Source: Mycobacterium branderi
GTDB lineage: Bacteria; Actinomycetota; Actinomycetes; Mycobacteriales; Mycobacteriaceae
DNA length: 64,000 nucleotides
NCBI RefSeq assembly: GCF_010728725.1
Contig: NZ_AP022606.1
Location: 1,550,001 to 1,614,000 of the forward strand
Direction: 5' to 3'
The position numbers and the translations under genes are program-made. Shown here one piece after another: positions 1 through 64,000 of this stretch. The notes beneath the pieces were generated by a model. It was given only the letters and a program-made list of their open reading frames with translations, did not search any database and had not been told where the DNA came from. The first letter of the stretch is position 1, and the number at the start of each line of letters is the position of its first letter.

Positions 1-2
1 AT

Positions 3-104
3 CTGCTGGGCAAAAACGACCGTCCCACAGGGACTTTCACCTTCGCCGAGCTACTGGCTCATGAGTTGTCGGTGGAGCAGGCCAGCCGGCTCAGTGGTTC
101 GTAG
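3..104 (+). CDS. cwlM: CwlM C-terminal end (partial)
   Basis: The window opens inside a plus-strand reading frame whose last 33 residues run from LLGKNDRPTGTF to SRLSGS and stop at TAG. This ending and its position beside the next gene match M. tuberculosis Rv3915 (CwlM), an amidase-fold protein that, when phosphorylated by PknB, activates MurA for peptidoglycan precursor synthesis. The amidase and peptidoglycan-binding domains lie outside the window, so the name rests on this short tail and on synteny. The last 14 bases overlap the 3' end of the convergent gene. Confidence 0.75.
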   Translation: MLGKNDRPTGTFTFAELLAHELSVEQASRLSGS

Positions 105-822
105 CCGACGAGCCAGCCGCTACCGGCTGCTGCAGTTGCGCGCTTTCCAGTAGTCGCTCCAGGGCGGCTTCGACCTCGGCCTTCCACCCCAGCCCTTTGT
201 CGAGTTCCAGCCGCAGCCGCGGGAAGTATCGGTGCGGCGCGACTTCGACGAACCCCACGTCGCGCAGAAAGTCGGCGCTGATCACGCAGTGGTCCACCGA
301 ACAGTCGCCGACCGATTCCAGCACCGGCCGCAACTCGGGGTCGACCGCGCGCGGATCGGCCAACTCGGCAACCTCCGCGGTGCGCCCGAAGGCCTCCAAT
401 GCCCGCACTCCGCGGCGGACCAGCTCGTCGACCACCCGGGAAATGAGGCTGTACGGCAGGTCGTCGGCACCGCGCCCCGGCTCCACGCCCATCGACGTGA
501 GCAGGACCGCGTCGGCCGACACCGGGGCGGTCGGAAACCGGTGGGCCCGCGGCACCGCCCGCGGCGGCGCGTAGAGCACGTATCCCAGGCACGGCGGTTC
601 GCTGGGCTCGCAGTCCGCCGGGGCGGCCGTGGCCACCTGGCCGCACGATCCCCACTCCAGCATCACCATCGACAGCCAGGCTTCCTTTTCGAATTCCGGG
701 TCTGCGAGGTGGTCGCCCTTGCCGAGGATCGCGGGGTCCACTTCCCAGAAGACGCAGCGGCGCGCATGCTTGGGCAGCTGCTCGAAGGCCTCGAGCCGCA
801 GCGGTGTGATTCGAGCAGTCAC
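91..822 (-). CDS. GNAT-like conserved protein (Rv3916c type)
   Basis: This 243-residue protein sits exactly where M. tuberculosis has Rv3916c, between cwlM and parB. The centre (about residues 95-145), with hydrophobic strands followed by a helix carrying VDELVRRGVRALEAFG, looks like the acetyl-CoA-binding half of a GNAT N-acetyltransferase. No catalytic residue can be assigned by eye and the substrate is unknown. There is no signal peptide or membrane segment, so it is probably cytosolic. The ATG at 822 begins MTARITPLRLEAF, a typical GNAT beginning. It converges on cwlM with a short overlap and is separated from parB by about 236 bases. Confidence 0.7.
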   Translation of the reverse strand: MTARITPLRLEAFEQLPKHARRCVFWEVDPAILGKGDHLADPEFEKEAWLSMVMLEWGSCGQVATAAPADCEPSEPPCLGYVLYAPPRAVPRAHRFPTAPVSADAVLLTSMGVEPGRGADDLPYSLISRVVDELVRRGVRALEAFGRTAEVAELADPRAVDPELRPVLESVGDCSVDHCVISADFLRDVGFVEVAPHRYFPRLRLELDKGLGWKAEVEAALERLLESAQLQQPVAAGSSATNH

Positions 823-1058
823 TAGACTTCTGCGCCTCCGTGCGGTGCTGCCATCGACCCGGCCGCTGATATTTGCTGACAGCCCTTCCAGGATAGGAGC
901 ATCGGGCCCCGCCGGGCCAGTAACGCCGTGTGGCCGGCCTCGCAGCCGTTCCGATTACGAAAAGTGCTGGGGCGCAGTATCTTTGGCAGATTTCGACGTT
1001 GGCCGGCCCGTTGGGGCGACGCCAGTGTCACAGTGACGTAATTACCCGGTGTGGATAT

Positions 1059-2041
1059 TCAGGCCTTCGACGCGTTCATCAAGTCGACGATGCGCTGCAA
1101 ATCGTCCACCGAAGCGAACTCGACGACGATCTTGCCCTTGCGTTTGCCGAGGCTGACCGTCACGCGGGTGTCGAAGGCGCTGGAGAGCCGCTCAGCAACG
1201 TCTTGCAGCCCGGGCATGTGGATCGGCTTGCGCTTGGGAGGGGCGGGCTTGCTCACATCGCCGCGATTGGCCAGGGTCACGGCCTCTTCGGTGGCCCGCA
1301 CCGACAAGCCCTCCGCGACGATCCGGGCGGCGAGTTCTTCTTGAGCTTCCGGGCCCCCCTCCAACGACAGCAGGGCCCGGGCATGGCCCGCCGATAGCAC
1401 CCCGGCGGCGACCCGGCGCTGGACCGCGATCGGCAGCCGGAGCAATCGGATCATGTTGGTGATCAGTGGCCGGGACCGCCCGATGCGGGCGGCCAGTTCG
1501 TCGTGGGTGACCCCGAACTCGTCGAGCAGTTGTTGGTAGGCTGCCGCTTCTTCCAACGGGTTCAGCTGGACCCGATGGATGTTCTCCAGCAGGGCGTCGC
1601 GGAGTAGGTTGTCGTCGCCGGTTTCGCGCACGATGGCAGGGATCGCCGTCATTCCGGCCTGCTGGGCGGCGCGCCAGCGCCGCTCCCCCATCACCAACTG
1701 GTAGCGCTGACCGTCCTGGCTTGCGCTCAGCGCTCGGACCACGATCGGTTGCATGAGACCGAATTCGCGGATCGAGTGCACCAGTTCGGCCATGGACTCG
1801 TCGTCGAACACCTGGCGCGGCTGGCGCGGATTGGGCTCGATCAGCGCCGGGTCGATCTCGCGGTAGACCGCGCCCATCCCGGCCGCTCCCGTCGCCGCCG
1901 GCCCGCCCAGTACCACGTCGGCGGCGGCGTCGCCCATCCGCGGGCCCAGGCCCTGCGAGCCGGCTTCGCCGTCTGCCGGTCCGGTCGGGATCAGCGAGGC
2001 CAGCCCGCGCCCGAGGCCGCCCTTCCTGCGCACCGGCTGAG

Positions 2042-2045
<4 letters not shown>
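1059..2045 (-). CDS. parB: Chromosome-partitioning protein ParB
   Basis: ParB is a CTPase DNA clamp that loads at parS, spreads, and works with ParA to segregate newly replicated origins. The 328-residue protein has a basic N-terminus ([15 protein letters not shown]), the NPRQPR motif near residue 72, the nucleotide-binding GERRWRAA motif near residue 119, a central helix-turn-helix ([15 protein letters not shown]) that reads parS, and a C-terminal dimerisation domain. The frame stays open far upstream, but [10 protein letters not shown] at 2045 is the real start: its ATG overlaps the parA stop as ATGA, and the upstream part is only the shadow of parA. Two parS sites lie just upstream in parA and rsmG. 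Confidence 0.97.
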
Positions 2046-3744
<1,699 letters not shown>

Positions 3745-3774
3745 CTACAAACGTGTAACTCTGGCCGCAAGCGG

Positions 3775-4329
3775 TCAGTCGAGCAGCACGACCACCCTGC
3801 GCGCCGGTTCGACGCCCTCGCTCTCGCTGTGTACCCCTGGCACCACGGCGACGGCGTCGTGGACGATCTTGCGCTCGAACGGTGTCATCGGGGCGAGCTC
3901 TTCGCGCTCACCGGTCTCGAGGACACGGCGGGCGACTTTGTCGCCCAGCGCCGCCAGCTCTTCCCGGCGACGACGACGCCAGCTGGCGATGTCGAGCATC
4001 AGCCGGCTGCGCACGCCGGTCTTCTGGTGTACCGCCAGCCGGGTCAGCTCTTGCAGCGCGTCGAGCACTTCACCTTTGCGGCCCACCAACTTGTTCAAGT
4101 CGTCGCTGCCGTCGATGCTGACCACCGCGCGATTGCCTTCGACATCCAGGTCGATGTCACCGTCAAAGTCCAGCAGGTCGAGCAGCTCTTCCAGATAGTC
4201 GCCGGCGATCTCGCCCTCGGCGACCAACCGCTCCTCCAGATCGGCGTCCGCGCCGGGCTCGGCGTCCGTCGCCTGGTCCTCCACCGGTTCGTCGTTCGCG
4301 TCGCGTTCTGTTGTCTCGGCGTCCGTCAT
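3775..4329 (-). CDS. Jag/KhpB-like KH-R3H RNA-binding protein
   Basis: Orthologue of M. tuberculosis Rv3920c and relative of Jag/KhpB, an RNA-binding partner in division control in Gram-positives. The 184-residue protein has an acidic N-terminal third, a KH domain with KLVGRKGEVLDALQ, and an R3H domain (about residues 135-180) whose hallmark Arg-x3-His appears in FERKIVH. The ATG at 4329 begins MTDAETTERD; upstream codons in the same frame are highly basic yidC shadow. It lies between yidC and rsmG, the usual position in Actinobacteria. Its RNA targets cannot be read from sequence. Confidence 0.9.
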   Translation of the reverse strand: MTDAETTERDANDEPVEDQATDAEPGADADLEERLVAEGEIAGDYLEELLDLLDFDGDIDLDVEGNRAVVSIDGSDDLNKLVGRKGEVLDALQELTRLAVHQKTGVRSRLMLDIASWRRRRREELAALGDKVARRVLETGEREELAPMTPFERKIVHDAVAVVPGVHSESEGVEPARRVVVLLD

Positions 4330-4420
4330 GGCTGTCTTTCCTCTTCCCGTCGTCGGGCTGCGTTGTGACCCAGCTATTGCGGACCGGCTTCCGCTCACGC
4401 GGGCCGCGTCCGCACACCGG

Positions 4421-5491
4421 TCACCGTTTACGTTTTTTCGGCCTTGCCCCGGGGCGCGGCGTCCGGTCGGCCGGATTGGCCTTCGACGCCGCCGGCGCCG
4501 TGGCCTGACCATCCGGTTCGGCGTTTGGCGCGCCGGGCTGGCCCGCCGGCGTCGACGCCCCGTTTCCTCCCGACGCCTTCTGTGTGCGTTTCGGCTTGGC
4601 ACCGGGGGCCGGTGCATTGGCGGCGCGACGTTCCAGCGCTTCGCGTTTCTTGGCCTCTTCTTCTTTCTCGATCATGCCGAACACGTAGTGCTGCTGACCG
4701 AAGGTCCAGATGTTGTTGGAGAACCAGTACAAGATGATCGCCAACGGTAGGAACGGGCCGCCGACCACCACGCCGAGCGGAAATACATACAGCGCAAGCT
4801 TGTTCATCATCGCGGTCTGCGGGTTGGCGGCCGCCTCGGGGCTTTGCCGAGCAACCGAGGCCCGACTGTTGAAGTAGGTCGCGATGCCCGCCAGGATCAT
4901 CACCGGCACGCCGACGGCGATCACGGCTGGGCGGCTGAACTCTGTGAACGCGTCCAATCCCGTGCGCTGAGTCATGAACGCGCCGATGGGTGCGCCGAAC
5001 AGGTTCGCATCCAGGAAGTGCGCCACATCGGTCGGACTGAACACGTAGTTTCCCGTAGCACGGTTCTCGGCGACCGACATGTGCGGCTGCCCGAACCCAC
5101 CCGTTGTGCGGTTGAACGACCGCAACACGTGGTAGAGCCCCAGAAATACCGGGATCTGCGCCAGCATCGGCAGGCATCCCAAGATTGGGTTGAAGCCGTG
5201 CTCGCGCTGAAGCTTTTGCATCTCCAGCGCCATCCGCTGGCGATCCTTACCGTACTTCTTCTGCAGCGCCTTGATCTGCGGCTGCAACTCCTGCATCTGG
5301 CGAGTGGTGCGGATCTGACGAACGAATGGCTTGTAGAGGATGGCCCGCAGCGTGAACACCAGGAACATCACCGACAGCGCCCAGGTGAAGAAGCTCGAGG
5401 GTCCCAGCAGGAAGCCAAATGCCTTGTACCACAACCACATAATGGCCGACACCGGGTAGTAGAAGATGTCCAGGCTGAACACATCAAACAA
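4421..5491 (-). CDS. yidC: Membrane protein insertase YidC
   Basis: YidC inserts membrane proteins alone or with SecYEG. The 356-residue protein has an N-terminal membrane segment, the large 60KD-IMP domain with the cytosolic coiled region [20 protein letters not shown], several further membrane spans, and a long basic C-terminal tail ending RPKKRKR that can contact the ribosome. The start used is a TTG at 5491, nine bases after GGGGAGA. No in-frame ATG lies close upstream, so the start is less certain than the gene. The first codons overlap the end of yidD. It lies in the conserved rpmH-rnpA-yidD-yidC-jag-rsmG block. Confidence 0.95.
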
Positions 5492-5807
5492 CGGACTCGA
5501 TCTCCCCTCGCTCGGCTGGGGGGTCCCAGACCTCTGGCACGCCGGCCGGCGCCGCCCCGCGCTCCGGTATCGGATCCCATCCTCCCCGATGCCACGGACC
5601 GCACTTGGCCAGCCGGACCGCGGCCAGCCAGCTGCCGCGCACCAACCCGTACTCGGTCAGCGCATCCACCGCGTACTGACTACAGGTCGGCATGAACCGA
5701 CACGTTGCCGGCCGCAGCGGCGACACCATGTGGCGGTATAGCTGGATCACAAAAACGATGGCGCGCGCCGCGGCTGCCCCAGCGGTGCGCGCCCATCTCC
5801 CAGTCAT
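5484..5807 (-). CDS. yidD: Membrane protein insertion efficiency factor YidD
   Basis: YidD is a small membrane-associated protein that assists YidC-dependent insertion. The 107-residue product carries an amphipathic N-terminus, the hallmark [11 protein letters not shown] and the downstream block [17 protein letters not shown]. It overlaps both neighbours: its start overlaps the rnpA stop by four bases and its end overlaps the yidC start. The C-terminal 25 residues after DPIPE are a variable tail. Confidence 0.94.
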
Positions 5808-6154
5808 CCTCGTGGTCCCATCAGCTGGCGGATCCGCCGCAGTCCGGCACGCAACTGTCGCTCCAGGCGGGCCGAAGCCGCGCCGCGACTGCTCGGCAGT
5901 GCCCGGATCACCACGTGATCGGAATCCAGTTCCGGCAACACCGACCGCGCCACATGTCGCAGCCGGCGGGCCACTCGGTGCCGCTCTACGGCGGAGCCGA
6001 CTGACTTCGAAATGATCAACCCGACCTTCGGCGGCGACGCCTGCTCACCGCGGCGGGCATGGATGACGAGATCCGGCTGCGTCACCCGCAGCCCATGCTT
6101 GACCGTCGCATCGAAGTCGGTCGACCGCGTCATGCGGTTCTGCGCGGAAAGCAC
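5804..6154 (-). CDS. rnpA: Ribonuclease P protein component
   Basis: RnpA is the basic protein subunit of RNase P that helps the RNA subunit trim tRNA 5' ends. The 116-residue protein has the family signature [18 protein letters not shown] (the RNR motif region). The start is a GTG at 6154 giving [11 protein letters not shown]. It lies 21 bases after the rpmH stop and overlaps yidD, as in most bacteria. Confidence 0.95.
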
Positions 6155-6175
6155 CGCTATGCCACCAGGAATGGA

Positions 6176-6319
6176 TCAAGCAGTGAGTGAACGGCGCCCT
6201 TTACGACGCCGGTTGGACACGATCGCCCGTCCCGCCCGTGTGCGCATCCGCAGCCGAAAACCGTGGACGCGGGCTTGGCGCCGGTTGTTCGGCTGGAAGG
6301 TCCGCTTGCCCTTCGCCAC
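6176..6319 (-). CDS. rpmH: 50S ribosomal protein L34
   Basis: This 47-residue, Arg/Lys-rich protein ([12 protein letters not shown] near the start, RRRKGRRSL near the end) is L34, with the same length as the M. tuberculosis protein. The start is a GTG at 6319 preceded by GAGGAGAGA. Upstream residues in the same frame are not part of the known protein. It is the first gene of the minus-strand operon leading away from the dnaA promoter region. Confidence 0.97.
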
Positions 6320-6584
6320 GGCTCTCTCCTCGTTGCCTCTGGCATCGCACCCGGCCACGTATCGCGTACGGCCGGACACGATTGCCCGCACGAAGCCTCA
6401 GTTGGCTCTGTGTCTCGCTGGTAACCGGCGCGGGCCCCGAACGAAATCGCTCGGATCGCAGCCGTATCGCCGACTTTCGGGCGACTGTTCGAGGGTACTG
6501 ATGCGGCTTCGCCGGGTCAAACCAGTCGCCGGGCGCTGCCTTGTAACTGGGCGACCCTTAACTGGTTTCACACCTGCCACGCGC

Positions 6585-6605
6585 CGTCAAACAATCTGTT
6601 TGACG
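6585..6605. promoter_or_regulatory. 21-bp palindrome upstream of the dnaA promoter
   Basis: Perfect 9-bp arms CGTCAAACA and TGTTTGACG are separated by ATC. The centre lies about 35 bases upstream of the proposed dnaA -35 box. A dimeric regulator site is an inference; the protein is unknown. Confidence 0.5.
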
Positions 6606-6629
6606 CACGCCAGGAATGTTGCAGAACGG

Positions 6630-6658
6630 TTGGCACTCGCACGGAAAACTGTTAGCTT
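6630..6658 (+). promoter_or_regulatory. Candidate dnaA promoter
   Basis: TTGGCA at 6630-6635 and TAGCTT at 6653-6658 are spaced 17 bases apart and fit a housekeeping sigma promoter (TTGnnn and TAnnnT). It would give a leader of about 225 bases containing the three DnaA boxes. Confidence 0.5.
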
Positions 6659-6805
6659 CGGGCCATGCCGTTTCAGACCGGAACGGCGCCCGACAACGAA
6701 GCGAGGATGGCGGACCGGCTCTCTCCCCAGGCAACCTACGGTGGCTGTCTCGGGCGCCGATCTCGTGCGCCGTCGTCGATAGACTGCGTCGCGATGACGA
6801 CCGTC

Positions 6806-6837
6806 CTGTCCACACCTGTGGATAACCATGTGGACAG
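6806..6837. promoter_or_regulatory. Three DnaA boxes in the dnaA leader
   Basis: In 32 bases lie CTGTCCACA (6806-6814, plus), TTATCCACA as its complement TGTGGATAA (6817-6825, perfect) and CTGTCCACA as its complement TGTGGACAG (6829-6837). They end 54 bases before the start codon and fit autoregulation of dnaA by DnaA. Confidence 0.85.
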
Positions 6838-6891
6838 TTCGTCGTCGCTACTAGTGGCTGTACCGCGATTTCTAGCCAGGGGGATCCGTCG

Positions 6892-8394
6892 TTGACCGAT
6901 GATCCCAGTTCAAGCTTCGCGACAGTGTGGAACGCGGTCGTCTCCGAACTCAACGGCGAGACGAACGGCGACGGTAACCCGAACAACGGCGAACAATACG
7001 TCGCGCCACTGACTCCCCAGCAAAGAGCCTGGTTGAACCTGGTTCAGCCCCTGACGATCGCCGAGGGGTTTGCTCTGCTGTCGGTGCCCAGCAGCTTCGT
7101 CCAAAACGAGATCGAGCGTCATTTGCGCACCCACATCACCGACGCGCTGAGCCGTCGACTCGGCCACCAGATCGAACTCGGCGTCCGCATCGCGCCTCCG
7201 CCCGCCGACGGGGCCGACACCGACAACAGCCCGTCTCCCGACGAAACCCCGGCCGACGCCGACGAGGTCGACGAAGACCGCGAGGCGCTCGCGAGCGCCC
7301 ACGAAAGCTGGCCGACCTACTTCACGGAACGCCCCCACAGCAACGACGCGGCAACCGCCGGCGGCACCAGTCTCAACCGCCGGTACACGTTTGACACCTT
7401 CGTGATCGGCGCTTCGAATCGGTTCGCTCACGCCGCCGCGCTGGCGATTGCTGAGGCGCCGGCCCGGGCGTATAACCCGCTATTCATCTGGGGCGAGTCC
7501 GGGCTGGGCAAGACTCACCTTTTGCACGCAGCCGGAAACTACGCGCAACGCCTGTTTCCCGGAATGCGGGTCAAGTACGTCTCGACCGAAGAATTCACCA
7601 ACGACTTCATCAACTCTCTGCGCGACGACCGCAAGGTCGCGTTCAAACGCAGCTACCGCGACGTGGACGTACTGCTGGTCGACGACATCCAGTTCATCGA
7701 GGGCAAAGAGGGCATCCAGGAAGAGTTCTTCCACACCTTCAATACGCTGCACAACGCCAACAAGCAGATCGTGATCTCCTCCGACCGCCCGCCCAAGCAA
7801 CTGGCCACCCTCGAAGACCGGCTGCGAACCCGCTTCGAGTGGGGGCTCATTACCGACGTGCAGCCTCCCGAACTGGAAACGCGCATCGCGATCCTGCGTA
7901 AAAAAGCACAGATGGAACGCCTTGCCGTTCCCGACGAAGTTCTCGAGCTCATCGCGAGCAGCATCGAGCGCAACATCCGCGAACTCGAGGGTGCGCTGAT
8001 CCGGGTAACGGCCTTCGCCTCGCTGAACAAAACGCCGATCGACAAGGCCCTGGCCGAAATTGTGTTGCGCGACCTCATCGCCGACGCCAGCACCATGCAA
8101 ATCAGCGCGGCGACCATCATGGCGGCCACCGCCGAATACTTCGACACCACCGTCGAAGAACTCCGCGGGCCCGGTAAGACCCGCGCCCTGGCGCAATCCC
8201 GCCAGATCGCCATGTATCTCTGTCGTGAACTGACTGACCTGTCGCTACCGAAAATCGGGCAGGCATTCGGCCGTGACCACACCACCGTCATGTATGCCGA
8301 GCGCAAGGTCCGCGGCGAAATGGCCGAGCGTCGCGAAGTCTTCGATCACGTCAAGGAGCTGACGACCCGGATTCGGCAGCGCTCCAAGCGCTGA
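6892..8394 (+). CDS. dnaA: Chromosomal replication initiator DnaA
   Basis: DnaA binds DnaA boxes in oriC, melts the origin and loads the helicase. The 500-residue protein has domain I (about 1-110, [12 protein letters not shown]), an acidic linker, the AAA+ ATPase with Walker [10 protein letters not shown] at residues 201-209 and Walker B LLVDDIQF, and the domain IV DNA-binding signature [14 protein letters not shown] near residue 460. The start is a TTG at 6892 (TTG ACC GAT), the same start as in M. tuberculosis. DnaA boxes in the leader point to autoregulation. The AAA+ and domain IV parts are nearly unchanged from M. tuberculosis; the linker is the variable part. Confidence 0.98.
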
Positions 8395-8861
8395 TCTGCC
8401 CAAAAATTTTTGCCGTGGCCAGCTGTGCATACAGCTGTGAGCAACTGGCTCACACCTTCACCTCCACCCCACAGCCTCGTGCACACAAGCGCCCCATCCC
8501 CATACCGCGCACACAAACCCCACAGGCGCACAGAACTTCATCCACACCCCAATTCCGGTCCTTAGCTGCAGCGACGGTGCATTGTCCCCAGCATGCACAG
8601 CACTTATTACTGTTACGAGTATCTCTTCGTAGTTTCTTCTTCGAAAACACCGTTGGGGACACGCGGTTCCACATCCGCCGAACGCCTCGGCGGGCGCGGC
8701 TTGTCACTGCGATCGATTAGCTTTCAAGATGACGACGGAAGCTCTACGGTTGTTGTTCGACTGCCGTTACGGCCGTCGTGGCGGATTACAGGCACAGGCG
8801 TTCGTCAGCGGGGTTAGCCGCTGCAGATGAACCTTGCTGTTCGGGGTGATGAAGGGACGCT
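8395..8861. other. oriC (dnaA-dnaN spacer)
   Basis: Mycobacterial oriC lies between dnaA and dnaN, and this 467-base spacer has the expected features. It begins with a 12-bp palindrome CAAAAATTTTTG (8401-8412) and two adjacent inverted repeats (8420-8437 and 8436-8454). DnaA-box-like 9-mers include TCATCCACA (8538-8546), TTGTCCCCA (8582-8590), TCGTGCACA (8477-8485) and a reverse GTGTCCCCA (8654-8662); none is a perfect TTATCCACA. A pyrimidine- and AT-rich stretch at about 8600-8650 is the likely unwinding element. The rest, up to GAAGGGA before dnaN, is the dnaN promoter region. Confidence 0.85.
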
Positions 8862-10061
8862 ATGGACGTGGCGACGACCAAGGTCGGCTTGACTGACTTG
8901 AAATTCCGCTTGGTGCGTGAAGACTTCGCCGATGCCGTCGCGTGGGTGGCGAGGAATCTGCCCACCAGACCAACGGTGCCGGTCCTGGCCGGCGTGCTGC
9001 TGACAGGTTCCGACGACGGGCTGACCATTTCGGGATTCGATTACGAGGTGTCCGCCGAGGTGCGGCTTGCTGCCGAAATCGCTTCGCCTGGAACGGTTTT
9101 GGTATCTGGTCGGTTGCTGTCGGACATCACCCGCGCGCTGCCGGACAAACCGGTCGACGTCCACGTCGACGGCACCCGGGTGTCACTGACCTGCGGAAGT
9201 GCTCGCTTCTCGCTGCCGACGATGGCCGTCGAGGACTACCCCACACTGCCGGCACTTCCCGAGGAGACCGGTGCGTTGTCGGCCGACTTGTTCGCTGAGG
9301 CGATCAGCCAGGTTGCCGTCGCGGCCGGGCGCGACGACACCCTGCCGATGTTGACCGGCATTCGGGTGGAGATTTCCGGTGAGACGGTGGTGCTGGCCGC
9401 GACCGACCGTTTCCGGCTGGCGGTGCGCGAGCTCACCTGGTCGGCGGCGTCCCCAGACATCGAGGCCGCGGTGCTGGTGCCGGCAAAAACCTTGGCGGAG
9501 GCCGCCAAGACCGGCACCGACGGCTCGGAGGTGCGGTTGTCGTTGGGTGCGGGGTCCGCAGTGGGCAAGGACGGGTTGTTGGGTATCAGCGGCAACGGGA
9601 AGCGCAGCACGACACGTCTTCTCGACGCAGAATTTCCGAAGTTCCGTCAGCTGCTGCCGACCGAACACACCGCGGTGGCAACCATTGGTGTGGCCGAATT
9701 GACCGAGGCGATCAAGCGTGTGGCGCTGGTGGCCGACCGGGGCGCGCAGGTGCGGATGGAATTCTCCGACGACGTGTTGCGGCTTTCCGCGGGCGCCGAC
9801 GACGTCGGCCGCGCCGAAGAGGATCTGCCGGTCGAATTCGCGGGCGAACCGCTGACGATCGCGTTCAACCCCACCTACCTGACCGACGGTCTGGGATCGC
9901 TGCATTCGGAGAAGGTGTCGTTCGGGTTCACCACGCCCAGCCGGCCGGCGGTGCTGCGTCCGACATCCGAAGACGACGCGCAGCCCACCGAGAGCGGTCC
10001 CTACCCCGCCGTCGCGACCGACTACGTCTATTTGTTGATGCCGGTCCGGTTGCCCGGTTAG
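8862..10061 (+). CDS. dnaN: DNA polymerase III beta sliding clamp
   Basis: DnaN is the ring-shaped processivity clamp of DNA polymerase III. The 399-residue product (M. tuberculosis 402) shows the three clamp domains, with [10 protein letters not shown] in the first, [12 protein letters not shown] in the second, and the conserved C-terminus [12 protein letters not shown] in the third. The ATG at 8862 is preceded by AAGGGA. recF begins nine bases after the stop, with no gnd-like gene between, unlike the arrangement known in M. smegmatis. Confidence 0.98.
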
Positions 10062-10069
10062 CGGTTGGC

Positions 10070-11215
10070 GTGTACGTCCGTCACCTTGGGCTACGAGATT
10101 TCCGGTCGTGGGCGCACGCCGATTTGGAGCTGGCGCCGGGGCGCACCGTGTTCATCGGACCGAACGGCTACGGCAAGACGAATCTGGTTGAGGCTCTGTG
10201 GTATTCATCGACGCTGAGCTCACACCGGGTGGCCACGGATGCGCCGTTGATCCGGGTCGGCGCACCGCGGGCGGTGGTTTCTACGATCGTGGTCAACGAG
10301 GGTCGGGAATGCGCCGTCGACCTGGAGATCACCAGTGGGCGGGCGAACAAGGCCCGGCTGAACCGCTCCCCGGTGCGCAGCGCCCGTGAAGTGGTCGGCG
10401 TGCTGCGTGCCGTGTTGTTCGCGCCCGAGGATCTGGCGTTGGTCCGCGGAGATCCCGCCGACCGGCGCCGCTACCTCGACGACCTGGCCACGCTTCGACG
10501 GCCACGAACCGCGGCGATTCGGGCCGACTACGACAAAGTGCTGCGTCAGCGCACGGCGTTGCTCAAGACGGCGGCCGGAGGTCGGTTCCGGGGCGACCGC
10601 GGTGTGCTGGACACGCTGGACGTCTGGGACGGCCACTTGGCAGCCCACGGCGCCGAGTTGATGATGGCGCGGATGGGGTTGGTCAACGAATTGGCCCCAG
10701 AGGTGGTCAAGGCGTACGCCGTGTTGGCGCCGGGGTCGCGGACCGCATCGATCGGTTATCGCGCCAGCATCGACGTGTCGAGCGAGGATGCGGACGTGGA
10801 GTTCCTGGAAGCTGCGCTGTTGGCCGAGATGGCACGCCGACGCGACGCCGAACTGGAGCGAGGCGTGTGTCTGGTCGGCCCCCACCGAGACGATCTGGAA
10901 TTACGCCTCGGCGATCAAGCCGCGAAAGGCTTTGCCAGCCATGGTGAATCGTGGTCAATGGCATTGGCGCTGCGCCTGGCGGCCTACGAATTGCTCCGCG
11001 CCGAGGGAGGTGATCCGGTGCTCTTGCTCGACGATGTGTTCGCCGAACTCGACGCGGCCCGCCGCCAAGCGCTCGCCACGGCTGCGGCGTCGGCCGAACA
11101 GGTCCTGGTGACCGCCGCGGTTGCTGACGACGTTCCCCGCGATTGGGACGCCACGCAGGTGATGATCGCGCTGCGCGAAGACGACAGCGGTCGGGTATCG
11201 GTGGTGCAGACATGA
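10070..11215 (+). CDS. recF: DNA replication/repair protein RecF
   Basis: RecF is an SMC-like ATPase that with RecO and RecR loads RecA at gapped DNA. The 381-residue protein has Walker [10 protein letters not shown] at residues 30-38, an ABC-like signature region, and Walker [13 protein letters not shown] near residue 320. The start is a GTG at 10070 ([14 protein letters not shown]). It is followed by dciA with an ATGA overlap, so the two are translationally coupled. Confidence 0.97.
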
Positions 11216-11736
11216 GAGACGACGAGGCGATGGACTTGGTCCGGCGCACGCTGGAAGAGGCCCGCGGCGCGGCGCGAAGTCAGGGCAAGGACGTCGGGCG
11301 CGGACGCCGACTCCTACCGCCCGGCCGTCGTGTCGCGGGGACGTCCGGTCGACGTCGCTGGTCCGGGCCGGGTCCCGACCATCGCGACCCGCAACCGCTC
11401 GGCACCGCCGCACGCGAAGTGGCCAAGAAGCACGGTTGGTCGCTGCGCGTCGCGGAGGGTGCTGTCTTCGGCCAGTGGCCCTCGGTGGTCGGTCAGCAGA
11501 TTGCCGAACACGCCACCCCGACCGGCCTGCGCGACGGGGTGTTGAGCGTCGCCGCGGAATCCACGGCGTGGGCAACTCAGCTTCGGATCATGCAATCGCA
11601 GCTGATCGCAAAGATCGCCGCCGAGGTCGGCGACGGTGTCGTGACCTCGCTGAAGATCACCGGGCCCGCGGCGCCGTCGTGGCGCAAAGGACCCCTGCAT
11701 ATCGCCGGACGGGGACCTCGGGACACCTACGGTTGA
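11212..11736 (+). CDS. dciA: DciA-type DUF721 protein (Rv0004)
   Basis: The 174-residue protein is the Rv0004 orthologue; this DUF721 family includes DciA, the ancestral loader/operator of the replicative helicase DnaB. The DUF721 part covers about residues 60-150 ([19 protein letters not shown], then a segment ending in [16 protein letters not shown]). The N-terminal third is basic and disordered. The ATG at 11212 overlaps the recF stop; a longer frame starting inside recF is rejected. Its place between recF and gyrB is conserved in mycobacteria. Confidence 0.9.
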
Positions 11737-13986
<2,250 letters not shown>

Positions 13987-13994
13987 GGGACTAA

Positions 13995-16505
<2,511 letters not shown>

Positions 16506-16555
16506 GCTACCGCCGGCCGCCGCCGCGGCCGGGACGCACAGGTAAGGAGCCCGTG

Positions 16556-17443
16556 GTGACGTCACCGAACGAGCCGGGATACCCCGGACTGGGCGACAGC
16601 CCCAACGGGAACGGCTCGCTCGACCGCGGGGGCGCGCACCGATCCGAGACACGCCCCACGCCGGACCGAGGCGCGGACACCAGCTCTGATTCGGGCGGTG
16701 CGCCGCCATGGCAGCGGGGCGGCCCCCGGCAGTCGCCGTCGCAGCATCGCCCGCCGCCGGACACATCGGGCCAACACGAGGGCCGGTCGGGCCACTCCCC
16801 CGGCGTCGAAGCGCGGCTCACCCGGTTCATCTCCGGCACCGCGGCGCCCGGGGCCACCGCCACACCGCAGGGTGGCCACGGGAAAACACACGAGGCCGAT
16901 CCCGCGCCCGCCCGGGGCGAAAGCCGGCACAGCGAGGCCTATGCGAGCGAGCTGCCCGACCTGTCGGGAGTGGCGCCGCGACCGGCACCACGCAAGCCGA
17001 TGCCCGACCGTGGGCCCGACACGTCGTCGACAGCCACGGCGGGCCGCCCGACAAGCCGCATCCACGTCAGCGGCCGGGCCCGGGGCCCGGTGCGGGCCAG
17101 CATGCAGATCCGGCGGATCGACCCGTGGAGCACGTTGAAGGTGTCTCTGGTGCTGTCGGTCGCGCTGTTCTTCGTCTGGATGATCGCGGTCGCGTTCCTG
17201 TATCTGGTGCTCGGCGGCATGGGCGTGTGGAGCAAGCTCAACAGCAACGTCGGCGATCTGCTGAACAACGCCAGCGGCAGCACCGAGCTCGTCTCCAGCG
17301 GCACCATCTTCGGCGGCGCGGTGCTGATCGGTCTGCTGAACATCGTGCTGCTCACGGCGATGGCCACGATCGGCGCGTTTGTCTACAACCTGACCACCGA
17401 CCTGATCGGTGGCATCGAAGTGACACTGGCAGATCGGGATTAG
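16556..17443 (+). CDS. DUF3566 membrane protein (Rv0007 type)
   Basis: This 295-residue protein matches M. tuberculosis Rv0007 in position and end sequence. About 180 hydrophilic, Pro/Gly/Arg-rich residues precede a conserved C-terminal part that begins [14 protein letters not shown] and holds two membrane helices (about [19 protein letters not shown] and [19 protein letters not shown]), ending IEVTLADRD. Its function is unknown; conservation next to gyrA suggests an envelope role. I prefer the GTG at 16556 because AAGGAG lies six bases upstream; an in-frame ATG at 16502 overlaps the gyrA stop and would add 18 residues. The stop codon lies in a 12-bp sequence duplicated downstream. Confidence 0.85.
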
Positions 17444-17502
17444 CGCGGCAACGATGCAGAGCGCGGAGCGCGATGAGGAGGAGCCGCGCAATCGGGATTA
17501 GC
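17433..17502. repeat. MIRU-like element flanked by a 12-bp direct repeat
   Basis: ATCGGGATTAGC occurs at 17433-17444 and again at 17491-17502. Between the copies lies a 46-base element containing GATGCAGAGCGC and GATGAGGAGGAGC, wording I recognise from the dispersed MIRU-type repeats of mycobacteria. The ends form 7-bp inverted repeats GCGCGGC (17443-17449) and GCCGCGC (17483-17489). The first copy contains the stop codon of the preceding gene, as expected if insertion duplicated the target. Confidence 0.6.
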
Positions 17503-17550
17503 AGCGGGGCGGTCGAGTGCGGTAATCTCGTCGCTCGGTCGTTCGCGTGC

Positions 17551-17624
17551 GGGCCTATAGCTCAGGCGGTTAGAGCGCTTCGCTGATAACGAAGAGGTCG
17601 GAGGTTCGAGTCCTCCTAGGCCCA
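17551..17624 (+). tRNA. ileT: tRNA-Ile (GAT)
   Basis: A 74-base cloverleaf has acceptor arms GGGCCTA and TAGGCCC, anticodon loop CTGATAA with anticodon GAT, and T-loop GGTTCGAGTCC. CCA is not encoded. It lies in the conserved gyrA-tRNA-Ile-tRNA-Ala cluster. Confidence 0.97.
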
Positions 17625-17629
17625 CAACC

Positions 17630-17773
17630 ATGTGTTCGCCCAGACGCTCCGTGAGATTGCTGTTGCCGCTGGCCGCGCTCGCCGTGGCGGCGGCGGTGTT
17701 CCGGTCACGGCGGGGAGTCGAGGTCTGGCATGTGGCCGCTGACCCGACCGGGGACCGCGGCGAGGGGCCTTAG
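17630..17773 (+). CDS. 47-aa small protein, DLW-39-like, overlapping tRNA-Ala
   Basis: Between the two tRNAs an ATG at 17630 opens a 47-codon frame: MCSPRRSVRLLLPLAALAV, a hydrophobic segment, then SRRGVEVWHVAADPT and a stop inside tRNA-Ala. G or C at almost every third position argues for coding. The layout (basic start, one hydrophobic helix, then xVWxxA near the end) and the position resemble the actinobacterial DLW-39 small proteins, whose function is unknown. No good ribosome-binding site is visible, because the start is only six bases from the tRNA-Ile 3' end. Processing of tRNA-Ala would cut the message, so stable expression would need separate transcripts. Confidence 0.55.
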   Translation: MCSPRRSVRLLLPLAALAVAAAVFRSRRGVEVWHVAADPTGDRGEGP

Positions 17774-17836
17774 CTCAGTTGGTAGAGCGCTGCCTTTGCA
17801 AGGCAGAAGTCAGGGGTTCGAATCCCCTAGGCTCCA
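17764..17836 (+). tRNA. alaT: tRNA-Ala (TGC)
   Basis: A 73-base cloverleaf has acceptor GGGGCCT paired with AGGCTCC, D-loop AGCTCAGTTGGTAGAGC, anticodon TGC in TTTGCAA, and T-loop GGTTCGAATCC. CCA is not encoded. Confidence 0.97.
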
Positions 17837-17842
17837 CGGCTT

Positions 17843-18268
17843 TCACGGGCGTGGCTGGACATCGACGCTTGGCGGCCGCGGCGACGGCTCCGGGCGCGAC
17901 GAGCGGCGGATGATCGAGAACGCGACCGCGCCACCGGCCAAGGCAGCCACCGCGATCCCGGCAATCACCCACGGACGCTTGCTGCGGCCCCGAGCCCGGC
18001 GCGCCTGTTGCAACGCTTCGGGCAGACCGGCAACTACCTCTTGCGCCGCGGCCAATTCCGCTGCGATGGTCTCCTGCGCGCTCTGCAGGTCCCGCGCGAG
18101 CCGGCCCTCCTGATAGCGGCGTCGCAGGTTCGACGCTCCCGCCTGCGCAGAGTGCACACCCAGGCCGACGACGCCGCGCGTGACGTCCACCGGCCCGACC
18201 GCCGTGTAGGCCAGCCCTCGGGTCAGTCGCTGCCGCGGGGTCAACCGGGTCTTCGTCGTCGCGCTCAT
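17843..18268 (-). CDS. cwsA: Cell wall synthesis protein CwsA
   Basis: The 141-residue protein is the M. tuberculosis Rv0008c orthologue, CwsA, a membrane protein reported to interact with CrgA and Wag31 and to affect cell division and shape. The N-terminal two thirds are helical (RLTPRQRLTRGLAYTAVGP, then charged helices), followed by one membrane helix near residues 104-124 (WVIAGIAVAALAGGAVAF) and a short Pro-rich tail. The ATG at 18268 follows GGAAGG; longer frames upstream add unrelated residues. It converges on tRNA-Ala, ending six bases from it, and lies near crgA. Confidence 0.88.
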   Translation of the reverse strand: MSATTKTRLTPRQRLTRGLAYTAVGPVDVTRGVVGLGVHSAQAGASNLRRRYQEGRLARDLQSAQETIAAELAAAQEVVAGLPEALQQARRARGRSKRPWVIAGIAVAALAGGAVAFSIIRRSSRPEPSPRPPSVDVQPRP

Positions 18269-18377
18269 CTGCCGCCTTCCTGCCGACCGTCGGTAAAGCT
18301 CCACCCTGCCATCATTGCCACGTCTGCGGGCCGGATGCACGGCTATCGGCACCGGCCGGCGGACGGCCGCAGCGATG

Positions 18378-18926
18378 ATGGCAGACTGTGATGTCGTGAC
18401 TACCAGCCCAATTCAGACTGCCACTGCCACGCTGCACACCAACCGCGGCGACATCAAGATCGCACTGTTCGGGAACCACGCTCCCAAGACCGTCGCCAAC
18501 TTCGTGGGTCTGGCGCAGGGCACCAAGGACTATTCGACCGAGAACGCCTCCGGCGGCACCTCCGGGCCGTTTTACGACGGCGCGATCTTCCATCGGGTGA
18601 TCAGCGGGTTCATGATCCAGGGCGGCGACCCGACGGGCACGGGTCGCGGCGGCCCGGGCTACAAGTTCGCCGACGAGTTCCATCCGGAGTTGCAGTTCGA
18701 CAAGCCCTACCTGCTGGCGATGGCCAACGCCGGTCCGGGCACCAACGGCTCTCAGTTCTTCATCACCGTCGGCAAGACGCCCCACCTGAACCGGCGGCAC
18801 ACCATCTTCGGTGAGGTCGTCGACCCGGAGTCACAGAAGGTCGTCGACGCGATCGCGGCCACCCCCACTGACCACAGCGACCGACCCACTGAACCCGTCG
18901 TGATCGAATCGATCACCATCTCCTAA
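18378..18926 (+). CDS. ppiA: Cyclophilin-type peptidyl-prolyl isomerase A
   Basis: PpiA catalyses cis-trans isomerisation of prolyl bonds during folding. The 182-residue protein has the same length as M. tuberculosis PpiA and shows the cyclophilin core: [19 protein letters not shown] with the catalytic arginine, [18 protein letters not shown], and HTIFGEV. No signal peptide is visible. The ATG at 18378 (MADCDVVT) is preferred over one three bases upstream by comparison with the orthologue. The gene converges on the PH-domain gene, overlapping it by four bases. Confidence 0.95.
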
Positions 18927-19348
18927 ACCGGCGGCGCGTACCCGGCCTCGGTGAGCGCGTCGAGCACCTCCAACGGATTGGTGCCGAGGTCCCAGCGCGA
19001 GAAAATCAGCAGCCGGTCGTCGACGGTCTCGATCTCCAGCAGCCGGGTCTTGCGTCCGATGCGCCGGAACTCGGTGATCCGGAGGATCTTGATGTCGGGG
19101 CGCCGCAAAAGCTGCGTTCGCAACCACCCGCGAACTAACAGCCCCTCGGGGGTGATTGCCAGCTTCGGCCGCGCGCGCCACGAAACGCTTGCAAACAAGA
19201 TCAACCCCGCCGCGGCAATACCTGTGAGGATCCGGCCCGGCGGGTCTGTGACCAGAGTCACACACGCGATAGCCATCGCCACGCCGACGAAGCCACAACC
19301 TGCGATTCCGGGCGTGGACGGTGCCCATTCGGTTTGCTGCACAGGCAT
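18923..19348 (-). CDS. Membrane protein with PH-like domain (Rv0010c type)
   Basis: The 141-residue protein has two N-terminal membrane segments (about residues 14-32 and 42-60) and a C-terminal bacterial PH-like domain (about 65-135) with [21 protein letters not shown]. It matches M. tuberculosis Rv0010c; function unknown. I use ATG at 19348 ([10 protein letters not shown]); a GTG two codons later is also possible. A perfect DnaA box and an 18-bp palindrome lie within 80 bases upstream, which is unusual for a gene of this class. Confidence 0.82.
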
Positions 19349-19377
19349 GCTAGAGCGCCCTACCTTTGGCGATGCAG

Positions 19378-19386
19378 TTATCCACA
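19378..19386 (+). promoter_or_regulatory. Perfect DnaA box upstream of the PH-domain gene
   Basis: TTATCCACA, the consensus DnaA box, lies 30 bases upstream of the minus-strand start codon at 19348, where it could overlap the promoter. Confidence 0.6.
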
Positions 19387-19408
19387 AGCGCTATCAACAA
19401 TGGGGATG

Positions 19409-19426
19409 AATCACATGCGTGTGATT
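19409..19426. promoter_or_regulatory. 18-bp palindrome upstream of the PH-domain gene
   Basis: Arms AATCACA and TGTGATT are separated by TGCG. The half-sites resemble CRP half-sites but in the opposite order (TCACA-N4-TGTGA rather than TGTGA-N6-TCACA), so the binding protein is unknown. Confidence 0.45.
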
Positions 19427-19497
19427 GAGTAAACGGCGGGTTGCCAATACAGTAACGATCCCCACCCTAAATGAATTCATTACGGCACCGGCGACTG

Positions 19498-19779
19498 TTA
19501 CCGCCACCGCATGGTGAGCAACAAACCACTGATCATGAAAGCAAACGCCACGGCGTAGTTCCACGGTCCCAGTTCGGCCATCCAGTCCAGCACCGAGGGC
19601 GCGTTGGGGCCGGTGGCGGCCAGCTGGAACACCATCAGCCAGATCAGCCCGATCAGCATCAAGCCGACGAACAGTGCGACGAACCAGACGCTGGACGGTC
19701 CGGCCTTGACCTTGACCGGCGTCCGGCTGACCGGACTCGCGGTGAAGTCGTTTTTCTTGCGGACCTTGGACTTGGGCAT
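19498..19779 (-). CDS. crgA: Cell division protein CrgA
   Basis: CrgA is a small divisome membrane protein that in M. tuberculosis contacts FtsZ, FtsQ, FtsI and CwsA. The 93-residue product starts [12 protein letters not shown] and has two membrane helices (about residues 30-51 and 69-90), ending in MRWR. Length and sequence match the orthologue. The ATG at 19779 is used; ten more upstream residues in the frame are not conserved. It is divergent from the DUF881 gene. Confidence 0.95.
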
Positions 19780-19852
19780 CGGTACCTCAGGACAGTCGAG
19801 CGGATGCAACGATAAAGACTAACCCACCCGAACACCTGCGACTGGGGACCCG

Positions 19853-20617
19853 ATGGCCAAACCGACCACGCGCCGCGCGATGACCGCCCGCGCGCTGTGG
19901 CGCGTCGGTGTCCCCCTGGTGTGCCTGCTGGCCGGGTTGCTGCTGGGCGCGACGCACGGGGTGTCCCGGGGCGGCGAGATCCGGCGCAGCGACGCGCCGC
20001 GGCTGGTCGACTTGGTGCGCGAGGCGCAGTCGAACGTCGACGGGCTGTCCAGCGAGCGGGATCGGCTGGCCGCCGCGATCGACTCCACCCACGGCCGATC
20101 GGCGGATGCCGCGCTGGCGGCGATGCAGCGGCGGTCCGCGGAGCTGGCCGGCGATGCGGGCCTGGACCCAGTGCACGGACCCGGCCTGGTGGTGACTCTC
20201 ACCGACGCGCAGCGCGACGCCAACGGCCGCTTCCCGCGCGACGCCTCCCCCGACGACCTCGTCGTGCATCAGCAAGACATCCAGGCCGTCCTCAACGCGC
20301 TGTGGAGCGCCGGCGCGGAGGCGATCCAGATGCAAGACCAGCGCATCATCGCCACCTCGGCGCCGCGTTGTGTCGGAAACACGTTGCTGCTCAACGGACG
20401 TACGTACAGCCCGCCGTACACGATCACCGCCGTCGGCGATCCCGGCGCCATGCAGGCCGCGTTGGCCGCCGCTCCCCTGGTGACGCTGTACAAGCAGTAC
20501 GTGGTGCGGTTCGGACTCGGCTACACCGAACAGGTCATGCCCGACGTCCGCATCGCCGGGCACACCGAGCCGGTGCGGATGCACTTCGCCCAACCGGCCG
20601 GGCCGGTCAGCTACTGA
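19853..20617 (+). CDS. DUF881 membrane-anchored protein (Rv0012 type)
   Basis: This 254-residue protein has an N-terminal membrane helix (about residues 16-32, LVCLLAGLLLGATHG), a short coiled-coil (about 50-75), and the DUF881 domain with VHGPGLVVTLTDAQRDANGR, HQQDIQAVLNALW, and GAEAIQMQDQRI. Orthologous to Rv0012. The family is widespread next to crgA in Actinobacteria; a division-related role is suggested by context only. trpG starts 20 bases downstream. Confidence 0.9.
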   Translation: MAKPTTRRAMTARALWRVGVPLVCLLAGLLLGATHGVSRGGEIRRSDAPRLVDLVREAQSNVDGLSSERDRLAAAIDSTHGRSADAALAAMQRRSAELAGDAGLDPVHGPGLVVTLTDAQRDANGRFPRDASPDDLVVHQQDIQAVLNALWSAGAEAIQMQDQRIIATSAPRCVGNTLLLNGRTYSPPYTITAVGDPGAMQAALAAAPLVTLYKQYVVRFGLGYTEQVMPDVRIAGHTEPVRMHFAQPAGPVSY

Positions 20618-20637
20618 GCCGAAGGTAGCCTGACACG

Positions 20638-21309
20638 ATGCGGATCCTGGTCGTCGACAACTACGACAGCTTCGTCTTCAACCTGGTGCAGTACCTCGGG
20701 CAGCTCGGTGTCGAGGCGCAGGTATGGCGAAACGACGACGCGCGGCTGTCCGACCACGCCGCGGTAGCGGCCGAGTTCGACGGCGTACTGCTCAGCCCCG
20801 GACCAGGCACGCCGGAACGCGCCGGCGCCTCGATCGGCCTGGTGCATGCCTGCGCGGCGGCGCGCACCCCGCTGCTGGGCGTGTGCCTGGGGCATCAGGC
20901 CATCGGCGTGGCGTTCGGCGCCACCGTGGACCGCGCCCCCGAATTGCTGCACGGCAAGACCAGCAGCGTCTTCCACACGAATGTCGGTGTGTTGCAAGGA
21001 CTTCCGGATCCGTTCACGGCAACCCGGTATCACTCGCTGACGATTCTGCCGGAGACCCTGCCGACCGAGCTCGAGGTGACCGCCCGTACCCGCAGCGGCG
21101 TGATCATGGGAGTACGGCATATCGAGCTGCCCATTCACGGGGTGCAGTTCCACCCCGAGTCGATCCTCACCGAGGGCGGTCATCGGATGCTGGCCAATTG
21201 GCTGGCCTACTGCGGACACCCCCGGGACGACGCGTTGGTGCGCCGGCTGGAGAACGAGATCGTGAAAAGCACTGCCGCGCTGCCGGCTACTGACCGAACT
21301 TCAGCGTGA
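20638..21309 (+). CDS. trpG: Anthranilate/para-aminobenzoate synthase glutamine amidotransferase
   Basis: This class I glutamine amidotransferase supplies ammonia from glutamine to anthranilate synthase (TrpE) or aminodeoxychorismate synthase (PabB). The 223-residue protein has the nucleophile Cys83 in LLGVCLGHQAIG, the N-terminal VVDNYDSFVFNLVQYLG, and the catalytic His-Glu pair in GVQFHPESI. It is the only such gene next to the kinases (Rv0013 in M. tuberculosis) and may serve both pathways; no trpE or pabB partner is in the window. Its last 23 bases overlap the convergent end of pknB. Confidence 0.93.
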   Translation: MRILVVDNYDSFVFNLVQYLGQLGVEAQVWRNDDARLSDHAAVAAEFDGVLLSPGPGTPERAGASIGLVHACAAARTPLLGVCLGHQAIGVAFGATVDRAPELLHGKTSSVFHTNVGVLQGLPDPFTATRYHSLTILPETLPTELEVTARTRSGVIMGVRHIELPIHGVQFHPESILTEGGHRMLANWLAYCGHPRDDALVRRLENEIVKSTAALPATDRTSA

Positions 21310-23167
21310 TCGGGCCGTCCTTGTTCACGCCTTGTCCCGCCGCCGGGCTCTGGTAGACGATCCGGTTGTGCTTGTCGCCGCCGGCGTCGACGTCGGCGCC
21401 TTTGACCAGCACCCCGGTCCAGCCCAGCGCCCGTAGCTGCGGTTCGGCGTCCGTCCAGAACATGCCGGACAGGTCGGGCATCGTGAACTGGTTGCCCTTG
21501 GATACCTGCAGCTCGATCACTGAGTCCACCGGCACCGTCGCGTCGGCGGGCGGATTGGTGCCGACCACCTCGCCGGCCGGCCGGGAGCTGTCCACGGCGG
21601 CCTCGGTGAACTTGGTGAAGCCGTACACCGTGAGGTTCTTTTGCGCGAGCTCGACGGTCTGCCCGGCGACGGCCGGGACCTGTTTGGTCGCCGGACCCGA
21701 CCCGACGATGACGGTGATCTCGTTGGTGATCGCCGAGGTCTGGTTGGCCGGCGGGTTGGTTCCGATGACCCGGTCTTTCATCTCAGGCGTCGACGGCGAA
21801 TTGACTTGCTTGAATCGTCCGAAGCCCGCGGCCTTCAGCTTCTTCACCGCCGACGCGTAGCTCAGCGACGACACGTCGGGCACTTCACGCTGCTCGGGCC
21901 CGGTAGAGACGTTGATCGTGATCTCGTCGCCGGCACCCACCGACGAGTTGGCGCTGGGGTCGGTGCCGATGACATGGTCGGGCGGGACGGTCGAATCGGG
22001 CTTTTGTTGCGTGCGGGTCTTGAAGCCGCGATTCTGCAGCGCCGCAATCGCATCGGCGGATGCCTGACCGCGCACATCGGGCACCTGCACATTGCGCATG
22101 TTGCCGCCGAACGTGTTGATCACAATCGTCACGACCACGGTCAGCACGGCCAGCACCGCCACCGCGATCAGCCAGCGGCCCACCGAACCGACATTGCGGT
22201 CCTTGGCGAAGTCGAGTTGCTGGCGCGGCAGCGGGTCGGTCTGCGGCCCCACCGGGCCGGTGGGGTGCGCCGCCATCATCGAGGTGCGCTCGGCATCGGT
22301 GAGCACCTTGGGCGCTTCGGGCTGCTCGCCGTTGTGCACCCGAATCAGGTCAGCGCGCATCTCCGCGGCGGTCTGATACCGGTTGTCGGGGTTCTTGGCC
22401 AACGCCTTGAGCACCACGGCGTCGAGCTCCGGAGGAATGCCCTCGTGCCGCTGCGACGGCGGAACGGGATCCTCGCGGACATGCTGATAGGCCACCGCAA
22501 CCGGCGAGTCACCAACGAAAGGTGGCTCGCCGCAAAGTATTTCGTAGAGCACACAACCCAACGAGTAGACGTCGGAGCGGGCGTCCACCGGCTCGCCGCG
22601 GGCCTGTTCGGGAGACAGGTACTGGGCCGTCCCGATCACCGCCGCGGTCTGGGTGACCCGGTTGCCGCCACTGTCGGCGATCGCCCGGGCGATGCCGAAG
22701 TCCATCACCTTGACCGCGTTGTTGTTGCTGATCATGATGTTGGCCGGCTTGACGTCGCGGTGGATGATGCCGTGCTGGTGAGAGAAGTTCAGCGCCTGGC
22801 AAGCGTCGGCGATGACCTCGATGGCCCGCTTCGGCGGCATTGGGCCATCGGTGTGCACGATGTCGCGCAACGTGACCCCGTTGACGTACTCCATCACGAT
22901 GTACGGCAGCGGCCCGGCGTCCGTCTCGGCCTCGCCGGTGTCGTACACCGCGACGATCGCCGGGTGATTCAGCGCCGCGGCGTTTTGCGCCTCACGCCGG
23001 AATCGCAGATAGAAGCTCGGGTCGCGGGCCAGGTCTGCGCGCAACACCTTGACCGCGACGTCGCGGTGCAACCGGACGTCGCGGGCGAGGTGAACCTCGG
23101 ACATGCCGCCGAAGCCGAGGATTTCGCCCAGCTCGTAGCGGTCGGACAGGTGCTGCGGGGTGGTCAT
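21287..23167 (-). CDS. pknB: Serine/threonine protein kinase PknB
   Basis: PknB is the essential receptor kinase that senses muropeptides and lipid II and controls growth and division. The 626-residue protein has an intracellular kinase domain with Gly loop LGFGGMSEV, Lys40, IIHRDVKPAN, DFG and an activation loop VTQTAAVIGTAQYLSPE holding the equivalents of the autophosphorylated Thr171/Thr173. A juxtamembrane linker, one membrane helix (about residues 332-352) and four extracellular PASTA repeats follow. The ATG at 23167 overlaps the pknA stop (TAATG), making it the last gene of the fhaB-pstP-rodA-pbpA-pknA-pknB operon. Confidence 0.98.
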   Translation of the reverse strand: MTTPQHLSDRYELGEILGFGGMSEVHLARDVRLHRDVAVKVLRADLARDPSFYLRFRREAQNAAALNHPAIVAVYDTGEAETDAGPLPYIVMEYVNGVTLRDIVHTDGPMPPKRAIEVIADACQALNFSHQHGIIHRDVKPANIMISNNNAVKVMDFGIARAIADSGGNRVTQTAAVIGTAQYLSPEQARGEPVDARSDVYSLGCVLYEILCGEPPFVGDSPVAVAYQHVREDPVPPSQRHEGIPPELDAVVLKALAKNPDNRYQTAAEMRADLIRVHNGEQPEAPKVLTDAERTSMMAAHPTGPVGPQTDPLPRQQLDFAKDRNVGSVGRWLIAVAVLAVLTVVVTIVINTFGGNMRNVQVPDVRGQASADAIAALQNRGFKTRTQQKPDSTVPPDHVIGTDPSANSSVGAGDEITINVSTGPEQREVPDVSSLSYASAVKKLKAAGFGRFKQVNSPSTPEMKDRVIGTNPPANQTSAITNEITVIVGSGPATKQVPAVAGQTVELAQKNLTVYGFTKFTEAAVDSSRPAGEVVGTNPPADATVPVDSVIELQVSKGNQFTMPDLSGMFWTDAEPQLRALGWTGVLVKGADVDAGGDKHNRIVYQSPAAGQGVNKDGPITLKFGQ

Positions 23168-24450
23168 TACCGTATCTCGTGTCGGTCCAGCGACGCGTAC
23201 GCCAACGCGACAGCCGCCGGCTGCCGGTTTTGGTGTCCAGAATTACCTGTCACCCCGCGATCCGTCCAATTCGACGGCTGTACGGTCGACGACTTGCTGG
23301 GCGTTCCGGTGTCGGTGACGGTCGGCGCCGACGGTTGGGGCTGCGTGTTCTCGTCGCGGGAGTTGATGACGATGAGCACCGCGATGATGATCGCCAGCGC
23401 GCCCAGCACCCCGGCCGCCCACAACAGTGCGCGCTGACCCGAGGAGAAGGTGCGCCGGGGTGGCGGTGGGCGGTGCCCGCCCGTCGTCGGCCGTGATCGG
23501 CGCGCCGCCGGTGTGCGGCCACTGGGGTTGGCGACGGCCCTCGCCTTGGCGCCCGACGGGATGGAGGCGGGGGTGGCCCGCCCGGCCGTCGCCGCCTGGT
23601 TGGGCCGCGGAGGTCGGCGGCCGGCGCGGACGGCAGCGACGGCGTCGGCGAACGGTCCGCCGCTGCGGTAGCGCATGCCGGGGTTTTTGACCAGCGTGAT
23701 CTCGATGAGTTCGCGCACGTTGGGCGGCAGCTCACTGGGCAGCGGCGGCGGCGGCTCCTTGATGTGCTTCATCGCCACAGTCAGCGCCCCGTCACCGGTG
23801 AAGGGGCGGCGACCCGAAACACATTCGTAGCCAACAACTCCCAGCGAGTAGACGTCACTGGCCGGGGTGGCGTCGTGGCCCAGCGCCTGTTCGGGGGCGA
23901 TGTATTGGGCGGTGCCCATCACCATTCCGGTCTGGGTGACCGGCGCCGCGTCGACGGCCTTGGCGATACCGAAGTCGGTGATCTTCACCTGACCAGTCGG
24001 GGTGATCAGGATGTTGCCGGGTTTGACGTCGCGGTGCACCAAGCCGGCCGCGTGCGCAACCTGCAGCGCACGTCCGGTCTGCTCGAGCAGGTCCAGCGCG
24101 TGGCGCAGCGACAGCTTGCCCATGCGCTTGAGGACGGAGTTGAGCGGCTCCCCGTTGACCAGCTCCATCACCAGGTAGGCGGTGCGGCCCTCGCCGTTCA
24201 TCTGGGTTTCGCCGTAGTCGTGGACGCTGGCGATCCCGGGGTGATTGAGCATCGCGGTGGTACGTGCCTCGGCCCGGAACCGCTCGATGAATTCGGGGTC
24301 GGACGAGAACTCGCTCTTGAGAACCTTGACCGCGACGCGGCGGCCCAGCCGGCTGTCGACCGCCTCCCACACCTGGCCCATGCCGCCGGTGGCGATGAGG
24401 CGCTGCAGGCGATACCGGCCAGACAGCGTCACACCTACTCGCGGGCTCAT
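23167..24450 (-). CDS. pknA: Serine/threonine protein kinase PknA
   Basis: PknA is an essential kinase working with PknB on cell shape and division proteins. The 427-residue protein has a kinase domain with [31 protein letters not shown] and DFG, followed by a Pro/Arg-rich juxtamembrane region, one membrane helix (about residues 336-356, [20 protein letters not shown]) and a short extracellular Ser/Thr-rich tail without PASTA repeats. The ATG at 24450 overlaps the pbpA stop as ATGA; the open frame upstream is pbpA shadow. Confidence 0.97.
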
Positions 24451-25922
24451 GGTCCTCCCTGTAGCGCGGCCTCGATCACCGCCCGCCCGATGGGCGCGGC
24501 GAGGGCACCCCCTGTGGCGGACAGTCGGTCGGCGCCATCCTCCACCAGCACGGCGACGGCCACCTTCGGGGTCTGTGCCGGCGCGAAGGCGATGTACCAC
24601 GCGTGCGGTGGAGTGTTGCGCGGGTCGGTGCCGTGCTCTGCGGTACCCGTTTTGGATGCGATCTGCACGCCGGGGATCGCCCCTTTCTGCTGTGTGACTT
24701 GCTCGGCGCCGACCATCAACTCTGTTAGCTTAGCCGCGACCTGCGGCGACACCGCACGGCGCTGTTCCTGCGGGGTGGCCCTGCCGATGTTGGCCAGGTC
24801 GGGTCCCTTGAGGCTATCGACCAGGTACGGCCGCATGGTGACACCGGCATTGGCGATGGTCGCGGCCACCAGCGCGTTCTCCAACGGCGTGACCGCGACG
24901 TCCTTTTGCCCGATGCTCGACATGCCCAGCGCGGCCGCATCCGGGATCGGGCCCAGGGTGGACTCGGCGACCTGCAGCGGAATGGGGTCCGGCCCGGTGT
25001 CGAGGCCGAACGACTGCGCGGTGCTGCGCAGGGCGTCGGCGCCGGTGAGCATCCCGAGTTGAACGAACGCGGTGTTACACGAATGCGCGAAGGCTTCGCG
25101 CAGCGACACCGTCGGCTCCTGGCCGCAGGACGCGCCGCCGTAGTTCTCGAGGGTGGCGCTGCTGTCGGGCAGCGGAATCTTCGGCGCCGCGGTCAGCTGC
25201 TCGTCCTCGGTGGCTCCGGACTGCAGCGCGGCGGCGGTGGTGATCACTTTGAATGTCGAACCGGGCGGGTAGGTTTCGGCGATCGCGCGGTTGCTCAGCG
25301 GCGAGGCGGGGTCGTCGCGCAACCGTTGCCAGGCCTGCGACTGCTCCGCCGCGTTATGTGAGGCCAGCAGGTTGGGGTCATAGGACGGCGACGACACCAG
25401 CGCCAGGATCTTGCCGGTGGACGGCTCCAGTGCGACCACCGCGCCCTTGCACGGTCCCCCACAGCCCTGCTGCATCGCGTCCCAGCCGGCCTGCTGGACG
25501 TGCGGGTTGATCGTGGTGTCGACGTTGCCGCCGCGGGGGTCGCGGCCGGTAAAGAAGTCGGCGAGCCGGCGGCCGAACAGCCGCTGGTCGGAGCCGTTGA
25601 GCAGCGGGTCCTCGGCGCGCTCGAGCCCCGCGCTGGAGTAGCGCAGCGAATAGAAGCCGGTCACCGGCGCATACACCGCCGGATCCGGATAGACGCGCAG
25701 GAAACGAAAGCGGTTGTCGGTGGCCACCGAATAGGCCAGCAGTTGCCCGCCGGCGGTGATCTGACCGCGTTGGCGCGAGTACTCGTCGAGCAGGACCCGC
25801 TGGTTACGAGGGTCGGAGCGCAGCCCGTCGGCGGTGAACACCTGCGTGAGGGTGGCATTGAACAGCAGCAAGACGATCAGCGCCATCACGGTCAGCGAGA
25901 TCCGGCGCAGGGAGGCGTTCAT
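24447..25922 (-). CDS. pbpA: Penicillin-binding protein A (transpeptidase)
   Basis: PbpA is a class B transpeptidase needed for septal or polar peptidoglycan crosslinking and is phosphorylated by PknB in M. tuberculosis. The 491-residue protein (same length) has an N-terminal membrane anchor (residues 10-28), a dimerisation region, and the transpeptidase domain with SxxK in PGSTFKV, SxN in HSCNTAF and KTG in SKTGTAEHG. The ATG at 25922 ([15 protein letters not shown]) overlaps the rodA stop. It pairs with the SEDS polymerase RodA directly upstream. Confidence 0.97.
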
Positions 25923-27358
25923 ACCCGCTCGATCACCTCGGTGCTGGCCGCCGCGATCGGCGACGTGTTGCGAGGCCGGGCACGGAACGGGCGCCGCGCC
26001 GCGTGCGAGATGCGCACCACAATGGCCAGCAGCACATAGTTGGCCAGCAGCGACGAGCCGCCGTAAGACATCCACGGCGTGGTCAGGCCGGTCAGCGGAA
26101 TCAGCTTGGTGACGCCGCCCACCACGATGAACAACTGGATGGCCAGCGTCGAGGACAGGCCCGCGGCCAGCAGCTTGCCGAAGCTGTCACGCACCGCGAT
26201 CGCGGTGCGCATCCCGCGAATGATCACGATGGTGTAGAGCATGAGAATTCCTGCCAGACCGACTAATCCGAGCTCCTCGCCAAACGCGGCGACGATGAAG
26301 TCGGTCGATGCGGCAGGCACGGTATCGGGTTGCCCGTTGCCCAGCCCGGTTCCGAAGATGCCGCCGGTGGCGAAGCTGAACAGCGACTGCACCATCTGGT
26401 AGCCGTTGCCGTCCGGGTCGGCGAACGGGTCCAGCCAGGTCTGGACCCGCACCCGCACGTGGTCGAAAACGTAGTACGCCGCAACACTTCCCAGCGCGAA
26501 CAACGTCAGCCCGATGACAACCCAACTGAACCGCTGGGTGGCAAGGTAAACGACCACCAAAAACGACGCGTACAGCAATAGCGAAGTGCCCAAGTCCTTT
26601 TCGAAGACCATCACCCCGACAGAGATCACCCAGGCCGCCAGCAACGGCGCGAGATCACGGGGCCGGGGCAGGTCCATGCCCAGGACATGTTTGCCGGCGC
26701 TGGTGAACAGCCCCCGTTTGGCCACCAGCACTGCCGAAAAAAAGATAAGCAGCAGGATCTTGGAGAACTCGGCGGGCTGAATGGAAAAGCCCGGCAACCG
26801 AATCCAGATCTTGGCACCGTTCTGTTCGGAGAACGACGCCGGCAACATCGCGGGAATCGCCAGCAGCACCAGCCCGGTCAACCCGCTGAGGTAGCCGTAG
26901 CGGGCCAGTTGCCGGTGATCCTTCAGCGAGCTCACCACGAACGCGAACGCGGCCACCCCGACCACCGTCCACAGCATCTGCTGGTTGGCACTGGGGCCAC
27001 TGTGGTGGCCGGGGCCGGCGAGGTCGAGGCGGTGAATCATCACCAGACCCAGGCCGTTGAGCAGGGCCACCACCGGGAGCAGCAGCGGATCCGCGTAGGG
27101 CGCAAAACGCCGGATGGCCAGGTGCGCGCCGACGAAAACTGCCAAAAACGCGGCGGCGTAAGTCACCAAGTCCCAACGCAACCCGCGATCCTGGTTGGCC
27201 TGGACGATCGTCAGCGCCGCCGCGGTGATGACAGTGGCGAAGCACAGCAACAGCAATTCGGCGTTGCGCCGAGTCGGAAGCGGAGGTGTCACCGCGACCG
27301 GGGGCTGCGGCGCGGTGCTCAACGCGCGCGTCGCCTCGTCGTCGTCGGCCCGGGTCAT
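25919..27358 (-). CDS. rodA: SEDS peptidoglycan glycosyltransferase RodA
   Basis: RodA is the SEDS-family lipid II polymerase that works with a class B penicillin-binding protein. The 479-residue protein has a hydrophilic N-terminus, about 12 membrane spans, and SEDS signatures including NGAKIWIRLPGFSIQPAEFSK, VFEKDLGTSLLL and LIPLTGLTTPWMSYGGSS. The ATG at 27358 overlaps the pstP stop; a GTG or ATG five codons upstream inside pstP is less likely. Confidence 0.96.
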   Translation of the reverse strand: MTRADDDEATRALSTAPQPPVAVTPPLPTRRNAELLLLCFATVITAAALTIVQANQDRGLRWDLVTYAAAFLAVFVGAHLAIRRFAPYADPLLLPVVALLNGLGLVMIHRLDLAGPGHHSGPSANQQMLWTVVGVAAFAFVVSSLKDHRQLARYGYLSGLTGLVLLAIPAMLPASFSEQNGAKIWIRLPGFSIQPAEFSKILLLIFFSAVLVAKRGLFTSAGKHVLGMDLPRPRDLAPLLAAWVISVGVMVFEKDLGTSLLLYASFLVVVYLATQRFSWVVIGLTLFALGSVAAYYVFDHVRVRVQTWLDPFADPDGNGYQMVQSLFSFATGGIFGTGLGNGQPDTVPAASTDFIVAAFGEELGLVGLAGILMLYTIVIIRGMRTAIAVRDSFGKLLAAGLSSTLAIQLFIVVGGVTKLIPLTGLTTPWMSYGGSSLLANYVLLAIVVRISHAARRPFRARPRNTSPIAAASTEVIERV

Positions 27359-28836
27359 GCCGCCGCCCGGCAATTGGTTCCTGGCTCGGGCGGCGGCGGG
27401 GGAAGTGCAGTCACGGTGGGCGCGGTGGTCGTCGGCGACGAACCTTGCGCGGGTTCTTCGGGGCCCGACGTGCTGCTCGGCGGTGCGCCCGGTTCAGGTG
27501 TGCGGCTGGTGGTCGGCGGGGTCTGCGGCGCGGTCGAGGGCGGCGAGGTAGCTCGCGGCGGCGGGCATGGCGGCAGCAACGAGCCGGCGGACAGTTGATG
27601 AAGTTGCGCGATGGCATCCTCGAGAGTTCCGGCAGGCAGTCCGGCTGCGACCTGGGCGCGTTCCGACGGGCGCAGGTCGGACAGCCTCATCGGCCGGCAG
27701 TTCAGCGTGCCCTGGGACTGGCCATAGCTGATCTGCGATAGCTCGTTGCGGCCGTTGAGGCACCCCACCAGATATGGCTCGTGCAGGCGAAAGCCCAGGA
27801 TCGAACCCTGGATGCCACGCATGATGGACACGTTGCCGTTGTAGGCGGCAACGTAGTAGTTGCTGCGGATCACCGTGCGCCCCACCGCAAGCCCGGACAG
27901 GATCAGCAGCACCACCAGCGCGACGCCGATCGCCATCCGCCGCCGCGACCGGCGCGGGCGCGGGAACGTATCTATTTGCGGCAGAACACGTTTGACGACG
28001 CCCTTGCGGGGACTGATGGCCGATGCCCGCCCGGCGGCAGTGTTGGGCCGGGTGAGTTGGTCCTGATCATCGAAGTCGCCCGATACCGCGCCGGCGATGA
28101 TCGGCTGGGTCGGGCCGTAATTGTCGTCGACGACGTCGGCGACCACGACCGTCACATTGTCGGGTCCTCCGCCACGCAGGGCTAGTTCGATGAGGCGGTC
28201 GGCGGCCTCGACAACGTCCGGAATCTTCAACGCCTCGAGGATGGTCTCGTCGCTGACCGGGTCGGAGAGCCCGTCCGAGCACAGTAAGTAACGGTCGCCG
28301 GCGTGTACCTCGCGCATGGTCAGGGTCGGCTCGACCTCGTGGCCGGTCAATGCCCGCATGATCAACGAGCGCTGCGGATGACTGTGCGCCTCTTCCCGGG
28401 TGATCCGGCCCTCGTCGACCAGGGTTTGGACAAACGTGTCGTCCTTGGTGATCTGCGTCAGCTCTCCGTCGCGCAGCAGGTACCCACGTGAGTCGCCGAT
28501 GTGCACCAAGCCAAGTCGGTTGCCCGCGAACAGAATTGCAGTGAGGGTGGTGCCCATTCCCTCGAGGTCGGGGTCCATCTCGACCTGGGCCGCAATGGCC
28601 GAGTTGCCGGCGCGCACCGCTGCGTCGAGCTTGGCCAGCAGATCACCGCCGGGTTCGTCGTCGTCCAGGTGGGCCAGCGCAGCGATCACCAGCTGCGACG
28701 CAACTTCGCCGGCCGCGTGGCCACCCATGCCGTCGGCCAGAGCTAACAACCGCGCACCGGCATAGACCGAGTCTTCGTTGTTGGAGCGCACCAGGCCGAC
28801 GTCGCTGCGCGCCGCATAGCGCAAGACCAGGGTCAC
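27355..28836 (-). CDS. pstP: Ser/Thr phosphatase PstP
   Basis: PstP is the PP2C phosphatase that reverses PknA/PknB phosphorylation. The 493-residue protein has the catalytic domain (about 1-240) with metal-binding motifs RSNNEDS, LLALADGMGGHAAGE, LCSDGLSDPV and GGPDNVTVVV. A linker, one membrane helix (about residues 303-322) and an extracytoplasmic domain ending in a Pro/Thr/Ser-rich tail follow. The start is a GTG at 28836 (VTLVLRYAARSD), overlapping the fhaB stop. The Pro-rich tail is unusually long but low in complexity. Confidence 0.96.
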   Translation of the reverse strand: MTLVLRYAARSDVGLVRSNNEDSVYAGARLLALADGMGGHAAGEVASQLVIAALAHLDDDEPGGDLLAKLDAAVRAGNSAIAAQVEMDPDLEGMGTTLTAILFAGNRLGLVHIGDSRGYLLRDGELTQITKDDTFVQTLVDEGRITREEAHSHPQRSLIMRALTGHEVEPTLTMREVHAGDRYLLCSDGLSDPVSDETILEALKIPDVVEAADRLIELALRGGGPDNVTVVVADVVDDNYGPTQPIIAGAVSGDFDDQDQLTRPNTAAGRASAISPRKGVVKRVLPQIDTFPRPRRSRRRMAIGVALVVLLILSGLAVGRTVIRSNYYVAAYNGNVSIMRGIQGSILGFRLHEPYLVGCLNGRNELSQISYGQSQGTLNCRPMRLSDLRPSERAQVAAGLPAGTLEDAIAQLHQLSAGSLLPPCPPPRATSPPSTAPQTPPTTSRTPEPGAPPSSTSGPEEPAQGSSPTTTAPTVTALPPPPPEPGTNCRAAA

Positions 28837-29300
28837 GGCCGCAACTCGATTACCGTTTTGCCGATGCGAACCGGCGTGCCAATGGGAACCCGTACCGCCG
28901 TCGTCACTTTCGCCCTGTCAAGGTAAGTACCGTTGGTCGATCCTAAGTCCTCGACGTACCATTCCGAGCCTCGCTGAGATAGCCGCGCGTGGCGCGTCGA
29001 AGCGTAATCATCGGTAAGCACCAAGGTCGAATCGTCGGCCCGGCCGATCAGCACCGGTTGGCCGCTCAACGTGATCCGCGCGCCCACCAGCGAGCCTTCG
29101 GTCACCACCAGGTAGCGGGCGGTGGTACGCCGTTGTCGCGACGGCAATAACGTGCCGCGCAACGCCAAGCCGCGCCGTACCATGACCGCGCCGGTCGGCG
29201 CGTAGATGTCGGTCCGCAAGATTCGCAACACCGACCAAATGAATAGCCATAGCAGCATCAAGAATCCGGCGCGCGTCAGCTGCAGTACCAATCCCTGCAT
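28833..29300 (-). CDS. fhaB: FHA-domain protein FhaB (FipA)
   Basis: FhaB binds phosphothreonine; in mycobacteria it links PknA signalling to FtsZ/FtsQ. The 155-residue protein, same length as Rv0019c, has one N-terminal membrane helix (about residues 10-28), and a C-terminal FHA domain (about 80-150) with intact GR (VLIGRADD), SxxH (STRHARLS) and NG (GSTNGTYL) positions. The ATG at 29300 (MQGLVLQL) is the orthologue's start. Confidence 0.96.
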   Translation of the reverse strand: MQGLVLQLTRAGFLMLLWLFIWSVLRILRTDIYAPTGAVMVRRGLALRGTLLPSRQRRTTARYLVVTEGSLVGARITLSGQPVLIGRADDSTLVLTDDYASTRHARLSQRGSEWYVEDLGSTNGTYLDRAKVTTAVRVPIGTPVRIGKTVIELRP

Positions 29301-29414
29301 CTGGCGTCCTCTCCGTCCTGGCACCGCACGCTCCCCCGCGACACCGAGCACATCAGCAACGTCACGATACTTGGACAGCGCTCGAAGCTGGGTTAGCTTG
29401 GTCCGGCTGTGAGC

Positions 29415-30968
29415 TCAGTGAATATGGACGATGATCTCCGAGTGGCCCAGCCGGATCACGTCGCCGTCGGCAAGCTGCCATTCCTGCACGGGCGCGTTGT
29501 TGACGGTGGTGCCGTTGGTGGAGTTGAGGTCGGAAAGTAACGCGACCTGTCCATCCCAGCGGATTTCCAGGTGCCGACGCGACACCCCGGTGTCAGGCAA
29601 CCGGAACTGTGCGTCCTGCCCGCGGCCGATGATGTTGGCGCCTTCACGCAGTTGGTACGTCCGCCCGCTGCCGTCGTCAAGCTGCAACGTGACGGTGGTG
29701 CCGGTGGAACCGTAAGCACCCTGGCCGTAGGCGCCGTAACCGCCGGCCCCCGCTTGGCCGTAGTCGTAGTCGCCGCCCGCGGGTTCGGCGTAACCGCCGG
29801 CTGCCGGGGCGTAGCCGCCTCCGGCCGGACCGGCGTCCGGGTAGCGGCCGTAATCGGGCTGGCCGTAGTCCTGGCGCCCGTAACCCGGGGCGCCTTGGTA
29901 GCCCTGGTCGTAGCCGCCCTGGTCCGGATACGGCGCGCGCTGGCCGGGTTGCGCATAGCCGCCCTCGTCGTGGCGGGCCGGGCCGCGCCCGTAGTCGTAG
30001 TCGCCGTAACCCGCGCCGGCGGGTTGGCCGCCGTAGCCGCCTTGTCGATAGCCGGCGTCGTAGCCACCCGACGGGCGCTGTTCGTACGGTTGGTAGCCCC
30101 CCTGCTCCGGGTAGCTGCCTTGCTCGGGGTAGCCGCGCTGCTCGGGATAGCCACCTTGGTCTGGGTAGCTGCCTTGGTCTGGGTAGCCCCGCTGCTCGGG
30201 GTAGCCGCCCTGTTCGGGGTAGCCCCGCTGCTCGGGGTAGCCGCGCTGCTCGGGGTAGGCGCCTTGCTCGGGGTAGGCGCCTTGGTCTGGGTAGCCGCCT
30301 TGCTCGGGGTAGGCGCCCTGGTCCGGCTGCCTGGGCGGATAACCGCGCTGGTCCGGATAACCACCAGACTCTGGTGGATAGGGGCCCCGCGGATCCTGGC
30401 CGCCCCTGGGCTCCTCGGGACCGCGCCCGTAGGGGTCGTCGTAATAGTCGTCACCGGGCCGCCCCTGCCCCTGGCTGCCGTGATAGCTCGAATTCTCAGT
30501 CATCGGTGGTACTCCTGGTTCTGCGCTGAACGCATGATCTGATTGTGGCGGGGCGAAATCGCTGGCGGTCGGGTGGGGCTCCACGTCGGGGTTGACAGCG
30601 CCGCGGGCGCGGAACTGTCCGGTGTGCAGGTTCGATGACTGCTCGAACCGGACGACCACATCACCATACGTTTGCCACCCCTGTTCGCTGATATATGCCG
30701 CCAAGTGCTTAGCGAAAGCGTTGGAAGTGAGAGCCGGGTCGGTGCCCACTTTCTGGTAGTCGTGCATACCGAGGGTAATGATGTATTCGTTCGGAGCCAA
30801 AAGGCGATCGCCCTGCAGCGGCCGAATACCGTCGGCCGCCTCCCGGCGCAGCATGGCCTCGAGCTCTTGCGGGACGATGGAACCACCGAACACCCGAGCA
30901 AATGCGTCGCCGACGGTGGCTTCGAGTTTGCGCTCGATGCGTTGAACTAGCCCCTTCTGGCTGCTCAT
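29415..30968 (-). CDS. fhaA: FHA-domain protein FhaA
   Basis: FhaA recognises the phosphorylated pseudokinase MviN and helps control peptidoglycan precursor flipping. The 517-residue protein has an N-terminal DUF3662 domain (about 1-130, starting [16 protein letters not shown]), a long Tyr/Gly/Gln/Pro-rich linker (about 140-420) with YPEQ and YPDQ repeats, and a C-terminal FHA domain with [17 protein letters not shown] and NSTNGTTVN. It is separated from fhaB by 114 bases, so it may have its own transcription. The linker probably differs in length between strains because its DNA repeats. Confidence 0.95.
30091..30339 (-). repeat. In-frame tandem repeats in the fhaA linker
   Basis: Short coding units of 21-24 bases encode variants of [18 protein letters not shown] and YPEQGA. 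The units are in frame and diverged, so this is a coding minisatellite rather than a CRISPR array. Confidence 0.85.
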
Positions 30969-31212
30969 GTCCAGCGCTGCCTCACTCTTTTGCTGCCTCG
31001 CCGCTGTAGGGCGGACGACCTCCCTCGCGTCGCATCACCCGTGTTCTTCCCAAATGGTATCGGGCCAGCGCAGGTCGGCGGCACCTTTAGAACTCTGAGA
31101 ATCGCATCTCGGCAGGTCACGAGGATTGGCCTATGCCACCACCGACCCGTGCGGGGCACTGGCACGATTGGGGAAGCCAACTATTACAGTGGTAGTCTCC
31201 ACCGGTTGTTTA

Positions 31213-31295
31213 GGGCGAGTGGCGGAATGGCAGACGCGCTGGCTTCAGGTGCCAGTGTCCTTCGGGACGTGGGGGTTCAAGTCCCCCTTCGCCCA
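31213..31295 (+). tRNA. leuT: tRNA-Leu (CAG)
   Basis: The 83-base sequence has acceptor arms GGGCGAG and TTCGCCC, a leucine-type D-arm, anticodon CAG in CTTCAGGT, a variable arm (GTCCTTCGGGAC) and T-loop GGTTCAAGTCC. CCA is not encoded. It follows fhaA as in M. tuberculosis and marks the end of the conserved origin block. Confidence 0.97.
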
Positions 31296-31534
31296 CCCAT
31301 CTTGATCGAGACGTCTCCTCGTAGACTGCGGCGTCTGCGACCGAATGTAAACGGCACCAACGACTTCCAGAACCCTGCCGTGACGCCGTGAGCAATGCGG
31401 TAGCCAGTTAAGCCGCTCCCACCGAGCGGAATCGCCTCAACCCATGGATATGAGGGCGCCCGCCGTATCAGATCCCAACTAGGGCTAAGAGGCGGAGTCA
31501 TTATGATGCTCGCTTACGAGCAGCGTGGGGCCCG

Positions 31535-32443
31535 ATGCGGCCGCGCCAGCGGAAGGTGGAGTCAGTGGGGTGGATTAGCGGCCGATGGCATGACCTGAGC
31601 GGCGTCAGTTCCACCGCCTGGCTGGGCCTTGCGCTGTGGGTGATTGTCGTCGTCGCTCTGGCCGCGCTGGTCTATGTGCGTTACCACCTCGCCCGGATGC
31701 GCAAGTTGAGTTTCGAAGACCACCGGCCGCAGGTCACGATGTTCATGGAGCCGCATGCCGCGGACTGGCATCTGGTGGAATTGGTAGTGAGGAACTTCGG
31801 TCAGCGAACGGCGTATGACGTCCGGTTCCAATTCAACAACCCACCCACAGTTGCCGAGTACGAGAACGCGTACGAGGGCATGGTCGACATCACCGAATTG
31901 CATCTGCCCGAGGAGCTGCCGGAGCTGGCCCCCGGCCAGGAATGGCGCACAGTGTGGGATTCCGCTCTGGATCGTCATCAACTGGGCGGCGCTATTGCTT
32001 CGCGTTTCACCGGAACGGTGACCTATTACGACAGTCCGGTGCCGGAAGGCCGGTGGAGCAATGTCAAGTCGCGCCGGCGCAAGCCGATTGAAACGAAGGT
32101 GGTACTGGATTGGGGCACCCTGCCGCCGGTGCAGCGGATCGAATTGATGACGTCGCACGATTTGGCCAAGCGGGAGAAGCAGAAGCTGGAGCTGTTGCGC
32201 TGCCTGCTGACCTACTTCCAGGTCGCCAGTCAGGAAACCAGGCCAGAAGACGTCCGTAGCGAGATAGACCGGATCAAGCACGCGACGCAGGAAATCCGGA
32301 ACCGGTGGCGCAGCAGGCAGCTCGAAGAACCGACTGACGTCAGGATGCGCCGGCCTCATTCGGGGCATCCGCCGATCCGTGACGGGGAACCGGAACTGGA
32401 GCCCAGCCGACGTCACGGGCAGCCGACCGAACGGCTCCCGTAG
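31535..32443 (+). CDS. Unrecognised membrane-anchored protein
   Basis: I do not recognise this 302-residue protein. It has one N-terminal membrane helix (about residues 29-48, LGLALWVIVVVALAALVYVRY), then a hydrophilic, probably cytoplasmic part with a beta-rich segment (VELVVRNFGQRTAYDVRFQF) that resembles an immunoglobulin-like fold, and a charged helical C-terminus rich in Arg and Glu. ATG at 31535 is the first start; a GTG at 31565, preceded by GGAAGGTGGAG, may be the true one. It is absent from this place in M. tuberculosis. It stands upstream of the kinase gene but 205 bases and a strong hairpin separate them. Confidence 0.65.
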   Translation: MRPRQRKVESVGWISGRWHDLSGVSSTAWLGLALWVIVVVALAALVYVRYHLARMRKLSFEDHRPQVTMFMEPHAADWHLVELVVRNFGQRTAYDVRFQFNNPPTVAEYENAYEGMVDITELHLPEELPELAPGQEWRTVWDSALDRHQLGGAIASRFTGTVTYYDSPVPEGRWSNVKSRRRKPIETKVVLDWGTLPPVQRIELMTSHDLAKREKQKLELLRCLLTYFQVASQETRPEDVRSEIDRIKHATQEIRNRWRSRQLEEPTDVRMRRPHSGHPPIRDGEPELEPSRRHGQPTERLP

Positions 32444-32494
32444 ACTTTATCTGCCCGACTGGCGCCGACTTGACGTGCTAACTAACCGCCGAGT

Positions 32495-32525
32495 AGCCCC
32501 CTTAGGGGGCTGCTACGGTAACCGT
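32495..32525. promoter_or_regulatory. Two adjacent palindromes before the kinase gene
   Basis: AGCCCCCT and AGGGGGCT separated by one T (32495-32511), then ACGGT and ACCGT separated by A (32515-32525). The first may terminate the gene upstream, though no T-run follows; the pair could also be an operator for the kinase gene 124 bases downstream. Confidence 0.4.
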
Positions 32526-32648
32526 GTGACCAAAGTGCCGAGGAATTACCGTCGTAGTTGACGCACCCTGGCGTCGCGGTCGGCGGGTTTGCCGGAAGAT
32601 CGTCTCGCCGCTGCCGGTGGGGTCGTGGGTTGACTTAAGGAGTCGGCG

Positions 32649-34436
32649 ATGAGCGACACCGCGCAGGGTTCGCGCGTGGGGTCACAATTTGGGCGCTATC
32701 GCCTCACGCGCCTGCTTGGTCGTGGCGGTATGGGTGAGGTCTATGAGGCCGAGGACACGGTAAAAGAACGGGTCGTCGCGCTGAAGGTGCTCTCGCCTGC
32801 GCTGTGTCAGGATCCGGTGTTCCGGGAACGACTGCAGCGCGAAGCACGGACCGCGGGCCGCTTGCAAGAGCCACACGTGGTGCCTGTCCACGACTACGGC
32901 GAGATCGACGGCCAGCTGTATCTCGATATGCGCCTGATTCAAGGCACCGACTTGGCCACGTTATTGAAAGAGTCTGGTGCATTGACGCCACCGCGCGCGG
33001 TGGCAATTGTGCGCCAGGCCGCTTCGGCATTGGATGCCGCTCATGCCGCCGGGGTGATACATCGCGATATCAAGCCGGAAAATATTCTCGTCACTCGCGA
33101 CGATTTCGCTTATCTGGTCGATTTCGGTATCGCAAGTGCCACCACCGACGAGAGGCTGACTCAGGCGGGCAGCGCGGTGGGCACGTGGAAATACGCGGCG
33201 CCAGAGCGTTTCACAAATGCCGAGGTGACCCACAGCGTCGATGTATATGCATTGGCTTGTGTGCTGCACGAGTGCCTGACCGGCTCGCCGCCATACCGGG
33301 CCGACAGTGCGGGAATGCTGATCACCGCGCATTTAATGGAACCCATTCCGCACCCGAGTCAACTGCACCCGGGTATTCCGGGTGCATTCGACAAGGTGAT
33401 TGCTCGCGGGATGGCCAAAGACCCCAAGGACCGTTATGCCAGTGCCGGGGAACTGGCGCAGGCAGCTCTCGAGGCGCTCAGCGCGCGGGATCAGGATCGC
33501 GCGGGCGACATCATCGAACGCAGCGAGGAAGCCACTCTGCCGGACCTCGAAGCACGACCGCTTCCGACGCCTCCCCCACCTCCGCCACCAGCCACACCGC
33601 CTCCGCCGCCAGGACCCTCGCCTCGCCAGGCGGGCGGGACGGAGGCGCCGCCGCGGCCGGCACCACCGCAGCACGGCCCGGGCTGGGGTGGCGGCGCGGG
33701 ACCGGTCCATGCGGGCCCCGCCCCCGGCGAAGCACCACGTTCCGCTCCCTCCTTCACCCCGACCGGGAGTAGCTGGCCGGGCCAATTCGGTGCTCCCCCA
33801 ATAGGAATCCCCCCGCGCCGGCCAGCGCCCCGTAAGCCCCGTAAACAGAGCCGGCGGCTTCCCCTGGTGGTGGCCGCGGTGGCCGTGATCGCGATCGGCG
33901 GCTTAGTGTGGTTACTGCTGCCCTCAAACTCGTCACCGGGCCCGTCGCCCACCACCGAGCCGACGTCCACCCCCACCGCTGCAGCGCCGTCGGTGTCGAC
34001 ACCGCCACCCGCCGAATCCCAAGCTCGGTTGTTCGGCATGCTGCCGCCGGGTTACCCGCCCGACGTCTGCAAACCGATTACTCCGCCAAAAGATGCGTTC
34101 GCCAAGGTGTCATGCGGCAGAAATGTCGATCCTGACGGGCCGCCGTCGGCAACTTACGCACTATTTCCGGATAAGGCCACAGCGCGGGCGGCCTTCGACA
34201 GAATCGTCAAGACTTCCGCCCCGGTCGACTGCCCGGGCCGAATCCAATCACCGGGTCCATGGCACCGAAACGCCACACCGGATCAGGTCAGCGGCATGCT
34301 GCTATGCGCGATGCAACAGGGCTACCCGGCGGTGGTATGGACCAATGACGACGCACAACTGGTCAGCGTTGTCCAGGGCGAGCCGCAGGGGCCGACGCTT
34401 GAGCAGCTATATATGTGGTGGAGCACGCATTCATAA
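32649..34436 (+). CDS. PknE-like serine/threonine kinase with a distinct ectodomain
   Basis: The 595-residue protein has a kinase domain (about 14-280) very like PknE/PknF: LLGRGGMGEVYEAEDTV, ALKVLS, VIHRDIKPENIL, DFG and APERF. A Pro-rich linker (about 300-390), one membrane helix (about 402-420) and an extracytoplasmic domain of about 150 residues follow, with paired cysteines (DVCKPI, VSCGRN, VDCPG, LLCAM). PknE carries a thioredoxin-like ectodomain; this one is different and holds no PASTA repeats or CxxC pair. The ATG at 32649 follows AAGGAG. It probably autophosphorylates on sensing an extracellular cue, which is unknown. Confidence 0.88.
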   Translation: MSDTAQGSRVGSQFGRYRLTRLLGRGGMGEVYEAEDTVKERVVALKVLSPALCQDPVFRERLQREARTAGRLQEPHVVPVHDYGEIDGQLYLDMRLIQGTDLATLLKESGALTPPRAVAIVRQAASALDAAHAAGVIHRDIKPENILVTRDDFAYLVDFGIASATTDERLTQAGSAVGTWKYAAPERFTNAEVTHSVDVYALACVLHECLTGSPPYRADSAGMLITAHLMEPIPHPSQLHPGIPGAFDKVIARGMAKDPKDRYASAGELAQAALEALSARDQDRAGDIIERSEEATLPDLEARPLPTPPPPPPPATPPPPPGPSPRQAGGTEAPPRPAPPQHGPGWGGGAGPVHAGPAPGEAPRSAPSFTPTGSSWPGQFGAPPIGIPPRRPAPRKPRKQSRRLPLVVAAVAVIAIGGLVWLLLPSNSSPGPSPTTEPTSTPTAAAPSVSTPPPAESQARLFGMLPPGYPPDVCKPITPPKDAFAKVSCGRNVDPDGPPSATYALFPDKATARAAFDRIVKTSAPVDCPGRIQSPGPWHRNATPDQVSGMLLCAMQQGYPAVVWTNDDAQLVSVVQGEPQGPTLEQLYMWWSTHS

Positions 34437-34636
34437 CTTCCGGGCCTGCCGTTAAATGCGGAAGCCGCATACACGCGTCGTGCGATGCCACCGGGAGGGT
34501 GGTACAACAGGGGTGTTAATTACCGCTCGCGACATCTAGGCTCCACAGAATCGGCATAATGTGCCGGCGTTGGCAGCAATCCGTCGCAGCGAAGCCGCCA
34601 CCGAAGACGATTGAAGACGAAAAGGAGTGAGCGATC

Positions 34637-35683
34637 TTGAAGATCAGAACAACCGCAATGGCAGCAGCGGCAGCCGCCGCAGCTGGTGCGATCGGCGTCG
34701 CAGGCGCAGCGTTCGCATCGGCCGATGAGGGCGCGACTACCAGCAGCCAGAGCTTGGGCAGCCAGGCGAAGATCGTTAACGGCACCAATGTTCAGGGCTG
34801 GACCGTCACTGACCTGAAGCAGAGCTCGGACACTATCCCTTACCAGCCGCACGGCACGCTGTGGGAAGCCACCGCCACCGACGAGGCCATCCAGGGCGGG
34901 GCCACGCCGATCGTGTCGAACTTCAACGCGGTCTCGCCAAGTGGCCAGACATACCGCGTCTTGTACCAGGTCGCCACGCCCCAGGGTGTCAACCCGGCCG
35001 GCCTTGGCCAGGGTCAAAAGACCAGCGGCAAGATCTATTTCGACGTCACAGGCGACAACCCGAACTCGGTTGTATACACCGACGGTGGCGGCAACCAGCT
35101 CGCATCCTGGGTGCAGTCGTCGCAGCCGCAGGGCCGAACGGGCGGACGGGCGACACCGTCTCCGGCCGGCAACACCACCACACCTGCGCAGACCGGAACG
35201 CCGGGGACGGCCACTCCGGCCGGCAACCCGGCGGCACCTGCGGCCACCGGTAGCCAAGGGACGCCGATTCCCGCCGGTAGTCAGGGAACGCCGCCGGCGG
35301 CTGGCGGCGCCGCCACCACGCCGGCCGTGAGCCCGTCTGCACCCGGGGCGGCCGGTACCCCCGCGGCACCTGCCGGGCCTGCAGCTCCTGGCGCGGCCGG
35401 TAGCCCGGCAGCCCCAGCTCAGGGGGCGGCAGGTGCGCCGGCGGCTCCGGCTCCGGCCAACAGTCCCGAAGCACCGGCCACGTCCGGTAGCCCCGAGACG
35501 TCGCCCGGTGGGCAGCCGACTGGCAGCCAGGGGACGCCCACCTCGGCAGGCACCCAAGAGGCACCCGGTACTGCTAGCAGCCCCGACACGACGGCCGGCA
35601 GCCCAGCGGCACCATCACCTGGGGCAAGCCAGGCGACCCCCGCGGGCAGCCAGGGCCAGAACGGGTCGAGCCACAACGGCTAA
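34637..35683 (+). CDS. Secreted MPT63-like (DUF1942) protein with Pro/Ala/Gly tail
   Basis: The 348-residue precursor has a signal peptide (cleavage near residues 28-30, AFASADEG), then a domain of about 120 residues matching MPT63 of M. tuberculosis: GWTVTDLKQSSDTIPY, LWEATATDEAIQGG, VSNFNA, YRVLYQ and GKIYFDVTG. After residue 160 comes a tail of nearly 190 residues of Gly, Ala, Pro, Thr and Ser with repeated GSQGTP- and AGxPAAPA-like units; MPT63 lacks this. The start is a TTG at 34637, nine bases after AAGGAG. MPT63 is an immunogenic secreted antigen of unknown biochemical role. The tail may anchor or extend the domain in the cell wall. Confidence 0.85.
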   Translation: MKIRTTAMAAAAAAAAGAIGVAGAAFASADEGATTSSQSLGSQAKIVNGTNVQGWTVTDLKQSSDTIPYQPHGTLWEATATDEAIQGGATPIVSNFNAVSPSGQTYRVLYQVATPQGVNPAGLGQGQKTSGKIYFDVTGDNPNSVVYTDGGGNQLASWVQSSQPQGRTGGRATPSPAGNTTTPAQTGTPGTATPAGNPAAPAATGSQGTPIPAGSQGTPPAAGGAATTPAVSPSAPGAAGTPAAPAGPAAPGAAGSPAAPAQGAAGAPAAPAPANSPEAPATSGSPETSPGGQPTGSQGTPTSAGTQEAPGTASSPDTTAGSPAAPSPGASQATPAGSQGQNGSSHNG

Positions 35684-35711
35684 GCCACCCGCTGCCTGAC
35701 CCAGACAGAAT

Positions 35712-35745
35712 CCGACCCCTGCGGTGATCCGCAGGGGTCGGTTTC
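35712..35745 (+). terminator. Intrinsic terminator
   Basis: A perfect 13-bp stem CCGACCCCTGCGG / CCGCAGGGGTCGG with loop TGAT (35712-35741) is followed by TTTCATT. It lies 29 bases after the MPT63-like gene. Confidence 0.9.
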
Positions 35746-35799
35746 ATTATGCGACGCATCGCTGCCACCCCCTCGTTTGGCGGCGGGGCGTCGGCTTGG

Positions 35800-36090
35800 C
35801 TATGCGGGGACCGGGCAGGCCTTGCGATCCCTCACGGGGTAACCGTTGCGCTCGGCCAGTGAACGCAATTGGCGCAGTGCAAAGTTTCGTGCCCGGCCCG
35901 TTTCAGGGACCACCACTCCGGCCCAAAGGCCTTCGACTCCAGGCAGTTCGCACGCTTCGCGAGCACACAGCCAGCGACGTGGGCACGATCGGCAAATCAT
36001 CTTGGCCTCGTCGTCGGCAATCGTCGTCCAGCGCTCCGGGTCTCGTGTGCACGCACCCAGCGGTAGTTCGTAGAGAGCTGTTGCGGTCAT
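35800..36090 (-). CDS. whiB6: WhiB6 iron-sulfur transcription factor
   Basis: WhiB6 is a [4Fe-4S] redox-responsive regulator that controls ESX-1 genes in M. tuberculosis and M. marinum. The 96-residue protein carries the four cluster cysteines Cys14, Cys33, Cys36 and Cys42 (spacing C-x18-C-x2-C-x5-C) and the G-W turn GLWAGVVVPE. Its sequence from MTATALYELPLG to RNGYPVRD closely matches Rv3862c rather than WhiB5, which is the whiB gene nearest fhaA in M. tuberculosis. The ATG at 36090 follows GAAGGAA; a longer frame upstream is possible. It is divergent from espM, as in M. tuberculosis. Confidence 0.93.
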   Translation of the reverse strand: MTATALYELPLGACTRDPERWTTIADDEAKMICRSCPRRWLCAREACELPGVEGLWAGVVVPETGRARNFALRQLRSLAERNGYPVRDRKACPVPA

Positions 36091-36606
36091 GGTGTCCGGT
36101 TCCTTCGTTAAGTGCCGCGGTTTCGCGGCCGATGGTTCAGAAGCGTATAGCACAAACCGTAGCAGTGCAACAGTTAGCGCTACATTCTCGGCAGCGGTCG
36201 ATGCAACACTTTACGAAGCAGGTCCCGAACGTCACGCCCTTTCTGGAGTCCCCGTCCCCCGGCCGTATGGCGTAGGGATGCCGGGTCGTCGCGGTCGCGG
36301 CGCGGACGGTGTTCTAGCAGGTTGTATGCCAGATAGCGCCAGTGCGGACGGCATCGGGAGGCCAGCGCGATGCACCACCCGGCTGCATTGGCCAGCGTGG
36401 CATATCGGGTCCTTGCCGTGGCGAAGGTGCGCGCCGGTTTTGCGCAGTAAGCCGTAGCGCTGAGATGGTTTTACGGTCTGCCGCACCCATTCTTGAGAGA
36501 AGCGGGTCGGCCGACAAACGTAGCTGTGGCCATAGCGCACAGCAGGGTGCAACGGCTACCATCGAAGTGGCGGCCAAAGCCCACCGAATCCAAGGAATCC
36601 CCGCAG
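36091..36606. other. whiB6-espM divergent regulatory region
   Basis: This 516-base spacer drives whiB6 leftward and espM rightward. The open frames in it lack conserved products or ribosome-binding sites. In M. marinum and M. tuberculosis EspM binds this spacer to repress whiB6. No obvious inverted repeat common to both promoters was found apart from GTAGC/GCTAC around 36159-36183. Confidence 0.7.
36144..36170 (-). promoter_or_regulatory. Candidate whiB6 promoter
   Basis: Read on the minus strand, TTGCAC (36170-36165), a 15-base spacer and TGC-TATACG (-10 at 36149-36144) form an extended -10 promoter. It would give a leader of about 45 bases ending in the GAAGGAA ribosome-binding site. Confidence 0.4.
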
Positions 36607-37446
36607 ATGACCAACGTCGAGCCGACTGCCGACTCAACCCTGTTGATCGTGCAGGACGGCGAGAAATCCCATGCGATCGAGGCCGGTCGTGGGGTTGCGA
36701 CGATCGGTAGGAACCCCGAGGACCGGGTGCAGATCAACGATCCGCGGGTCGCTCTCAAGGTCGAATCCATCGACGGGCAGTGGCGGGTGGTCGACAGCAG
36801 TCCGTACGGGATGTTCGTCGACGGATTGCGGACGAGCTCGGTGGCCGTTAAGGGCAGGACGACCGTGCGCTTGGGCGATCCGACTCAAGGCAGGCCGTTG
36901 ACGTTCGAGGTGGTCGAGCCGAACAGGCCCAATGACCAGCGGCGCTCCAGCGAGCCCGAAGACCTCGACGTCACCGGAACGTGGCAAATCGATGACCTGG
37001 ACCCCGGTGTGGTCCGCGCAGGCGCGGCGGCTGCAGCGCGTCGCCGCGAGCTCGACATCAGTCAACGCAGCCTTGCCGCCGACGGGGTCATCAACGCGGG
37101 AGCGCTGATCGCCTTCGAAAAGGGCCGCAGCTGGCCGCGGGAACGCACCCGCGCCAAGCTCGAGGAGGTGTTGCGCTGGCCGCCCGGCGCTATTGCCCGC
37201 ATCCGCGAAGGCGGCCCGGTTCCCGGCGAAGAGGTCACCGAGATTCTGTCCGGCGACGACCAGGTTCCGTTGATCGCGCAGGCCGTCATCGCCGCGGTAG
37301 ATAGCTGCAGCCTGGCTATCTCTGCCTTGCCGCCGGTGCAGGATCCCGAGTTCACCCCAGGGGTGACGTCGATCCTGGCGGACCTGCGTCGGCTCGAGGC
37401 CGTTGCCGTTCGGGCAACGCAGACTTTGTTCATCGGCTTGAGATAG
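36607..37446 (+). CDS. espM: EspM, ESX-1-linked regulator, C-terminally shortened
   Basis: EspM is the FHA/helix-turn-helix repressor of whiB6 that responds to the ESX-1 system. From MTNVEPTADS this is a 279-residue protein with an FHA-like domain (about 10-100; IGRNPED present, but the usual Ser and His of the binding loop are missing) and a helix-turn-helix region (about 135-195, RRRELDISQRSLAADG and IAFEKGRSWPRERTRAKL) almost identical to Rv3863. Rv3863 as I remember it is about 392 residues and continues with a second helix-turn-helix-like region; here the protein diverges after AVRAT and stops at FIGLR. The DNA after the stop does not encode the missing part. Confidence 0.85.
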   Translation: MTNVEPTADSTLLIVQDGEKSHAIEAGRGVATIGRNPEDRVQINDPRVALKVESIDGQWRVVDSSPYGMFVDGLRTSSVAVKGRTTVRLGDPTQGRPLTFEVVEPNRPNDQRRSSEPEDLDVTGTWQIDDLDPGVVRAGAAAAARRRELDISQRSLAADGVINAGALIAFEKGRSWPRERTRAKLEEVLRWPPGAIARIREGGPVPGEEVTEILSGDDQVPLIAQAVIAAVDSCSLAISALPPVQDPEFTPGVTSILADLRRLEAVAVRATQTLFIGLR

Positions 37447-37470
37447 CGCGGCGGGCGCAGATCCGTCATG

Positions 37471-38310
37471 TCATGCCTCCCTCGTGAATAGGCCGCGCCG
37501 CTCGGCGACCCACTGAGCAAACGTGACCGCCGGGTGGCCGACGATCTTCTCCACTTCATGGGTGACCAGCGCCGGCTTGTCGGCGGTCTCGGCGAGCAGC
37601 GCGATGTACGCGTCGGCGAACCCGGCGCCCAACCCGATCCGAATAAACTGCTCTCGCACCACATCTGAGGGCACGTCGCGGTAAGTCAGCGGCCGGCCCA
37701 GGACAGCACCGATGATTTCCACCAACTCGGAATTGGTGAACGCCTGCGGCCCGGTCAACGGGACCTTACGGCCGTCCAGCTCGTCGCTCAGCAGCGCCCG
37801 CGCCGCGACCGCGGCGATGTCACTGTCGACGATCGGCGCAGTCGACGCCCCGGCACACGGGCCGCTGACCACGTCACCGGCCCGGATCTGCGCCGCCCAC
37901 ATACCGGCGAAATTCGACGCGAACACCCCGGGCCGCAGGCTCACCCACGCCAGGCCGGACTCGACCGCGAACTGCTCGACTTCCTTGTTGCGGTCCCCGC
38001 GAAACCGCGACGGCTGCCGCGAGAAGTCGTCGTCGGCGTTGAGCGCGGACAACGCCACCAGCTTGGTGACCCTGCCGCGCTGCGCGCGGGCCACCACGTC
38101 GGCCAGCTGCACACCCAACGCCCGGGAGTTCAGGAAAACCGCCGACGCTCCTTCGAGCGCATCGAAGGGCGAGGTCACCACCTCGACACCCGCGGGGAAG
38201 ACGGCGCCGGGATTGCGGGTGACGGCCCGCACCCGGCAGCCGGCTGATGCCAATTCGTTCACAAGGGGCCGGCCGACATTGCCGGTCGCTCCGGTCACGA
38301 CGATCGTCAT
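37471..38310 (-). CDS. NmrA/SDR-type NAD(P)-binding oxidoreductase
   Basis: The 279-residue protein begins with a Rossmann motif VVTGATGNVGRPLV (residues 4-17), then AVTRNPGAVFPAG and a central LVALSALNAD, typical of atypical short-chain dehydrogenases of the NmrA family. The canonical YxxxK catalytic pair is not evident, so it may be a redox sensor or a reductase such as a quinone reductase. The ATG at 38310 follows GAAGGAG. It is divergent from an ECF41 sigma factor and has a matching ECF41-type promoter, so it is very probably that sigma factor's target. ECF41 genes commonly neighbour oxidoreductases. Confidence 0.85.
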   Translation of the reverse strand: MTIVVTGATGNVGRPLVNELASAGCRVRAVTRNPGAVFPAGVEVVTSPFDALEGASAVFLNSRALGVQLADVVARAQRGRVTKLVALSALNADDDFSRQPSRFRGDRNKEVEQFAVESGLAWVSLRPGVFASNFAGMWAAQIRAGDVVSGPCAGASTAPIVDSDIAAVAARALLSDELDGRKVPLTGPQAFTNSELVEIIGAVLGRPLTYRDVPSDVVREQFIRIGLGAGFADAYIALLAETADKPALVTHEVEKIVGHPAVTFAQWVAERRGLFTREA

Positions 38311-38352
38311 GGTGTGCTCCTTCGCGCAATCGAGAAAGTCCTTTTCACCAAG

Positions 38353-38379
38353 GACGGGTCGAAGCGTGGGAAAGTTACA
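38353..38379 (-). promoter_or_regulatory. ECF41-type promoter for the NmrA-like gene
   Basis: On the minus strand TGTAACT (38379-38373), a 16-base spacer and CGTC (38356-38353) match the ECF41 consensus TGTCACA-N16-CGTC. It would start transcription about 36 bases before the ATG. Confidence 0.75.
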
Positions 38380-38388
38380 GCCGAGATG

Positions 38389-38415
38389 TGTAACTTCGCG
38401 GGCCGCCATATCGTC
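38389..38415 (+). promoter_or_regulatory. ECF41-type promoter for the sigma factor gene
   Basis: TGTAACT (38389-38395), a 16-base spacer and CGTC (38412-38415) are identical in boxes and spacing to the divergent promoter. The expected start lies within a few bases of the ATG at 38424, giving a leaderless or nearly leaderless message. Confidence 0.75.
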
Positions 38416-38423
38416 GTCGTCAC

Positions 38424-39305
38424 ATGACCGTTTCACAGTCAGAACGGCTCGCCGAAGCATGGCGGTGCCATCGCCCGTATCTGATCAACCTCGCCTACCA
38501 GATGCTCGGCGACATCGGCGACATCGGCGACGCCGAAGACGTTGCGCAAGAAGCGTTTCTGCGGCTGTCCCGTGCCGACCTGAGCCAGATCGACGACGTC
38601 CGCGGCTGGCTGACGGTGGTAGCCGGCCGGCTGTGCCTCGACCAGGTCCGTTCGGCCCGGGCCCGCCGTGAGAGGCCGGAAGACATTGGTCCAGATGTGG
38701 CCGCGCTCAACCAATCTCGGCGCGCAGACCCCGCGGATCGGGTCACCCTCGACGACGAGGTCCGCACCGCACTGCTGGAAGTGTTGCAACGACTCAGCCC
38801 CGGTGAGCGAGTGTCGTTCGTGTTGCACGACGTGTTCGGGGTTCCGTTCGACGCCATCGCCGAAACGGTGGGCCGACCAGTCGGGACCTGCCGGCAGCTG
38901 GCCCGTCGCGCGCGGGCGAAGTTCACCGACGAGCGGCCGAAGCTGACCGAGGTACCGACGGCCGAACACCAGCTCGTCACCGAGAAATTCATCACCGCCT
39001 GCGCCAACGGCGACCTGCAGGGGCTGGCCGCGGTGCTGGATCCGACGGTGTGGGGGAGTGGGACGTTGCTCGTCGAGCCCGCGCTCCCGCCGCAGGTCAA
39101 TCACGGCCCGCAGGACGTCGCCACGAACCTGCTGCGCTACCTGGGGCCGGGCGTGACCCTGGTCAGCGGGCCGGCCGGGCAGCCGGTGGTGCTGGCCTTC
39201 GCCAACCGGCGGCTCTTCGCCGTCATCGTGTTGAGCATCGGCGACGGTCGGATCACCAAGATCGCGGCGACCGCCGATCCGGCCGCGCGTGCTGCGGCAT
39301 TCTGA
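38424..39305 (+). CDS. ECF41-family sigma factor (SigI-like)
   Basis: The 293-residue protein has sigma region 2 (DAEDVAQEAFLRL, VRGWLTVVAGRLCLDQVRSA), region 4 (LSPGERVSFVLHDVFGVPFDAIAETVGR), and a C-terminal SnoaL-like extension of about 100 residues (ITACANGDLQGLAAVLDP to the end). This fused regulatory domain replaces an anti-sigma factor in the ECF41 group. The sequence is closest to M. tuberculosis SigI (Rv1189) from memory. An internal duplication DIGDIGDAED is visible near residue 30. It probably drives its own promoter and that of the divergent NmrA-like gene. No anti-sigma gene is adjacent. Confidence 0.9.
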   Translation: MTVSQSERLAEAWRCHRPYLINLAYQMLGDIGDIGDAEDVAQEAFLRLSRADLSQIDDVRGWLTVVAGRLCLDQVRSARARRERPEDIGPDVAALNQSRRADPADRVTLDDEVRTALLEVLQRLSPGERVSFVLHDVFGVPFDAIAETVGRPVGTCRQLARRARAKFTDERPKLTEVPTAEHQLVTEKFITACANGDLQGLAAVLDPTVWGSGTLLVEPALPPQVNHGPQDVATNLLRYLGPGVTLVSGPAGQPVVLAFANRRLFAVIVLSIGDGRITKIAATADPAARAAAF

Positions 39306-39321
39306 GCCCAGCCGCGACCGG

Positions 39322-40461
39322 CTAGCGGACGCGACGTTCCCGCGCGCGCTCGGGCTCCGTCGCGAAAAACCCCGCGATCGCCGCAGCGATCTCGAGAAAG
39401 CTACGCCGCGTCGCGGGCGCCATCTCGTGGCTGACGTCGATCACGCCGCCGGGCCGCAGGTGTGGATCGAAGGGCACCTCGACCACCATCTGGCCGCGGT
39501 CGAGGAACTGGCGGGCCAACACTGACCGGGTGCGCTTGTCGGCGTGCCCGTCGGAATCGTTGAGCACCACGACGCTGCGGCGCAGCAAACCGGTTCGGCC
39601 GTGCGCCGACAGCCACTCCATGGTCTGCGCGGCGGCCGAGGCCCCGTCGGCCCACGGCGAGGACACCACGATCAGCGCATCCATGTCGCTCAGCGCCTCC
39701 TGTGTGACCGGCGCGTCCATCGTCGAACCGCAGTCCACGATCGAGATGGTGAAATGCCGGTCGAGCCGCAGGGTGGCTTCCCGGTAGATCGCCGGATCGA
39801 GCACCCGCCGCGGACCGGCCGGCGGCTCCCCGGCCAGCACGTACAGGCCGGCGGAATTGCTGCCCACCCGGGCGCTGACATCGGCGAACGACTGAATGTT
39901 CTTGTCGGCGGTCAATTCCCAATACGAGCCACTGCCCTGCGGGTCGATTCTGCTGCCGAGCCGGCCGAAGGCGGTATCGGCGTCGATCGCCACAATGCGG
40001 TCCTGCCGGCGCAGTTCGGCGAAGATCGACCCGACGCTCGCGGCAACCGTGGTTTTGCCGACGCCGCCCTTGCCCAACACGCCGACCTTGTAGTTGCCGT
40101 GCAGCACCGACTTGATGACCGCTTCGAATTCGGCCTCCCGGCGTTCCAGCGGCGACGGGCCGAGGTTGATCAGGCCGCGGGAGGCTTTCCAAAGCATGCG
40201 TCGCCAGCCGCGGCCGGGAACCGGCCGTTGCGGCGGCGCGGCAGCCGGGGGCCCGACCTCGATGCCAGACCAGCGATCCGGTTGTGGCACGTCGACAGGA
40301 CGTGCGGGAGGGGGCTGAGGCGTGTGCAACGGCTGGTGCGGGCGAGGCGGCTGGTGGGGCTGGGGCACCACGCGAGGGATTCGGGCCGACGGGTACGACG
40401 GGCGTGCCTCCGGCGGCGCGGGCCGCAGACGGTCCCGCAGGAAGTCGTCGCGATCGCTCAT
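39322..40461 (-). CDS. MinD/ParA-like ATPase with Pro-rich N-terminus (Rv3860 type)
   Basis: The 379-residue protein begins MSDRDDFLRDRLRPAPP, continues with a Pro-rich segment up to residue 85, and then has a P-loop domain with KGGVGKTTVAASVG, IVAIDADTAFGRLG and ISIVDCGSTMDAPV. It matches Rv3860 and the ATPase part of EspI-like proteins linked to type VII secretion. A role in regulating secretion energetics is suggested only by family. The ATG at 40461 is chosen because upstream residues are not conserved. It is divergent from gltB, as Rv3860 is in M. tuberculosis. Confidence 0.85.
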   Translation of the reverse strand: MSDRDDFLRDRLRPAPPEARPSYPSARIPRVVPQPHQPPRPHQPLHTPQPPPARPVDVPQPDRWSGIEVGPPAAAPPQRPVPGRGWRRMLWKASRGLINLGPSPLERREAEFEAVIKSVLHGNYKVGVLGKGGVGKTTVAASVGSIFAELRRQDRIVAIDADTAFGRLGSRIDPQGSGSYWELTADKNIQSFADVSARVGSNSAGLYVLAGEPPAGPRRVLDPAIYREATLRLDRHFTISIVDCGSTMDAPVTQEALSDMDALIVVSSPWADGASAAAQTMEWLSAHGRTGLLRRSVVVLNDSDGHADKRTRSVLARQFLDRGQMVVEVPFDPHLRPGGVIDVSHEMAPATRRSFLEIAAAIAGFFATEPERARERRVR

Positions 40462-41084
40462 GAGCTCCCTAGCTCCATCCGGCAATTGCAGGCATGGAAT
40501 CAGTATCAGCCACCGCGCTGGCTGAAAAGCCCCGGCGCCGGTGCGGCGACCGCGCGCAAACTCGCCTCGACCCAGCTCGTCGGCGGGCGTCTGCCGTGCA
40601 GCACCAGGAGCAAGCCGCCGTGACAGCGCCGCTGCCACACCTTATTGGTGAGTTTCGTCACCGGCCGGCGGCCGACCTGCGACCTCGCCGATAACGATCA
40701 CAGCAAATTGACCCTGGACTGCCCCGACCGGCAGCCGCGGCCTATCCCGGCGCGGTCCATGCAAATACTCAGCGACGCAACCGGACCCGGCAAATTCGCT
40801 GTCAGCGAGGGCTGCGTCGGCGCAACGTACCCAACCGGCGGGTTACTATTGACCAAGTTGGCATGTCAGGCGGGTTTTGTCATATCGTTTTACGACTTGT
40901 CGAGACCGGGTAAACAGGGCCACCGTTCAGCGCTGCACGGACGTTCCCCTGTCCGGACTATCGCCAGTTGGCGACCAGCATATCGACAAGACCGAAGGAG
41001 CCCAGCCCGCATCGTAAAGGGCGCGGCGCCGACGGAGCCGCAAATGAATGCCGCGCAGAAAGTTTTCTGGAAGGTCAGGTGGGA
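40462..41084 (+). other. Long spacer upstream of gltB
   Basis: This 623-base stretch separates the MinD-like gene and gltB. The gltB frame is open through its last 117 bases but those residues have no counterpart in GltB. It has an AAGGAG at 40995-41000 with no start codon suitably placed. I see no riboswitch or tRNA-like structure. Promoters for both genes must lie here. Confidence 0.6.
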
Positions 41085-44000
41085 ATGGCGCCCAACCGCG
41101 TCGGGCTGTACAACCCCGCGTTCGAGCATGACTCGTGCGGGGTGGCCATGGTCGTCGACATGCATGGCCGCCGCAGCCGCGACATCGTGGACAAGGCGAT
41201 CACCGCGCTGCTCAACCTCGAGCATCGCGGTGCTCAGGGTGCCGAGCCGCACAGCGGTGACGGCGCCGGCATTCTGATCCAGGTTCCCGACGAGTTCCTG
41301 CGTTCGGTTGTCGACTTCGAGCTGCCGCCGGCGGGCAGCTACGCCACCGGCATCGCGTTTTTGCCGCAATCGTCCAAAGACGCCGCCGCGGCATGTGCGG
41401 CGGTGGAGAAGATCGTGTCCTCCGAGGGTTTGCAGGTGCTCGGCTGGCGCGACGTGCCCACCGACGACTCGTCGCTGGGCGCGTTGTCCCGTGACGCGAT
41501 GCCCACCTTCCGCCAGCTGTTCATCGCCGGCGCCGAGGGCATGACGCTGGAGCGGCGCGCCTACGTGATCCGCAAGCGCGCCGAACACGAACTGGGCACC
41601 AAGGGCCCCGGACAGGACGGCCCCGGACGCGAAACCGTTTATTTCCCAAGCCTTTCCGGTCAGACCCTGGTCTACAAGGGCATGTTGACCACGCCGCAGC
41701 TCAAGGCCTTCTACCTGGACCTGCAGGACGATCGGCTGACCAGTGCGCTGGGCATCGTGCACTCGCGGTTCTCGACCAACACCTTCCCGTCCTGGCCGCT
41801 GGCCCATCCGTTCCGGCGTATTGCCCACAACGGCGAGATCAACACCGTTACCGGCAACGAGAATTGGATGCGCGCCCGGGAGGCGTTGATCCACACCGAC
41901 ATCTTCGGCTCCTACGACGACGTCGACAAGCTGTTCCCGATCTGCACCCCGGGCGCCTCCGACACCGCACGCTTTGACGAGGTGCTCGAACTGCTGCACC
42001 TCGGCGGCCGCAGCCTTGCGCACGCGGTGCTGATGATGATCCCCGAGGCGTGGGAGCGCCACGAGTCGATGGACCCCGCGCGCCGGGCGTTCTACGCCTA
42101 CCACGCATCGCTGATGGAGCCATGGGACGGCCCGGCATCGATGACGTTCACCGACGGCACCATCGTGGGTGCGGTGCTGGACCGCAACGGCCTTCGGCCG
42201 TCGCGGATTTGGGTGACCGACGACGGGCTGGTGGTGATGGCCTCCGAGGCCGGGGTGCTCGACCTCGACCCGTCGAAGGTGGTGCGCCGGATGCGGCTAC
42301 AGCCCGGGCGGATGTTCCTGGTGGACACCGCGCAAGGCCGCATCGTCGACGACGAGGAGATCAAGGCCGAGCTGGCCGCCGAGCACCCGTATCAGGAATG
42401 GCTGGAGCGCGGCCTGATCCCGCTCGACGAGTTGCCGCAGGGCAACTACGTGCGGATGCCGCACCACCGGGTTGTGTTGCGGCAGTTGGTTTTCGGTTAC
42501 ACGTACGAGGAGCTCAACCTGCTGGTGGCGCCGATGGTGCGCACCGGCGCCGAGCCGATCGGCTCGATGGGCACCGACACCCCAGTCGCGGTGCTGTCGG
42601 CGCGGCCGCGGATGCTGTTCGACTACTTCCACCAACTCTTCGCGCAGGTGACCAACCCGCCGCTGGACGCCATCCGTGAAGAGGTAGTGACCAGCCTGCA
42701 CGGCACCCTCGGACCGGAGGGCGACCTGCTCAACCCGGACGAGAACTCTTGTCACCAGATCGTGTTGCCGCAGCCGATTCTGCGCAACCACGAGCTGGCC
42801 AAGCTGATCAACCTTGACCCCGACGTGGAGGTCAACGGCCGCCGACACGGATTGCGGTCCAAGGTGATTCGCTGCCTGTACCCGGTTGCCGACGGCGGCG
42901 TCGGCCTGAAGGAGGCGCTCGACGAGGTGCGCGCACAGACGTCGGCGGCAATTGCCGACGGCGCGCGGATCATCATCTTGAGCGACCGCGAGTCCGACGA
43001 GACCATGGCGCCGATCCCGTCGCTGCTGGCGGTGTCGGCCGTGCATCACCACCTGGTGCGGGAACGCAGCCGCACCAAGGTCGGCCTCGTCGTCGAGTCC
43101 GGCGATGCCCGCGAGGTGCACCACATGGCCATGCTGTGTGGATTCGGGGCCGCGGCGATCAACCCGTACATGGCGTTCGAATCCATCGCGGACATGCTCG
43201 ACCGTGGCGTGATCACCGGGATCGACCGTGAGAAGGCGCTGCAGAACTACATCAAGGCCGCCGGCAAGGGTGTGCTGAAAGTGATGTCCAAGATGGGCAT
43301 TTCGACGCTGGCGTCCTACACCGGTGCGCAACTTTTCCAGGCCGTCGGGGTCTCCGAGGACTTACTCGACGAGTACTTCACCGGATTGACCTGCCCCACC
43401 GGCGGCATCACGCTCGACGACATCGCCGCCGACGTCGCCGCCCGCCACGCGCTGGCGTTTCTGGACCGGCCCAACGAGCGGGCGCACCGCGAACTCGAGG
43501 TGGGCGGGGAATACCAGTGGCGCCGCGAGGGCGAGTACCACCTGTTCAACCCGGACACGGTGTTCAAGCTGCAGCACTCGACCCGCACCGGTCAGTACAA
43601 GATCTTCAAGGAATACACGAAGCTGGTCGACGACCAAAGCGAGCGGATGGCGTCGCTGCGCGGCCTGCTGAAGTTCCGTCAGGGGCTGCGGCCGCCGGTC
43701 CCGCTCGACGAGGTGGAGCCGGCCAGCGAGATCGTCAAACGCTTTGCGACCGGCGCGATGAGCTACGGCTCGATCTCGGCCGAGGCGCACGAGACGCTGG
43801 CCATCGCGATGAACCGGCTGGGCGGCCGGTCCAACTGCGGTGAGGGCGGCGAGCACGTCAGCCGCTACGAACGCGATCCCAACGGCGACTGGCGCCGCAG
43901 CGCGATCAAGCAGGTCGCCTCGGCCCGGTTCGGGGTGACGTCGCACTACCTGACCAACTGCACCGACATCCAGATCAAGATGGCCCAGGGCGCGAAACCC

Positions 44001-45668
44001 GGTGAGGGCGGCCAGCTTCCGGGCGGCAAGGTGTATCCGTGGATTGCCGAGGTTCGCCACTCCACCCCCGGCGTCGGTCTGATCTCGCCGCCGCCGCACC
44101 ACGACATCTACTCGATCGAGGACCTGGCGCAGCTGATCCACGACTTGAAGAACGCCAACCCGGCCGCGCGGATCCACGTCAAGCTGGTCTCCGAGAACGG
44201 GGTGGGCACCGTGGCGGCGGGTGTATCGAAGGCGCACGCCGACGTGGTGCTGATCTCCGGGCACGACGGCGGCACCGGCGCCACGCCGCTGACGTCGATG
44301 AAACACGCCGGCGCGCCATGGGAGTTGGGGCTGGCCGAGACGCAGCAGACGTTGCTGCTCAACGGGTTACGCGACCGGATCGTGGTCCAGGTGGACGGTC
44401 AGCTGAAGACCGGCCGCGACGTGATGATCGCCGCGCTGCTGGGTGCCGAGGAGTTCGGCTTTGCCACCGCGCCGCTGGTGGTGTCCGGCTGCATCATGAT
44501 GCGGGTGTGCCACCTCGACACCTGCCCGGTCGGGGTGGCCACTCAGAACCCGGTGCTTCGGCAGCGGTTCACCGGCAAGCCGGAGTTCGTCGAGAACTTC
44601 TTCCTCTTCATCGCCGAAGAAGTGCGGGAATACATGGCGCAGCTCGGGTTCCGCACGCTCAACGAGGCTGTCGGTCAGGTCGGGTCGCTGGACACCACGC
44701 TGGCCCGCGCGCATTGGAAGGCGCACAAACTCGACCTGACGCCGGTGCTGCACGAGCCGGAGTCGGCGTTCATGAACCAGGACCTGTACTGCAGCTCCAG
44801 CCAGGACCACGGCCTGGACAAGGCGCTGGACCAGCAGCTGATCGTGATGAGCCGCGAGGCGCTGGATTCCGGGACGCCGGTGAGGTTCTCCACCACGATC
44901 GCCAACGTCAACCGCACCGTCGGCACCATGCTCGGACACGAGGTGACGAAAGCCTATGGCGGCCAAGGCCTGCCGGACGGCACCATCGACATCACGTTCG
45001 ACGGGTCGGCCGGCAACAGCTTCGGCGCATTTGTCCCCAAGGGCATCACGCTGCGGGTCTACGGCGACGCCAACGACTACGTCGGCAAGGGTCTGTCCGG
45101 CGGCCGGATCGTGGTGCGCCCGTCCGACGATGCACCGGAGGACTATGTCGCCGAGGACAACATCATCGGCGGCAACGTGATCCTGTTCGGCGCCACCAGC
45201 GGTGAGGCGTTCCTGCGGGGAGTGGTCGGCGAGCGCTTCGCCGTGCGCAACTCGGGAGCCCACGCCGTGGTCGAAGGTGTCGGCGACCATGGCTGCGAGT
45301 ACATGACCGGAGGCAAGGTGGTCATCCTCGGCCAGACCGGACGCAACTTCGCGGCCGGCATGTCCGGCGGTGTGGCCTATGTGTACGACCCCGACACCGT
45401 GTTCCCCGACCACCTCAACACCGAGATGGTGGAATTGGAGAGCCTCGACGAGGATGACCTGGAGTGGCTGCATGACATGATCCAGGCCCACGTCGACAAC
45501 ACCGATTCCACTGTCGGTCAGCGCATTCTGGCCGACTGGGCGACGCAGCAGCGGTGCTTTGTCAAGGTGATGCCCCGCGACTACAAGCAGGTTCTAAAGG
45601 CGATTGCCGAGGCCGAGCGCAGCGGCACCGATGTCGACGAGGCGATCATGGCGGCAGCGCATGGCTGA
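41085..45668 (+). CDS. gltB: Glutamate synthase large subunit
   Basis: GltB makes glutamate from glutamine and 2-oxoglutarate. The 1527-residue protein, same length as in M. tuberculosis, has a class II amidotransferase domain whose nucleophile is Cys18 ([10 protein letters not shown]) after a short propeptide, a central domain, an FMN-binding synthase domain ([30 protein letters not shown], and the 3Fe-4S cysteines in [15 protein letters not shown]), and a C-terminal beta-helix with repeated GG motifs. The ATG at 41085 ([13 protein letters not shown]) is preferred to the extended frame. It overlaps gltD by eight bases. Confidence 0.97.
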
Positions 45669-47127
45669 TCCGAAGGGCTTTCTGAAATACACCCACCGCG
45701 AGACACCCAAACGTCGACCGGTGGAACTGCGGCTGCGCGACTGGAAGGAAGTCTACGAGGACTTCTCGCACGAGACGCTGCAGCAGCAGGCGACCCGCTG
45801 CATGGACTGCGGAATTCCGTTCTGCCACAACGGCTGCCCACTGGGCAACCTGATCCCGGAATGGAACGACCTGACCCGCACCGGCCGGTGGCGCGACGCG
45901 ATCGAACGACTGCACGCCACCAACAACTTTCCCGACTTCACCGGTCGGCTCTGCCCGGCCCCGTGTGAGTCGTCGTGTGTGCTGGGCATCAACCAGGACC
46001 CGGTGACCATCAAGCAGATCGAGTTGGAGATCATCGACAACGCCTTCGACGAGGGCTGGGTGGTGCCGCTGCCACCGGATCGGCTGACCGGCAAGACGGT
46101 TGCTGTGGTGGGGTCCGGTCCGGCCGGTCTGGCCGCTGCGCAGCAACTGACCCGGGCCGGGCACCGCGTGACCGTGTTCGAGCGTGCCGACCGGATCGGT
46201 GGGCTGCTGCGCTACGGGATCCCCGAGTTCAAGATGGAAAAGCGGCACCTGAATCGGCGGCTGGACCAGATGAAGGCCGAGGGCACCGAGTTTCGTGCCG
46301 GGGTCAACGTCGGGGTCGACATCACCGCCGACCAACTGCGCGCCGACTTCGACGCGGTGGTGCTGGCCGGCGGCGCAACCGCCTGGCGCGATCTGCCCAT
46401 CCCTGGCCGCGAACTCGACGGCATCCATCAGGCCATGGAATTCCTGCCGTGGGCCAATCGGGTGCAAGAAGGCGACGACGTTCTGGGGCCGGACGGGCAG
46501 CCGCCGATCACCGCCAAGGGCAAGAAGGTCATCATCATCGGGGGCGGCGACACCGGCGCCGACTGCCTGGGCACCGTGCACCGCCAGGGCGCGGTCAGCG
46601 TGCACCAGTTCGAGATCATGCCGCGCCCGCCGGACACCCGCGCCCCGTCGACGCCGTGGCCGATGTACGAGCTGATGTTCCGGGTGTCCGCCGCCCACGA
46701 AGAAGGCGGTGAGCGGGTGTTCTCGGTCAACACCGAGGAATTCGTCGGCCGCGACGGGCACGTCACCGCGCTCAAGGTGCACGAGGTGACGATGCAGGAC
46801 GGCAAGTTCGTCAAGGTCGAGGGCAGCGACTTCGAAATCGAAGCCGACCTGGTGTTGCTGGCGATGGGCTTTGTCGGGCCGGAGAAGTCCGGCCTGCTGA
46901 CCGATCTCGGGGTGGAGTTCACCGAGCGCGGCAACGTCGCGCGCGGGGACGACTACGAAACCTCGGTGCCGGGCGTCTACGTTGCCGGTGACATGGGACG
47001 CGGCCAGTCACTGATCGTCTGGGCGATTGCCGAGGGCCGCGCCGCCGCGGCGGCGGTGGATCGCTTCCTGATGGGCCAAAGCGCGCTGCCGGCGCCCATC
47101 AAACCCACCGCAGCACCACAACGCTAG
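45661..47127 (+). CDS. gltD: Glutamate synthase small subunit
   Basis: GltD passes electrons from NADPH through FAD and Fe-S clusters to GltB. The 488-residue protein has N-terminal cysteine motifs [17 protein letters not shown] and [12 protein letters not shown], an FAD-binding [13 protein letters not shown], and a NADPH-binding [11 protein letters not shown], ending with [17 protein letters not shown]. The ATG at 45661 lies inside the gltB end, so translation is coupled. Confidence 0.97.
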
Positions 47128-47216
47128 TCACTTCTGACTCAGCCAAAACATTTGATAAATAGCTCGGCGCGTCTTACTCTGTTTGCCAGACGTTGGGTGT
47201 GTAATAGCCCGATGTG

Positions 47217-47237
47217 GGCGCCACCGAGCGTGGCGCC
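47217..47237. repeat. Hairpin upstream of the 46-aa gene
   Basis: GGCGCCAC and GTGGCGCC form a perfect 8-bp stem with loop CGAGC, followed by TCGGTTTGG. It may be a weak terminator of gltBD or a leader structure of the small gene that starts 35 bases later. Confidence 0.45.
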
Positions 47238-47271
47238 TCGGTTTGGTTGACCGACCGCAGGAGTGATCACT

Positions 47272-47412
47272 GTGCATATCAACCCAGTGCCCCGGTCGCG
47301 GGTGGGGCGAATCGCCTGGTCATGGTTTCGGCATCCGGTTAAGAGCCGTGAGTTTCCCGCGCGTCACGAACGTCTGGTAACCGCGGAAGAACTCCTGCGT
47401 TTTGGCGTTTGA
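47272..47412 (+). CDS. 46-aa unrecognised small basic protein
   Basis: A GTG at 47272 opens a 46-codon frame with AGGAG at 47259-47263, eight bases upstream. The product begins VHINPVPRSRVGRIAWSW, continues with FRHPVKSREFPARHERLV and ends AEELLRFGV. It is basic, has two tryptophans and no membrane segment. I do not recognise it. The ribosome-binding site and a plausible folded length support it; third-position GC is lower than in neighbouring genes, so confidence is moderate. It lies between gltD and the convergent oxidoreductase gene. Confidence 0.5.
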   Translation: MHINPVPRSRVGRIAWSWFRHPVKSREFPARHERLVTAEELLRFGV

Positions 47413-47500
47413 TGCCTTCCCGCTAGCCGGTCCGAGGATCTCGCGGGTTTGCTCTACTTGATCAAGCTGTTATCTGGCGTCGTCGGCTTTGTGACCGGGC

Positions 47501-48349
47501 TCACGTGGTCAACCCTGAATCCCGGATCGCTTCGGCCAGCGGTTCGAGCACGGCTGGGTCGTGCGGCGGAGTGATGTACACGATCCCCAGATCCAGCCCC
47601 TCGGCGGCCAGCGCGGCGGCGTCGTCGACGACCTTCTGGTAATTGCGGTCCGGGTCCAGGCGCAGGTGTGCCGACAGCATGATTTCTTTCGGATCGCGCC
47701 CGATGTCGGCGCAATGTGACGCCAGCACGTCGCGCTTGCGCGCGAACTCCTCGGGCGGGCCGCCGACGAAATTCCAGTGCTGGGCATATCTGGCGGTGAT
47801 CCGCAGCGTGCGCTTCTCGCCGCTGCCGCCGATGCAGATGGGCGGGTGCGGGCGCTGCGGGCCCTTGGGCTCGTTGCGGGCGGCTTTGAGCTGGTAGTAC
47901 TTGCCGTCGAAGTCGGTCGTTTCCTGACTGAGCAGGCTGGTCAGCACCTCACAAGCCTCTTCGAACCGGTCGAATCGTTCCTTGAGGCTGCCCAGCTCGA
48001 TGCCGTAGGCGCCGGACTCCTCCTCGTTCCAGCCGGCGCCGATGCCCAGCTCCAGCCGGCCGTCGGAGATGATGTCGAGCGCGGCGGCCATGTTGGCCAG
48101 CACCGCGGGGTGGCGGTAGTGGATGCCGGTGACCAGCGTGCCTAGCCGCAGCCGGGTGGTGGCCTGGGCGAGGGCGGTGAGCGTGGTCCAGCCCTCCAAG
48201 CAGGGTCCGGTGGAATCGGAAAAGATCGGGTAGAAGTGGTCGAACGTCCAGCCGGACTCGTAGACGTCGATGTCGTCGGCCGCTTTCCAGACGGCCAACA
48301 TCTGTGCCCACGTGGTGTCTTGCGGTGAGGTCTTGAACGCGAATCGCAT
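47501..48349 (-). CDS. LLM-class F420-dependent oxidoreductase
   Basis: The 282-residue protein has the luciferase-like TIM-barrel pattern: WKAADDIDVYESGWTFDHFYP at the start, ATTRLRLGTLVTGIHYRHPAVLA, and GRLELGIGAGWNEEE. Many mycobacterial members use F420 rather than FMN; that is inferred from the family. Substrate unknown. The ATG at 48349 begins MRFAFKTSPQ; the frame stays open far upstream through two other genes, but those residues are shadow. Confidence 0.88.
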   Translation of the reverse strand: MRFAFKTSPQDTTWAQMLAVWKAADDIDVYESGWTFDHFYPIFSDSTGPCLEGWTTLTALAQATTRLRLGTLVTGIHYRHPAVLANMAAALDIISDGRLELGIGAGWNEEESGAYGIELGSLKERFDRFEEACEVLTSLLSQETTDFDGKYYQLKAARNEPKGPQRPHPPICIGGSGEKRTLRITARYAQHWNFVGGPPEEFARKRDVLASHCADIGRDPKEIMLSAHLRLDPDRNYQKVVDDAAALAAEGLDLGIVYITPPHDPAVLEPLAEAIRDSGLTT

Positions 48350-48379
48350 TGTCCGACCGTAGCTACACTCGACCGCACC

Positions 48380-48808
48380 ATGGAACTCGGTATCGACACC
48401 AAGATCACGCTGCTGGCGGCCGGTCTGATCTTTCTGCTGGCGCTGTGCCTCGGTGTCTGGAAGTACCGGCAGATCATGACCGCCGAGGATCATCGCGCGC
48501 ACCCGTACGTCGACATCGCGCATCGCGCGGCTCTGCTGTATTCGTTTGCCACTCTGCTGGCGGCGGTCTTCGTCGAGCTGAGCGCCTGGCCGACGTGGGT
48601 GAACCTGGTCGCGGCGATGGTGCTGGTGTTCTTCTTCGTCGGCGCGATCCTGAGCTACATCGTGCATGGGGCGCGACGGGACACCACCAACCAGTTCGAC
48701 CATGCCGATCGCGGGTTGGTCGTGTCGATGGCGTTTTTGATACTCGGTGAGATCGGTGGCTTCGGGGTGTTGCTGGCCGGGTTCGTCGCGGGGCAGCTGG
48801 TGAGCTGA
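48380..48808 (+). CDS. Four-helix membrane protein of unknown function
   Basis: The 142-residue protein has four predicted membrane helices (about residues 8-27, 52-70, 73-95 and 112-138). Between them lie a short charged loop (YRQIMTAEDHRAHPYVDIAHR) and RDTTNQFDHADRG. It is four bases from the PHP gene and starts 30 bases from the divergent oxidoreductase. M. tuberculosis has a short membrane protein, Rv3857c, at this place; this may be the intact form. Confidence 0.75.
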   Translation: MELGIDTKITLLAAGLIFLLALCLGVWKYRQIMTAEDHRAHPYVDIAHRAALLYSFATLLAAVFVELSAWPTWVNLVAAMVLVFFFVGAILSYIVHGARRDTTNQFDHADRGLVVSMAFLILGEIGGFGVLLAGFVAGQLVS

Positions 48809-48811
48809 GCC

Positions 48812-49822
48812 ATGGATCCGGTAGCGGCGCTGCGGCAGATCGCCTACTACAAGGACAGGGCGCGCGAGGACCCGCGTCGTGTGATGGCCTACCGCAATGC
48901 CGCCGACATCGTCGAAGCCCTCAGCGACGAAGAGCGCGAGCGGCACGGGCAGGCAAACAGCTGGCAGTCGCTGCCGGGCATCGGGCCGAAGACCGCCAAG
49001 GTGATCGACCAGGCCTGGTCCGGCCGCGAACCGGACTACCTCGTCGAATTGCGTGCTGCTGCAACCGATCTCGGTGGCGGCGACATCCGGGCCGCGCTGC
49101 GCGGCGATCTGCACCTGCACTCGAACTGGTCGGACGGATCGGCGCGGATCGACGAGATGATGGCCACTGCGGTAGCGCTGGGCCACGAGTACTGCGCGCT
49201 CACCGATCACTCGCCGCGGCTGACGATCGCCAACGGGCTGTCGCCGGAACGGCTTCGAAAGCAGCTCGACGTGATCGACGGGCTGCGTGAGCAGTTCGCG
49301 CCGATGCGCATCCTCACCGGGATCGAAGTCGACATCCTCGAGGACGGCAGCCTGGATCAGGAACCCGAACTGTTGGAACGCCTCGACATCGTGGTGGCCA
49401 GCGTGCACTCGAAACTGTCGATGGATTCGGCGTCGATGACGCGCCGCATGGTGCGAGCCGTCAGCAACGAGCACACAGACGTCCTCGGCCATTGCACCGG
49501 TCGGCTGGTCGCGGGCAATCGCGGCATCCGCCCGGAGTCCAAGTTCGACGCCGAGGCGGTGTTCACCGCCTGCCGGGATCACGGCACCGCGGTGGAGATC
49601 AACTCACGGCCCGAGCGGCGCGATCCGCCGAGCCGCTTACTGAACCTTGCGCTGGAAATCGGCTGCGATTTCAGCATCGACACCGATGCGCACGCTCCGG
49701 GCCAGCTCGACTTCCTCGGCTACGGCGCGCAGCGGGCCATGGACGCCGGCGTGCCCGTCGACCGGATCGTCAACACCTGGCCGGTCGACAAGCTGCTCGC
49801 GTGGACGGGGTCAGTCCGGTAG
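48812..49822 (+). CDS. PHP-domain phosphoesterase with N-terminal helix-hairpin-helix
   Basis: The 336-residue protein (Rv3856c orthologue) resembles the C-terminal part of PolX-type polymerases. The N-terminus has helical VMAYRNAADIVEAL and a helix-hairpin-helix LPGIGPKTAKVI (about 51-62). The PHP domain follows with metal ligands in DLHLHSNWSDG, ALTDHSPRL, GIEVDIL, VVASVHSKL, DVLGHCTGR and IDTDAHAPGQ. A nuclease or phosphatase role in DNA metabolism is inferred; it lies beside a translesion polymerase, with which it overlaps convergently by 12 bases. Confidence 0.87.
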   Translation: MDPVAALRQIAYYKDRAREDPRRVMAYRNAADIVEALSDEERERHGQANSWQSLPGIGPKTAKVIDQAWSGREPDYLVELRAAATDLGGGDIRAALRGDLHLHSNWSDGSARIDEMMATAVALGHEYCALTDHSPRLTIANGLSPERLRKQLDVIDGLREQFAPMRILTGIEVDILEDGSLDQEPELLERLDIVVASVHSKLSMDSASMTRRMVRAVSNEHTDVLGHCTGRLVAGNRGIRPESKFDAEAVFTACRDHGTAVEINSRPERRDPPSRLLNLALEIGCDFSIDTDAHAPGQLDFLGYGAQRAMDAGVPVDRIVNTWPVDKLLAWTGSVR

Positions 49823-51019
49823 GTGGGGCATCTCCAGACCGGGATCGCGGCCGACCGAGACGCCACGCGTCAGCGCGGCCTTGCCGTAGCGGTCGCGCAC
49901 CCGGTCGACCGCCGCGTCGATGGCCGGTGGCCGCGCATCGGCCGTGGTGAACGGCAGCAGTAACTGCTCGGCGCCACTGCGGTCGATCTCGGCCACCGCG
50001 AACCCGACCAGGGTCAGTCCGCGCTCGGCGATCAGCGGCGCCGCCGACGCGACGAGGTGCCGGGCGGCGGCCAGGATGATCGGTGTCGACGAGGTGGCCC
50101 ACGGCAACGTGTGCGACCGGCTGGCCCGGGTGAAGTCGTCGAACCGCAGGCGCAGCACCACCGTGCGGCCGGTGCGGCCGGCCTTGCGCATCCGACCGGC
50201 GATCCGGTCGATCAGGGTGATGACGACGGCGTCGATCTCCGCCGCCGACATGCTGTTGCCGGCCCGGCCCAATGCTCGCTGGGCGCCGATCGAGCGACGG
50301 CGCACGGCGGTGCTGACCCGGCGACGGTCGAGATTGCGGGAGAGCGCATACAGCTGGTGACCCATCGCCCTGCCGATCAGCGAGGCCAGCATCGACTCGC
50401 TGAGCTCGGCGACGTCGGCGACGGTTTCGAGGCCGTGGGCACGCAACTTCTCCGCGGTTACCGCGCCCACGCCCCACAGCCGGCGCACCGGCAGCGGATG
50501 CAGGAACGCGAGCTCGCGTTCGGGCGGCACAAGCAGCAACCCGTCGGGTTTGGCTTCGCGGCTGGCGACCTTCGCCAAGAACTTCGTCCGGGCGATCCCG
50601 ACCGTGATCGGCAGTCCGACGCGCTCGCGCACGTCGTCGCGTAACCGGGCCGCGATCTGGACCGGTGAGCCCGAAACTCGTTGCAGCCCAGACACATCCA
50701 GGAACGCTTCGTCCACCGAGATCGGCTCCACCCACGGAGTGGTATCGCGGAAAACGTCGAACACCGCGTCGCTGGCCCGCATGTAGGCGCTCATCCGCGG
50801 CGGCACGACTATCGCATGCGGGCACAGCCGCCGCGCCTGTCCGCCGCCCATCGCGGTGCGCACGCCGTAGGCCTTGGCCTCATAGCTGGCGGCCAGCACC
50901 ACCCCGCCGCCGACGATCACCGGTCGGCCGCGCAGCGCGGGGTCGTCGCGCTGTTCGACCGACGCGTAGAACGAGTCCAGGTCCGCATGCAGAATCGATG
51001 CCTCCGAGGGCACGAACAT
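49811..51019 (-). CDS. dinB3: DNA polymerase IV, DinB3-like Y-family polymerase
   Basis: The 402-residue protein is a Y-family translesion polymerase. It has LHADLDSFYASVE with catalytic Asp13, the second catalytic motif SVDEAFLD, the fingers region SYEAKAYGVRTAM, a thumb helix-hairpin-helix (PVRRLWGVGAVTAEKLRAHG) and a little-finger domain. Near the C-terminus QLLLPF resembles a beta-clamp-binding motif. Position next to ethR matches M. smegmatis dinB3; M. tuberculosis has dinB1 and dinB2 but lacks this gene. Confidence 0.85.
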   Translation of the reverse strand: MFVPSEASILHADLDSFYASVEQRDDPALRGRPVIVGGGVVLAASYEAKAYGVRTAMGGGQARRLCPHAIVVPPRMSAYMRASDAVFDVFRDTTPWVEPISVDEAFLDVSGLQRVSGSPVQIAARLRDDVRERVGLPITVGIARTKFLAKVASREAKPDGLLLVPPERELAFLHPLPVRRLWGVGAVTAEKLRAHGLETVADVAELSESMLASLIGRAMGHQLYALSRNLDRRRVSTAVRRRSIGAQRALGRAGNSMSAAEIDAVVITLIDRIAGRMRKAGRTGRTVVLRLRFDDFTRASRSHTLPWATSSTPIILAAARHLVASAAPLIAERGLTLVGFAVAEIDRSGAEQLLLPFTTADARPPAIDAAVDRVRDRYGKAALTRGVSVGRDPGLEMPHLPD

Positions 51020-51043
51020 ATGTTCGCATACGGGGCCGACAGG

Positions 51044-51682
51044 TTAGCTGGGTTCGTTGTAGATGCTGGTGACCCAGATGTGGACCAGCGTGTCGAGCAA
51101 CTGCTCGTCGGGCACCGACGGACGCTCCCGGGCGAACGAGGTCAGCATCACCTTCTCGTTGAGCAGGTTGAGCGCCGCGGACAGGTCGCGGGCCGGCAGC
51201 GTCACCGGCGCGGCGCCGCGGGAACGTTCGGCTTCGATCACCACGGCGATGTGGTCGACCCACTTCTGCATGAACTTCGACCACAAGTCGCCGATGTCCT
51301 TGTTGGTGCGCGCCGCGTCTGCAGCCAGCGACACCGCGCGGTGCGACCCGAACGTCTCGACGAAGAGGTTGATGCCGGTGCGCCACAACGTCTTGATGTC
51401 GGCCGGCGGATTGGCGACCATCCCCTCCAGCGCCGAGTCGGCCTCCACGATCACCCGCTCGAACAGGGTGAGCAGAACGGCGTCCTTGGACGGGAAATAG
51501 AAGTAGAAGGTCGGACGGGACAACCCGGCGCCTTTAGCCAGGTCATCCACCGAAATCTCGGCCAGCGGACGCTCGGCCAGCAGCCGCTCGGCGGTAGCCA
51601 GAATCGCGAACTCACGGTCGTCGCCCGACGGGCGGGTGGAACGCCGCGCGCGGGGCGCGCGCGCCGGACTGGTGGTGGTCAC
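51044..51682 (-). CDS. ethR: TetR-family repressor EthR
   Basis: EthR represses ethA and so controls activation of ethionamide. The 212-residue protein has the TetR helix-turn-helix in ISVDDLAKGAGLSRPTFYF and the ligand-binding helices with NPPADIKTLWRTGINLF, ending HIWVTSIYNEPS like M. tuberculosis EthR. The GTG at 51682 (VTTTSPARAPRARRS) fits the orthologue; the frame upstream runs across the operator. It is divergent from ethA. Confidence 0.95.
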   Translation of the reverse strand: MTTTSPARAPRARRSTRPSGDDREFAILATAERLLAERPLAEISVDDLAKGAGLSRPTFYFYFPSKDAVLLTLFERVIVEADSALEGMVANPPADIKTLWRTGINLFVETFGSHRAVSLAADAARTNKDIGDLWSKFMQKWVDHIAVVIEAERSRGAAPVTLPARDLSAALNLLNEKVMLTSFARERPSVPDEQLLDTLVHIWVTSIYNEPS

Positions 51683-51701
51683 GACCGCTACTTTACACGG
51701 C

Positions 51702-51746
51702 GTTGAGAAACTCAACAGTGTGTTGACGAAATCAACACTGCGTTGA
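51702..51746. promoter_or_regulatory. EthR operator with 20-bp periodic repeats
   Basis: GTTGAGAAACTCAAC (51702-51716), GTTGACGAAATCAAC (51722-51736) and a half-site GTTGA (51742-51746) start exactly 20 bases apart in the 77-base ethR-ethA spacer. The last half-site lies on the likely ethA -10 region, so bound EthR would block it. Confidence 0.85.
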
Positions 51747-51759
51747 TACCGTCGGTTAC

Positions 51760-53229
51760 ATGACCGAACACCTTGACGTTGTCATCGTCGGCGCCGGCAT
51801 CTCCGGCATCAGCGCGGCCTGGCACCTGCAGGACCGCTGCCCGAACAAGAGCTACGCGATCCTCGAGCGCCGCGACGACCTCGGCGGCACGTGGGACCTG
51901 TTCAAGTACCCGGGCATCCGCTCCGACTCCGACATGTTCACGCTGGGATTCCGGTTCAAGCCGTGGCGCTCGGCCCAGTCGATCGCCGACGGCGCCTCGA
52001 TCAAGGCCTACATCAAGGAGGCCGCGGCGGAGAACGGCATCGACCGGCACATCCGCTACCGCCAGAAGGTGATGGCCGCCGACTGGTCCGATGCCGACAA
52101 CCGCTGGACCCTCACCGTCGAGCACGACGGCCAGCAGAGCACGATCAGCTGTTCCTTCCTGTTCGCCTGCAGCGGCTACTACAACTACGACGAGGGCTAC
52201 TCGCCGAAGTTCGAGGGCGCCGACGACTTCGAGGGCACGATCGTGCACCCGCAGCACTGGCCGGAGGATCTGGACTACGCGGGCAAGAAGATCGTCGTGA
52301 TCGGATCCGGCGCGACGGCGGTGACTCTCATTCCGGCCCTGGTGAATTCGGGGGCCGGGCATGTGACCATGTTGCAGCGCTCGCCGACCTACATCGGCTC
52401 GTTGCCCGCGGTCGACCCGTTCGCCGAGCGCGCCAACCGGCTGCTGCCGGCCAAAGCCGCGCACTTCGCCAACCGGTGGAAGGCGATCGCGTTCAGCACC
52501 GGCCAGTACCAGTTTTCGCGGCGGTTCCCGCAAGCGATGCGCAAGACGCTGCTGACGATGGCCAAGCGGCGGCTGCCCGAGGGATATGACGTCGAGAAGC
52601 ACTTCGGCCCGCGGTACAAGCCATGGGACCAGCGGCTGTGCCTGGCGCCCAACGGGGATCTGTTCCGCACCATCCGCCGCGGCCAGGCCGACGTCGTCAC
52701 CGACACCATCGACCGGTTCACCAAGACCGGCATCAAGCTGTCCTCCGGCGAGGAGTTGCAAGCCGACATCATCGTCACCGCAACGGGTTTGAACCTGCAG
52801 CTGTTCGGCGGCGCGCAGATCCGGCGCAACGGCGTGCCGATCGAGCTCAACGACACCATGGCCTACAAGGGCATGATGCTGACCGGCATGCCGAACTTGG
52901 CGTTCACCATCGGCTACACCAATGCGTCGTGGACGCTCAAGGCCGACCTGGTATCGGAGTTCGTCTGCCGGGTGCTCAACTACATGGACTCCCGCGGATA
53001 CGACACCGTCGTGCCGCAGCACCCCGGCGACTCGGTGGACGAGCGCCCGTTGATGGACTTCACCCCGGGCTACGTGTTACGGGCACTGGACTACCTGCCG
53101 AAGGCCGGGTCGCGCACCCCGTGGCGGCTCAAGCAGAACTATCTGCTGGACCTGCGGCTGATTCGGCGCGGCCGAGTCGACGACGAGGCGCTGAGCTTCA
53201 GCACGCAGCAGGTCGCGGTCGCGGCCTAG
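51760..53229 (+). CDS. ethA: Baeyer-Villiger monooxygenase EthA
   Basis: EthA is an FAD/NADPH-dependent Baeyer-Villiger monooxygenase that activates ethionamide and related thioamides; its natural substrates are ketones. The 489-residue protein has the FAD motif [14 protein letters not shown], the family fingerprint [15 protein letters not shown] and the NADPH motif [15 protein letters not shown]. Length equals M. tuberculosis EthA (489). The reading frame is intact. The ATG lies 13 bases after the last operator half-site, so the leader is very short. Confidence 0.96.
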
Positions 53230-53708
53230 GCCGCGCCGACGACCACGATGCCGTCGTCGTCGCTGTAGGCGACGTCACCGGGCACGAAGGTGACGCCGCC
53301 CAACTCGACCGGCACATCCCGCTCGCCGGCGCCGGTCTTACTGCTCTTGCGCGGGTTGGTGCCCAGCGCCTTGATGCCGAGGTCGATGCCGCGCAGCGCC
53401 GCCGCGTCCCGGACCGCGCCGTGCACCACCAGCCCGGCCCAGCCGTTGGAGCGGGCGAGTTCGGCGATGACGTCACCGACCAGGGCGGTGTGCAGGGAGC
53501 CCGCTCCATCGATGACCAGCACCCCGCCGTCGCCGGGCTCCGAGAGCACCGACTTCAGCAGGGCATTGTCTTGAAAGCAGCGCACGGTGCTGATCGGCCC
53601 GGCGAATTGCGCGCGGGCGCCGAATTGGCGGAATTGGGTGTCGCAGCTGCGGACGTCGGGCCCGATGTCGTCGACGAGGTCGGCGGTGGGCCGGAAAGTC
53701 ACCGGCAC
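53226..53708 (-). CDS. rraA: RraA-like protein (formerly MenG)
   Basis: The 160-residue protein matches Rv3853, annotated as regulator of RNase E activity A or as a 4-hydroxy-4-methyl-2-oxoglutarate aldolase-fold protein. It has [55 protein letters not shown] and [13 protein letters not shown], typical of RraA. The start is a GTG at 53708. It converges on ethA with a four-base overlap and lies two bases after hns. Confidence 0.92.
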
Positions 53709-53710
53709 GT

Positions 53711-54214
53711 TCAGCTGCCGCGCCGACGTAGTTGGCGCACCAGTAGCAACGCCAGCAGACTGACTGCGATGGCAACCGCCAGCGGCAGCGGCGAGCGACC
53801 CGCGGATGTGAGCGGTGATGCGGCCGCCACCGGGTTATTGGCGGATGCCACGGTTGACTTCGCTTGTGCGGCAGCCTCTTTGGCGCCAGCGGCGAGTTGG
53901 CCGTTGGTCTCGATCCGCGGCTGTTCGGCAGGTTTGAGGGGGGCCGGCTCGGCTTTCTTGGCAGGCGCCTTCTTGGCGGGCGCTTTCTTCGCGGGCGACT
54001 TTTTGGCCGGTGATTTTTTGGCCGGCGCTTGCTGAGCCTTCTTCGCCGGCGCCTTCTTGGCGGCCGCCTTTTTGGCCGCCTTCTCGGGTGGCTTGTCCGG
54101 TGCCTTCTCCGCGGGGGCCTTGTCGGCGGCGGGCGCCGGGGGCGACGGCGGGGTAGGGCCCGTCCCGGGAGCGTCTTCTGGTGCGTGGTCCGGTTGATCC
54201 TGCGGGTCTGCCAT
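53711..54214 (-). CDS. hns: Hns-like nucleoid protein with Lys/Ala/Pro repeats and membrane anchor
   Basis: The 167-residue protein matches Rv3852. The N-terminal 100 residues are built of [13 protein letters not shown] repeats that resemble histone H1 tails and probably bind DNA. A helical segment with [21 protein letters not shown] and a C-terminal membrane helix (about 143-160, [17 protein letters not shown]) ending RQLRRRGS follow, so it can tether DNA to the membrane. The repeat region is longer than in M. tuberculosis (134 residues). The ATG at 54214 lies seven bases after AAAGGAG. Confidence 0.9.
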
Positions 54215-54314
54215 GCGGCCGCTCCTTTGCAGTTTCTCGTCGCGTACACCGGTCGACACCGACGGTCGAACCCCATCATGCCAGGACCGTCGCAGCGCCC
54301 GTCCCGGCCAGTGG

Positions 54315-54830
54315 CTAGGACCGGTGCCGCAGCGCCCACAGCGCCGCGCCGGCCACCAGCGCCACCGCGCCGACCGCGAACGGCCACACCGGGACGCCGT
54401 CGTTGCCGTTGTCCTCGGGGTGTGCCGTCGAGCCGGGCGTTCCGGTGCCCGCAACGGCCAGCCGAAACGACCACGAACCGGTCACCACATGCCCGTCCGC
54501 GGAGGTGACCCGGTAGTTCACCGTGTAGGTGCCGGCCGGACCCAGCGGCCGCAACGCGACGCTGACGACGGCGCCCTGCACCTGCGCGTCCCCGGTGGAC
54601 CACAGGTTGCCGTCCGGCCCGACGACCGCCATGGCCGCGAACGTGGTTTGCAGCCGCTCGTTGAACGTGGCGCTGACCCGCGCCGGGCCCGCGTCGACGA
54701 CGGCGTTCTCGGCAGGGTCGGCGGCCACCCGGACGGCGTGGGCGGCGGCGGGTCGGGCGGTCAGGGTGACGACGGCGGCCAGCATCGCCAGCAGCAGGCT
54801 CAGCGCCGCGGCGCGCGCCGCGCCGCTCAT
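54315..54830 (-). CDS. CopC-domain secreted copper-resistance-like protein
   Basis: The 171-residue precursor has a signal peptide (MSGAARAAALSLLLAMLAAV, cleavage after AAA before HAVRVAADP), so the mature N-terminus would start with His, the usual first copper ligand in CopC. The CopC domain contains VSATFNERLQ, PDGNLWS, YTVNYRVTSADGHVVTGSW with the second His ligand. A C-terminal membrane helix (about residues 148-166) anchors it. Its start overlaps the ycnI-like gene upstream. It replaces the small Rv3851 position of M. tuberculosis. Confidence 0.88.
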   Translation of the reverse strand: MSGAARAAALSLLLAMLAAVVTLTARPAAAHAVRVAADPAENAVVDAGPARVSATFNERLQTTFAAMAVVGPDGNLWSTGDAQVQGAVVSVALRPLGPAGTYTVNYRVTSADGHVVTGSWSFRLAVAGTGTPGSTAHPEDNGNDGVPVWPFAVGAVALVAGAALWALRHRS

Positions 54831-55498
54831 GTCCGTCGCCGGATGAGCGTCACCGCGATCCCGAGGGCGGCGACCAGCAGGGCGGTCCCGGCAAGCAGCC
54901 GGGCGGTGTTGTCGGGCGGCGGCTTGGGCTGACCGGCTTGCGCCGGGTCCGTCAGCGGGCCGGGATGCGGCGTGGCGTGGTGGTGTTGCGGCGGCGCGGC
55001 CGGTCCCGATGTCAATGCCAGGATGGGCGCCGGATGCTCCGGCTCGCCGCCGCCGGGCAAGGGCGGCTGGTCCCACTTGACCACCGACCCGTCGGCATAG
55101 GTTTGGGTGGCCGGGAAGCTGACGGTGTCCGCGTCGGGCAGCTGCACCGATATCCGGAACAGGGCAAACTGATCCGGCGGGATACCGCTATTGGGCGCGG
55201 CGGTCCACGTAACCGAGTGCACGGTGCCCGACGCGGTGTCGCGGTCGAGGCTGACCGTCCAGCCGGGCATGGTTTCGGTGCGTGCGGAGCCCACGTTGGG
55301 CAGCGCAACCGACAGCGCGGTGGTCGCCGCGCCGGTCGGGGATTCGTTGGGCACCGAAAACGTGACGATGGCATGACCACCGCGGACGGGGTTGTCGCTA
55401 CTGGCGTGGACATGGGCCGACGCCTGCGCGATGCCAAGCGTGGAGGCGCAGTAGAGCCCCGTCGCGGCTGCGGCCGCCAAGAGCGGGCGTGACCGCAT
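54827..55498 (-). CDS. YcnI-like (DUF1775) copper-binding membrane protein
   Basis: The 223-residue precursor has a signal peptide ending near AQASA, then mature HVHASSDNPVRGGHAIVTF, again with N-terminal His as a metal ligand. The YcnI domain continues with SVPNESPTG, VTWTAAPNSGIPPDQF and the conserved W in VVKWDQPP. A His/Pro-rich linker (PPQHHHATPHPG) and a C-terminal membrane helix follow. Together with the overlapping CopC gene it forms a likely periplasmic copper-handling pair. No CopD permease or CsoR regulator is adjacent. Confidence 0.88.
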   Translation of the reverse strand: MRSRPLLAAAAATGLYCASTLGIAQASAHVHASSDNPVRGGHAIVTFSVPNESPTGAATTALSVALPNVGSARTETMPGWTVSLDRDTASGTVHSVTWTAAPNSGIPPDQFALFRISVQLPDADTVSFPATQTYADGSVVKWDQPPLPGGGEPEHPAPILALTSGPAAPPQHHHATPHPGPLTDPAQAGQPKPPPDNTARLLAGTALLVAALGIAVTLIRRRT

Positions 55499-55500
55499 GC

Positions 55501-56157
55501 TCAGGCCAACCCGAGCCGCGCCATCAGGTCGGCCTCGATTTCGTCGAGCTGTTTGGCGATTGCGGCGTGGGCGGACCGCCGCCGCGAGGCGGGCATGTTC
55601 TCGGCGGCCGTGATGGCCGCCGAGAGGTCAACGAGCCGATCGGAGATGGCCGCTGCGAACTGCTTGGTTTCGGCGTCTTTGGGCTTCTTCTCCTGAACCG
55701 CTCGCAGCGACTGCTCGGCTCCGGCGATGCGGGCCGACAACCGTGCGCCGTGTCCGGAGAACTGTCCGATTTGGGCTAGCGGAACGCCGAGTTGATCCGC
55801 GCGGTGTTGGTCCATCAGCCCGCGCGCGGCGATCGCAGCCCGGTACACCAGCGGCACCACGATCGGGGCGAGCAACCGTGAGACGGTCAGCACTCGACGA
55901 ATCCGCGTGGGCGACAACAGTTTGCCCTCTCGCACCGCCTTGAGTTCGGCCTCCGCGACCTTCAGCGCCGACCGGTCACTGTCGCGTTGGGCCTTCAGCT
56001 GTGCCTTGAGCGCCTTGGTCTCGGCTCGCTGTTCGGCCTTGAACCTGCGCGCCTCGTTCTTGGCGGCCAGCTTGGCCTCCAGCTTGGCGCGGGCCTTGAT
56101 CGCACGAGCCTCGGCACGACGCACTGCGCGGCTTTTTCGCTTGCGGAACAGGCCCAT
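55501..56157 (-). CDS. Coiled-coil protein of unknown function (Rv3850 type)
   Basis: The 218-residue protein begins MGLFRKRKSRAVRRAEARAI and carries about 80 residues of Ala/Lys/Glu/Arg-rich coiled coil, then a hydrophobic stretch (VLTVSRLLAPIVVPLVYRAAIAA, about 98-120) that may be membrane-associated, and a second helical part ending MARLGLA. Same length as Rv3850. Function unknown. The ATG at 56157 is chosen by homology. It lies two bases upstream of the ycnI-like gene, so the three genes may be co-transcribed. Confidence 0.85.
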   Translation of the reverse strand: MGLFRKRKSRAVRRAEARAIKARAKLEAKLAAKNEARRFKAEQRAETKALKAQLKAQRDSDRSALKVAEAELKAVREGKLLSPTRIRRVLTVSRLLAPIVVPLVYRAAIAARGLMDQHRADQLGVPLAQIGQFSGHGARLSARIAGAEQSLRAVQEKKPKDAETKQFAAAISDRLVDLSAAITAAENMPASRRRSAHAAIAKQLDEIEADLMARLGLA

Positions 56158-56258
56158 TCCCGGCCGCCTCCCCGGTTTCTCGTTGGCTGTCGCGATACGG
56201 GATCGCTGGGCCAACCCTAACCGGAACGCGGCGTCGCGAGGTCGTCAGGTCGGGACAG

Positions 56259-56657
56259 CTAGGCGTCGAGGTGTTCTTTGCGCCGCAGCTCGTCAACCCG
56301 CTGCAGGATGTCCTGCTGCGCCTCGGGAGACAATCCACTGGCGCGCAACGCAATTCGGCGAATGCCTTCGTCGCGCATCGTGGCCAGGAAGGCCAGCTCC
56401 TTGTCGAGTTTTTCGTAATACTCGTCGTCGGTGAAGTAGGCCGGCTTGATGCGGAAGAAATTCGCCAGGGCCGCCATCGTCGCCGCCGAGGGGTTGGTGC
56501 GGTTGCCTGAGCGCAGTTGTGACAGGTAGGGAGCAGACATCGTGATGCCCTCCGCCTTGAGCGCCGCGATCACCTCAGCGGACGTGTGCGGTCCTCGTCC
56601 GGGTGGGTAAACCGTGTCGAACAGGCGGTTCAGGCGCGCAGCGAACGTCGTGCTCAT
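56259..56657 (-). CDS. espR: Nucleoid-associated regulator EspR
   Basis: EspR is a dimeric helix-turn-helix protein that binds and loops DNA at the espACD locus and many cell-wall genes; first described as an ESX-1 regulator. The 132-residue protein is nearly identical to M. tuberculosis EspR in the N-terminal part: STTFAARLNRLFDTVYPPGR, then ITMSAPYLSQLRSGNRTNPS with the recognition helix, and a C-terminal dimerisation helix ending DELRRKEHLDA. The ATG at 56657 gives the exact family length. Confidence 0.96.
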   Translation of the reverse strand: MSTTFAARLNRLFDTVYPPGRGPHTSAEVIAALKAEGITMSAPYLSQLRSGNRTNPSAATMAALANFFRIKPAYFTDDEYYEKLDKELAFLATMRDEGIRRIALRASGLSPEAQQDILQRVDELRRKEHLDA

Positions 56658-56991
56658 CGATATGACCTCCACCAGGGTTGGTAGGACGAATGATTCCAGG
56701 CACGTATTTGCTGATCATCGTAGCGACACTTATCGCATCAACCAAGTGCAAACCTGGAGCGAATTGACTCCGGCGTCCTGCGCCGCCGTCGGCGACGCCG
56801 TCGAAGCGCTGCGCGTGCGTTGTACAGCGGATTCTCATGATGCACCAAGCGAATTGTGACGCGTTGCGTTGTTGTCGCAGCGGCTGGGAGCACGCGACGG
56901 CGTCGGCGAGCGAAAAGAACGCCCGCCGGGCAACCCGCCAGCTACGCCGGCACGGCGAAAAGCGGATTTGCTGACGGGGGGCTGGCGCCGC
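56658..56991. other. espR upstream region
   Basis: This 334-base spacer between espR and the GDT1-family gene end contains no recognisable gene. It must carry the espR promoter with a possibly long leader. TGATCATCG and GATAAGTGTC-like AT-richer patches lie at about 56700-56740. I see no strong palindrome. Confidence 0.5.
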
Positions 56992-57687
56992 TCAGGCCGC
57001 GCCCGGGGACGCCTCCCCGACGGGTGCGGCCGACCGGGCGCGCACAAGTCGCACCGCCGCGGCGATCGTCGCGGCGAGCACCGTGGCCGCCGTCGCGCCG
57101 ACGGCTACCCACCGCCAGCCCAGCGCGCCGTCGAAAAGCATCCACACTCCGAACACCAAAAACAGCAGGCTGGCCAATACGTGCAACACCCCTTCGGGCA
57201 GGCGCCGGTGCAGCACGATCCCCGCGGCGATGGCCAACCCGTCGGCGACGATCATTGCGACCGTCGTGCCGATCCACACGCCGGCCCAGTCGTGATCGCT
57301 GGCCAACGCGACTGTGGCCAGCGTCGTCTTGTCGCCGAGCTCGGCCAGCAAGAACGACGACACCACGGCGAGCAGCGCGAAACGGGGCTCCCGGACGGGG
57401 CGCACGGCGTCGTCGTCGCTGTTGGTGCCCTCCCGCCAGGTCCACACCGCGAAAACGAAGAACGCGATCGCCGCCGCGAAGGCCATCGGCTGGGCCGGCA
57501 GCGTCAACCCGAGAAAATGCCCGATTGCCACCGAAACCCCGTGTGCCACGCAGGCCGCGATGCCGACCCCGGTCAGCACCACCCACCAGCGATACCGCAG
57601 CGCGTAGGTCATGGTGATCAGTTGCGACCGGTCGCCGAGCTCGGCGAGGAAAACCACTCCGAAGCTCAAAAGTGCGGCTGCGAGCAT
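56992..57687 (-). CDS. GDT1/UPF0016 family manganese exporter-like protein
   Basis: The 231-residue protein has six membrane helices and two copies of the family motif E-x-G-D-(K/R)-(S/T): LAELGDRSQL near residue 15 and LAELGDKTTL near residue 115. Bacterial members such as MneA export Mn2+. It matches Rv3848. The ATG at 57687 (MLAAALLSFG) follows GAAAGG. A yybP-ykoY type manganese riboswitch lies in its leader, supporting a role in Mn2+ efflux. Confidence 0.9.
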   Translation of the reverse strand: MLAAALLSFGVVFLAELGDRSQLITMTYALRYRWWVVLTGVGIAACVAHGVSVAIGHFLGLTLPAQPMAFAAAIAFFVFAVWTWREGTNSDDDAVRPVREPRFALLAVVSSFLLAELGDKTTLATVALASDHDWAGVWIGTTVAMIVADGLAIAAGIVLHRRLPEGVLHVLASLLFLVFGVWMLFDGALGWRWVAVGATAATVLAATIAAAVRLVRARSAAPVGEASPGAA

Positions 57688-57704
57688 GCGTGGCGACCTT
57701 TCGA

Positions 57705-57835
57705 CGCGTCGTCGGAGAACCGCTGGTCCGCCGAACATCGGGCCGAAGGTCTCGCCCACCGACGGATCCGTCGGTTCGCCGGCCGGGCTGGTCGCCAGTA
57801 TGTCGACTCGACGATTGCGGGCTACTCCCCTTCGA
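57705..57835 (-). promoter_or_regulatory. yybP-ykoY manganese riboswitch
   Basis: On the minus strand the leader starts AAGGGGAGTAGCCCGC (57832 downward), continues with GTCGAGTCGAC and a long GC stem, and reaches CGAGACCTTCGGCCC (about 57754-57740). The opening AAGGGGAGTAG and the GAGACCTT block are hallmarks of the yybP-ykoY aptamer that senses Mn2+. The start codon of the GDT1-type gene lies about 50 bases after the aptamer. The 3' limit is approximate. Confidence 0.85.
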
Positions 57836-57969
57836 TAATCGATGCCCAGGCTAGCGGCCGTAATCGATCGGCACCAGCGTGCACGACGAGTTCGGCTGGC
57901 CGTATTTATCGATTCGCCAAGTGCTGTCTTGCGATTCGACCTCGTCACAACCGAGGCATCGGAAATGCG

Positions 57970-58506
57970 TTATGCGGCAAGCAGCATCGCCAGAATCGCG
58001 GTGTCGGGGTGGCTGATGGGGTCGACACCGACGCGGCTCACCATCGAGGTGACGGTGCCGTCGGCTTCAGCTTCCACCCACGCTGCCCGGTGTTCGAGTC
58101 CCAGATAGGGCAAGCCGGGCAGCAGTACGCAGCCCGACGCGGCACCCGTGCATTCCGGCAGCGACGGCATGGTCTCCGACGGCGGATGCAACATCAACAG
58201 CGCCGGCGGTTGACGATCGGCGAAATACCCTGGCTGGATTGCCGATTCGCCGACGACGGGTCCCTCAGCCAGTACCAGGCCGACGCTGCCCGGCGGCGCC
58301 GGAGACTCCGGCAGCTCCTCACGGGCGCCGAATACCGTTGTGGTGGAAAGTAATCCAGGTAGCGATGCGACTCTGACCGCAACCATCAGCAGCTGCGCCC
58401 ATTCCTTTGTCGAATCAGGCCAGCGGCCGAAGATCACGAAGCCCTTCAGGACGCCGTGTGAATGGAACGGGGCGACTTCGACGGCCCTGCCTGACCCAGT
58501 TTCCAT
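57970..58506 (-). CDS. Conserved protein of unknown function (Rv3847 type)
   Basis: The 178-residue protein begins METGSGRAVEVAPFHSHGVL and contains GFVIFGRWPDSTKEWAQLL and VASLPGLLSTTTVFG. It has no membrane segment or signal peptide. It occupies the position of Rv3847 beside sodA. I cannot assign a function; four cysteines in the C-terminal half (PECTGAASGCVLLPG region) are present but form no known motif. Confidence 0.8.
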   Translation of the reverse strand: METGSGRAVEVAPFHSHGVLKGFVIFGRWPDSTKEWAQLLMVAVRVASLPGLLSTTTVFGAREELPESPAPPGSVGLVLAEGPVVGESAIQPGYFADRQPPALLMLHPPSETMPSLPECTGAASGCVLLPGLPYLGLEHRAAWVEAEADGTVTSMVSRVGVDPISHPDTAILAMLLAA

Positions 58507-58626
58507 ATGGCCCTCCGCGATACCTCACTGCACAACACCCCGGTGGGTCGGTGAGCACAGCATGCGCCAGGTAGGGAATACCCGCAAGCGGACACGGCCA
58601 ACCGCGGCTGAAGGGCAGAAAGGCGA

Positions 58627-58657
58627 CGGGGCGCCGCGCGAACCGCGCGACGCCCCG
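58627..58657 (-). terminator. sodA terminator
   Basis: CGGGGCG-C-CGCGCG and CGCGCG-A-CGCCCCG form a 13-bp stem with one mismatch and loop AAC, 21 bases after the sodA stop. On the minus strand it is followed by a short pyrimidine stretch CTTTCT. Confidence 0.75.
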
Positions 58658-58677
58658 ATTGCCGAAGCCCGCTAAAG

Positions 58678-59301
58678 TCAGCCGGCGATGAGCCCCTTGG
58701 TCTTCGAGGTCGCGGCGGCGTAACGCGACTGCACGTCGGCCCAGTTGACGACGTTCCAGAACGCCTTGGCGAAGTCGGCTTTGACGTTTTTGTACTGCAG
58801 GTAGAAGGCGTGCTCCCACATGTCGAGCACCAGCAACGGGACGATGCCGAGCGGGAAGTTCGTCTGGTGGTCGTACACCTGGAACACCAGCAACTTCTCG
58901 CCGAGGCTGTCCCAGCCGAGTGCCGCCCACCCCGACCCCTGCACGGTGGTGGCCGCCGCCGTGAACTGGGCGCGGAACTTGTCGAACGACCCGAACGCGT
59001 CGTCGATGGCGGCGGCGAGCTCGCCGGTCGGCTTGTCGCCACCGTCGGGCGACAGGTTCTTCCACCACAGGCTGTGGTTGACGTGGCCCGCCAGGTTGAA
59101 CGCCAAGTTCTTTTCGTTCAGCAGGATCGTCGACTGGTCATCGTTGGCGCGCGCCTCCTCGAGCTTGGCGAGCGCGTCGTTGGCACCCTTGACGTAGGTC
59201 GCATGGTGTTTGCTGTGGTGAAGCTCGTTGATCTGACCCGAGATGTGCGGTTCCAGCGCGCCGTAGTCCCAGTCCAAATCGGGCAACGTGTATACAGCCA
59301 C
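58678..59301 (-). CDS. sodA: Superoxide dismutase (Fe/Mn family) SodA
   Basis: SodA removes superoxide; the M. tuberculosis enzyme uses iron and is secreted through SecA2 without a classical signal peptide. The 207-residue protein has metal ligands His28 (ELHHSKHH region), His76 (HVNHSLWW), and the Asp and His of DMWEHAFYL. The active-site [11 protein letters not shown] has His at the position equivalent to 145, as in the iron enzyme of M. tuberculosis. The start is a GTG at 59301. A terminator follows the gene. Confidence 0.97.
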
Positions 59302-59447
59302 TGAAGATTCCTTCCTTCGATGATCGTTGGTGATCTACTTCTGATGCTCCACTCGCCATGCGGCGACCTAGCCTAATCAACCCTGCTCCATGACTGCGCG
59401 CGCCGCAACAACGGGTGCGATGGGTGCATACCCCGACAGGCGCGACT

Positions 59448-59603
59448 TCAGACCAGCACGATGACGGCGAGGACCGCCAGCAAAATCAGGGCGATCAATC
59501 CGGCGCGCACACCGGCGAGCAGGTAGGAGCGGTTACAGGCAGGGGAACTGCCGTACCAATGCGAGGACGACGTCGACTGCGGCCCGACTGGTTGTGTCGT
59601 CAT
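59448..59603 (-). CDS. 51-aa small membrane protein
   Basis: From ATG at 59603 a 51-residue product begins MTTQPVGPQSTSSSHWYGS and ends with one hydrophobic helix (about residues 29-50). I do not recognise it. The frame continues upstream but those residues are not convincing. It stands alone between sodA and the DnaA-box cluster, pointing toward sodA. Confidence 0.5.
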   Translation of the reverse strand: MTTQPVGPQSTSSSHWYGSSPACNRSYLLAGVRAGLIALILLAVLAVIVLV

Positions 59604-60056
59604 CGAAGGACCCTGACCTGCACGTCCAACTCTCCCCCAGTGAGATGAGTCACAAATAACTTCGGTGGTCGCGATCATAACGTCTTATGAACCGCCGGAA
59701 AAATTGAACCCGCGCCAGCCCGCTGACCAGCGATTGCCGGGGTCGCTGGCGGCAATCTGTGCGGGCGCTGCGCGCGCCGTCGAGAATCGGGTGGATGGTT
59801 CGCCGCCAGCGTCTGGCGGTCGCGGGATGCTTAGCGCGGCGATGAATTTCGCTCGCGGCGTTCTCGGCCTGTCGATTGGCGGGCGGGTTATCGCGCCGTT
59901 ATCCACAGCCGCCGTCCCGCCCGGGGTATTGACGCGCCGTCAATGGCGATCCGCTGCACGCCGATGCTGTGCATAAACCTGTGGAAACTGTGGATAGCCG
60001 TTGGTAGCTGGCGGCGGCTTCTGCGCTGCCGGGGGGCGCGTGCCAAGATCGACCTC
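59604..60056. other. Gene-free region with DnaA-box cluster
   Basis: This 453-base spacer lies between the small membrane protein gene and the rhodanese gene. The last third holds four DnaA-box-like 9-mers (next entry). The rest has no recognisable gene. Weak AT-rich patches at 59660-59700 could be promoters for the small gene. Confidence 0.65.
59899..59997. promoter_or_regulatory. DnaA-box cluster
   Basis: In 99 bases lie TTATCCACA (59899-59907, perfect, plus), TGTGCATAA (59969-59977, reverse, one mismatch), TGTGGAAAC (59980-59988, reverse, two mismatches) and TGTGGATAG (59989-59997, reverse, one mismatch). The three reverse sites are almost contiguous. The cluster lies about 51 kb from oriC. 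Confidence 0.7.
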
Positions 60057-60401
60057 ATGCCCGGTGAACCGGTGGTTGCTCAAACGGACGTCGCCGCCCT
60101 GCCGGCCGAATTCGGCTCGGCGGCGGTGTTGCTGGACGTGCGCGAGAACGACGAGTGGAAATGCGGCCACGCCCCCGGCGCGCAACACATCCCGATGGCC
60201 GAAGTCCCGGCACGGCTTGGCGAGATCGACCGCCAAGCCGAGCTGTACGTCATTTGCCATGCGGGTGGGCGGTCCCTGCGGGTAGCGCAATATCTGCAGC
60301 AAAACGGTTACCGGGCAATCAACGTCAGCGGCGGGATGCTGGCATGGGCGGGCGCCGGGCGTTCGGTGATCACCGACGACGGCGGCCCCGGCAACGTCTG
60401 A
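60057..60401 (+). CDS. Single-domain rhodanese
   Basis: The 114-residue protein has a single rhodanese domain with the catalytic cysteine loop CHAGGRSLRVA and the preceding VLLDVRENDEWKCGHAPGA. Rhodaneses move sulfane sulfur; the acceptor is unknown. The ATG at 60057 begins MPGEPVVAQTD. The DnaA-box cluster ends 60 bases upstream, within the likely promoter. I do not recall an orthologue at this position in M. tuberculosis. Confidence 0.87.
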   Translation: MPGEPVVAQTDVAALPAEFGSAAVLLDVRENDEWKCGHAPGAQHIPMAEVPARLGEIDRQAELYVICHAGGRSLRVAQYLQQNGYRAINVSGGMLAWAGAGRSVITDDGGPGNV

Positions 60402-60518
60402 GGACCGAGCCGCGGGCCCCGACACGCTTTAAGCTGGTGCGGTGATCCGCGCCAGCGACGATTTGACACTGAGCGATGAGGTGGGGGCACCTCCCGCTTG
60501 CGGGGGAGAGCGGCGCTC

Positions 60519-61544
60519 ATGATTCAAGCGTGCTCACAGTGCGGCACACGCTGGAACGTGCGTGATCGCCAGCGGGTGTGGTGTCCGCGCTGCCGCGGGA
60601 CGCTGCTGCCGCCGTCCACCGAGGGACAGGCGGTCGACCCGCGGTGGAGTGCTCGCAGCGCCGCACCCACCACCGGCCCACGGATGCCGCCGCGGCTGCC
60701 GCCGGGTTACCGATGGATCGCCGTGCGGCCCGGCGCACCACCGCCGCCGCGGCGCCGGCGCCGGCCCCTGGGACCCACCCCGCGTTACGCGGTCACCCCG
60801 CGATGGGGACTGGTGGATCGCGTCGAGCCGGGCGCAGCGGCGCCGACCGCGGCCGCGCGGCCGGGCCCGTCGGCGGCGCGAGTGCGCACCACGTTGTTCG
60901 CGAGCGTCGTGGTGTTCGGCATTGCGGCGCTGGTGCATTTCGTGCGCTATCTGCTGCTGATCATCAACCGCGGCACCCTGCTCAACCCGTGGGTGGCGGG
61001 CGCCGCGCTCTGGCTTGGCGTGTTGGCCAGTGCCGCCGCCATCGCGATGGTGATCACCTGTGCTGTGGTGCTGATCCGATGGCTGATCGCCCGCCGCGCC
61101 GCCGCGTTCGCGCAGTACGGCCTGCCCGAGCCGCGTTCGGCCCGTGCGCTGTGGGCCGGGTGCTTCATACCCGTGGCGAACCTGCTGTGGGCGCCGGTGT
61201 ACGTCATCGAGCTGGCCGCCACCGAAGGCGTCCTGGCCCGGCTGCGCAAACCCATCCTGCTGTGGTGGATCGTCTGGGCCACCAGCACGGCGGTTTCGCT
61301 CTTCGCTATCGCGACCAGCCGCGCGCACGATGCCCAAGGCATTGCCGACAACACCGTGACCACGACGTTTGCCTACCTGGTGGCGGCGGCCGCGGTGGCC
61401 GCCGCCGGGCGGGTGTTCGAGGGCTTCGAGCGCAAACCGGTCGAACGGCCCGCGCATCGCTGGGTGGTGGTCGCCGACGATCGCGGCGACGCGCCGGAAT
61501 CCGCTCCGGCTGTTGAGTCGGACGGCGAGGAACCGGCAGCATAG
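60519..61544 (+). CDS. DUF4328 membrane protein with zinc ribbon (Rv3843c type)
   Basis: The 341-residue protein starts with a zinc-ribbon CSQCGTRW...CPRC (residues 4-26), then a Pro/Arg-rich linker, and a DUF4328-like membrane part with about six helices (about residues 120-320). Function unknown. The ATG at 60519 follows GGGGGAG. glpQ1 begins four bases after its stop. It is probably the Rv3843c orthologue. Confidence 0.82.
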   Translation: MIQACSQCGTRWNVRDRQRVWCPRCRGTLLPPSTEGQAVDPRWSARSAAPTTGPRMPPRLPPGYRWIAVRPGAPPPPRRRRRPLGPTPRYAVTPRWGLVDRVEPGAAAPTAAARPGPSAARVRTTLFASVVVFGIAALVHFVRYLLLIINRGTLLNPWVAGAALWLGVLASAAAIAMVITCAVVLIRWLIARRAAAFAQYGLPEPRSARALWAGCFIPVANLLWAPVYVIELAATEGVLARLRKPILLWWIVWATSTAVSLFAIATSRAHDAQGIADNTVTTTFAYLVAAAAVAAAGRVFEGFERKPVERPAHRWVVVADDRGDAPESAPAVESDGEEPAA

Positions 61545-61548
61545 GGAT

Positions 61549-62373
61549 ATGACGCGGGCCGACGAGGTGCTCGCCCGGCACCCACATGTGGTAGCCCATC
61601 GCGGCGCCTCGGCTGCCCGGCCGGAACATACTCTGGCCGCATACGATCTCGCGCTCAAGGAAGGCGCCGACGGCGTCGAATGCGATGTCCGGCTCACTCG
61701 CGACGGCCATTTGGTCTGTGTGCACGACCGCCGGCTGGACCGCACGTCCACCGGTGCCGGCCTGGTCAGCACGATGACGCTCGCGGAGTTACGTGAGCTG
61801 GAGTACGGGGCCTGGCACGACAGCTGGCGTCCCGACGGCACCCACGGCGACAGCGGCCTGCTGACCCTCGACTCGCTCGTCGCGCTGGTGCTGGACTGGA
61901 ACCGGCCGGTGAAGATCTTCATCGAAACCAAGCACCCGGTGCGCTATGGGGCGCTGGTGGAAAGCAAGGTTTTGGCGCTGCTGCAACGCTTCCGGATCGC
62001 CACGCCCGCTTCCGCGGACCGCTCTCGGGCGGTCGTGATGTCGTTTTCGGCAGCCGCGATGTGGCGCATCCGGCGCGCCGCGCCGCTGCTGCCCACGGTG
62101 CTGCTCGGCAAGGCGGCCCGATATCTGGGCAGCAGCGCGGCCACCGCCGTCGGCGCCACCGCCGTCGGGCCGTCGATCGCGACCCTGCGTGAGCATCCCG
62201 AGCTCGTCGACCGCGCCGCCGCCCAGGGGCGGGCGCTGTACTGCTGGAACGTCGACCACTACGACGACGTCAGATTCTGCCGGGAAGTGGGGGTGGCGTG
62301 GCTGGCCACCCGTCACCCCGGCCGCGTCAAAGCGTGGCTGCAGGACGGCCTGACCGGCGCAGGTTTGGACTAG
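61549..62373 (+). CDS. glpQ1: Glycerophosphodiester phosphodiesterase GlpQ1
   Basis: GlpQ1 hydrolyses glycerophosphodiesters to glycerol-3-phosphate and an alcohol. The 274-residue protein, same length as Rv3842c, has the GDPD signature HRGASAARPEHTLAAY with catalytic His, GVECDVRLTRDG with metal-binding Glu and Asp, and VCVHDRRLDRTS. No signal peptide is visible, so it is cytosolic. The ATG at 61549 lies four bases after the DUF4328 gene. Confidence 0.95.
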   Translation: MTRADEVLARHPHVVAHRGASAARPEHTLAAYDLALKEGADGVECDVRLTRDGHLVCVHDRRLDRTSTGAGLVSTMTLAELRELEYGAWHDSWRPDGTHGDSGLLTLDSLVALVLDWNRPVKIFIETKHPVRYGALVESKVLALLQRFRIATPASADRSRAVVMSFSAAAMWRIRRAAPLLPTVLLGKAARYLGSSAATAVGATAVGPSIATLREHPELVDRAAAQGRALYCWNVDHYDDVRFCREVGVAWLATRHPGRVKAWLQDGLTGAGLD

Positions 62374-62376
62374 TCG

Positions 62377-63462
62377 CTACGGTTGCCCGGCCGACGGTGC
62401 GGGAGCATCGGCGGCCAGCGCGTCGAACAGGTGGGCCGCCGCGTCGTGATCCCAGACCACGACCGAACCGGCGTCGTTGCCGGTGAACTCGCCGATCGGC
62501 ACCGTCAGCGCGCTCGTCGAACCGTGCAGTGACCAGCCCAACCGGGCAAGGTCCCACACGTGGTCGCCTGCATCGACGGTCAGGGCGTCGGCGGCCGCAT
62601 GCGGCACCGAATACCACCGCCACGGGTTGAGCCACACGGCCGGGCTGGCGGCGCGGTGCAGCAGCGCCGACATGAACTGCCGCTGGTTGGCCATCCGGTC
62701 GAGGTCGGCCCGCGGTGTCGCGCGCGTGCGGACGTAGCCGAGCGCGTTGGGCCCGTCGAGCCTCTGGCAACCGGCCGGCAGGCTGATGCCGGCCAGCGGA
62801 TCGTCGATCGGCGTGGCGGGGCAGGCGGTGACTCCGCCGAGCGCGTCGACGAGACCGGCGAACCCGCTGAAACCGACTTCGACGTAGTGGTCGAGCCGCA
62901 GTCCGGTGGCCTGCTCGACCGTCTGCGCCAACAAGGGCGCACCGCCCATCGCGAAGGCCGCGTTGATCTTGTCGCGGCCGTACCCCGGGACCGGCACATA
63001 GGAGTCGCGCGGAATCGACACCATCGTCGTCGGAGTGGGCGAGCCGATGGCCGGCACGTGGACCAGCAGGATGGTGTCGGTGCGGCCGTTGCCGATGTCG
63101 CCGCCGGTGGCCAACGCCTGCTGCTGCTCGACGGTGAGACCCTGGCGGCTGTCCGACCCGACCAGCAACCAGGTCGTGCCGCGCCCGGCGGCTGGCCGGC
63201 CCGGATAGTCGGCCAGCACCGGCTGGCGGTGCAGGGCGGTGTCCATCCACAGCGCACCGCCGAGGACGCCGGCGGAAAACAGCAGGACCACGATCAGCAG
63301 GCTCAGCGAAACCATTTGACCCCAGGCGCGTTTGCGACGCGGGCGTGGCCTGGCCGGTTGCGCGGGTGGCCGGGGCGCCGGTGGCGGGGGAGGCGGCCGG
63401 CGGTAGCCGGGATCGCGGTGGATCACCGGCGGCGGTTCCCGGCGGGGACGCTGAGCGGTCAT
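62377..63462 (-). CDS. LytR-CpsA-Psr (LCP) family protein
   Basis: LCP proteins attach arabinogalactan and related polymers to peptidoglycan. The 361-residue protein has a Pro/Arg-rich cytoplasmic N-terminus, one membrane helix (about 50-70) and the LCP domain with LLVGSDSRQG, GRTDTILLVHV, SIPRDSYV, DKINAAFAMGG and the Arg-rich RTRATPRADLDRMANQRQF. The C-terminal half lacks a LytR_C domain. The ATG at 63462 overlaps the stop of the upstream protease gene. It converges on glpQ1 with three bases between. Confidence 0.93.
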   Translation of the reverse strand: MTAQRPRREPPPVIHRDPGYRRPPPPPPAPRPPAQPARPRPRRKRAWGQMVSLSLLIVVLLFSAGVLGGALWMDTALHRQPVLADYPGRPAAGRGTTWLLVGSDSRQGLTVEQQQALATGGDIGNGRTDTILLVHVPAIGSPTPTTMVSIPRDSYVPVPGYGRDKINAAFAMGGAPLLAQTVEQATGLRLDHYVEVGFSGFAGLVDALGGVTACPATPIDDPLAGISLPAGCQRLDGPNALGYVRTRATPRADLDRMANQRQFMSALLHRAASPAVWLNPWRWYSVPHAAADALTVDAGDHVWDLARLGWSLHGSTSALTVPIGEFTGNDAGSVVVWDHDAAAHLFDALAADAPAPSAGQP

Positions 63463-64000
63463 CAGTGCAACCACCCGAGGTGACCGCGAAGCAGGGCGTA
63501 GCCGACGAACGCCACGCTGTCGATCAGGCCGTGGGCGATCACCAGCGGCCACAGCCGACCGGTGCGCTGCCAGACATAGCCGAACACCAGCCCCATCGCC
63601 AGGTTGCCCAGGCCCGCGCCGAAACCCTGGTAGAGGTGGTAGGCGCCGCGCAACAGGCTCGAGTACACCAGCGCCGCCCCAGCGGACACATCCAGCTGCC
63701 GCAGCCGGGTGATCAGGTAGCCGACGACGACGACCTCCTCGGCCCAGCCGTTGGCGAACGCGGCGGCCACCAGCATCGGGATGCGCCACCAGGTGTCGCT
63801 CAGACTCGACGGGATCACCGAAGCGTTGAGGCCCAGCATCCGCGCCACCACGTAGAGCCCGAGCCCGGGCAGCCCGATCAACGCTGCCAGGCCGACGCCG
63901 CCGCCCAGATCGGCGCGCCAGGCAAACCGCCCCAGGCCGATCGCGGCGGGGCGTAAACCGCCACGCCACAGCAGGTACAGCCCGAGGCCGCCCCAGGCGA
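63462..64000 (-). CDS. CPBP-family intramembrane metalloprotease (partial)
   Basis: The 5' end lies beyond the window. The visible 178 codons encode several membrane helices with the CPBP (CAAX protease and bacteriocin-processing) motifs: a glutamate pair in GWAEEVVVVGYL, SLLRGAYHLYQGFG with the first His, and LWPLVIAHGLIDSVAF with the second. The usual Arg after the Glu pair is absent in this version. Substrate unknown. It overlaps the LCP gene by an ATGA, so both are probably one operon. Confidence 0.9.
   Translation of the reverse strand, partial: AWGGLGLYLLWRGGLRPAAIGLGRFAWRADLGGGVGLAALIGLPGLGLYVVARMLGLNASVIPSSLSDTWWRIPMLVAAAFANGWAEEVVVVGYLITRLRQLDVSAGAALVYSSLLRGAYHLYQGFGAGLGNLAMGLVFGYVWQRTGRLWPLVIAHGLIDSVAFVGYALLRGHLGWLH

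What the first reader, a model, noticed from the sequence alone, without database searches (positions are those of the whole stretch)
59899..59997. DnaA-box cluster about 51 kb from oriC, between sodA and a rhodanese gene
Seen: one perfect TTATCCACA and three reverse-strand near-matches within 99 bases of non-coding DNA, three of them nearly contiguous. Taking about 66% GC as an assumption, one would expect roughly 0.1 perfect boxes by chance on both strands of the window, so a clustered group is notable. Known: clusters such as datA and DARS away from oriC titrate or recharge DnaA in E. coli, and DnaA-box clusters do this in other bacteria. Inference: a DnaA titration or regulatory site, or DnaA control of the rhodanese gene.
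Basis: partly seen in the sequence, partly recalled or inferred. Interest (0 to 1): 0.72.

Follow-up and report, generated by a model that had tools for sequence, protein, structure and literature searches.

The report
Conserved DnaA-binding element near replication origin
A short stretch of non-coding DNA near the replication origin of mycobacteria carries a tightly conserved, precisely spaced set of binding sites for DnaA, the protein that starts chromosome copying, and probably helps control that protein, though what it does has not been tested.

Summary
One perfect and three near DnaA boxes lie at 59899-59997, the strongest cluster in the window (score 8; best of 60 shuffles 4), 51 kb from oriC. 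It is a real, selected element: the triple box is found in 115 of 118 genus genomes (two copies in one draft, one in the others), the reversed control in none, inside variable flanks. It recurs in other genera of the family beside the same genes. Published work already shows DnaA binding at the matching region of M. tuberculosis (Rv3843c-RVnc0040) and its M. smegmatis homologue, without a function. New here: the triple, an opposing box about 68 bp away and two non-DnaA motifs keep helical phase; where a spacing differs it mostly differs by one turn, while distance to the DUF4328 gene is unphased. Rhodanese control is poorly supported: another gene follows in most genus loci. Best reading: a phased DnaA complex that controls DnaA activity or availability, working like datA/DARS; membership untested.

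The parts
59831..59855 (+). left conserved block: TTAGC (59831-59835) and ATTTCGCTCG (59846-59855); not a DnaA box; binder unknown
   Evidence: ATTTCGCTCG within 2 mismatches in 107 of 115 genus loci (48+41+18); distance to the opposing box 43-44 in 11, 51-57 in 88, 66 in 2 of the 101 loci measured
59870..59878 (-). weak box-like site; TGTCGATTG here, genus consensus about TGTTGATNG
   Evidence: moderately conserved in the MAFFT alignment of 105 loci
59899..59907 (+). opposing DnaA box TTATCCACA
   Evidence: within 1 mismatch within 140 bp upstream of the triple in 107 of 115 genus loci; reversed-letter control never under 2 mismatches
59908..59966 (.). spacer, variable in sequence, length held near values about 10 bp apart
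   Evidence: box start to core start 66-70 in 99 of 115, 58 in 11, 78 in 1, 45 in 1, 96 (weak matches) in 3
59968..59976 (-). DnaA box c (TGTGCATAA), first of the triple
59980..59988 (-). DnaA box d (TGTGGAAAC), second of the triple
59989..59997 (-). DnaA box e (TGTGGATAG), third of the triple
   Evidence: over the triple 17 of 31 core columns are identical in 105 of 105 loci
60005..60010 (+). right conserved motif TAGCTG (T[AT]GC[TC][GA]); binder unknown
   Evidence: 6-9 bp after the triple in 84 of 115 loci, 16-20 bp in 22, none at 10-15, absent in 9; control windows 11 of 460
60057..60401 (+). rhodanese-domain gene, the next gene here; next gene in 48 of 115 genus loci
60519..61544 (+). DUF4328 membrane protein gene, probable orthologue of Rv3843c
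   Evidence: Rv number by order of genes
58678..59301 (-). sodA
8395..8861 (.). dnaA-dnaN spacer (oriC), for reference
19378..19409 (.). second non-oriC DnaA-box cluster, probably the Rv0010c-Rv0011c site (comparator)
   Evidence: score 5; window 19300-19520 matched in 109 of 118 genus genomes
6806..6837 (.). DnaA-box cluster upstream of dnaA, probably the rpmH-dnaA site (comparator)
   Evidence: score 5

Best explanation
The feature is one of the few strong DnaA-binding loci outside oriC in mycobacteria and their family. Shown, here or in print: the boxes exist, are selected, normally occur once per genome at this locus, and DnaA binds the matching region of M. tuberculosis in vitro and its homologue in M. 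smegmatis in vivo. Shown here by comparison: the triple box, the opposing box about 68 bp upstream and two further motifs keep helical phase, so they most likely build one compact nucleoprotein complex. Inferred: three DnaA molecules assemble head-to-tail on the triple and, with the spacer bent (perhaps by a nucleoid protein or by the unknown factor at the flanking motifs), contact DnaA on the opposing box. The complex then changes the amount or nucleotide state of DnaA available to oriC soon after the locus is replicated. So it works like E. coli datA or DARS more than like a gene operator. I put about 0.9 on a selected DnaA complex and about 0.5 on control of DnaA rather than of a neighbouring gene.
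For: Binding: IDAP-seq at 150 nM M. tuberculosis DnaA enriched five regions (oriC, Rv0010c-Rv0011c, Rv0057, Rv3843c-RVnc0040, rpmH-dnaA), and M. smegmatis ChIP-seq found homologues of the same five (PMC7738170 passages). The three best box clusters in the window probably match three of these. Conservation: 17 of 31 core columns identical in 105 of 105 loci, flanks near background; core pattern within 3 mismatches in 115 of 118 genomes, reversed pattern in 0. Phase: opposing box 66-70 bp away in 99 of 115, 58 in 11, 78 in 1, other in 4; left motif to box 51-57 in 88, 43-44 in 11, 66 in 2 of 101; triple to right motif 6-9 in 84 and 16-20 in 22 of 106. On a DUF4328 tree the one-turn classes (44, 58, 18) need at least 4, 2 and 6 changes, plus one genome at 78. 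Triple to DUF4328 start is 52-355 bp in 64 loci with no 10.5-bp phase (resultant 0.08). Element without gene: M. bohemicum keeps it although in the 6 kb read only the first 13 DUF4328 residues match and glpQ is not found (L051). Gene without element: 3 g4 genomes tested have DUF4328 and glpQ and no box cluster, and 0 of 23 g4 genomes match the pattern (at least 8 of the 23 are under 90% complete). In g9 the element is flipped relative to the genes (11 of 11 loci, which include the 5 genomes read longer). Position: 51-460 kb from dnaN in 52 genus genomes.
Against: No call measures function. The element stays beside DUF4328-glpQ in 37 of the 40 family loci I chose to fetch, as an operator would; synteny alone also explains the near-oriC position and constant orientation. 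Distance to the rhodanese start (37-104 bp, 48 loci) is weakly phased (resultant 0.30). The motif classes and the right-motif expression were chosen after seeing the data; the tree is of one gene; the event figure (3e-9) uses an arbitrary null; the resultants for the internal distances are high over periods of 10-13 and do not by themselves fix the period. Spacing inside the triple is fixed by the search pattern, so its constancy is not an independent result. Two 3.3-Mb genomes (G075, G115) lack the core pattern, and in G115 it looks decayed, so it is dispensable there. L154, L156 and L157 have no good opposing box near 68 bp, and L151 has it at 45. In g9 the boxes may have been re-formed rather than flipped. 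Loss of DUF4328 in M. bohemicum may be recent, and the gene was not sought elsewhere in that genome.
Confidence: 0.52

Rival explanations
1. Transcriptional operator: DnaA bound here activates or represses the adjacent rhodanese/DUF4328(-glpQ) genes, or the divergent small ORF/sRNA, coupling a membrane or phosphodiester function to replication.
For: The element lies upstream of this gene pair in nearly all loci read. DnaA is a known transcription factor (PMC8203912, abstract start and passages). In M. tuberculosis Rv3843c is listed among mass-spectrometry partners of the cell-division protein Rv0954 (PMC8093794, one passage), and dnaA, Rv0010c and Rv3843c all appear in one table of isoniazid-response candidates (PMC8613195, passages). 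Distance to the rhodanese start is weakly phased (0.30).
Against: Element-to-DUF4328-start distance runs 52-355 bp without phase, while the DUF4328 start has a consensus -10-like TAGGCT at -12 to -7 (T and A of it in 52 of 64 loci each). The next gene differs among species. The element is inverted relative to the genes in g9 and survives local gene loss in M. bohemicum; the genes persist without it in g4.
Confidence: 0.3
2. Plain titration site: boxes near oriC merely soak up DnaA and are doubled soon after initiation.
For: Near-oriC position and strong binding in print. E. coli has a conserved high-density box region near oriC read as titration (PMC12371093, passages).
Against: Titration needs no helical phase, fixed opposing box or non-DnaA motifs. 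Only about four good boxes, normally once per genome.
Confidence: 0.12
3. A cryptic or former replication origin, or a relocated oriC array.
For: Head-to-tail boxes resemble oriC arrays; two g3 genomes have a similar triple in oriC itself (G302, G311).
Against: Cumulative GC skew, though shallow, is lowest over about 4-24 kb, around dnaA, and shows no turn at 59.9 kb. The dnaA-dnaN spacer is in place. No AT-rich stretch adjoins the triple (by eye).
Confidence: 0.03
4. Chance cluster or remnant without function.
For: Decayed in one small genome (G115) and not found in another (G075).
Against: Conservation, phase and published binding.
Confidence: 0.02

Closest known systems
Rv3843c-RVnc0040 DnaA-binding region of M. 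tuberculosis and its M. smegmatis homologue (Hicks et al. 2020, PMC7738170)
   Same: Very probably the same locus: next to Rv3843c, whose neighbour number Rv3842c is glpQ1; DnaA-bound in vitro and, in M. smegmatis, in vivo.
   Different: In the passages and Discussion read no boxes, architecture, conservation or function are given for this region, and it is said to have no obvious correspondence in other bacterial species. The M. tuberculosis sequence itself was not read here.
datA of E. coli
   Same: Intergenic, near oriC, several DnaA boxes with spacing that matters, and loop formation postulated between boxes (review PMC10380432, passages).
   Different: datA needs an IHF site and promotes DnaA-ATP hydrolysis; no such site or activity is shown here, and sequence homology is not claimed.
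DARS1/DARS2 of E. coli
   Same: A small set of DnaA boxes in a specific arrangement that includes boxes of opposite orientation.
   Different: The head-to-head pair that marks the DARS core is replaced here by a head-to-tail triple and an opposing box some 50-70 bp away; nucleotide exchange untested.
Rv0010c-Rv0011c DnaA site
   Same: Another non-oriC site; its probable counterpart in the window (19378) is conserved in 109 of 118 genus genomes.
   Different: Different box arrangement; still matched in the 3.3-Mb genomes G075 and G115, where the present element is not found or decayed.
Near-oriC box-rich region of E. coli read as titration (PMC12371093)
   Same: DnaA boxes concentrated near the origin (passages).
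   Different: That is a regional density of many motifs, not one phased element.

Membership tests
Non-oriC DnaA-binding locus | multiple DnaA boxes more than chance | tested here: met
   cluster score 8, shuffles at most 4 in 60
Non-oriC DnaA-binding locus | boxes conserved while flanks vary | tested here: met
Non-oriC DnaA-binding locus | DnaA binds it | not testable with these tools
   published for the matching region in two species; not measured for this genome
datA | DnaA boxes with constrained spacing on both sides of a bendable spacer | tested here: met
   (analogy of layout only; bending not tested)
datA | IHF binding site in the spacer | not tested
   no search for a mycobacterial IHF-type site was run; spacer sequence is variable
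datA | promotes hydrolysis of DnaA-bound ATP | not testable with these tools
   needs biochemistry
DARS | head-to-head boxes I and II plus box III as a compact core | tested here: not met
   in the window the only opposing box is about 60 bp from the triple, which is head-to-tail; that the DARS core is compact is recalled, its orientation is
DARS | releases ADP from DnaA | not testable with these tools
   needs biochemistry
oriC | lies at the GC-skew turn and beside dnaA/dnaN | tested here: not met
DnaA-regulated promoter | boxes at fixed distance or phase from the promoter they control | tested here: inconclusive
   52-355 bp and unphased to the DUF4328 start (64 loci), 37-104 bp and weakly phased to the rhodanese start (48 loci); transcription not measured

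The most novel reading that the evidence does not exclude
This is the first recognised DnaA-switching locus of Actinobacteria: a helically phased DnaA machine, with at least one further unknown protein on the ATTTCGCTCG and T[AT]GCTG motifs, that catalyses a change of DnaA nucleotide state or sequesters an ordered DnaA oligomer, and so times replication in mycobacteria and relatives.
Probability: 0.3. Interest if true: 0.85.

Novelty: new variant of a known kind. Interest (0 to 1): 0.62.

Why it matters
How mycobacteria hold DnaA in check is open: the 2020 paper raises the possibility that a DnaA site outside oriC (Rv0010c-Rv0011c) regulates DnaA, but leaves the consequences undetermined (PMC7738170, Discussion read). 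A normally single-copy element with defined boxes, phase and flanking motifs turns that question into a direct test and points to a partner protein to look for.

Tried and rejected
Chance cluster: rejected. RNA element: three Rfam hits at E up to 10, all below their gathering scores, at 58611-58674, 58980-59052 and 60249-60314, none on the cluster. Coding: a mechanical ORF 59665-59976 covers part of the element, but it has no Pfam match at E 0.001, and ATTTCGCTCG is conserved at all positions alike (by eye). Second origin: rejected on GC skew and position. Rhodanese control: poorly supported, with a weak phase signal left standing. ATTTCGCTCG shared with other DnaA sites in the window: 4 matches within 1 mismatch against 4.7 expected, the only perfect one being that of the element; no support.

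Spread beyond the family: 12 of 170 genomes outside the family match within 2 mismatches. DUF4328 was sought in 7 of these 12 and found in 5: 76-255 kb from the match in four and on another contig in the fifth. So the element at this locus is not shown outside the family. Three family hits (G161, G302, G311) are oriC arrays and come off the 189 of 301; context was read for 40 family loci of my choice, some also in shorter stretches, not for the rest.

M. tuberculosis was not among the 118 named stretches (titles), so Rv3843c was matched to DUF4328 by gene order: glpQ1 = Rv3842c, sRNA MTS2975 between Rv3843c and Rv3844, Rv3843c a transmembrane protein. sodA = Rv3846 is from recall; one search gave a listing only. 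Searches for an earlier description of this architecture: (open-licence papers, capped listings seen). I saw none in the listings, nor in the passages of PMC7738170 and PMC13270200.

Rows dropped: from the 105 and the 115, second stretches of the same genome (L014, L022, L036, L108) and L028 (G115), G014 (dnaN split), G315 (two contigs) and, for the distances, G311 (oriC). My small-ORF query (59453-59605) was out of frame, so its rows are ignored. Script one search did nothing.

Full report
WHAT IS THERE. The window holds, at 59899-59997, one perfect TTATCCACA on the plus strand and three boxes on the minus strand with 1, 2 and 1 mismatches. Scored within 99 bp it is the strongest DnaA-box cluster of the window (8); the next two distinct clusters, at 19378 and 6806, score 5 each; the best of 60 dinucleotide shuffles reached 4. 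dnaA, dnaN, recF and gyrB are identified between 6.9 and 14 kb, so the cluster is 51 kb from oriC. Neighbours are sodA (-) and a rhodanese gene, then a DUF4328 gene (+).

IT IS CONSERVED. A blastn of 59600-60120 against 118 genomes of the genus hit 106, most of the listed matches covering the triple. In 105 loci laid on the triple without gaps, 17 of 31 columns are identical in all 105 and the flanks fall to near background, except an opposing box about 68 bp upstream. The pattern TGTGGATRANNCTGTGGAAANTGTGGATA within 3 mismatches is in 115 of 118 genomes: 114 have one copy and one (G014) has two; the reversed pattern gives none. Missing are G052 (87% complete) and two 3.3-Mb genomes, G075 and G115; in G115 the site looks decayed. 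In the family 189 of 301 genomes and 22 of 31 genera match, reversed pattern 0; 29 of the 301 belong to the window's own genus and all match. At least three of the other hits are oriC arrays. Of 40 family loci that I chose to fetch, 37 lie beside DUF4328 and glpQ, and the other three are those oriC arrays. The pattern fixes the spacing inside the triple, so that spacing is not an independent finding.

DnaA BINDS IT, BY PUBLISHED WORK. PMC7738170 (passages and Discussion read) mapped DnaA by IDAP-seq in M. tuberculosis to five regions, one of them Rv3843c-RVnc0040, and found homologues of the same five by ChIP-seq in M. smegmatis; in what I read the authors give that region no role. Gene order equates Rv3843c with the DUF4328 gene: glpQ1 is Rv3842c (PMC12722247 passages), sRNA MTS2975 lies between Rv3843c and Rv3844 (PMC3207917 passages), and Rv3843c is annotated as a transmembrane protein (PMC8093794, one passage). 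That sodA is Rv3846 is recalled. The three best clusters of the window thus probably match three of the five published regions; this equation is an inference.

THE PARTS ARE PHASED. In 115 genus loci the opposing box starts 66-70 bp before the triple in 99 (one of them a tie of weak matches), 58 in 11, 78 in 1, 45 in 1, and at 96 with weak matches in 3. The motif ATTTCGCTCG lies 51-57 bp before that box in 88, 43-44 in 11 and 66 in 2 of the 101 loci in which both were good enough to measure. A right motif T[AT]GC[TC][GA] follows the triple by 6-9 bp in 84, by 16-20 in 22, and by 10-15 in none; 9 lack it; 11 of 460 control windows hold it. Left motif, opposing box and right motif all accompany the triple in 92 of 115. 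On a DUF4328 tree of 111 rows, the one-turn classes need 5 (at least 4 forced), 2 and 8 (at least 6 forced) changes; a more careful tree of the same protein also gives 2 for the 58 class. By contrast the triple lies 52-355 bp from the DUF4328 start in 64 loci, with no 10.5-bp phase (resultant 0.08); to the rhodanese start it is 37-104 bp in 48 loci with a weak phase (0.30). Repeated one-turn shifts with the parts otherwise intact are what a compact nucleoprotein complex predicts. The classes were defined after inspection, the resultants of the internal distances are high over periods of 10 to 13, and the figure of 3e-9 rests on an arbitrary null; I lean on the empty ranges between classes instead.

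GENE OPERATOR OR DnaA CONTROL? Against an operator: rhodanese is next in 48 of 115, DUF4328 in 64, neither in 3, of which two are cut contigs. M. bohemicum keeps the element though, in the 6 kb read, only 13 residues of DUF4328 match and no glpQ is found (L051; the name is from L187). Three g4 genomes tested keep DUF4328 and glpQ without a box cluster in the 3.8 kb read, two of them with a single near-match. In g9 the element is inverted relative to the genes in 11 of 11 loci. For an operator: it stays next to this gene pair almost everywhere read, the loss in M. bohemicum may be recent, and the rhodanese distance is weakly phased. Position: 51-460 kb from dnaN (median 159) in 52 genus genomes where both lie on one contig, co-oriented with the fork in 52 of 52. 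In 33 family genomes it is 61-430 kb away (median 153), 29 co-oriented and 4 not, the 4 being g9. Synteny can explain both facts, so they are weak evidence.

COMPARISON. E. coli datA and DARS use few boxes in set arrangements with spacing that matters (PMC10380432 and PMC4585315, passages). The present element resembles them in kind, lacks the DARS head-to-head core, and has no demonstrated IHF-type site or activity. It is not oriC. I therefore say it probably works like such loci and do not file it as a member.

VERDICT. A real, conserved, DnaA-bound element, already on record as a binding region, whose phased multi-motif architecture I did not find described in the searches named under Tried and rejected. 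The most useful open point is whether it changes DnaA itself or a neighbour.

Noticed in passing
window 19374-19430: A second DnaA-box cluster (TTATCCACA, CTATCAACA, TGGGGATGA, then a near-palindrome), probably the published Rv0010c-Rv0011c DnaA site; window 19300-19520 is matched in 109 of 118 genus genomes, G075 and G115 included.
   Followed up: partly
window 6806-6837: Three DnaA boxes upstream of dnaA, probably the published rpmH-dnaA site and in line with DnaA autoregulation.
   Followed up: no
window 59448-59603 (-) and 59617-59710: A 51-codon ORF for a small membrane peptide, divergent from the rhodanese gene, with a conserved promoter-like block and a CRP-like palindrome (59640-59654), read by eye; may correspond to sRNA MTS2975/RVnc0040.
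   Followed up: partly
L051 / L187 (M. bohemicum): Only the first 13 residues of DUF4328 match and glpQ is not found nearby, yet the DnaA element is intact.
   Followed up: partly
L162 (G115, 3.27 Mb genome): The triple is degenerate and the opposing box not recognisable while sodA, DUF4328 and glpQ match along their length without stops.
   Followed up: partly
L126-L136, L288-L290, L323, L324 (genus g9): The single box plus triple are inverted as a unit (or re-formed) relative to rhodanese-DUF4328, which stay in place.
   Followed up: partly
L204 (JAQUGH010000027.1): A MAG contig labelled Clostridia carries the exact mycobacterial core; probably mis-binned.
   Followed up: no
literature, PMC8613195: dnaA, Rv0010c and Rv3843c, the gene for DnaA and genes beside two of its sites, all appear in one candidate table for isoniazid response (passages); may be coincidence.
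   Followed up: no
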